Assembly (NCBI GenBank): GCA_027858995.1
Contig: JAQIBP010000145.1
Location: 1 to 34,714, forward strand
Source of the DNA: Deltaproteobacteria bacterium
Lineage (GTDB): Bacteria; Desulfobacterota; Desulfobacteria; Desulfobacterales; Desulfobacteraceae
Length of the DNA stretch: 34,714 nucleotides
Direction: 5' to 3'
Position numbers and translations under genes: made by a program. Of this stretch, positions 1 through 34,714 are shown piece after piece. Every line of letters begins with the position of its first letter. Position 1 is the stretch's first letter. A model generated the notes under the pieces. That model saw nothing but the letters and a program-made list of their open reading frames with translations, made no database searches and was not told the origin of the DNA.

Positions 1-699
1 ATCTTTTATGTATACAAACTTTTTTAGAGGCAATTTCTCATCTATAGCCTGCCGCAACAAGACGATATGAGGTTGTTGGTATGCAACTACTTCCGCAACA
101 CTTAAAATATTTTTTGCCACCTTTGTATTTTTTAACAACCTTTTATAAGTTATTAAAACAATATCACCCAATGATATTGTGACAGTTAGAATAAGGGCAA
201 TGGTAATCAGTATAAGTTCATTTGGTGCATTTTTATGGTATGTATACATTGCAAACACGATTATAGGAGTATAAATAACTTGAGGCCTGCCAAAGGCCTC
301 TAAAAACAATCGTGTTTTATTTGATATTTCTTGTAGCTTCTCATCCTTCCAATTATTTAGAATTATTGAAAGCAATGCACTGATTAAAACAATGAGGCTA
401 AGAGCAACAACAAATACAAATGCAATTTTCACCTCGCCATTCCAATTTTTCCAGTTATTGACGAGCATTAAGGCTACAAAAGATGGTACAGCATAAGATA
501 TAGCATCAGCAGGTTTTACATAAAATGGGGTTACGAGTTTTGATCCAACCAAAACACTCAGAAGCGCAGTATAAAACCAAAAACCCTTATCCCCTATTGG
601 AGGATAGATGCTATCAAATGCAATTAAGCAGATCACCAAGAGAATGCATATATCAATGACAAGAGAAGCAACCCTTTCTTTTTGTGTAAGCTTTCCCAT
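1..699 (-). CDS. Multi-pass membrane protein, 5' part only (possible HerA-like ATPase N-terminus)
   Basis: The minus strand is open from an ATG at 697-699 (AAGGGA ribosome site just upstream) to the window edge, 233 codons with no stop. The product starts MGKLTQKERVASL and has hydrophobic segments near residues 13-30, 38-55, 65-80, 92-115, 145-160 and 168-190. A soluble part then begins (EVVAYQQPHIVLLRQ, about residue 205 on). It is placed downstream of the Kiwa pair on the same strand. The membrane segments followed by a short beta-rich stretch resemble the N-terminal region of membrane-anchored HerA/DUF87 ATPases seen in defence islands. The ATPase motifs would lie outside the window, so this identity is inference only. 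The gene itself is well supported; the function is not. Confidence 0.6.
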   Translation of the reverse strand, partial: MGKLTQKERVASLVIDICILLVICLIAFDSIYPPIGDKGFWFYTALLSVLVGSKLVTPFYVKPADAISYAVPSFVALMLVNNWKNWNGEVKIAFVFVVALSLIVLISALLSIILNNWKDEKLQEISNKTRLFLEAFGRPQVIYTPIIVFAMYTYHKNAPNELILITIALILTVTISLGDIVLITYKRLLKNTKVAKNILSVAEVVAYQQPHIVLLRQAIDEKLPLKKFVYIKD

Positions 700-759
700 T
701 TTAAATCCCTTATTAAATCCTCATTGGCTAATTGACTTAGGACATGTAATATCACAAAT

Positions 760-777
760 AAGCGGTTTATCCGCCTT
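760..777 (-). terminator. Weak hairpin downstream of kwaB
   Basis: AAGCGG at 760-765 can pair with CCGCCTT at 771-777 (one bulged C) around a TTTAT loop. It lies about 95 bases beyond the kwaB stop and is followed on the minus strand by only a short T-containing run (TTATTTG). It could end the Kiwa transcript or be chance. No other feature is clear in 700-871 apart from the motif TACTCTGACCCCAATT near 841-856. Confidence 0.25.
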
Positions 778-871
778 CATTTGAATTGTTGGAATTAAGT
801 ATTGTATCTCCCGAATTCATAAGGGCTTTTAATTTAATTTTACTCTGACCCCAATTATCATAATTTTGCCA

Positions 872-1822
872 CTATATACCTTCTTTGCTATTGGCTGCAT
901 ATTTCAAACTTGTTAATTCGGATAATAAATAATCATCATTCAGAACTTTGATAAAATGTTTTGCTTGCGCTTTTGAGGCGATATTAAATAGATTGTTTTC
1001 ATCATCAACATCGATATGTACTTCATATTCTTCAATAATTCTTTTACAATCTGCAAAAGTCAGTGTCTGGAAATATGGTTTTTCTTTAATTTTATTCAAC
1101 TTATTTATTGAATGATAATCATCTTTAAGAAACTCTTTAACTTGTTCAAAGTTTTCGATAAATCCGATTTCTCCAATTGCATCAAGTGTTTCCTCCGCAA
1201 CGGTTTGTTTAACGTCTTGATAAAGTAAGGCCTTTTCAAAGTTTTGTTTATTCTCAAAAAGCAGTATTTGGTTGCAATATATGGCATCAAAGGTACCATC
1301 CATTGTTAGCACATCTGTTTCAAGATTTTTAAATATTTCACCTTCAAAGATTATGGCTAACTTACCTCCTGTTCGGATAACTTTCGATGAAGTAACCTTT
1401 TTAATCAGATAAAATGTATTACCATTTCCGTAAACCTTAATCCAATAAGCCCAAATATCTCCATAAGCCAAATGTTCTGTATCATACCAATTTATATTTT
1501 CAGTAGTTTCAATTAAATTATGAAAAAGATTATAAAAAGGGACATCATTAGAATTCAGTTCCCAAACAATTTTCCTATCAGGTGTGAGTGCAGGGTCATA
1601 TTCTACGACATCATACTCTTTATTGATTAATTTTTTCTCAATAACAGGATAAAATAGCTCTATTATCGAACTGGGTAGATTTTCTTGCAAACGAGCTTTA
1701 TAGAAATCTACTTGCAGAGTATCATTAGCATTTATTTCTGGTTGTGCCAGAACATAAATCTCAACGGCATTATTGTTAGAATTTAAATGCTGAAGATTTG
1801 CTATTATTTCATTTCTTTCCAT
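872..1822 (-). CDS. kwaB: Kiwa anti-phage protein KwaB (DUF4868)
   Basis: This is a 316-residue soluble protein with the size and character of DUF4868/KwaB, the cytoplasmic partner of the Kiwa defence system. Visible family-like features are the N-terminal stretch with EIYVLAQPEI, a central beta-rich region (YWIKVYGNGNTFYLIKK), the segment GTFDAIYCNQILLFENKQNFEKAL, and an acidic helical C-terminus. KwaB is reported to bind DNA and to act together with membrane-bound KwaA against phage replication. An ATG start with an AAAGGT ribosome site lies 10 bases after the kwaA stop, so the two genes form one operon on the minus strand in the order kwaA-kwaB. No truncation or frameshift is seen. Recognition is from memory of the family, not from a search, but the pairing with a KwaA-like gene makes it fairly secure. 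Confidence 0.83.
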   Translation of the reverse strand: MERNEIIANLQHLNSNNNAVEIYVLAQPEINANDTLQVDFYKARLQENLPSSIIELFYPVIEKKLINKEYDVVEYDPALTPDRKIVWELNSNDVPFYNLFHNLIETTENINWYDTEHLAYGDIWAYWIKVYGNGNTFYLIKKVTSSKVIRTGGKLAIIFEGEIFKNLETDVLTMDGTFDAIYCNQILLFENKQNFEKALLYQDVKQTVAEETLDAIGEIGFIENFEQVKEFLKDDYHSINKLNKIKEKPYFQTLTFADCKRIIEEYEVHIDVDDENNLFNIASKAQAKHFIKVLNDDYLLSELTSLKYAANSKEGI

Positions 1823-1832
1823 ACAGTTACCT

Positions 1833-2393
1833 TTACTTTTTTAAAATGTATATATTCTCAACTAAAGGGACAAAATCTAATTCTTCATTTTTTGTTAGTT
1901 CTTTTTTATGAATAACCAACTTAGTTTTATTTTTGCTATCGATAATTGTAGAAATTGAATATCCAAATAACGTAAGTGTAGGATTTGTTAAAATCATATT
2001 TGTCTTTATGTAAATATGTCCAAGAACATAAAAGAGAGACATTGTAGCTAAAATACTTTGCCACGAATCAAACTTCAACCCGATAAAAGGCAAAATATAT
2101 GTAGCGAGATATGATAAATGTTCTACGCTATTACTTTTAACCTCCAGAATTGTGTATTTTTCTGCTGCTGATTTCAAAACAAAATTAAAAAATAGAAAAT
2201 AAAGAGAAATAGAAATAATAATTAATGCGCAAAAAGTAACAGACGTGATATTTAACTTTAGTAACTCTTTCACACCAATAAAATCTTTTGTGTTTTTAGC
2301 ATAAATATTATCGTTTAAATTTTGAAACAATAAAATTAAATATAGTGGGGAATACGATATTATAAAAAGTAGTATTTGGACTATTCTTTTCAT
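1833..2393 (-). CDS. kwaA: Kiwa anti-phage membrane protein KwaA
   Basis: A 186-residue protein with four predicted membrane helices (about residues 5-24, 50-70, 92-106 and 110-128) and a charged C-terminal tail of about 55 residues. This matches the usual architecture of KwaA, the membrane sensor or scaffold of the Kiwa system. It lies directly upstream of kwaB with a 10-base gap, the canonical order. The start ATG at 2391-2393 has only a poor ribosome site; an upstream start was not found in frame. The 189-base gap to the preceding minus-strand gene holds a perfect 10-bp palindrome (2423-2448), so Kiwa may have its own promoter there. Individual residues of KwaA are poorly conserved, so the call rests on topology plus the neighbour. 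Confidence 0.8.
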   Translation of the reverse strand: MKRIVQILLFIISYSPLYLILLFQNLNDNIYAKNTKDFIGVKELLKLNITSVTFCALIIISISLYFLFFNFVLKSAAEKYTILEVKSNSVEHLSYLATYILPFIGLKFDSWQSILATMSLFYVLGHIYIKTNMILTNPTLTLFGYSISTIIDSKNKTKLVIHKKELTKNEELDFVPLVENIYILKK

Positions 2394-2422
2394 AGGCTTT
2401 ATCCGGTTCCTGTTTTTTTATG

Positions 2423-2448
2423 GGTTTTCTATAACCGCATAGAAAACC
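2423..2448. repeat. Perfect 10-bp inverted repeat upstream of kwaA
   Basis: GGTTTTCTAT (2423-2432) and ATAGAAAACC (2439-2448) flank a 6-base spacer AACCGC. It lies 30-55 bases upstream of kwaA and about 135 bases beyond the stop of the SLOG gene. On the plus strand a T6 run follows at 2453-2458, so it could terminate plus-strand transcription. On the minus strand the flanks are A-rich, which fits an operator or recombination site better than a terminator. Read on the minus strand, part of it (GCGGTTA then GAAAA) resembles the sequence at 7030-7042 next to intI. Confidence 0.5.
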
Positions 2449-2582
2449 ATTGTTTTTTCAATGAAAAAGAACTTTTTCAAATAACCGGCTCGACCGCTTC
2501 ATTTGGGCTGTTGGAATACAATATGTTGAGCTCAAAATTTTGGGCAGAGAAATTAAGTGCTGTAATTTTCTATCAAGCAAGT

Positions 2583-3149
2583 CTAATGATTGGTTTCAAA
2601 TAAATTTAACTGTATATTTTTTAGTTTATGAATTTTATTTGTTAGATTTATTTTTTTATCGGCTTTAATAAATGCACTTTCACTCATTACTGTGATTAAC
2701 TGCTCAAATTCTAAAATAGTCACAATTTTATAAAATTTCTTTTGCTTATTCACAAAAATAAGTGATGGTTTGTTTTGATCCAATAGCTCAAGAACATTGC
2801 TTAGTGTTCCTGTGCTTTTTGAATCCCAAATCATTAGTCCATAATCACAATCTTCAGCCATAGAAATATCTTTTGCAGTAAAATACGCACGAGTACCAGG
2901 CTTTTTGTCGGTTTCAACCCTTTTCACGAGCCATTTTCCATGGTTATTTCTTGGTTGTGATCCAGTGCAGTATATTGTCACAGAGTCCACTGTTTTTGAT
3001 TGTAAATAGGATTGAATGGAGCTATCTACTCCATTAGCATCACCAACAATCACTTGGTATTTAGATTCAATAATATTATCAATACGATTGATAACTTTTT
3101 TATCTAAATTTTTAATACGCATTGAACCAGAAATAAATATTTTATACAT
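2583..3149 (-). CDS. SLOG-fold nucleotide-binding protein
   Basis: A 188-residue Rossmann-like protein. Counting from the ATG at 3147-3149, FISGSM (residues 5-10), GDANGVD (36-42), PRNNHGKW (66-73) and DYGLMIWDSKSTGT (102-115) form the nucleotide-binding pattern of the SLOG superfamily, which includes LOG, DprA and YpsA-like proteins. LOG enzymes release a base from a nucleotide; other SLOG proteins bind nucleotides as ligands. A GTG lies one codon upstream, but the ATG has the better-spaced AAGGAAAAGG ribosome site inside the previous gene. The ATG overlaps the stop of the phosphoribosyltransferase gene (TGATG), so the two are translationally coupled. A base-releasing SLOG protein beside a base-adding PRTase suggests joint processing of a nucleotide or nucleotide signal. 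That role is inference; the fold is well supported. Confidence 0.72.
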   Translation of the reverse strand: MYKIFISGSMRIKNLDKKVINRIDNIIESKYQVIVGDANGVDSSIQSYLQSKTVDSVTIYCTGSQPRNNHGKWLVKRVETDKKPGTRAYFTAKDISMAEDCDYGLMIWDSKSTGTLSNVLELLDQNKPSLIFVNKQKKFYKIVTILEFEQLITVMSESAFIKADKKINLTNKIHKLKNIQLNLFETNH

Positions 3150-3730
3150 CACCTTTTCCTTGTAACAGTGGCAACATAGACTTTTCTTGTTTTCTTGTAT
3201 TGCCTTAATACATTTGTAGCTGCTTCGAGTGAAGACCCTGTATCAAATAAATCATCTACAAGCAGAACGTCATAAACACCCTCACCAAGTTGATCATTTA
3301 TCATAAAAGCATCCATTAGTGTTTGTATTTTTTTTTCTCGAGATGCAATATCTTTCATTTCTGGTGTTTTAATTGTCTTTACTAACATCCCTTCGAAGCA
3401 AGGGACACTCATCAAAAGGCCTAACTCTCTGGCAATTTCTGTTACTGGTTGTCTTACACGTTGTTTAGATGGTGGCATTGGAATGATTAAGCTCACAAAA
3501 GGGAAGTATTCGATTATGGATTTATACATTTGGGAGGCGATTGCTGAAACTTGAGTGTAATCTGATCGATATTTTAACTGAAAGAGAGCCTCTCCGGCTT
3601 CTGGACGAATAGTATCATATTGCATATGTCCCCAATCACTATAACCAATGGGGGTGCTACTAATTGTATGTTTGTCGAGGGAGTATCCTAAATCCCAAAC
3701 ACCATTTATTTTTTTAACGTCAACTTCCAT
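3149..3730 (-). CDS. ComF-like phosphoribosyltransferase
   Basis: A 193-residue protein of the type I phosphoribosyltransferase (PRTase) fold. The PRPP-binding motif VLLVDDLFDTGSS lies at residues 155-167 with the expected two acidic residues followed by the TGSS turn. The segment PMPPSKQRVRQP (84-95) matches the ComF-like subfamily. The N-terminal part (WDLGYSLDKHT, then EALFQLKYR) is typical of a group of accessory PRTases that travel with SLOG proteins. There is no zinc ribbon, unlike ComF of competence systems. The start ATG at 3728-3730 has AGGA seven bases upstream. A 146-base gap separates it from the ImmA/IrrE gene upstream, where a separate promoter is possible. Substrate is unknown. 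Confidence 0.8.
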   Translation of the reverse strand: MEVDVKKINGVWDLGYSLDKHTISSTPIGYSDWGHMQYDTIRPEAGEALFQLKYRSDYTQVSAIASQMYKSIIEYFPFVSLIIPMPPSKQRVRQPVTEIARELGLLMSVPCFEGMLVKTIKTPEMKDIASREKKIQTLMDAFMINDQLGEGVYDVLLVDDLFDTGSSLEAATNVLRQYKKTRKVYVATVTRKR

Positions 3731-3876
3731 AAAGAATCCTATTTAATCTGTGTAGAGGTTTAATTGTTTTATAGAAAATTACACGAACTGAACTTCATTC
3801 CTTTCTTGATATCCACGCTTTATTCAGCCAATCGAGTTTGGATTGAGTATGACATAATAGGAGTTGCCGACAACTT

Positions 3877-4668
3877 TTATTCGGGCCTAATCCACAGTAG
3901 CGTTAACACGGACTCGAATTCATGAGAACCGATTGAGTGCTCTACAATATACTCATCATCGATATCGCTGTTAAACCAAGAGTTTGCTTCAACCTCAATT
4001 GGCTCTTTGTACAATTCTTTCCCTTTAAAAAAATTGTAAACCTCTGTTCCACTCTCAAGGATTTTACCGCTTTGAATAAATGGCTTCCAATCAGCACTTT
4101 TGCAAGACCAAAGTATTTTCCCCGCCTCCGAATATATGAAAGCACATTTTTCAGAGTTTAATTGAACAAATTTCATTGCGGTAGCTGTTAATGACGCTCG
4201 AAATTTTTTTGCTATTTTTTTAACTGGTTCAAAGTCAACTTCCTCAACATCGCACATCCTTCCAATTAGCGTTGTCGGTAAAATCAACTCGCTGGCAAAG
4301 TAATTAGCTTCTGTCTCTATACTTTTTTTATACCAGCTCCTCATATCTTTTTCTGTACAAGCTTTTTGAAGTTTGCCTTCGACATGATTAAGTTTTAAAT
4401 GTCCAAGTTCATGGGCGATACTGAACCTCTTACGTTCTGGGCGATCAAATGGAGAAATTCTTATTGTTGCACCATTCTTAGACTTCACAAGGCTGGCTGT
4501 TGCTCTGGCCACCGGCTCCTCTATAACAAAAGCCCCCTCCCTAAAAGCGATATCTCTTAGTCGGATATGTTCAGATGAAGTTATTCCATACTTATCAATA
4601 ATTTTGCTTGCTGCATTTCCGGCAAGTGTAAGCTTGATTGGAAGGTCATTCAAGGTCTTCGCCCTCAT
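3877..4668 (-). CDS. ImmA/IrrE-family zinc metallopeptidase
   Basis: A 263-residue protein counted from the ATG at 4666-4668. The zinc-binding HELGH motif is at residues 86-90, and the third ligand lies in ETEANYFASELILP at about residue 120, the arrangement of ImmA/IrrE (Peptidase M78 family) proteases. Such proteases cleave repressors or inhibitory partners in response to stress. The C-terminal ~110 residues (from about YSEAGKILW) are an accessory sensor-like region. A TTG seven codons upstream is an alternative start. Either start overlaps the end of the preceding gene by 23-44 bases, which implies coupling. The place behind a sigma factor and a small charged protein suggests that it controls that sigma factor by cutting a partner. 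Confidence 0.85.
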   Translation of the reverse strand: MRAKTLNDLPIKLTLAGNAASKIIDKYGITSSEHIRLRDIAFREGAFVIEEPVARATASLVKSKNGATIRISPFDRPERKRFSIAHELGHLKLNHVEGKLQKACTEKDMRSWYKKSIETEANYFASELILPTTLIGRMCDVEEVDFEPVKKIAKKFRASLTATAMKFVQLNSEKCAFIYSEAGKILWSCKSADWKPFIQSGKILESGTEVYNFFKGKELYKEPIEVEANSWFNSDIDDEYIVEHSIGSHEFESVLTLLWIRPE

Positions 4669-5083
4669 TTTCGGCCATGAGTTGAGCAAGCTCGATATCG
4701 ATAAGAATTTCTTTAATATCTTCCTCTTTTTTACTCTCTAAGTCTCGATAAGCTACCACTAAATTTGGATCTGCAATTGAGAGGTCTTTAAATCGATCCA
4801 TTATTTGGTCTTTTGTCCAACCTTTTATTTTTTCTTTAATATTGTTTATTTTGCTTTCTAAAATATTACGTTGCTTTCCAGCCACATCTAAAACTTGCCT
4901 TTTAGCAGCCATAGAAATTTCTTGTTGAAACTTATAAAATTCAGTTTCAGCAGAAACGATATCAAAGCCCTCCTCATTGAGTTCTTCTCGTATTTCATCC
5001 GGGGACTGCCCTTCGCTATCACCAAAGGTTTCGGAAAGCTTGTCAAGCAATTTGATGTATTCCAAATTTTTATTAGTGCTCAT
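4646..5083 (-). CDS. Small charged helical protein between sigma factor and metallopeptidase
   Basis: A 145-residue protein, highly charged and predicted largely helical with coiled-coil character (residues about 40-90 and 105-145). No cysteine clusters, membrane segments or catalytic motif are visible, and I do not recognise a family. The ATG has a GGAAGGT ribosome site and starts 17 bases after the sigma-factor stop; its 3' end overlaps the ImmA/IrrE gene. By position it is the natural candidate for an anti-sigma factor or protease adaptor/substrate in this three-gene unit. That role is inferred from context only. Confidence 0.7.
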   Translation of the reverse strand: MSTNKNLEYIKLLDKLSETFGDSEGQSPDEIREELNEEGFDIVSAETEFYKFQQEISMAAKRQVLDVAGKQRNILESKINNIKEKIKGWTKDQIMDRFKDLSIADPNLVVAYRDLESKKEEDIKEILIDIELAQLMAENEGEDLE

Positions 5084-5100
5084 TTTTTTACCTTCCCGAG

Positions 5101-5733
5101 TTATTGTTGTTCCAAAATTTTTTCATTATACCATTTACGAAAGCGACGTTTCAGCTTTCTTCTCAAATTATAAACTTTTTCAATAGCAAAGCCTGTCTCT
5201 CTTGCCATTTGCTGGCTTTTTACGTTCCCATCATCAATGCACATTAAAACCAACCCAAGTTCTTCATCTTCATTGCTAATTCTATCAACTTCGTTTGATA
5301 GATCCTCAATTTCCTCTTTTTTAATTTCCAAACTCTCAGGATTCCATGAAAGATTTGCATCTGTACTATCCTGACTATTTACAGGTAGCCCTTTTTCTTC
5401 CCCTGAATCATCTTCCCAACAAAGTTGCTCTATTCTATAGCCAGTGACTCTGGTAATTTCCCGGCGTGTTATCTCATGCATCACAATCTTAATAAAATCA
5501 ACCAAGTCTGGGTATTTTTCAGTATCCCAATTTCTGTATTTATTATTTTCACCTTGCCCATATACTCTGGCAACGGCTTCTTGAAAAATATCAGAATAAT
5601 TGAGTTCAGAACCAACTTTAATTAATAACTGTTCCTTTGCTCGCGCATATTTAATTAGCCTTGGTGAAATTGCAGGCCAATCAACCTTGCTAAGCGTTTC
5701 AAGGATAGATCTATCGTAGCCTTTCTTTTGCAT
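5101..5733 (-). CDS. ECF-like sigma-70 family RNA polymerase sigma factor
   Basis: A 210-residue protein. Residues about 25-60 (YARAKEQLLIKVGSELNYSDIFQEAVARVYG) resemble sigma region 2. The end (about 155-205, with KSQQMARETGFAIEKVYNLRRKLKRRF) is a helix-turn-helix like region 4, the part that reads the -35 element. A linker of about 60 acidic, variable residues separates them, and no region 3 is evident, as in ECF factors. The gene is first in a minus-strand unit with the small charged protein and the ImmA/IrrE protease. The upstream region is shared with a divergent small gene and carries a perfect inverted repeat (5787-5821). The likely job is to drive an inducible set that may include the flanking genes; this is inference. 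Confidence 0.78.
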   Translation of the reverse strand: MQKKGYDRSILETLSKVDWPAISPRLIKYARAKEQLLIKVGSELNYSDIFQEAVARVYGQGENNKYRNWDTEKYPDLVDFIKIVMHEITRREITRVTGYRIEQLCWEDDSGEEKGLPVNSQDSTDANLSWNPESLEIKKEEIEDLSNEVDRISNEDEELGLVLMCIDDGNVKSQQMARETGFAIEKVYNLRRKLKRRFRKWYNEKILEQQ

Positions 5734-5786
5734 CTTTCAACATCCTATAACCGGTTTGTTTAATATATAAAGGCAGTGATAAACAA

Positions 5787-5821
5787 TTTTTTGCCAAAAA
5801 ATAAATTCAGTTGGCAAAAAA
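5787..5821. promoter_or_regulatory. Perfect 11-bp inverted repeat in the divergent control region
   Basis: TTTTTTGCCAA (5787-5797) and TTGGCAAAAAA (5811-5821) are exact inverted copies with a 13-base spacer. The centre lies 71 bases upstream of the sigma-factor ATG and 123 bases upstream of the plus-strand ATG at 5927. A third TTGCC occurs at 5832-5836. The AT-rich TATATT and TATATATATC stretches on either side are candidate -10 elements. The layout suits a dimeric repressor or activator site controlling both directions. Confidence 0.5.
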
Positions 5822-5926
5822 TGAAGGTTAGTTGCCTATATATATCAAGAGGAAAAAATTTTAAAAACGCCTCTGTAAATAATAATCGAAGCAAATCAAT
5901 TGCTTCACAACAAAAAGGACAGAATC

Positions 5927-6184
5927 ATGTCAAAACAAAAAGTAACCAGACCCAAAGCCGCAAAGAAAGCATCAACCACACTTAGAAGCAAATCCACGGG
6001 TAAAAAATCAAAGGTAGCTGCCGGGAGTGCTTTGTCACAAACAAAAGCCCCAAAAAAAGTAACATCTAAAAAAGCGGCTAGTTCCGCGTCATCTGTTCTA
6101 AGGAGCAAACGGACAAGTAAAACCTCAAAATCTGCTGCTGGGAGCGCTTTATCGCAAAGGCCTTCGGTTAAAAAAAGGAAATAA
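5927..6184 (+). CDS. Small basic protein with two internal repeats
   Basis: An 85-residue, very basic, Ala/Ser/Lys-rich protein starting MSKQKVTRPKAAKK. It has AAGGA (5914-5918) eight bases upstream of the ATG; a further ATG 27 bases upstream lacks a ribosome site. The pattern xLRSKxTxKxSKxAAGSALSQ occurs twice (about residues 18-39 and 57-78), so the protein is a duplicated short unit. There is no membrane segment, signal peptide or enzyme motif. The composition suggests a disordered, nucleic-acid-binding or structural protein. It is transcribed divergently from the sigma factor and six bases ahead of the next small gene, so the two are probably co-transcribed. Function unknown. Confidence 0.65.
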   Translation: MSKQKVTRPKAAKKASTTLRSKSTGKKSKVAAGSALSQTKAPKKVTSKKAASSASSVLRSKRTSKTSKSAAGSALSQRPSVKKRK

Positions 6185-6189
6185 TAACG

Positions 6190-6468
6190 ATGAAAATAAA
6201 CATGGCACACCTTCGTGAAAAATCTACATCTGGTGGCTGGATTAACTTTGCTATTTTCGAGGCAAAACCTCGGACCGGAAGTAATTCAGATAACGGTAAC
6301 TTGCTGTTTGATCTCACAAATAATGCACGTTCATCAGGGTTGAAAGTTGATCAGTCTGCTCTTGCATATAGGAAAAATGGCCGTATAGAATTTTATGGTT
6401 CAAAAAACTTAGTGGCATATTTATCTCGTCTTGGTGTGCCCAGGTGGACTCATCAAATTAACGTTTAA
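6190..6468 (+). CDS. Small uncharacterised protein paired with the repeat protein
   Basis: A 92-residue protein (MKINMAHLREKSTSGG...). The start at 6190 follows AAGGAAA by about seven bases; an in-frame ATG at 6202 is an alternative. It has a mixed alpha/beta composition, no cysteines, no membrane segment, and the look of a compact conserved domain (WINFAIFEAKP, ALAYRKNGRIEFYGSKNLV, YLSRLGVPRWTHQI). I believe similar short proteins occur near sigma/ImmA modules but cannot name a family. It forms a short operon with the 85-residue basic protein. Confidence 0.65.
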   Translation: MKINMAHLREKSTSGGWINFAIFEAKPRTGSNSDNGNLLFDLTNNARSSGLKVDQSALAYRKNGRIEFYGSKNLVAYLSRLGVPRWTHQINV

Positions 6469-6510
6469 GAAAGATTTTTTCCAAGCAATTTTTTAAATTA
6501 TATTATTTGG

Positions 6511-6564
6511 TTGAAAACCGGTATCCCAAGGTTCGATTAATTTGAAATGGCAGTACCGGTTCAA
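6511..6564. repeat. Imperfect inverted repeat between convergent small genes
   Basis: TTGAAAACCGGTA (6511-6523) pairs with TACCGGTTCAA (6554-6564), leaving a 2-base A-A bulge and a 30-base loop. It sits beyond the stops of both the plus gene (6468) and the minus gene (6604). The loop is too long for a standard terminator. Position and bulged stem recall an integron attC site belonging to the minus-strand gene, but the core GTTRRRY/RYYYAAC boxes are not intact. Confidence 0.45.
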
Positions 6565-6603
6565 TCATTTTTTTGTGACATTCTCTGTAAAAAAAAAATT
6601 TTT

Positions 6604-6765
6604 TCACCAAAAACGTTTTCTATCTTTTTTATAGCTTCTGTATGCAACGACCAAGAATGAAAAAAATGATACTAAGGCTATTATGTCATATCTCTTAGCA
6701 ATTTTTCTCGCGATAACATCTTGAAAACCTTTCATAGGACCATTTAATTCGAAATTTGAAATCAT
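6604..6765 (-). CDS. Small single-pass membrane protein
   Basis: A 53-residue protein beginning MISNFELNGP. An AGGTGAT ribosome site precedes the ATG at 6763-6765. One hydrophobic helix (about residues 29-43, IIALVSFFSFLVVAY) is followed by a basic tail (RSYKKDRKRFW), so the C-terminus is probably cytoplasmic. A longer in-frame form starting at 6924 would be translated from the folded palindromic element and is unlikely. It is the first minus-strand gene beyond the IntI control region, where the first cassette of an integron would lie. Function unknown. Confidence 0.45.
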   Translation of the reverse strand: MISNFELNGPMKGFQDVIARKIAKRYDIIALVSFFSFLVVAYRSYKKDRKRFW

Positions 6766-6792
6766 ATAATCACCTAATAAATGAATACCTAT

Positions 6793-6931
6793 AATCCCGG
6801 TGCTGACCGGCGCCGTGCGCCGATCAAGCAAACGATAGTTTGATTGATCGGTGTGCGGTGACCGGTCCAGCCCTTTGTTCAGGCGCCAGAGGCGACTGAG
6901 CAAGGGGCTGGACGTAGTCAGCACCGGGATT
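6793..6931. repeat. Folded palindromic element with three stems (139 bp)
   Basis: A perfect 15-bp inverted repeat, AATCCCGGTGCTGAC (6793-6807) and GTCAGCACCGGGATT (6917-6931), encloses two further long hairpins at about 6808-6865 and 6866-6913. The inner arms match except for pairs that become G-U wobbles when the plus strand is read as RNA. The result is a three-way junction. A fourth hairpin follows (TCATGGCGGC / GCCGTCATGA, 6931-6953), again with a plus-strand G-U. It is GC-rich unlike its surroundings. It could be a miniature mobile element, a structured RNA or an unusual recombination site. Confidence 0.6.
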
Positions 6932-6973
6932 CATGGCGGCGAAGCCGTCATGAACAAGTAGATGAGCGGTTGT

Positions 6974-7055
6974 CCGCATATCTTTCATTTAAATTAAATT
7001 TAGTTGACAAATTTTCAATTTTGGTTTACTTTTCTAACCGCATATCATTCAAATT
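6974..7055. other. attI-like region: direct repeats upstream of intI
   Basis: CCGCATATC followed by TTTCA and AATT begins at 6974, and CCGCATATC followed by ATTCA and AATT begins at 7038, 64 bases apart. Read on the minus strand the second copy is preceded by GCGGTTAGA, close to the integron core GTTRRRY. Accessory direct repeats plus a core next to the intI start are the layout of known attI sites, but attI sequences are not conserved enough to call by eye. Confidence 0.35.
7004..7032 (+). promoter_or_regulatory. Candidate intI promoter
   Basis: A perfect -35 TTGACA at 7004-7009 is followed 17 bases later by TACTTT (7027-7032), a weak -10. The ATG of intI is 49 bases further on. It lies between the two attI-like repeats. 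No LexA box is evident. Confidence 0.4.
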
Positions 7056-7080
7056 CGGATGGTATTGACCGAAAAATATC

Positions 7081-8412
7081 ATGATGAAAAAAATACCTCA
7101 AGAATTTTTAAAACGATTTGATGCTCAGTTAATAAAAAACAGTGTGCCATCAAAGAAACATTCTTTTTGCCGGAAATGGTTGCGTTATTATATTGATTTC
7201 TGCTTCAAATATGGTCATGGTTCAAAAAAATTAGATAGCCTGCCTCTTTTCATAAATAAACTGCGGGAGAAAAAACAATCCCGGCAGCAGCAAAAACAGG
7301 CATATGATTCAATACTGATTTATTACTCTATGTTTGATATTTTTCCTGACTGGCCTCAAAATTCATGGTCTGATAACAGGACTAAAAAAGAGGCATCAGG
7401 TGTTAGAGAAGAAAAAACTAATTATAATGCAGGTGAAGATTCTGTTACGGGCGTCTGGCAATCTGTTTATACCCGCTTGAGTGATGAGATCAAGGTTAGG
7501 CATTACTCGCCAAAAACATTAAAAGCTTATAGTATGTGGGTTAGAAAGTTTCAGGGTTTTGTGGAAGGAAAAGTTCTTAGCCGATTATCTACCGATGATG
7601 TTAAACGGTTTTTAACTTATCTGGCGGTTGAGCAGAAATGTTCTGCATCAGCTCAAAATCAGGCCTTTAATGCTCTTTTATTCTTTTTCAGAAATATTTT
7701 AAAAAAAGAGTTTGGAAAAATAGATGGTGTAGTCAGGGCAAAAAGGAAACCCTATATTCCTGTTGTGTTGTCCCGCCAGGAGATTAATTTAATTATCGGA
7801 AAACTTAGATATCCTTATAATCTTATCGTCAAGTTACTTTATGGTTGTGGATTGAGATTGTCTGAATGTATGACTGTCAGAATGAATAATCTGAATTTTG
7901 ATGCTCACACTTTAACTATTCATGATGGTAAAGGTAAAAAAGATCGGTCTCTGCCGTTGCCAAAAATGATTATTCCAGATTTGCTGGCCCAGGTTGATGT
8001 GGTAAAAAAAATGCATTTGCAGGACCTGGATGATAGTTTTTCAGGAGTTTTTATGTTTGATTCCATGGAAAAAAAGTCAAAATATATTGCTAGAGAATTT
8101 AACTGGCAGTGGCTTTTCCCTGCCAGGGAATTGACGTATGTTTCTGAAACAAAAGAGTATCGGCGTGCTCATCTTCATAATCGCCATGTTCAAAAGGCAA
8201 TTAAATCCGTAGTTAACAGAGCACAGCTTACTAAACGGGCAACAGCTCACACATTCCGACACAGTTTTGCAAGTCATCTTTTGCAGGAAAATTATGATAT
8301 ACGCACTATTCAGCAGATGCTTGGGCACAGTGATGTGAGAACCACCATGATATACACTCATACTGTTCCGTCACAAACCAAAAAGGAGTTGAAAAGCCCG
8401 CTTGATTTTTAA
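7081..8412 (+). CDS. intI: Integron-type tyrosine recombinase with extra N-terminal domain
   Basis: A 443-residue site-specific recombinase. Catalytic residues are visible: R259 (GCGLRLSE), H390 and R393 (HTFRHSF), H416 (LGHSDV) and the nucleophile Y425 (TTMIYTH). The insert from about residue 340 to 365 (NWQWLFPARELTYVSETKEY) and the ending KSPLDF are hallmarks of integron integrases rather than phage or Xer recombinases. A core-binding domain spans about 122-215. Residues 1-100 look like an additional, diverged core-binding domain; IntI proteins are usually about 320-340 residues, so this one is long. There is no strong ribosome site, and the second ATG (7084) is equally possible. No array of attC sites was found beside it. 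Confidence 0.88.
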   Translation: MMKKIPQEFLKRFDAQLIKNSVPSKKHSFCRKWLRYYIDFCFKYGHGSKKLDSLPLFINKLREKKQSRQQQKQAYDSILIYYSMFDIFPDWPQNSWSDNRTKKEASGVREEKTNYNAGEDSVTGVWQSVYTRLSDEIKVRHYSPKTLKAYSMWVRKFQGFVEGKVLSRLSTDDVKRFLTYLAVEQKCSASAQNQAFNALLFFFRNILKKEFGKIDGVVRAKRKPYIPVVLSRQEINLIIGKLRYPYNLIVKLLYGCGLRLSECMTVRMNNLNFDAHTLTIHDGKGKKDRSLPLPKMIIPDLLAQVDVVKKMHLQDLDDSFSGVFMFDSMEKKSKYIAREFNWQWLFPARELTYVSETKEYRRAHLHNRHVQKAIKSVVNRAQLTKRATAHTFRHSFASHLLQENYDIRTIQQMLGHSDVRTTMIYTHTVPSQTKKELKSPLDF

Positions 8413-8533
8413 AAGAAATAGCTCCGCTTCCTTGCTTACATGGCAGGAAGGTGGAAGCAAGATTGATTATATGATATTACATAAAACAGGTGTAAAGGCA
8501 AATTAGTTTAAAAAATATATATTTGGAGGAATA

Positions 8534-9208
8534 ATGGAGATAGATATTCAAAAAAATGTACTTGAGGCAAATGATACCCAGGCTGATATTAACAGGAAAT
8601 ATTTTAAGGAGAAAAATGTTTTTGTGCTGAACATGATGTCGTCTCCCGGGTCCGGTAAAACACAGACTCTGTGTAAAACATTTGAAAAATTGCTCCCGGA
8701 TATCAGGACAGGTGTAATTGTTGGTGATATCTGTACTGATAATGATGCAATAAGGCTTGAAAAAACAGGTGTTCAGGCAGAACAGATTAATACAGACAAA
8801 TTTGGCGGGGACTGCCACCTTGAAGCCAATTTAATTCTTGAGTCAGCAAAGAAATTTAAGGCAGCAGATCTTGATCTTCTTGTTGTGGAAAATATTGGTA
8901 ACCTTGTCTGCCCTGCTGAATTTGATATAGGCGAAGATGCAAGGGCAGTAGTATTAAGTGTAACAGAGGGTGAAGATAAACCTGTAAAATATCCGTTGAT
9001 GTTCCAGGTGGCAGATATGGCAATTTTAAACAAGATTGACCTGCTGCCCTATCTTGATTTTGACGCAAAACTTGCTGTTGCAAATATGCATCAGGTCCAT
9101 CCGAATATGCCTGTGTTTGAGCTTTCTGCTAAAACAGGACAGGGTTTTGAACCCTGGATTGAATGGCTTAAGACAAAAGTTTCTGAAAAAACAGGAAAAA
9201 AATTATAA
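8534..9208 (+). CDS. hypB: Hydrogenase/urease nickel-incorporation GTPase HypB
   Basis: A 224-residue SIMIBI-class GTPase that delivers nickel to [NiFe]-hydrogenase. It has the P-loop SPGSGKT (residues 37-43), the metal-site motif GGDCHLEA with C94 and H95, VENIGNLVCP (about 117-126) and the guanine-specificity motif NKID. The N-terminal CxxCGC nickel site and histidine-rich stretch found in some HypB proteins are absent. A GGAGG ribosome site precedes the ATG. It is not next to hypA, hypC-F or hydrogenase subunit genes; its neighbours are intI upstream and a Memo-family gene nine bases or so downstream, probably in one operon. Confidence 0.93.
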   Translation: MEIDIQKNVLEANDTQADINRKYFKEKNVFVLNMMSSPGSGKTQTLCKTFEKLLPDIRTGVIVGDICTDNDAIRLEKTGVQAEQINTDKFGGDCHLEANLILESAKKFKAADLDLLVVENIGNLVCPAEFDIGEDARAVVLSVTEGEDKPVKYPLMFQVADMAILNKIDLLPYLDFDAKLAVANMHQVHPNMPVFELSAKTGQGFEPWIEWLKTKVSEKTGKKL

Positions 9209-9220
9209 AAGAGGGAAGTG

Positions 9221-10096
9221 ATGGATATAAAAAAAATGACACTTGCAGGCTCCTGGTATCCTGCAGGCGCAAAAGAGTGTGAATCATCCATACAGGGTTT
9301 TTTAAAAGAGGGTCAGGGCTCATTGCAGAATGGCAGTTTTCTTGGTGGAATTGTTCCCCATGCAGGCTGGCATTATTCCGGATCAATTGCATGCCGGGTT
9401 ATTGCAAGTCTCAGGTCAGAAGAAAGTTCAGATAAAACTTCAGATGAAAAAATTGATACCATTATTCTTTTTGGCGCCCACATGCACAAACAGTCAGAGC
9501 CTTTTATATTAACCCATGGCTTTGTTGAAACCCCTTTTGGTGATATTGAGGTGGATAAAGACCTGACTGACAAGATATGTGACGGTATCAGTCTTCGCCG
9601 GAGATCTCCTAAAAAATTTCCAGATGAAAATACTTTTGAACTTCAATTTCCGTTTATAAAATATTTTTATCCAGATTCAAAAATAGTGGTTTGCGGAGTT
9701 GCTCCCTCTTTTTTTGCTCCTGTCATCGGCAGTACGGTGGTGGAAGAGGCAAAAAAAATGTCAAGAAATATAAAAATTGTCGGTTCCACAGACATGACAC
9801 ACTATGGCCCTGATTTCGGGTTTACACCTGAAGGAACAGGAGAAAAGGCTGTGCAGTGGGTAAAAAATGAAAATGACAGGGATGCCATCAAGGCCATGAT
9901 GGAAATGGATGAGTCAAAGATTATTGCCCAGGGACTGGAAAACAAAAATATGTGCTGCGCCGGAGCTGCGGCTGCCACAGCATCTGCCTGTAAAAAACTC
10001 GGCGCAGTCAAAAGCATTGAACTTGACTACGCCACAAGTTTTGACAAATCAGGAGGTGAAAGTTTTGTCGGATACTCAGGAATCCTCTATTCTTAA
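9221..10096 (+). CDS. amrB: AmmeMemoRadiSam system protein B (MEMO1 family)
   Basis: A protein of 291 residues from the ATG at 9221, which has GAGGGA (9211-9216) correctly spaced. A GTG one codon earlier is too close to that site. Family motifs are PHAGWHYSG, FGAHMHKQSEPF, ENTFELQFPF, GSTDMTHYGPDFGF and the ending YATSFDKSGGESFVGYSG; histidines and a cysteine in the family line a metal-binding pocket related to class III dioxygenases. Bacterial members occur with AMMECR1 and a radical SAM protein (AmmeMemoRadiSam), neither of which is in this window. It follows hypB by 12 bases, so it is likely co-transcribed. The biochemical role in bacteria is not settled. Confidence 0.85.
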   Translation: MDIKKMTLAGSWYPAGAKECESSIQGFLKEGQGSLQNGSFLGGIVPHAGWHYSGSIACRVIASLRSEESSDKTSDEKIDTIILFGAHMHKQSEPFILTHGFVETPFGDIEVDKDLTDKICDGISLRRRSPKKFPDENTFELQFPFIKYFYPDSKIVVCGVAPSFFAPVIGSTVVEEAKKMSRNIKIVGSTDMTHYGPDFGFTPEGTGEKAVQWVKNENDRDAIKAMMEMDESKIIAQGLENKNMCCAGAAAATASACKKLGAVKSIELDYATSFDKSGGESFVGYSGILYS

Positions 10097-10138
10097 ACCC
10101 TGGTTCTGACTTAAACTGCGCCGTGCTCAAATTTTATT

Positions 10139-11536
10139 TTAAGCATTGATAAATTTGATTGCAGCTTTAATTCGATTAACAGTTTTTTCCCTGCCAAGAG
10201 CAAGGAGCATCTCAAAAATACCAGGACTTATGGTTGTGCCTGTGAGGGCAACCCTTAAGGGCTGTGCAATTTTACCGAATTTAAGCCCGGTTTCCTCCAT
10301 GATCTGTTTGAAGATATTCTCAAGCTCTTCCTGGTTGTATTCTTTAATATCATCAATATATCCGGCAGCTTTTTCCAGCATATCCAGTATGTCTGAATTC
10401 AAGAATTTAGCGGCAGCTTTTTCATCAAACTCAATCTCATTTAGATAATAAAACTCAGCTGCCTTAGCCATATCAACAAGGGTTTTACTTCGTGGCTGCA
10501 GGGTTTCAATAACACCCTGGGTAAATTTATCATTTTTGGCTTTAATTCCAAGGTTGTTCAGATGGAATAGAAGATGATCAGCCAGCTCTTCAGGGCTTGT
10601 GCCTTGAATATGTTTTGCATTAAGAGAAATCAGTTTGTTTGTATCAAACATGGATGCAGAGCGGCCAAGATGTTCCAGATCAAATTTTTCTATTAATTCA
10701 TCTCTTTTAAAAAACTCCTGATCTCCATGGGACCATCCCAGACGGACAAGATAATTTATCATTGCATCGGGCAGAAAGCCCATGTTTTTATATTCACCCA
10801 CTGACATGGCACCATGGCGCTTGCTCAACCTTGATTTATCTGCGCCAAGAACCATGGGAACATGACCGAAAACAGGTAGATCTGCTCCAAGTGCCTCATA
10901 TATCAGCATCTGTTTGGGCGTATTTATCAGATGATCATCTCCCCTTATTATGGTATTTATTCCCATGGTGATGTCATCAATTACAACAGCAAGATTATAC
11001 ATGGCAGAACCATCACTGCGCTGGATAATAAAATCATCAATCTCAGAGTTTTGAAAGGCTGTATCTCCTTTTACAACATCTTTTACAATGGTGACACCGG
11101 TATCAGGCGTTTTAAGTCGGACAACCGTATTATCAGCTTTTTCAAGGTTTCGTGCCCGGCATTTTCCATTGTACATTGGTTTTTGCCCCTTTGCCTTTGC
11201 CTCTTCTCGCATGGCATTGACTTCATCAGGGGTGCAAGAGCAGTAATAGGCAGCACCTGATTCAAGCAGCTTTTTAATATATTCATTGTAGATATCATAT
11301 CTTTCAGTCTGGAAATAAGGGCCTTCATCCCAGTCAATACCAAGCCATTCAAGAGATTCCAATATAGTATCCACAGATTCTTTTGTTGATCTTGCAGCAT
11401 CTGTATCTTCAATTCTTAAAACAAATTTTCCTTTGGTTTTCCTTGCATAAAGCCAGTTGAAAAGTGCTGTTCTTACTCCGCCAATATGAAGGTATCCGGT
11501 AGGGGAGGGGGGAAACCGTGTTATGATTGTATCCAT
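10139..11536 (-). CDS. gltX: Glutamyl-tRNA synthetase
   Basis: A 465-residue class I aminoacyl-tRNA synthetase that charges tRNA-Glu (often also tRNA-Gln in bacteria lacking GlnRS). The HIGH-type motif is in PPSPTGYLHIGGVRTALFNW near the N-terminus, and the KMSKS-type motif is KSRLSKRHGA. CSCTPDEVNAMREEAKAKG marks the zinc-ribbon area, here with a CSC plus later C rather than a full CxC...C set. A GGAGA ribosome site precedes the ATG. Length is normal. It converges with the Memo gene (43-base gap) and is divergent from the IS110 remnant. Confidence 0.96.
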   Translation of the reverse strand: MDTIITRFPPSPTGYLHIGGVRTALFNWLYARKTKGKFVLRIEDTDAARSTKESVDTILESLEWLGIDWDEGPYFQTERYDIYNEYIKKLLESGAAYYCSCTPDEVNAMREEAKAKGQKPMYNGKCRARNLEKADNTVVRLKTPDTGVTIVKDVVKGDTAFQNSEIDDFIIQRSDGSAMYNLAVVIDDITMGINTIIRGDDHLINTPKQMLIYEALGADLPVFGHVPMVLGADKSRLSKRHGAMSVGEYKNMGFLPDAMINYLVRLGWSHGDQEFFKRDELIEKFDLEHLGRSASMFDTNKLISLNAKHIQGTSPEELADHLLFHLNNLGIKAKNDKFTQGVIETLQPRSKTLVDMAKAAEFYYLNEIEFDEKAAAKFLNSDILDMLEKAAGYIDDIKEYNQEELENIFKQIMEETGLKFGKIAQPLRVALTGTTISPGIFEMLLALGREKTVNRIKAAIKFINA

Positions 11537-11845
11537 CTGTTCTCCATAAAATAATAAATAAGGTGTAAAATCGAGCCCTTAAGTATCATAAAAACAGTAT
11601 CATAGCAAATAGTCAGTTAAACTCTGGATATTTGATATAAGGAGTTTATTTTTACTCGTCCAGTATGCTTACCTCCTAATGATCAAAATATTGCAAACTG
11701 TTTGTTGCTATTTTTTTTATCCCGGCAGGAACAAAGGCAAAACTCTGACTGAAACGTCATCTGACATCCATGTCCGATGACGAGGTGAAACAGCTGCTCC
11801 CGATGTCATGTCTCAGCAGTTAAAAAAATGAGGAGGAACTCCACC
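11537..11845 (+). other. Non-coding region upstream of the IS110 remnant
   Basis: The first ~80 bases belong to the gltX upstream region. From about 11730 to 11823 are foldable segments: GTCATC(T)GACAT-CC-ATGTC(C)GATGAC at 11758-11783, and GCTGCT at 11796-11801 pairing with AGCAG near 11816-11820. IS110 elements encode a bridge RNA in the non-coding end upstream of the recombinase, so these hairpins may be the remains of that RNA. The element's left end is not recognisable. Confidence 0.35.
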
Positions 11846-12798
11846 ATGAAAAAGAGAAACATTTTTCAAAACCAAAGTCAAGAGATCCTTGCCATATTCG
11901 AGATGGCCGGGAACAGATCCAAAGTTATGTGTGTTCCAATGGATTATGCAAAAAAGGATCATGTAGCCATGTTTTGCAATGGTAATGGAAAGATCATCCG
12001 AAAGCCATTCTCGGTAAAAAATTCACCAGAAGGCAAAAATTATCTAATTGATCAAGTTACAAAATCCTGCCGTCATCATGGGATTAAACCTGAACATGTT
12101 TTGTATGGAGGAGAAGATTGTGGTTCGTATGCTGACAACTTTATCTTTGCTTTACGTTCTGAAAATTGTCTGATGGCAGGAGTAAACGCCTGCGATGCAA
12201 AGAAGCATCGTGACAACAAACAGGCAAGCACGGATATCCTGGATTTACTGGGGATATGTAAAATGCTTCTCAATTGCAAAGGGAATTGCTCTCCTGCCCA
12301 AACCGGCATTTATTGGAATTTACGAATGCTTGTCCGGCAGAGGTGAAAACTGGTTCAAATGGCAACCGGGGTTAAACGTAGAATTCACTTCATTGTTGAT
12401 CAGATTTTCCCTGGGTTTTTGGACGAGAAAAAAGTGGGATTTTTCCGTTCTCAAGGGGGTCATTAGCGTTGATGGGTAACCGGTTTAGTGTGCACCAAAT
12501 CCGTCGGCGTAACCGTTTGACACTATCCAGGTTTCTCGCCCGCAATTTAGTCCATCATGCTGATCATTGTGCGGAACACCTCCAGAAATATACATCCCAG
12601 GTTCTCCAGCCACCGGCAAAATATATTGCAACCCTGCAGCTTGCTTTGCAACAACAGAGAAAGCTCTTTGCCTGCCTTCAGGAGAATATTCAGCAGTTGG
12701 AAAAGGAAATTGCTGAACATTTAGCCCAGACTCCTGGTGCTTTTTGCCGTCCGAGTGCATTTGCCTTGATATGCCTTTTCATGGCATCGGTTGTCTGA
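11846..12798 (+). pseudogene. Degenerate IS110-family transposase (DEDD recombinase)
   Basis: The ATG at 11846 follows GAGGAGG (11830-11836). The N-terminal RuvC-like part carries VPMDYAKKDH, GGEDCGSYADNF and STDILDLLGICKML, the acidic positions of IS110 recombinases. The frame is stopped by TGA at 12344-12346, although the following codons (KLVQMATGV...) continue the protein. A frameshift then occurs at the A-run near 12426-12432, after which a different frame gives GNRFSVHQIRRRNRLTL to 12798. The C-terminal Tnp20 domain with the catalytic serine is missing. With a nonsense codon, a frameshift and a truncation, the copy is dead. Confidence 0.8.
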
Positions 12799-12896
12799 TG
12801 ATAGTTTTCCATTTCTCAGGGGCGGCACGTCTAATATCACTCAGATATATTTCGTGATGCTTATACGCAACCATGATCCGCCACCACCTACCTCGG

Positions 12897-12955
12897 TTTA
12901 CGTGTGACCTTCAGGTTATATCCCTGAATTGATTTACGCGTGACTTTCAGGTTAT
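12897..12955. repeat. Two 23-bp direct repeats, period 36
   Basis: Copies at 12897-12919 and 12933-12955 differ at two of 23 positions (both C/T). They share TTTACG-GTGAC-TTCAGGTTAT and are separated by 13 bases. Two copies are too few and too close for a CRISPR. They could be transposase end-binding sites or a regulator site. Confidence 0.5.
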
Positions 12956-13299
12956 GAAGATTCAGACACTCAGATTCCAGCCTTTGACTATTGGATTTGA
13001 TCCGGTACGGATATCAGGGAAACCACAGATCGTTTCTCGGAAAAAATTAACCATGTTGTCAAATGAAAAGTCATTCATTCATAATACTATAATCAAAGGA
13101 CAATGTGGTTGTGTACAAAAAAAATAAAATTTAAAGCTGGGCACTGAATCTGGAAAGCCATTGCGAGCAAAAATTCGCTAAAAGCCATATTGAGAATTGC
13201 TGGTTATAGAGGGTTTTCTTATATTAGAACTCCTTTATAAATTGTAGGCAGCTAAATGTTTACAATTCTTCACCAATCGTCTATTAATAATAAACTACG

Positions 13300-13314
13300 T
13301 AAAATTAAATTTTA
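13300..13314. promoter_or_regulatory. 7-1-7 palindrome upstream of katG (PerR/Fur-box-like)
   Basis: TAAAATT-A-AATTTTA is a perfect 15-bp inverted repeat with one central base, 90 bases upstream of the katG ATG. The geometry is that of PerR/Fur boxes, and PerR commonly controls catalase-peroxidase. The bases do not match the PerR consensus (TTATAATnATTATAA) closely, and in AT-rich DNA such palindromes also occur by chance. Confidence 0.4.
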
Positions 13315-13386
13315 TCATTTTGAGTACGTCAACAAATTTGAACAAGAAAATTCTTTAGCGAAAAATCTAACGGGTTTTCTCCATAA

Positions 13387-15648
<2,262 letters not shown>

Positions 15649-15968
15649 CATAAACGTCTTGGAAGGTTGCTCAGAAAAGGGCAAAAATGTTCAGTTAACA
15701 ATATAACAACAGTTTCTATAGGATATCTGTTCGTATGTTTCCGCGTTCAGATATCCCTGAAACAGAGTATATTGATGCACAGCACTTCTGGGGACAACAA
15801 ACCGATCAGGAACAGGCTTGCCCCTCAGTTCCACCTCCACATGCATAAATAAATAAATTTTAGTAAAAATATAGTTTACTCAGAAAGCATCTGCCAGAAT
15901 ATTTTTTATTGGAGATAAGAAGGAACTATTGAACCATTGAACTTTTGAACAAATCTCTTGTCCTTATT
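15649..15968. other. Non-coding gap after katG with an inverted repeat
   Basis: No supported gene in 320 bases. GGATATCTG (15721-15729) and CAGATATCC (15748-15756) are a perfect 9-bp inverted repeat with an 18-base spacer. It could be part of katG termination, although no T-run follows it, or a protein site. Confidence 0.4.
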
Positions 15969-16451
15969 TTACAGCTTTACTTTATGGGCAAGTTCGGCCA
16001 CTCTTTTGCCATGGAGTCTGCCATGTTCCAAGTTTTTTTCATCAGGTTTGCCTACACAAGAAACCCCGTAATGCCCAGTTGCAGACATGGGATCACCAAC
16101 TATGATCATTCCATAAATCATCAAAGCCTGAATAATGGAAAACATGGTTGTTTCTTTTCCTCCGGTAACATCTCCTGATGTTGTAAAAACCGCTCCGATT
16201 TTATTTTCCATTTTTTTTCTAACACTGACAAATTCATCAAACACTTGTTTTAATTGAGCCGCCATTGTCCCGAAATATACAGGTGAACCAGCTATAATTG
16301 CACTTGCTACCATAAAATCATCTTTTGTCACCTGTTCTGTTTTTCTTAATACAGCTTCTGCCCCTGCAACCGAATTGACACCTTCAACTATTGCTTCTGC
16401 CAATCTTCTTGTGTTGCCACCTTTAGAAAAATAGAGAACTAAAATTTTCAT
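15969..16451 (-). CDS. Flavodoxin-like NAD(P)H-dependent oxidoreductase
   Basis: A 160-residue flavodoxin-fold protein. The N-terminal FMN phosphate loop is LYFSKGGNTRRLAEAI (residues 5-20), and the middle segments AIIAGSPVYFGTMAAQLKQVFD and AVFTTSGDVTGGKETT match the WrbA/flavodoxin_1-like quinone reductase group, which carries out two-electron reduction of quinones. A GGAG ribosome site precedes the ATG. It is a single-gene unit, convergent with katG, and might serve in oxygen defence along with it; that link is inference. Exact substrate unknown. Confidence 0.82.
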   Translation of the reverse strand: MKILVLYFSKGGNTRRLAEAIVEGVNSVAGAEAVLRKTEQVTKDDFMVASAIIAGSPVYFGTMAAQLKQVFDEFVSVRKKMENKIGAVFTTSGDVTGGKETTMFSIIQALMIYGMIIVGDPMSATGHYGVSCVGKPDEKNLEHGRLHGKRVAELAHKVKL

Positions 16452-16938
16452 ATTTTCTCCTTAACTTTTAAATTGTATTTTTCCCGCCTCAACCTGTCTA
16501 TTGAAGGGAGAAGACCGGGAGTTTTTTCTCATCGAACAAATAATTACACGATTCTGTATATCTTGCGTATTTGAATGATAACCAACCTTAAATATTTTAA
16601 AAAAATTTAGCAATATCTAAATTCCATGTAAAGATATAATGAGATTCCATTATATAACCGAAAGCAGAATCAAAACATTTAAATTTCTATTAACATAATT
16701 GGAGATACACTTTCCAGCAGTTCAAACCCTAAAAAATAGTTTTCTGAAATCTGCAAAATTGGGATCTATATATATAATTGAATTTTGAACGCTTGAATTC
16801 AGCCGCAGTTTTAGTGGTCGGCTGCAATAACTTGTGTTATGTGATTGCCGTTTGTTCGTAGTTGTTTTTCTTCATTGAACACCATAGGAATCAAGCTCTG
16901 AAAGCCTTATCAGTCTTAAAAATCATTTGATTAAAATG
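16452..16938. other. Non-coding gap upstream of the flavodoxin-like gene
   Basis: There is no supported gene in 487 AT-rich bases. ATAATG (16636-16641) and CATTAT (16648-16653) form a 6-6-6 inverted repeat about 190 bases upstream of the flavodoxin-like gene. Nothing else stands out. Confidence 0.4.
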
Positions 16939-17040
16939 TTAAATCTTACCCTTTTTGGCTTTCTTATCTTTGCGCTTTTCTTTCAACGTTTTTTCTGATT
17001 TTTTCTTAACTTTTTTTTGAGTATCTCTTCCTTTAGCCAT
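16939..17040 (-). CDS. Tiny lysine-rich protein
   Basis: A 33-residue frame, MAKGRDTQKKVKKKSEKTLK and then a basic tail ending KGKI. Nearly half the residues are Lys or Arg. A GGGGG-containing ribosome site (AAAGGGGGAATTT) precedes the ATG at 17038-17040, and the stop is at 16939-16941. Short MAKGxD-QKKxKKK proteins are common in deltaproteobacteria as single genes. Presumably it binds nucleic acid; function unknown. It was missed by standard length cut-offs. Confidence 0.6.
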   Translation of the reverse strand: MAKGRDTQKKVKKKSEKTLKEKRKDKKAKKGKI

Positions 17041-17243
17041 AAATTCCCCCTTTGTTTTGGTTAGTTAAATATAATTATTGATTGTATTTCCATCATATTT
17101 GGATTGCAAGTAATCATTTCGTAACAATTTTAAAAATACCTGTAAATAAATATTAAAAATTCAAGTATATGAGAAAACGTACTTACTGATAAAGCCAAGG
17201 CACCAGTGTTTGTTATACCTCATACACAGAACTGTCGATCATT

Positions 17244-17570
17244 TCACAGCCCTTCAAGTAGCCTGTAATACTCCTTGAGAATACGAATGGATTCCATTGT
17301 GGTTTGGAACAAAACCCAACTTAGAGCAAGTATTCCTATTGTGAGTCCAATCTTCCATGCCCTTGTCATTTGTGGATGCCACCAAATTAGTGGCAATGCC
17401 AGAGGCCCTATACAAAAGACTGCGATGATAATAAAGGATTTTCGGTAATACCATTGGATCTTTTCCACAGTTAAGCGTGGATTTTTTGAGGCATCCAGGA
17501 ATTCTCCACAGTGTTTACACTTTATGGCTGCGTCTTGAATCTCTTCAGCGCAGAAAGGACACTTTTTCAT
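17244..17570 (-). CDS. Zinc-ribbon protein with two membrane helices
   Basis: A 108-residue protein. An N-terminal zinc ribbon is formed by CPFCAEEIQDAAIKCKHCG (residues 4-22, two CxxC pairs). Two hydrophobic helices follow (about 46-64 and 72-88), then a short charged tail. It is of the common zinc-ribbon plus membrane architecture (DUF2116/zinc_ribbon_2-like). No neighbours share its strand closely. Function unknown. Confidence 0.75.
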   Translation of the reverse strand: MKKCPFCAEEIQDAAIKCKHCGEFLDASKNPRLTVEKIQWYYRKSFIIIAVFCIGPLALPLIWWHPQMTRAWKIGLTIGILALSWVLFQTTMESIRILKEYYRLLEGL

Positions 17571-18199
17571 TATCGTCTTTCTTGGGTAGAATAACCAATT
17601 CTACTATTTTTTTATGTTATGAAAAAATAACGGATTAAATAATTGTCAATGGCTATCAAAAAAACATGAGTGTTGCAACAACATTGTAAATAGAAATTCT
17701 GAAATGCCCGGATTCCCAAATTAAATTTTATAGGGAAATACGAAATCAAACGAAGTAAGCTCGCAACAAAAAAAACTCGCTACATAATTGGAGATAGAGT
17801 AGCGTGTTAAACATAGCTGAATATATTTCCATCACTTTATCAGTTCAGCGAATAATGAAAAATTAATTTCATAATATTAATCGTTGTTGAAAAAATATTA
17901 ATTTTCCTACCACAACATTTTCATTAGAAAACACCCTTAAAAATTTATTGCACACGCCAGTGTAAGGTTGATTGCCTTGCTGGAGCATTATGGATCTTAG
18001 AACTTGTTGCAATGTCTATCCCGCGGAGGCAAGGTAGTCAGCCTGAAACGGGTTATGAAAAAGAATCTTAATCAAGTATCCAGATATTTTAAATTTCTTG
18101 ACACTTTAAATGAATTAAGGTAATTATCTATGTTTTATTATGTCAGTTTATAATTATAGCAATGTAAATAAATAAAATAATATAGCACAGGAGAGATAA
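17571..18199. other. Long non-coding stretch before rpmF
   Basis: No supported gene in 629 bases. A more GC-rich patch at about 17950-18060 has TTGCCTTGC (near 17972) that can pair with GGCAAGG (near 18028), which could fold as an RNA, but no known family is recognised. Multiple stops exclude a YceD (DUF177) gene, which usually precedes rpmF. Confidence 0.5.
18098..18126 (+). promoter_or_regulatory. Candidate promoter for the rpmF-acpP operon
   Basis: TTGACA (18098-18103), a 17-base spacer, then TAATTA (18121-18126). It lies about 75 bases upstream of the rpmF ATG. The -35 is perfect and the -10 is weak. Confidence 0.45.
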
Positions 18200-18388
18200 A
18201 TGGCAGTACCAAAGCAGAAAAGCTCTAAAGCAAGAGGAAGAAAAAGAAGGACACATTACAAAACAAGTGCACCTACTGTAACTGTATGTCCTGAATGTCA
18301 GGAACCAAAGCTGCCCCATACAGCTTGTTCTGAATGCGGCGCATATAAGGGAAGAAATGTAAAAGATCCTGCTGATGACAAAGAATAA
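18200..18388 (+). CDS. rpmF: 50S ribosomal protein L32
   Basis: A 62-residue protein. It opens MAVPKQKSSKARGRKRRTHY, the standard L32 N-terminus, and has a complete zinc ribbon (CPECQEPKLPHTACSECG, two CxxC pairs, residues about 30-47). It is part of the large ribosomal subunit near the peptidyl transferase area. CAGGAGAG precedes the ATG. acpP follows by 21 bases; the plsX and fabH genes that often lie between them are absent here. Confidence 0.97.
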   Translation: MAVPKQKSSKARGRKRRTHYKTSAPTVTVCPECQEPKLPHTACSECGAYKGRNVKDPADDKE

Positions 18389-18409
18389 ATATAGGAGGCA
18401 GTCTGAATC

Positions 18410-18643
18410 ATGACTGTTGAAACTAAAGTACGAAAAGTGATTGCCCAGAAAATACCTGGTCTTGACATTGATGATATTATTCCCGAGGCATCTTTAATTG
18501 AAGATCTTGGAGCAGATTCACTGACAATTGTGGAACTGGTCATGTCAATGGAAGAAATTTTTGAAATTGAAATTGATGAAGAGGATGCTGAAAAATTACT
18601 CACTGTTCAAGATGCCATTGATTTTATCAAATCTAAATTTTAA
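18410..18643 (+). CDS. acpP: Acyl carrier protein
   Basis: A 77-residue acidic helical protein that carries fatty-acyl chains on a 4'-phosphopantetheine arm. The attachment serine is in GADSLTIVEL (about residue 37). The acidic helix II after it fits contact with fatty-acid synthesis enzymes. A strong AGGAGG ribosome site precedes the ATG. It sits between rpmF and rpiB; fabF, which often follows acpP, is not present. Confidence 0.96.
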   Translation: MTVETKVRKVIAQKIPGLDIDDIIPEASLIEDLGADSLTIVELVMSMEEIFEIEIDEEDAEKLLTVQDAIDFIKSKF

Positions 18644-18657
18644 AACAGGTAAATAAA

Positions 18658-19098
18658 ATGGGTAAAAATAAATCCATTATAATCGGAAGTGACCACGCAG
18701 CCTTTGAACTAAAAGAGAAGATCAAAACATATCTTTTTAATAAAGGTTATATTGTGGAGGATGCCGGCACTAAAAATGAGGCATCAGTCAATTATGTGGA
18801 TTATGGAAAAAAGGTTGCCAAAGCTGTTTCCAATGGAGAATTTTCCAAAGGTATTCTTCTTTGCGGTACTGGACTTGGTATGTCCATGACAGCCAATAGA
18901 TTTGTCAATATAAGGGCTGCCCTCTGTTCTGATGTCTTTTCTGTAAAGATGAGCAGACTTCATAATGATTCCAATATATTAGTTCTTGGCGGTCGTCTTG
19001 TGGGTGACATCCTTGCATATGAACTCGTTCAAACCTGGCTGGACACCGGCTTTGAGGGAGGTCGTCATCTTGAACGTATTCAAAGTATTGATGCTTAG
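18658..19098 (+). CDS. rpiB: Ribose-5-phosphate isomerase B
   Basis: A 146-residue enzyme interconverting ribose 5-phosphate and ribulose 5-phosphate in the pentose phosphate pathway. It has the N-terminal IIIGSDHAAFELKEKIKTYL and the active-site cysteine in GILLCGTGLGMSMTANR, where the loop Gly-Thr-Gly-Leu-Gly binds phosphate. HNDSNILVLGGR is also typical. The gap to acpP is 14 bases, so they share a transcript. It supplies ribulose 5-phosphate, the substrate of the downstream RibBA, although this is probably coincidental to the order. Confidence 0.95.
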   Translation: MGKNKSIIIGSDHAAFELKEKIKTYLFNKGYIVEDAGTKNEASVNYVDYGKKVAKAVSNGEFSKGILLCGTGLGMSMTANRFVNIRAALCSDVFSVKMSRLHNDSNILVLGGRLVGDILAYELVQTWLDTGFEGGRHLERIQSIDA

Positions 19099-19121
19099 CT
19101 TTATCATGACAGGGTGTTTGA

Positions 19122-20354
19122 ATGGGGCATATTGATAATATAGATTCAAAAATTGCAGATATTATTCATTTGGAATCAGAGCGCCAGGAATCTGAATTAA
19201 ATATGATTGCTTCTGAAAATATTGCAAGCCAGGCTGTTATGGAGGTTCAGGGTTCAATACTGACCAATAAGTATGCAGAAGGGTACCCTGCAAAAAGATA
19301 TTATGGCGGCTGCAGATATGTTGACCAGGCAGAAGAACTGGCCATTGAGCGTGCCAAGAAACTGTTCAGTGTTGAATATGCCAATGTACAGCCCCATTCA
19401 GGTTCAGGTGCGAATATGGCTGTCTATTTTGCACTGTTGAATCCCGGAGACAAAATACTTGCCATGGATCTTTCCCATGGCGGGCATCTGACCCATGGTG
19501 CTCCTGTAAGTTTTTCAGGCAAACTCTATGATTTTGTCCATTACGGCCTCTCTGCTGAAACACAAATGATTGATTTAAACCAGGTGGAAGAGCTTGCAAA
19601 AAAACACAGGCCGAAAATGATTGTGGCAGGAGCAAGTGCCTACCCCAGGATTATTGATTTCAAAGGTTTTTCAAGAATTGCCAAATCCGTTGGTGCTGTT
19701 TTGATGGTGGACATGGCTCATATTGCCGGACTTGTTGCAGCAGGTGTCCATCCAAGTCCTGCAGGATATGCAGATGTTATAACTTCTACCACCCATAAAA
19801 CTTTGCGGGGGCCACGCGGAGGCTTGATTTTATCTTTGCAGAAGTTTGAAAAAGCTATTGGCAGCCAGGTATTTCCCGGGATACAGGGCGGTCCTTTAAT
19901 GCATGTTATTGCTGCAAAGGCTGTTGCGTTTAAAGAGGCCATTTCCAAATCTTTTGCAGATTATCAGAAACAGGTGGTTAAAAATGCTTCTGTTCTGGCC
20001 GGGGTCATGATGGAAAGAGGATATAATCTGGTTTCCGGTGGAACTGACAACCACCTGGTACTGGTTGACTTTACAGGGAAAAACATATCAGGCAAAGAAG
20101 CTGAAGAGAGGCTTGGACAAGCCGGTATAATAGTAAATAAAAATAGTGTTCCCAATGAAAAACGCGGTCCTTTTGTCACAAGCGGAATCAGGATCGGGCT
20201 TCCACTTGTCACATCAAGGCTTATGAAAGAAGATGCAGGCAAAATCATTGCAGGATTAATCTGTGATGTTCTTGATGATGAATCAAATGTTGAAGCAGCA
20301 GGTAAAAAAGTAAAAGATCTCTGCAATAAATATCCCATCTATACTGGAAAATAG
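19122..20354 (+). CDS. glyA: Serine hydroxymethyltransferase
   Basis: A 410-residue PLP enzyme converting serine and tetrahydrofolate to glycine and 5,10-methylene-THF. The PLP lysine is in [14 protein letters not shown]. Other marks are [22 protein letters not shown] near the N-terminus and [17 protein letters not shown]. Length is normal. It follows rpiB by 23 bases with AGGGTG upstream of the ATG and precedes the dCMP deaminase by three bases. Confidence 0.97.
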
Positions 20355-20357
20355 ACA

Positions 20358-20819
20358 ATGAGCGAGCAACCCCTTAACAGGCCTTCATGGCATGAATATT
20401 TTATGGGTATATGCGATATTGTTGCCAGTCGTTCCACATGCACAAGAAGGAAAGTGGGAGCTGTTCTTGTTAAAGAAAAAAGAATCCTGTGCTCAGGATA
20501 TAATGGTGCTCCTTCAAAAGTTCCCCACTGCTTTGAGACAGGTTGTTTAAGAGAGCAGTTGAATGTGCCCTCTGGAGAAAAACATGAATTGTGCCGTGGA
20601 GTTCATGCAGAGCAGAATGCCATTATTCAGGCAGCTTACCATGGTATTAAGGTAAAGGATTCTGTCCTTTATTGCACTAACCAGCCTTGCTCCATATGTG
20701 CCAAAATGATCATTAATGCCGGGATTAAAATTGTATATTATAAAGATGGATATGATGATCCTTTGAGCCTGGATATGTTTGATCAGGCAAAAGTGGAGCT
20801 TATCCGGCTTGAGACTTAA
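20358..20819 (+). CDS. dCMP deaminase-like cytidine/deoxycytidylate deaminase
   Basis: A 153-residue zinc deaminase. The zinc ligands and catalytic glutamate are in GVHAEQNAI (HAE) and [12 protein letters not shown] (PCxxC). The longer middle insertion ([22 protein letters not shown]) is typical of the ComEB/dCMP deaminase group, which makes dUMP for thymidylate synthesis. It begins three bases after glyA, whose product methylene-THF also feeds thymidylate synthase. nrdR follows, so the local theme is deoxynucleotide supply. Confidence 0.92.
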
Positions 20820-20838
20820 ACGTTGAAAAGAGGTTGAC

Positions 20839-21315
20839 ATGAAATGCCCGTTTTGTGGAAAGCTAAATACAAGGGTTGTTGATTCACGCCCTGATAAAGT
20901 AGATTTTCAAGTCCGCCGCCGCAGAGAATGCAGGAAATGTTTAAAACGTTTTACAACACATGAAAAATTTATCCAGGTTCCCATAATTATCGTAAAAAAA
21001 GATGGCCGCAGGGAAGACTTTAACCGGGAAAAAGTTCTCAACGGGATTAAGAAAGCCTGCGAAAAAAGAGCTATCAGCATCAATCTTATTGAAGAGACTG
21101 TAGATACCATTGAGAGGGATCTAAGGGAAACCAATGAACGGGAAATTCCGGCAAAGCTTGTGGGTGAGAAGATTATTAAGGCATTAAAAAAGATTGATGA
21201 TGTTGCATATGTCAGGTTTGCATCGGTTTACAGAGAATTTAAAGATGTGGATGATTTTATTAATGAACTTAAAGGTCTTGTCCATAGCCAGAGTGTTACA
21301 AAATCTTCAAAATGA
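20839..21315 (+). CDS. nrdR: Transcriptional repressor NrdR
   Basis: A 158-residue regulator of ribonucleotide reductase genes. It has the N-terminal zinc ribbon MKCPFCGK...CRKCLKRFTTHE, followed by the ATP-cone domain (about residues 47-140, starting VPIIIVKKDGRREDFNREK) that senses ATP/dATP. GAGGT precedes the ATG. The end overlaps ribD by four bases (ATGA), the common nrdR-ribD coupling. Confidence 0.97.
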   Translation: MKCPFCGKLNTRVVDSRPDKVDFQVRRRRECRKCLKRFTTHEKFIQVPIIIVKKDGRREDFNREKVLNGIKKACEKRAISINLIEETVDTIERDLRETNEREIPAKLVGEKIIKALKKIDDVAYVRFASVYREFKDVDDFINELKGLVHSQSVTKSSK

Positions 21316-22406
21316 CAGATCATGAATACATGCAGGAGGCCTTGACTCTTGCCAAAACTGCAAAAGGCTTTACAAGTCCCAATCCTTGTGTTGGTGCAGT
21401 GGTTGTTAAAAACAACAGGATTGTCGGGAGAGGCTTTCATAAAGCAGCGGGTCTTGCCCATGCAGAAGTTGAAGCTTTGGATGATGCAGGTATAAAAGCC
21501 CGGGGCGCAATTTTATATGTAACTCTGGAGCCATGCAACCATTTTGGAAAAACCCCGCCATGTACACGGAAAATAATCAATGCCGGGATAAAAAAAGTTG
21601 TAGTTGGCTGCAGTGATCCAAACCCTGATGTCTGCGGAGAGGGGCTTAAATATTTAAAGAGTGAAGGTCTTGAAGTTCTTTCAGGTGTTCTTGAAAACCA
21701 GGCGCAAATTTTAATTGAAGATTTCATCTGGTATGTTCAAAACAAAAAACCCTTTGTGATCTTGAAATGTGCCTCCACCCTTGACGGACACATAGCAACA
21801 TCCACAGGGGATTCAAAATGGATCACCAATGAAAAATCAAGACAGTTTGTTCATGTGATCCGCCATGAAGTGGATGCCATTCTTATTGGCTCAGGAACTC
21901 TGCATGCTGATAATCCATCTCTCACTTCAAGAATTCAGGGAGTCAAAACAAAAGATCCTGCCAGAATTATTCTTGATACCCATTTAAGTATTAAAAAAGA
22001 TGCAAAGGTTTTGACCCGGAAATCCAATGCAAAAACATTTATTATTACAGGTCCCAAAATCTCAAGAGAGAAAAAACTTCTGATTGAAAGCAAAGGCGCC
22101 CAAATAATTCAAATTCCTTTAAAGGAACAAAAACTTGATTTAAACAAACTCATGATTAAATTAGGGGAGATGTCAATTTTAAGCCTTTTAATAGAGGGTG
22201 GAGGTATTGTGGCGGGATCAGTACTTAAGCAGGGAATTGTAAATAAAACTCTGTTCTTTCTGGCACCCAGATTTCTGGGATCCAGTGATGGTATACCAAT
22301 GTTTGACGGAGAGGGACCAAAACTGATAAAAGATGCATTTGAACTTAAAAACATGAGTGTTACCCGGTTTGACAATGACATCCTTGTTAAGGGATATTTA
22401 AAATAA
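21312..22406 (+). CDS. ribD: Bifunctional riboflavin deaminase/reductase RibD
   Basis: A 364-residue two-domain enzyme for the second and third steps of riboflavin synthesis. The N-terminal zinc deaminase domain (1-145) has AHAEVEAL and EPCNHFGKTPPC. The C-terminal NADPH reductase domain (from about 148) begins PFVILKCASTLDGHIATSTG and contains LIEGGG. It overlaps nrdR and ends with an ATG overlap into ribE (TAATG). No FMN riboswitch precedes the rib genes, as their leader is coding. Confidence 0.96.
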   Translation: MTDHEYMQEALTLAKTAKGFTSPNPCVGAVVVKNNRIVGRGFHKAAGLAHAEVEALDDAGIKARGAILYVTLEPCNHFGKTPPCTRKIINAGIKKVVVGCSDPNPDVCGEGLKYLKSEGLEVLSGVLENQAQILIEDFIWYVQNKKPFVILKCASTLDGHIATSTGDSKWITNEKSRQFVHVIRHEVDAILIGSGTLHADNPSLTSRIQGVKTKDPARIILDTHLSIKKDAKVLTRKSNAKTFIITGPKISREKKLLIESKGAQIIQIPLKEQKLDLNKLMIKLGEMSILSLLIEGGGIVAGSVLKQGIVNKTLFFLAPRFLGSSDGIPMFDGEGPKLIKDAFELKNMSVTRFDNDILVKGYLK

Positions 22407-23074
22407 TGTTTACAGGAATCATAGAGAGTTTTGGAACAATTAAACTCATTGAATCCAGTGGTGAAGGAAGAGTCCTTCATATTGACTGTGATCTGGATCT
22501 GTCTGATACAAAGATTGGAGATTCCATTGCTGTAAACGGGGCATGTCTTACTGTGGTTGGTATTGAAAAAACCGGATTTAAAGTTGATATGGCGCCTGAA
22601 ACCGTGGAACGGACAACTTTTAAATCTTTAACAAGGGGCAGCCGTGTCAACATAGAACGTGCTTTAAGACTGTCCGACCGTATAGACGGCCACCTGGTAT
22701 CAGGACATGTTGATGGAACAGGAAGTATTGCTTCCATGATAAGAAAGAGCAATGCCGTAATCATAAAAATTGATGTTTTGCCGGAACTTGGCTCAGACAT
22801 GATTGAAAAAGGATCTGTAGCTGTTGAAGGAATAAGCCTGACTATTAACAGATGTTCTGATAACAGTTTTGAGGTCAGTATTATCCCCCATACTGCAGAT
22901 ATTACAACCATTGGATTAAAAAAGGTTGGAGACAGGGTCAATATTGAAACCGATATGCTCGGTAAATATGTAAGAAGAATATTAAAGGGAAGTTTTTCCA
23001 GAAATGATGCCCTGTCCAGGGGACAAAAGGATATCAGCATGGAGCTTCTTGCAAGGAATGGATTTTTAACTTAA
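22406..23074 (+). CDS. ribE: Riboflavin synthase alpha subunit
   Basis: A 222-residue trimeric enzyme converting two 6,7-dimethyl-8-ribityllumazine molecules to riboflavin. It has the classic start MFTGIIESFG, the two lumazine-binding repeats (VNGACLTV in the first, VEGISLTI in the second) and GHVDGTG between them. The ATG overlaps the ribD stop by one base. The C-terminal ~20 residues beyond LGKYVRRIL are variable in the family. Confidence 0.96.
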   Translation: MFTGIIESFGTIKLIESSGEGRVLHIDCDLDLSDTKIGDSIAVNGACLTVVGIEKTGFKVDMAPETVERTTFKSLTRGSRVNIERALRLSDRIDGHLVSGHVDGTGSIASMIRKSNAVIIKIDVLPELGSDMIEKGSVAVEGISLTINRCSDNSFEVSIIPHTADITTIGLKKVGDRVNIETDMLGKYVRRILKGSFSRNDALSRGQKDISMELLARNGFLT

Positions 23075-23084
23075 GGATAGATAA

Positions 23085-24290
23085 ATGCCGCATTTAACAA
23101 TTGAACAGGCTATTGAAAATATTAAAAACAGTAAAATGGTTATTCTTGTGGATGATGAAGATCGTGAAAACGAGGGTGACCTTACCATGGCAGCAGAAGC
23201 TGTAACCCCGCAAGCTATAAATTTCATGGCTACACATGGCAAGGGCTTGATCTGCCTCTCCCTTGATTCAGCCATTGCAGACCGCCTTGATCTGCCTCCC
23301 ATGGTTGAAAACAATACATCACAATATGGAACCGGATTTACAGTATCCATTGAGGCTAAAAAAGGTGTGACAACCGGGATATCGGCAGCAGACAGAGCAA
23401 CAACCATTCTTACAGCAGTTGCAGATGATACCACTCCGGCTGATATTGCAAGACCAGGACATATCTTCCCACTGCGGGCAAAAGATGGCGGTGTTATGGC
23501 AAGGATAGGTCAGACAGAAGGTTCTGTGGATCTTGCCCGTCTGGCCGGTAAAAAACCTGCCGGCGTGATTTGTGAAATTATGGATGAAGATGGGACAATG
23601 GCAAGGATGCCGTCACTGGAAAAATTTGCCCAAAAGCATGGTATTGGTATATGTACTGTTGCAGATCTGGTGGAATACAGACTTAAAACCGAAAGTTTTG
23701 TCAGCAGGGCTGCTCAGACCATAATTCCAACCCGGGTAGGAGGAGACTTCAAGATTATTGCCTATGAGAACGATCTTGATAATTTGACACATATTGCCCT
23801 TGTAAAAGGTGTAATTGATCCTGAAAAAGAAACTCTGGTAAGAGTTCATTCAGAATGCATGACAGGGGATATTTTTACATCACTTAGGTGTGACTGCCAG
23901 GATCAACTGTATCAAGCCATGACCATGATGGAAAAAGAAGGGAACGGGGTTCTTTTATACCTTCGTCAGGAAGGCCGTGGTATTGGTCTTGTTAATAAAT
24001 TAAAAGCTTATGAATACCAGCGTCAGGGTTTGGATACTGTTGAAGCCAATGAAAAACTCGGGTTTAAGGCAGATATGAGAGATTATGGAGTGGGTGCCCA
24101 GATACTGGTTGATCTGGGTGTGAAAAAAATGCGGCTTTTGACTAATAATCCTAAAAAAATGGTTGGTCTGGAGGGTTATGGATTGAGTGTTGTTGAACAG
24201 GTTTCCATTGAAATTGAACCAAATTCCTGTAATGAGGGATACTTGAAATGCAAGCAGGCTAAGATGGGGCATTTGTTACATTTAGATTGA
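23085..24290 (+). CDS. ribBA: Bifunctional DHBP synthase / GTP cyclohydrolase II
   Basis: A 401-residue fusion. The N-terminal RibB half (about 1-200) makes 3,4-dihydroxy-2-butanone 4-phosphate and carries [11 protein letters not shown] and HIFPL. The C-terminal RibA half (about 205-401) opens the GTP ring and carries [18 protein letters not shown] (zinc cysteines) and RQEGRGIGL. Both active sites appear complete, so it should supply both precursors of riboflavin. It lies 10 bases after ribE. Confidence 0.97.
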
Positions 24291-24300
24291 GGAGAAAAAA

Positions 24301-24774
24301 ATGGCAAAAATTATAGAAGCAGGTTTACAGGCCCAGGGAAAAAAATTTGGGATAATAGTTTCCCGATTTAATGATTTTATAACAAGCAAGCTGGTGGATG
24401 GTGCTCTGGATGCTCTTACAAGAAGTGGAGCCAAAGATGATGACATCACAATTCTAAAAGTTCCCGGCGCATTTGAAATTCCTCTGGCAGCCAAGATAAT
24501 GGCAAAAAAAGGGGCTTATGATGCTATAATCTGTATTGGAGCAGTTATCAGGGGTGCTACAACCCATTATGATTATGTGTGTGCGGAAGTATCCAAGGGT
24601 ATTGCATCTGTAAGCCTTGAAGAACAAATCCCTGTGATGTTTGGAATTCTTACCACGGAAACCATTGAACAGGCTATTGAAAGAGCTGGTACAAAAGCAG
24701 GTAACAAAGGCTTTGATGTTGCCCTTGGTGCCATTGAGATGGCAAACCTTTCTGAAAGTCTGGGAAAAGGTTAA
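24301..24774 (+). CDS. ribH: 6,7-dimethyl-8-ribityllumazine synthase
   Basis: A 157-residue enzyme joining the RibB and RibD-branch products to make lumazine, the substrate of RibE. The motifs [39 protein letters not shown] (catalytic His region) and [12 protein letters not shown] are all present. GAGGAG precedes the ATG. It closes the rib set, with nusB nine bases on. Confidence 0.97.
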
Positions 24775-24783
24775 TATTTAATC

Positions 24784-25209
24784 ATGGGTGACCGCAGAGA
24801 GGCAAGGGAACTTGCACTACAGGCTCTTTTTGCTTTTGATATGGAAAAGGCTTTCCCCAATAAAGATCTGGATGAAAATCTGACTGCATTTTGTGATAAT
24901 AATGAAGAGAAGCTCACAAAAACTGTTAAGCCTTTTTTTCTGGAACTTGTAAAGGGTGTTAATGAGAATTATTCTCAGATTGATTTTTTTTTAAATAAGT
25001 ATTCAAAAAACTGGAGAATTTCCAGGATGCCTGTTGTGGACAGAAATGTCATGCGGATCGCTACATTTGAATTTTTAAATTATTCTGATATTCCCAGAAG
25101 TGTGACCATAAATGAAGCAGTTGAAATAGGAAAAAAATATGGCACAAAGGATTCAGGGTCTTTTATTAACGGAGTTCTTGACCGTATTAAAAATCTGGAA
25201 AACTTTTAA
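24784..25209 (+). CDS. nusB: Transcription antitermination factor NusB
   Basis: A 141-residue all-helical RNA-binding protein that acts with NusE on boxA in rRNA transcripts. It has the N-terminal RREARELALQALFAFD, the middle ISRMPVVDRNVMRIATFE and the C-terminal GTKDSGSFINGVLDRI, all signature segments. The ribH-nusB order is widely conserved. Confidence 0.96.
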   Translation: MGDRREARELALQALFAFDMEKAFPNKDLDENLTAFCDNNEEKLTKTVKPFFLELVKGVNENYSQIDFFLNKYSKNWRISRMPVVDRNVMRIATFEFLNYSDIPRSVTINEAVEIGKKYGTKDSGSFINGVLDRIKNLENF

Positions 25210-25312
25210 ATAAATTATCGACAGGTTGTTACATAATGAACAGTTTTTCAACGTAGAAATTGGGAAAATTGGTGCTGTGCAGTAGCCTGTCAATGAATTG
25301 GTGGAGGTAGTT

Positions 25313-25933
25313 TTGATAATAAAAAAACTTGAAGTCGGTCCTATTATGGCCAACTGTTTTATTGTAGGGTGTGAATCAACAAAAGAAGCTGTTGTAATAG
25401 ATCCGGGAGATGATCCTGACAAAATTTTAATGAAACTTGCAGAGTCTGAGTTAAAAGTAAAATATCTGATCAATACACATGGTCATTTTGATCATGTAAG
25501 TGCCAATAAAAGGATGAAAAAAGCAACAGGAGCACCCATTGCCATCCATCCCGAGGATGAGCCCATGTTTAACGAGCTTTCGAACTCTGCCAAAATGTTC
25601 GGCCTTGAATCTGAGAATTCTCCTCCTGCAGATATCCATTTAAACGATGGTGATGAAGTAAAGTTTGGTGAAATAACTTTGAAAGTAATCCACACTCCAG
25701 GCCATTCAAAAGGTGGTATCTGCCTTTATACTAAAGGACATCTATTTGCAGGGGATACCTTGTTTGCAGGCTCCATAGGCAGGACTGATCTGCCCGGTGG
25801 TGATTTTGATACACTGATTTCAAGTGTCAAGCAAAAAGTTTTTGCTCTTGATGATGATACTGTTGTATATACCGGCCATGGACCTGAAACAACTATTGGC
25901 AGAGAAAAGGCAACAAACCCTTTCTTGAGATGA
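25313..25933 (+). CDS. MBL-fold metallo-hydrolase (glyoxalase II-like)
   Basis: A protein of 206 residues from the TTG at 25313, chosen because GGAGG (25303-25307) lies five bases upstream; a TTG at 25298 is too far upstream of it. The metal motif THGHFDHVSA (HxHxDH), the later HTPGHSKGG, FAGDTLFAGSIGRTDLPGG and GHGPETTIGREK are all typical of the small glyoxalase II-like/YcbL-type group. Substrate unknown: thioester hydrolysis is the family's usual chemistry. The end overlaps pabB by four bases (ATGA), so they are coupled. The 100-base gap after nusB may hold a promoter. Confidence 0.9.
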   Translation: MIIKKLEVGPIMANCFIVGCESTKEAVVIDPGDDPDKILMKLAESELKVKYLINTHGHFDHVSANKRMKKATGAPIAIHPEDEPMFNELSNSAKMFGLESENSPPADIHLNDGDEVKFGEITLKVIHTPGHSKGGICLYTKGHLFAGDTLFAGSIGRTDLPGGDFDTLISSVKQKVFALDDDTVVYTGHGPETTIGREKATNPFLR

Positions 25934-27444
25934 AAGAGATTGAAAGCAGTGGATCTCTGAAAAGCGGATTGATGGAACAACTCCCTTTTTTAGAAGAGGT
26001 TTATAAGGAAACCATTGCTCTTGACCGCCCCTTTCAGGAAATTGCAGCACTGTTTGCCGATGACCCAGGAACCGTGCTTTTATTGTCAGGATTCGATCTT
26101 GACTGCTCCAGATATAATATTCTTGCTGTAAAACCATGGCTTGGGGTTGTGAGCAAACACAAAACTGTATCCATAAAATATATGGGGAAAGAATCCAGCA
26201 TACAACAGGATCCTTTTCTATTTATTCAGGCATTAATGGATAGGTTCAAATTTAATAATGACAGCTTTGACCTTCCTGTTCTTGCAGGTTTGTTTGGATA
26301 TTTTTCCTATGATTTAAAGGATTTAATTGAAAAGCTTCCCTCTACCTGCAGTGATACCGGCCTGCCGGATTTATGTCTCTATGCCCCTTCCATTGTCATT
26401 ATTCAAGATAAAAATTCAGACAAAACTGATCAGGCAACACTCTGTATCTCTATACTGTCTGGTGAATTAAAATCCAGAACAAAAGATGAAATAATTAATA
26501 GAAATAAAATATTTCTTTTTGACAGGCTGAAAAAAAATATTAAAAGAAAATCTTTTTCGATAAATCAATCAGGGTCAAAATCAGAGTTTAAATCAAGTTT
26601 TACAAAAAAAAAGTATATAACTTCGGTAAATAAAATTATTGATTATTTAAAAGCCGGGGATATCTATCAGGCAAATCTTTCCCAGCGGTTTGAAACAAAA
26701 TTTTCAGGTGATACCTACTCCCTGTTTCTTGATCTGTTTAAAAGGAATCCTGCTCCTTTTTTCAGCTATATCAATGCCGAAGATCATATAATAGTCTCTA
26801 CTTCTCCTGAAAGATTCATCAGGCAGAAAGCAAGATTTGTTGAATCGCGGCCCATAAAAGGGACTATTGCAAGGGGAATCACAAAAGAGCAGGATAAAAA
26901 AAATGGACTGGAGCTTACCAGCAGCCTTAAAGATGATGCTGAAATAACCATGATTGTTGATCTTGTGAGAAATGATATCTCCCGTGTAACAAAACCGGGA
27001 ACTGTGATTGTCAGGGAGCATAAACGCCTTGAAGCCTATGAAAATGTTTTTCATCTTGTCTCTGTTGTGGAGGGGGAACTTGAAGATGACAAAACATCTG
27101 TTGATCTTTTAAAGGCAACATTTCCAGGTGGTTCTATCACGGGATGTCCTAAAATACGCTCCATGGAAATTATTGATGAACTTGAATCAATACAGCGACA
27201 TGTCTATACAGGTTCCATTGGATATCTGAGTTTTCATGATACCATGGATTTATCCATTGCCATAAGGACTGCGACCATTGCAGATAACAGGATCTGTTTT
27301 TCAGTCGGCGGAGGTATTGTTTATGATTCAGACCCTGAAAAAGAGTTCCAGGAGACCCTTGATAAAGGCAAGACATTGATGGAATCCCTCTCTGATACTA
27401 TAAATATGTCCAGCAGTAAAAATAAATCCAATACTTTAAATTAA
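25930..27444 (+). CDS. pabB: Aminodeoxychorismate synthase component I
   Basis: A 504-residue chorismate-binding enzyme. The C-terminal catalytic domain has GDIYQANLSQRF, STSPERFIR, SRPIKGTIARG, DLVRNDISRV and TFPGGSITGCPKIRSME. The lysine in PIKGT separates PabB (aminodeoxychorismate synthase) from TrpE, which has alanine there. The N-terminal domain (1-190) is diverged. The next gene encodes a PabC-type lyase, which fits p-aminobenzoate supply for folate. The glutaminase partner PabA is not in the window. Confidence 0.93.
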   Translation: MKEIESSGSLKSGLMEQLPFLEEVYKETIALDRPFQEIAALFADDPGTVLLLSGFDLDCSRYNILAVKPWLGVVSKHKTVSIKYMGKESSIQQDPFLFIQALMDRFKFNNDSFDLPVLAGLFGYFSYDLKDLIEKLPSTCSDTGLPDLCLYAPSIVIIQDKNSDKTDQATLCISILSGELKSRTKDEIINRNKIFLFDRLKKNIKRKSFSINQSGSKSEFKSSFTKKKYITSVNKIIDYLKAGDIYQANLSQRFETKFSGDTYSLFLDLFKRNPAPFFSYINAEDHIIVSTSPERFIRQKARFVESRPIKGTIARGITKEQDKKNGLELTSSLKDDAEITMIVDLVRNDISRVTKPGTVIVREHKRLEAYENVFHLVSVVEGELEDDKTSVDLLKATFPGGSITGCPKIRSMEIIDELESIQRHVYTGSIGYLSFHDTMDLSIAIRTATIADNRICFSVGGGIVYDSDPEKEFQETLDKGKTLMESLSDTINMSSSKNKSNTLN

Positions 27445-27461
27445 CCAGGTGTTTTTGTGCT

Positions 27462-28292
27462 ATGGATAAAAAAAGATCAAAGTTAAAAGCATGGATAAAT
27501 GGTAAAATCATTGATCAGGAAAAGGCTGTGGTATCAGCTGCAGGACCTGGATTTCAATACGGAGCAGGTCTGTTTGAAACCATACGCGTGGACAGAGGGA
27601 ATATCTGTCATTTAAAAGATCATCTATCCCGTTTGAACAGGGCGTGGGAAAAACTTTTTTTTCAAACACCCCCTGATATTGCATGGGAACATGTGATCCA
27701 CTCATTAATAGAGGCAAATAATTTTCATGACAAATTGATCGCCGTTAAATTGCTAATATCAAAGTCCACTCCTGATAATGACAGAGATATATTCAAAGCA
27801 GCTTTTGCACGGGAATATATTCACAGACTTGAAATATCCGGACAGGATGGGCTGCATCTTGTTACATATCCATATCCAAGGCAGTCACCCCTTGCAGATT
27901 ATAAAACATTGAATTATCTCTATTATGAAAGGGCAGGGCAGTTTGCAAAAGACCACCATGGAGATGAGGCCATTATTTTAAATCCTGATTTTACCATATC
28001 CGAGACCAATACTGCCAGTATCTTTGCAGTCAAAGATAAAACTGTAATGGTTCCGGAGTCTCTCCATGTACTTGATGGGGTGACAATAAAATCTGTCTTG
28101 ACGATATTATCACATAAAGGGTATGATATCTGCAAAAAACCAATGCCGAAAGAGCAGTTTTACCTCTATCCCAATATTATTGTAACAAATGCTCTGATGG
28201 GTGCGGTTAAAGTTTTGTCCATTGACAAAAACAGAATAGAACATGAAAAAGAAGTCTGCTCCATGATCAATGAGCAGCTTTTTAGTATTTGA
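27462..28292 (+). CDS. pabC: Class IV PLP enzyme, probable aminodeoxychorismate lyase
   Basis: A 276-residue fold-type IV PLP enzyme. It has GPGFQYGAGLFETIRV near the N-terminus, the PLP-lysine segment KTLNYL (about residue 152), then ETNTASIFAV and GVTIKSVLTIL. Branched-chain aminotransferase and D-amino-acid transaminase share this fold, so the family alone does not decide. Position 17 bases after pabB points to PabC, which releases pyruvate from aminodeoxychorismate to give p-aminobenzoate. Confidence 0.83.
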   Translation: MDKKRSKLKAWINGKIIDQEKAVVSAAGPGFQYGAGLFETIRVDRGNICHLKDHLSRLNRAWEKLFFQTPPDIAWEHVIHSLIEANNFHDKLIAVKLLISKSTPDNDRDIFKAAFAREYIHRLEISGQDGLHLVTYPYPRQSPLADYKTLNYLYYERAGQFAKDHHGDEAIILNPDFTISETNTASIFAVKDKTVMVPESLHVLDGVTIKSVLTILSHKGYDICKKPMPKEQFYLYPNIIVTNALMGAVKVLSIDKNRIEHEKEVCSMINEQLFSI

Positions 28293-28320
28293 TTTTAGAT
28301 TAGATAAAAAGGAGTAAATC

Positions 28321-29022
28321 ATGAGAAAGATAAATATTGTAATTGCTGTCTTGTTTATATTGTCATTCCTGGCATATCAGGCAGCGGCACAGCCAAAGGC
28401 TGTGATAGACAATCCTGTTTTTAGCTTTGAAAAAGTTCCTGATGGTGTTCATGTGTCCAATGATTTTATAATTAAAAATATGGGTGATACGACTTTGAAC
28501 ATAACCAATGTTAAACCACCCTGAGGTTGTGACAAACACTCCTTTGACAAGGAAATTCCCCCGGGTGGGGAAGGAAAAATAAGCTTAAGTTTTAAAACAA
28601 GAGGTTATGGCGGCAGGACAATGAAAAAAACCACTCTGGTCAGAACAGATGATCCGGAAAAACCAAAGTTTACCTTAACTGTGACAGGCGAGGTTGATAG
28701 AGTTGTTACCATTAAACCCAAGTCTGTCTATCTTCAAGGGAGTCAGGGTGATACTCTGGAAACAACAGTAGATATAACTCCCTCACAAAAATATCAATTT
28801 GCAATTCTTGGTTTGGAACAAAGAGTTAACAAAAATATTAAGGCCAGCCTTGTTGCTCCCCAGGGGAGTGAAAAATCATGGCAGATTAAAGTAAAAGCCG
28901 AGTCAGAAAATACAGGCCAGGTGTATGATCTTTTGACCCTTAAAACAGATTCTAAATATTTACCCTCTTTTTCCATAAGAGTGTATGCAAAGTTTAGTGC
29001 AAAAAAGGAATCTGGTTCCTGA
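28321..29022 (+). CDS. Exported DUF1573 protein, probable selenoprotein (in-frame TGA = Sec68)
   Basis: An ATG with AAGGAG upstream opens a frame with a signal peptide (IVIAVLFILSFLAYQAAA, cleavage near QPK). It stops at TGA 28522-28524, but the same frame continues without interruption to 29022 and stays homologous to DUF1573: NVKPP-TGA-GC, then PPGGEGKISLSFKT and GEVDRVV. In this family the position is the first Cys of a CGC motif, so TGA stands for Cys/Sec. Two hairpins follow: TCCTT-TGAC-AAGGA (28540-28553, loop 20 bases after TGA) and TTCCCC-CGGGT-GGGGAA (28556-28572, 37 bases after). Both have a G at loop position 2, as bacterial SECIS elements do. The product would be 233 residues. The alternative, a nonsense mutation, would leave two fragments. 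Confidence 0.8.
28540..28572 (+). promoter_or_regulatory. Candidate bacterial SECIS hairpins
   Basis: There are two consecutive stems inside the coding sequence after the TGA: a 5-bp stem with loop TGAC (28540-28553) and a 6-bp stem with loop CGGGT (28556-28572). Only one would be needed. The first has the standard distance; the second has the stronger stem and a GGGT loop like that of known SECIS loops, at the far end of the usual distance. Confidence 0.5.
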
Positions 29023-29050
29023 TTTAAAGAGGAGTTGATAGCATTCAATT

Positions 29051-29683
29051 ATGAATATTTCAAAAATTAAAGCTGTAATATTTGATTGTGACGGTGTGAT
29101 GTTTGATACTGCTGTTGCCAACCGCAAATATTATGATGAAGTTTTACAAAAGTTTAATAAACCAAAATTAAATGATGTCCAGTTTACCAATATTCACATG
29201 ATGACTGTAAAAGCAGCTATTGAATATCTCTTTTTTGAAATGGATGATCTTTCAGAGGTTTATGCCTGCCTGAAAAATATCGGGTATCATAAATTTATAG
29301 ATTATATGATTATGGAAAAGGGATTTGAAGATCTTCTCATAAAATTAAAAAACAGGGGATATCTTATAGGGATAGCAACCAACCGGACTGATACCATGGA
29401 AAAAATTTTAAAAGATTTCCACCTGGACAGCTATTTTGATGTTGTAATGACAGCGGCAAAAGTCAAAATGCCCAAACCGGATCCTGAGCAGTTAACACTG
29501 ATTATGGAAAATTTAAAATTAAATCCGGATGAGATTCTTTTTGTTGGGGATTCAGAGTATGACGGTCAGGCAGCAACAGCTGCGAAAGTCGGGTTTGCAG
29601 CCTTTAAAAATTCTGGCATGAAAGCAGATTTCAGTGTGGATTCAATGGAGGGAATTGCCAGGATTTTACATATAAATGAATAA
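29051..29683 (+). CDS. HAD-superfamily phosphatase (Gph/phosphoglycolate phosphatase-like)
   Basis: A 210-residue hydrolase. It has motif I FDCDGVMFDT with the nucleophile and acid aspartates, motif II IATNRTD, the motif III lysine in KMPKPDPEQL, and motif IV VGDSEYDGQAA. A helical cap (about 20-90) places it in the beta-phosphoglucomutase/Gph subgroup. Substrate unknown. GAGGAG lies about 20 bases upstream of the ATG, so translation may depend on the preceding gene. Confidence 0.88.
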   Translation: MNISKIKAVIFDCDGVMFDTAVANRKYYDEVLQKFNKPKLNDVQFTNIHMMTVKAAIEYLFFEMDDLSEVYACLKNIGYHKFIDYMIMEKGFEDLLIKLKNRGYLIGIATNRTDTMEKILKDFHLDSYFDVVMTAAKVKMPKPDPEQLTLIMENLKLNPDEILFVGDSEYDGQAATAAKVGFAAFKNSGMKADFSVDSMEGIARILHINE

Positions 29684-29688
29684 AATTC

Positions 29689-29717
29689 TTGACAAATCAA
29701 TCACTCCTAATTAAATC
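29689..29717 (+). promoter_or_regulatory. Candidate sat promoter
   Basis: TTGACA (29689-29694) followed 17 bases later by TAAATC (29712-29717). It is about 97 bases upstream of the sat ATG, in an AT-rich leader of about 130 bases. The -35 is perfect and the -10 is poor. Confidence 0.4.
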
Positions 29718-29813
29718 ATGAAAAGAATTTTTTAGTTTTAAATTTAAAATAAATATTTATGTAAATATTTATTAAAGGTGGTTAATACATATAAACAAAG
29801 GAGAAAGAAGTAT

Positions 29814-31091
29814 ATGTCTAAATTAGTAGCTCCACATGGCGGAAAAGGACTAGTATGCTGTAAACTCGAAGGTGCAGAGCTTGAAGCAGAAATTAAAAAA
29901 GCAGATGGTCTTAAAAAAATTGAGATATCTTCCCAGGTTAAAGGTGACTTGATCATGCTGGGTATCGGCGGATTCAGTCCTCTTAACGGATTTATGACCA
30001 AGGCAGACTGGAAGGGTGTTTCAGAAAATTTCCTTCTTGCTGATGGTACTTTCTGGCCTGTACCTGTAATGCTCGACGCATCAAAAGAAGATGCAGAAAG
30101 TATTAATATTGGTGATGAAATTACTCTTGAAAGAGATGGTGAAATCTATGCCACCATGAAGATTGAAGAGAAATTTGAAATGACCGAAGATGAAAAAAAA
30201 TGGGAATGTGAAAAAGTCTATAAAGGACATGGTGAAGAGTCTGAAGATGACGTATTCTGGAAAATTGCCATGGAAGATCATCCAGGGGTTCAGATGGTAA
30301 TGGCAAGAAAAGAGTTCTGTCTTGCAGGTCCTGTAAAAGTTCTTTCAGAAGGTGAATTTCCTGAAAAATTTAAAGGTGTCTATCTTACACCAACAGAAAC
30401 CCGCGCTATCTTTGATGAAAGAGGCTGGGCAAAGGTTGCCTCCATGCAGCTTAGAAATCCAATGCACAGATCCCATGAGCATCTTTGTAAAATCGCTCTT
30501 GATGTATGTGATGGTGTTCTGATCCATTCACTCATTGGAAATCTCAAACCAGGTGATATTCCTGCAGACGTTCGTATAGAGTGTATTGATACATTAATAA
30601 AAGGTTATTTTGTCCCAGATCATATTGTTAATGGTGGATATCCCCTTGACATGAGATATGCAGGTCCAAGAGAAGGTCTTCTCCATGCAACCTTCCGTCA
30701 GAACTATGGTGTTAACAGAATGATAATCGGCCGTGATCATGCAGGCGTTGGTGATTTCTATACACTGTTTGAAGCACAGGATATTTTTGATGAAATTCCT
30801 GCTCCTTCAGAACCTGGCAAAGCTCTTCTTTGCGAAGCCTTGAAAATTGACTGGACATTCTATTGCCACAAGTGTGACGGCATGGCTTCCATGAGAACAT
30901 GTCCCCATGGCAAAGATGACAGAGTTATCCTTTCCGGAACCAAACTGCGCCATGCACTTGCCAACGACGAAGAAGTGGTTGATCACTTTGGCCGTGAAGA
31001 CGTTCTGGTTGTTTTGAGAAAATACTATGCATCTTTAACTGAAAAAGTAGAAATTAAACTTCAGAGTCATGCAGAAGGAAGCAAAATGTAA
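29814..31091 (+). CDS. sat: Sulfate adenylyltransferase (ATP sulfurylase), dissimilatory type
   Basis: A protein of 425 residues from the ATG at 29814, which has AAAGGAG (29797-29803) upstream; a GTG at 29778 is unlikely. It activates sulfate to APS, the first step of sulfate respiration. Active-site motifs are [11 protein letters not shown] (QxRN and HxxH) and [11 protein letters not shown]. The [15 protein letters not shown] segment is the zinc-binding site of the archaeal/sulfate-reducer type. Start [13 protein letters not shown] and length are normal for Desulfobacterales. It is a single-gene unit with its own promoter and a strong terminator, which suits high expression. Confidence 0.97.
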
Positions 31092-31176
31092 TTACTCTTT
31101 GAATGGCTCGTAGAGGAGCGTATGCTCACAAATTTGCCCATCTAAGAAGTTTTCATCCAAATGGTTTTTAAAAACA

Positions 31177-31213
31177 GGGGGGCCTCCTTTTAAACAGGAG
31201 TGTCCCCCTTTTT
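31177..31213. terminator. Bidirectional terminator between sat and rsmI
   Basis: GGGGG (31177-31182) pairs with CCCCC (31204-31208) and CCTCCT (31183-31188) with AGGAG (31196-31200), with a T5 run at 31209-31213 on the plus strand. On the minus strand a U-run also follows. The rsmI stop lies inside it (31190-31192). Confidence 0.85.
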
Positions 31214-32053
31214 AATTTTGAGAATCACGTCATAAACATATTTTTTAGATATGTTAAACTCTTTTGAAATCTGTCCGGCAAGAGCTGATGTCCCAGGATC
31301 ACTGGTTGAAAGCCTCTCAATGATAATAGCTTCCAACTCTTTATGGTCTATGGATTTTTCTTCTGAACAACCCCGGACAAAAAGAGAGCATTCACCTTTT
31401 ACATTCTCTTTCTCTTCAAGTTTTTTAAGTATATAAGAGAGGCTGCCCCTGATATATTCTTCATGGAGTTTGGTAATTTCCCTTGCAAGGCAGGCTTTTC
31501 TATCACCAAAGATATTTAACACAGCAGTAATCAGGTTTTTAACACGTCTGGGTGATTCATAAAAAATAAGAGTTGGAGCCTGGGTTTTCAGTATCTCAAG
31601 AGTCTGCTGCAGCTTTTGTTTTTTTTTTGGCAAAAAACCCAGAAAAAGAAATGAATCAGTTGGAAGGCCTGAAACACTTAAACCTGCAATAGCAGCATTG
31701 CACCCGGGAATGGGAATAATAGTGATCCCCTCTTTTGCAGCGCCTGTTACAAGTTTATATCCCGGGTCTGAAATTGTTGGAGTGCCGGCATCACTTATCA
31801 ATGCAATATCAAGTCCGTTTTTTAGATGATTTATAATCCCGGGGATTTTCTCTGCCTCATTATGTTCATGGCAGGAGATAAGTTTTGTCTCAATGTGATA
31901 ATGTAAAAGCAGTCTTTTTGAATGCCTTGTATCTTCTGCTGCAATAAGATCAACCTCTTTTAGAATCTTAACAGCCCTGAAGGTTATATCTTCTAAGTTT
32001 CCCACAGGCGTTGCAACAATAAAAAGAGTACCTATAAAATTATGGTTTTCCAT
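31190..32053 (-). CDS. rsmI: 16S rRNA 2'-O-methyltransferase RsmI
   Basis: A protein of 287 residues from the ATG at 32051-32053, which has AAAGGA eight bases upstream; an earlier in-frame ATG at 32116 lies in the 3' end of the next gene and lacks support. It methylates the ribose of C1402 in 16S rRNA using S-adenosylmethionine. It has the motifs GTLFIVATPVGNLEDI, AAEDTRHSKRLL, LISDAGTPTISDPGYKLV, FYESPRRV and ECSLFVRG. Its C-terminal helix-turn-helix (from ISKEFNISKKYVYD) is also present. Length is normal. Confidence 0.95.
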   Translation of the reverse strand: MENHNFIGTLFIVATPVGNLEDITFRAVKILKEVDLIAAEDTRHSKRLLLHYHIETKLISCHEHNEAEKIPGIINHLKNGLDIALISDAGTPTISDPGYKLVTGAAKEGITIIPIPGCNAAIAGLSVSGLPTDSFLFLGFLPKKKQKLQQTLEILKTQAPTLIFYESPRRVKNLITAVLNIFGDRKACLAREITKLHEEYIRGSLSYILKKLEEKENVKGECSLFVRGCSEEKSIDHKELEAIIIERLSTSDPGTSALAGQISKEFNISKKYVYDVILKIKKGDTPV

Positions 32054-32099
32054 ATTGAAATCCTTTGAGGTCTTTAATAAAAAACAGGTTTGTCTCTGA

Positions 32100-32843
32100 C
32101 TATTTTTCAGTATCAAGAATCAATCGGTAGGCAATATAATATTTAAAAATATTGCTGACATATTGTACAGTTTCCCTGCCAATCTGTCTTGCGGCAATAA
32201 TTTCAACATTTCTGAACCAGACATTGGGATCAAGCCCCATTGCCTCAGCTTTTTTTGCAGCAAAGCTTTTATTTAGATGTACAAGGCTTTCAAAATAAGA
32301 GCTTGATTTTCTGACATGGATTGTTAAGCCGCTAAGATCATCAATAGTTTTAACCACTGGAACATCAGGCCCGGAAACTAACACCTCATTTACACCATTT
32401 AGAAACGGATCACAAAAATCAATCTGCTTAAGCCTTTTATCAGTTATGGTCAGGTTCCCGGCAGCAATATCTCCCAACCCTTTTTTTAATGCAGGAATTA
32501 ATCTGTCCCTTGGTGTGGGGATGATTAACACAATGAGCTTTAAAACTTTATTTCCCAACTCTCTGTTTATGGTTTCTTCAAACTCTTTGAGCGTTTCATA
32601 GGTCAATCCTCTGGGAGTAGCTCCATCAAGGAAATAAAAGGTTTTACTTTGTGGAACCAATACACGAATAATACGATGTTTTACCATTTGATCATAATCG
32701 CCAAGCCATGCTTGATTGATGGTAAATTTTGAATCAACGTTTAAGTCGCTGATACCATATGCCAGAAAAGGTGTAGTTATAATAATGGTGATGCTGCACC
32801 AGCATATAAAAGATTTTTGGTTTAATATTTTTTTAATTTTCAT
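32100..32843 (-). CDS. MltF-like transglycosylase relative with large internal deletion
   Basis: A 247-residue product with a signal peptide or membrane anchor (about 12-30) and AAAGGA before the ATG. Residues about 45-190 match the first part of the periplasmic substrate-binding (SBP_bac_3) domain of MltF-like lytic transglycosylases. Residues 199-243 (EAMGLDPNVWFRNVEIIAAR, then the KYYIAYRLI end) match the extreme C-terminus of the SLT domain. Roughly 200-250 residues that normally lie between, including the catalytic glutamate, are absent, and the frame is kept. The junction is at about 32255-32270. Cell-wall cleavage should be lost. It may be a decaying gene or a shortened periplasmic binding protein. 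Confidence 0.72.
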   Translation of the reverse strand: MKIKKILNQKSFICWCSITIIITTPFLAYGISDLNVDSKFTINQAWLGDYDQMVKHRIIRVLVPQSKTFYFLDGATPRGLTYETLKEFEETINRELGNKVLKLIVLIIPTPRDRLIPALKKGLGDIAAGNLTITDKRLKQIDFCDPFLNGVNEVLVSGPDVPVVKTIDDLSGLTIHVRKSSSYFESLVHLNKSFAAKKAEAMGLDPNVWFRNVEIIAARQIGRETVQYVSNIFKYYIAYRLILDTEK

Positions 32844-32878
32844 TCAAAAATCCTTTAGATTGATCAGCGTATTAACAA

Positions 32879-33115
32879 TTAGTTCTCTTTATTTGCAGGA
32901 ACCTGCGCAGTATGGATTGCAACAAGGCGGGCAATTAAAATAGCTACATACATTTGTCCGACAAACGCCTCAAAGACAGCCAGGTGTCTGGCCTGGACAC
33001 TTACAGGTGCAATATCACCATATCCAAGAGTTGTGATGGTGACAAAGCTGAAATAATTCAGGACTGAAGGAGAGGCTTTAATGGCTTCACTGGCAATGGT
33101 GAATAGTTTTTGCAT
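32879..33115 (-). CDS. Potassium-channel pore fragment (Ion_trans_2)
   Basis: A 78-residue product. The pore helix and selectivity filter are ITTLGYGDIAPV (about residues 27-38), followed by the inner helix (AVFEAFVGQMYVAILIARLV, about 47-66). The first membrane helix and N-terminal part are missing, although the ATG has AAGGA at proper spacing. Full-length relatives are two-helix channels of 120-220 residues. No upstream in-frame remnant was found. It is probably a truncated gene; a one-helix peptide could perhaps still join a tetramer. Confidence 0.65.
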   Translation of the reverse strand: MQKLFTIASEAIKASPSVLNYFSFVTITTLGYGDIAPVSVQARHLAVFEAFVGQMYVAILIARLVAIHTAQVPANKEN

Positions 33116-33400
33116 GGTTTTTATCCTTAAGATTTAGTTTTTATAAAAAAAATATTTCAAGACGAAAATATTAGGATAAAAAGGTATCTTTTGTCAAGCG
33201 CAATGGCAGGCCTAAATCCACCATCAACTTTTAATAATCCACTCCAAAGTTAATTTCGGAGTATTTTTTTCAAGGAGGGTAGGATTGCGGGTGATTTTTA
33301 ATGCTCAAAATTTTTTTTATAGCCCTTTTCCCTGTTTTTGGACGCAAAAGTCCTGTTGATAGGTTCTGGATATCTTTTTTTGTACGAAATGTTCATGTTT
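33116..33400. other. Non-coding gap before the IS1380 remnant
   Basis: AT-rich, with no supported gene or convincing hairpin. Some of 33400-33450 reads as degraded C-terminal transposase coding in another frame (IDARKRIAMLQTIPSG). Confidence 0.4.
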
Positions 33401-33451
33401 TCTATCCTGATGGTATAGTCTGCAACATGGCAATTCGTTTACGGGCATCAA

Positions 33452-34255
33452 TCACCAGGCTGCATTTTTACCAAAATCATTGGATGGCGAGGTGCCGCTT
33501 GCAAGATCCTTTTTCATGACAGAATGGACTTGTTCGCTTTTGCCGCATCTTTGGTGGAGCCAGTGGATAATATCTTCACCATTCATTTTGGACTCTGATA
33601 TATTGGTCACAATCCCAAGTACTTTATTTTGTTTGTCTTCTAAATTCATTGTTGGGAACGGTAAAGACATTTGTTCTTTTTGCATTCCGGGCAGGGCCTG
33701 CTGATCAGACATTAATTGCCTTTTTGCAAGATATCGATATTCTGGTCCTTTTTTACTATGACCTGTTTCACAATAATGCAGAAGATCATGCTGGTATCCG
33801 GCTGTGTCAGATCTTAAGTTTACCTGTCCGACATTCTTTGGCAGACATCTTAAGGCTTGTTTAAATACTTTGAGTTGCTTATATCCTGCCGGAACATTAC
33901 CGTCCCTGAACTGTGTGTGTAAAATTACATTTTGTTGTGCCCACCAGGTATTCAACGGCTGGAACGCTTTACCAGATTGCCGGGGTTTTTCCTGATCAGG
34001 ATCATGAAATCTGGACAGGTATCTGAACATTGCTAAAGGAGAAGGTACAAACCGTTTCTTTTCTTTACGCCACCTTTGTTCCAGCTTGCGGCGTTCTTTT
34101 CGTTTCAGGCCGTGTGATTGTATCCTGCTTAATATCTTACAAAATCCTTGATCTGCATTGAGAATATCCAGATCATCAACACAGCTGCCCCCGGCCAGGT
34201 TCAGCAATATCAAGGACATAACCGCCTGAACATCTGTCCATCCCTTAGATTCTAA
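33452..34255 (-). pseudogene. IS1380-family transposase remnant with internal deletions
   Basis: The minus strand encodes recognisable IS1380 segments: GWTDVQAVMSLILLNLAGGS (from about 34243; there is no proper start and a stop lies at 34256-34258), SPLAMFRYLSRFHDP, QPLNTWWAQQNVILHTQFRD, LRSDTAGYQHDLL, GPEYRYLA, and RCGKSEQVHSVMKKDLASG near the end. About 80 residues are missing after residue 83 (near 33970, joining GKAF to QPLNTWW), including a catalytic aspartate. A further gap is near residue 155 (33754). The N-terminus and C-terminus are also lost (TGA after GKNAAW). It is not active. Confidence 0.8.
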
Positions 34256-34260
34256 TCATA

Positions 34261-34596
34261 ATTAAAAGTTACTGAAAACCTGAAGGGGATGCAATATATG
34301 AAATATTGGATTCCCTTTTAAATCACTTGATACATACCTGTCTCTTTTGAATCATTCGAGACACAACTGTCTCTTTTTTGATACACTCCTCACATCTTTT
34401 ACTATCATAAGTTCTTCAATAGATACTGTCAAAATTGATAAAGTATTTGTTGATCAAATAGAGACCAAATATCCAAATTTTGTATATTTTGGTTGACACA
34501 AAACAGGTTTTTGTTCTATCAATACCGCTAAACAGAAAGTGGAGAAGTTACGATATCCAAACTTATAAATGTACAATCAAAGGAGATGAGTTGTGA
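34261..34596. other. Non-coding stretch with TGTCTC repeats
   Basis: No gene. CTGTCTCTTTT occurs at 34338-34348 and 34367-34377, with the inverted GAGACA at 34358-34363 between them. TGATACA-like flanks (34328-34334 and 34378-34384) add symmetry. It could be a regulator site or an end of a lost element. The rest is AT-rich. Confidence 0.4.
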
Positions 34597-34714
34597 GTGC
34601 GCCAGGCAAAGCTGGTAATTTCTTGTCGGTTAGAGTCCGACATAGTCAAAGATTAGCCACCGGGCTATCACCAAAGGTGCATTTGTGGAGGTAACAAAGC
34701 AAATGAAGCCACCT
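34597..34714 (+). mobile_element. Group II intron, 5' end (runs off the window)
   Basis: From GTGCG at 34597 (consensus 5' end GUGYG) the sequence looks like group II intron domain I: CCAG-GCAAAG-CTGG at 34602-34615, TGTCGG-TTAGAGT-CCGACA near 34624-34642, and GCCACCGGGC followed by ATCACCAAAGGTG. These match the early part of bacterial introns that encode a reverse transcriptase/maturase, which would lie beyond the window. GTGAG at 34593 is an alternative 5' splice site. The call rests on pattern memory and the fold. Confidence 0.7.

Follow-up and report, generated by a model that had tools for sequence, protein, structure and literature searches.

A probable DUF1573 selenoprotein of the OS_HP2 family in a Desulfobacula-like bacterium, and the HAD hydrolase gene that follows it

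The gene at positions 28321–29022 (+ strand) of a 34,714-nucleotide stretch of DNA from a member of the Desulfobacteraceae (contig JAQIBP010000145.1; the whole stretch is referred to here as the window) encodes, with a probability that we put at about 0.96, a selenoprotein of the OS_HP2 family. An in-frame TGA codon at 28522–28524 (+ strand) would, to judge by the TGA and cysteine codons of relatives, specify selenocysteine (Sec) as residue 68. An earlier note on this DNA proposed selenocysteine in the UGC motif of a DUF1573 protein, and this proposal is supported by the conservation of the codon among relatives, the Sec machinery of the genome, a SECIS-like structure past the TGA and a curated family model. 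In this order of bacteria the gene is commonly followed by a gene for a HAD-family hydrolase.

A DUF1573 gene with a single in-frame TGA

Translation of the 28321–29022 frame agrees with the earlier description of a gene interrupted by a single TGA: apart from the TGA at codon 68, the frame is open up to its terminal TGA. Read through, it yields 233 residues with the motif U68-G69-C70 in the context NVKPP*GCDKHSFDK, in which C70 is the only cysteine of the protein. The proposed DUF1573 sequence on either side of the TGA is likewise borne out, the read-through protein matching the Pfam domain over residues 29–125 with 64.4 bits (cut-off 26.1). In an ORF list with an 80-aa limit, just the 28621–29022 part of the gene appears on the + strand; a gene split in this way by a plain ORF caller is set right by reading the TGA as Sec.

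The N-terminus encoded by 28321–28392 (+ strand) looks by eye like the signal peptide claimed for the protein, and the structural model places a helix at residues 2–20. From its sequence and model the DUF1573 selenoprotein is probably exported. A Pfam domain search of the 3.98-Mb genome, which is rated 97.1% complete, finds DUF1573 in the window gene only. The nearest named relative is a Desulfobacula sp. assembly (72% identical), and the host of the gene is a Desulfobacula-like bacterium, the genus being a likely assignment. A search of plasmid records with the DNA gave no match at E up to 1e-5.

Relation to the known family

The protein matches the NCBIfam model NF041425, 'OS_HP2 family (seleno)protein', with 125.3 bits (cut-off 100), and as far as the available portions of the literature go, the family has been listed since 2008, when OS_HP2 was given with pfam07610 and the motif UxC (PMC2398784). 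A 2022 review has 'DUF1573 domain-containing protein, pfam07610, UGC' and credits seleno-DUF1573 to Zhang and Gladyshev 2007, a paper on a deltaproteobacterial symbiont of Olavius algarvensis (PMC9312934), and DUF1573 with UGC also appears in a 2026 review (PMC13188914). Because of this match and these listings the Sec form is not new, and a described Sec form of DUF1573, of which the earlier note did not know, does exist; the window gene is a new member of the known, still uncharacterised OS_HP2 family. With NF041425 it shares a score above the cut-off, the DUF1573 domain and Sec in the UxC motif of PMC2398784. It differs in being of the PP-U-GC-D type, with GCD directly past the TGA, as are 48 of the 149 relatives listed in our comparison. 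The DUF1573 selenoproteins of PMC9312934 and PMC13188914 have the same domain and motif as the window gene and, in the text available, other example records. DUF1573 is also named, in the accessible part of the source, in an iron-deficiency transcriptome in Bacteroidetes.

Codon 68 among relatives

A protein search of 145 genomes, all of the window's order and with its own among them, gave matches in 128. Our codon set comprises 149 of the 150 matches listed, with the window gene counted in and the fragment G048:C927 omitted. Among these listed matches codon 68 is TGA in 131, TGC in 12, TGT in 6 and nothing else in any, with the proviso that the query was the Sec form and that weaker matches beyond those listed may hold more Cys forms. 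The earlier note had placed the TGA at the first cysteine of the CGC motif, giving PP-U-GC, and had suggested aligning homologues at this codon; the alignment confirms the placement, the relatives having TGC, TGT or TGA there. Residue 70 is Cys in 148 of the 149 listed matches, and a single TGA form of the 131, L148 (G134:C39), lacks a Cys two residues past the Sec (U-A-S). A further TAA or TAG occurs in four matches (G004, G055, G118 and the Cys form G117:C198), and may reflect assembly errors or decay.

On a tree of 143 of the 149 matches (six rows, a Cys form included, were left out as short or partial), Sec and Cys exchange at least eight times by parsimony, and five of these changes are forced by well-supported branches; the tree was made by a quick method with Sec masked in the Sec rows and Cys kept in the Cys rows, which amounts to a small leak. 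In a sample of 197 genomes from the phylum, the window's own included, NF041425 matches 75 and is passed at its cut-off by 21, with both TGA and stop-free forms seen. Outside the order, 10 of the 16 genes read, which were chosen mostly from the best-scoring, have TGA and six have Cys codons.

Sec machinery and rival readings of the TGA

The earlier note had also pointed to selA, selB, selC and selD as genes to look for. The window's genome holds them all, each over its cut-off: selA with 601 bits, selB with 350 bits, selD with 366 bits and tRNA-Sec (selC) with 75.6 bits (gathering score 47). Across the order, selB exceeds its cut-off in 127 of the 145 genomes. The selD gene (G000:C151:10190-11116; L045) itself has one in-frame TGA, which makes selenophosphate synthetase a further probable selenoprotein. 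In several genomes of the order two selB-like matches exceed the cut-off, and in L224 (G061:C1:576722-579304) the second selB-like match is preceded on the same strand, at a distance of about 30 bases, by a Cys-form DUF1573 match.

Two other readings of the TGA have to be weighed against these results, and both carry next to no probability. That the TGA is a true stop in a decaying or split gene, or a sequencing error, is suggested by nothing more than the internal stop of a single sequence; TGA at codon 68 is found in 130 other matches listed, the rest of which have Cys and never TAA, TAG or another residue, the frame is open on either side, and NF041425 is a curated selenoprotein family. Nothing was found in favour of a changed genetic code in which TGA is read as another residue: the OS_HP2 gene ends in TGA itself, the residue that alternates at position 68 is always Cys in the 149 matches listed, and the genome encodes the Sec machinery. 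Decay, sequencing error and code change are all rejected by codon 68 in these 149 matches, and we keep to the reading of the TGA as selenocysteine.

A SECIS-like structure past the TGA

The two hairpins that had been reported at 20 and 37 bases past the TGA, with G second in the loop, both exist. H1 (28540–28553, + strand) has a 5-bp stem, TCCTT/AAGGA, and the loop TGAC starting 20 nt past the TGA, and is seen in folding, in the centroid and in family covariation; H2 (28556–28572, + strand), seen in folding and by the SECIS rules, has a 6-bp stem, TTCCCC/GGGGAA, and the loop CGGGT starting 37 nt past the TGA. The rules for bacterial SECIS elements, as given in the available text of PMC13188914, are a loop of 3–9 nt, a stem of 4–16 bp, G in the first two loop positions, a spacing of 16–37 nt and a minimum free energy of at most -7.5. 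H2 is the best SECIS candidate and accords with every rule (loop 5, stem 6, G second, spacing 37, which is the upper limit, and -8.6 kcal/mol for bases 28–57 past the TGA). H1 does so in all but energy (-3.7), and may form part of the SECIS.

The total fold of the window sequence alone is not unusual, since 125 of 200 dinucleotide shuffles fold at least as well; its lowest-energy fold retains H2 only, and the centroid shows both hairpins. Synonymous shuffles of the window gene fold as well in a fraction of 0.07 for H1, 0.10 for H2 and 0.02 for both. Support for the putative SECIS structure comes from the family rather than from this single-sequence fold. Hairpins that follow the SECIS rules without energy were counted under two further limits of our own, no more than one G-U pair and two or more G-C pairs. 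Of the 48 PP-UGC-D genes 47 have such a hairpin (synonymous shuffles lead one to expect 17.6), of the 83 other (TG-type) Sec genes 46 (29.3 expected), and of the 18 Cys genes 6 (3.1 expected). Compared with synonymous shuffles, the mean z of the folding energy for H1 and H2 is -1.20 and -0.86 in the 48 PP genes, -2.25 and -1.66 in the 83 other Sec genes, and -0.62 and 0.03 in the 18 Cys genes; z is lower in Sec than in Cys genes, with rank-sum p values of 8e-5 and 2e-7 that ignore relatedness. The SECIS-like structure is thus stronger in the Sec than in the Cys forms. By a score of our own, applied to 79 distinct TG-type Sec sequences without length changes, the top covarying pair is 14-27, a pair of the H1 stem in that type (T-A 38, C-G 31, T-G 7), the second, 10-14, is no stem pair, and the third, 36-44, belongs to H2. 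In the PP type the H1 stem is in another register than in the TG type, and a fraction of 0.78 of 46 sequences can form its most variable pair, 16-28.

Gene neighbourhood and the HAD hydrolase

Directly downstream lies a HAD-family hydrolase gene (29051–29683, + strand; HAD_2, 113.9 bits), a conserved neighbour in the order; of the 25 NCBIfam models listed out of 44, those whose cut-offs it reaches are general HAD models, and none is an equivalog. HAD homologues were sought on the same strand in the 1.5 kb that follow, each gene being counted once, with Sec genes picked by closeness and contig extent and the Cys genes made up of the 18 of the codon set plus one. In the order, a HAD gene follows 64 of 71 Sec genes (six are without it and one is cut by the contig end). 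Cys-form (CGC) genes, which share the DUF1573 domain and differ in having Cys for Sec and a weaker SECIS-like structure, are followed by it in 8 of 19 (11 are without), and because the HAD gene follows both forms, Sec and Cys forms can hold the same place. For the 72 genes of both forms that have the HAD gene, the DUF1573 and HAD matches are separated by no more than 230 bases in all but one. Outside the order the gene was found in 1 of 16 (one cut), so that the pairing is, as far as seen, a feature of this order. L043 (Desulfococcaceae), excluded from these counts, has a Sec form without the HAD gene. In L193 (G177:C37) Sec-form and Cys-form DUF1573 genes stand in tandem and are followed by the HAD gene. 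Any link of the HAD enzyme to the selenoprotein, to selenium or to redox chemistry is conjectural.

Upstream of the DUF1573 gene the neighbours differ by lineage, and no functional link is drawn from them. The window has there a gene for a chorismate-binding enzyme and, by domain match, a class IV aminotransferase gene (Aminotran_4; 27462–28292, + strand) that is not conserved at this place across the order. The genes before the chorismate-binding enzyme resemble what we take to be riboflavin synthesis genes and nusB; in five other loci an upstream gene of 813–844 aa presumably corresponds to priA, which it resembles. Elsewhere in the window, 33452–34219 (- strand) has a weak DDE transposase match (30.1 bits, cut-off 34.7) and is possibly a transposase remnant, and 32100–32843 (- strand) encodes a possibly truncated protein of 247 residues with a family 3 solute-binding domain; its end overlaps a methylase gene.

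Predicted structure and possible function

An AlphaFold2 model built on 62 sequences (mean pLDDT 95.2) consists of the N-terminal helix and two all-beta halves, with Sec68-Gly69-Cys70 in the loop between strands 59–65 and 72–75. By title, the best 50 of 381 PDB fold matches (E up to 0.001) are Ig-like and related beta domains: chains of the axoneme central apparatus rank first, others are CEP192 and titin, and 2qsv, a Porphyromonas gingivalis protein of uncharacterised function, comes 12th. The model accordingly gives the OS_HP2 protein two Ig-like domains, the first of which carries U-G-C in a loop. Whole-chain TM-scores are low, 0.44 for the best PDB match, which in our reading would fit two domains at differing angles. 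A sequence search of the PDB matched no chain at E up to 1. No known redox fold, thioredoxin-like or other, was found among the best 50 of the 381 PDB matches, and the model and the PDB search together reject a thioredoxin-like fold.

Invariant in the 62 rows, of which L148 is not one, are N53, residue 68 (Sec or Cys), C70 and G140. Since residue 68 and C70 are invariant and C70 is the sole Cys of the window protein, a selenol/thiol pair that forms a selenenylsulfide suggests itself. In the mechanism that we propose, the RNA structure just past the UGA would recruit SelB and so place selenocysteine at residue 68, a step that the comparison of relatives strongly supports; the protein would be exported and fold as two Ig-like domains; Sec68 would then attack a disulfide, or a substrate that is oxidised or electrophilic, and Cys70 would resolve the product via a selenenylsulfide. 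We give such a periplasmic selenol/thiol redox role of the OS_HP2 protein slightly better than an even chance. An alternative, which concerns the redox step only and which we consider unlikely, is that U-G-C is a binding site for metals or metalloids such as mercury, copper or arsenite. Two soft-ligand residues on an Ig-like scaffold without a known redox fold would suit such a role, and Pfam has DUF1573 as a family of unknown function; on the other hand, there is no third conserved ligand, the window protein has Asn at column 47, where 58 of 62 rows have His, and no metal-transport gene is among the annotated neighbours (HAD, aminotransferase, ATP sulfurylase, methylase and others).

Outlook

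It is conceivable, if distinctly improbable as a whole, that seleno-DUF1573 and the HAD gene form a conserved two-gene unit in this order of relatives of sulfate reducers, in which the translation or mRNA stability of the hydrolase would be tied to selenium, because the reading of the first gene's UGA depends on it, and that the exported protein would represent a new class of selenol redox proteins, based on an Ig-like domain and not on thioredoxin. Most of the DUF1573 matches read in this order are selenium forms, with cysteine forms as the exception, and the conserved HAD neighbour offers a way towards the function of a family which has so far, in the available parts of the literature, been listed as a predicted selenoprotein.
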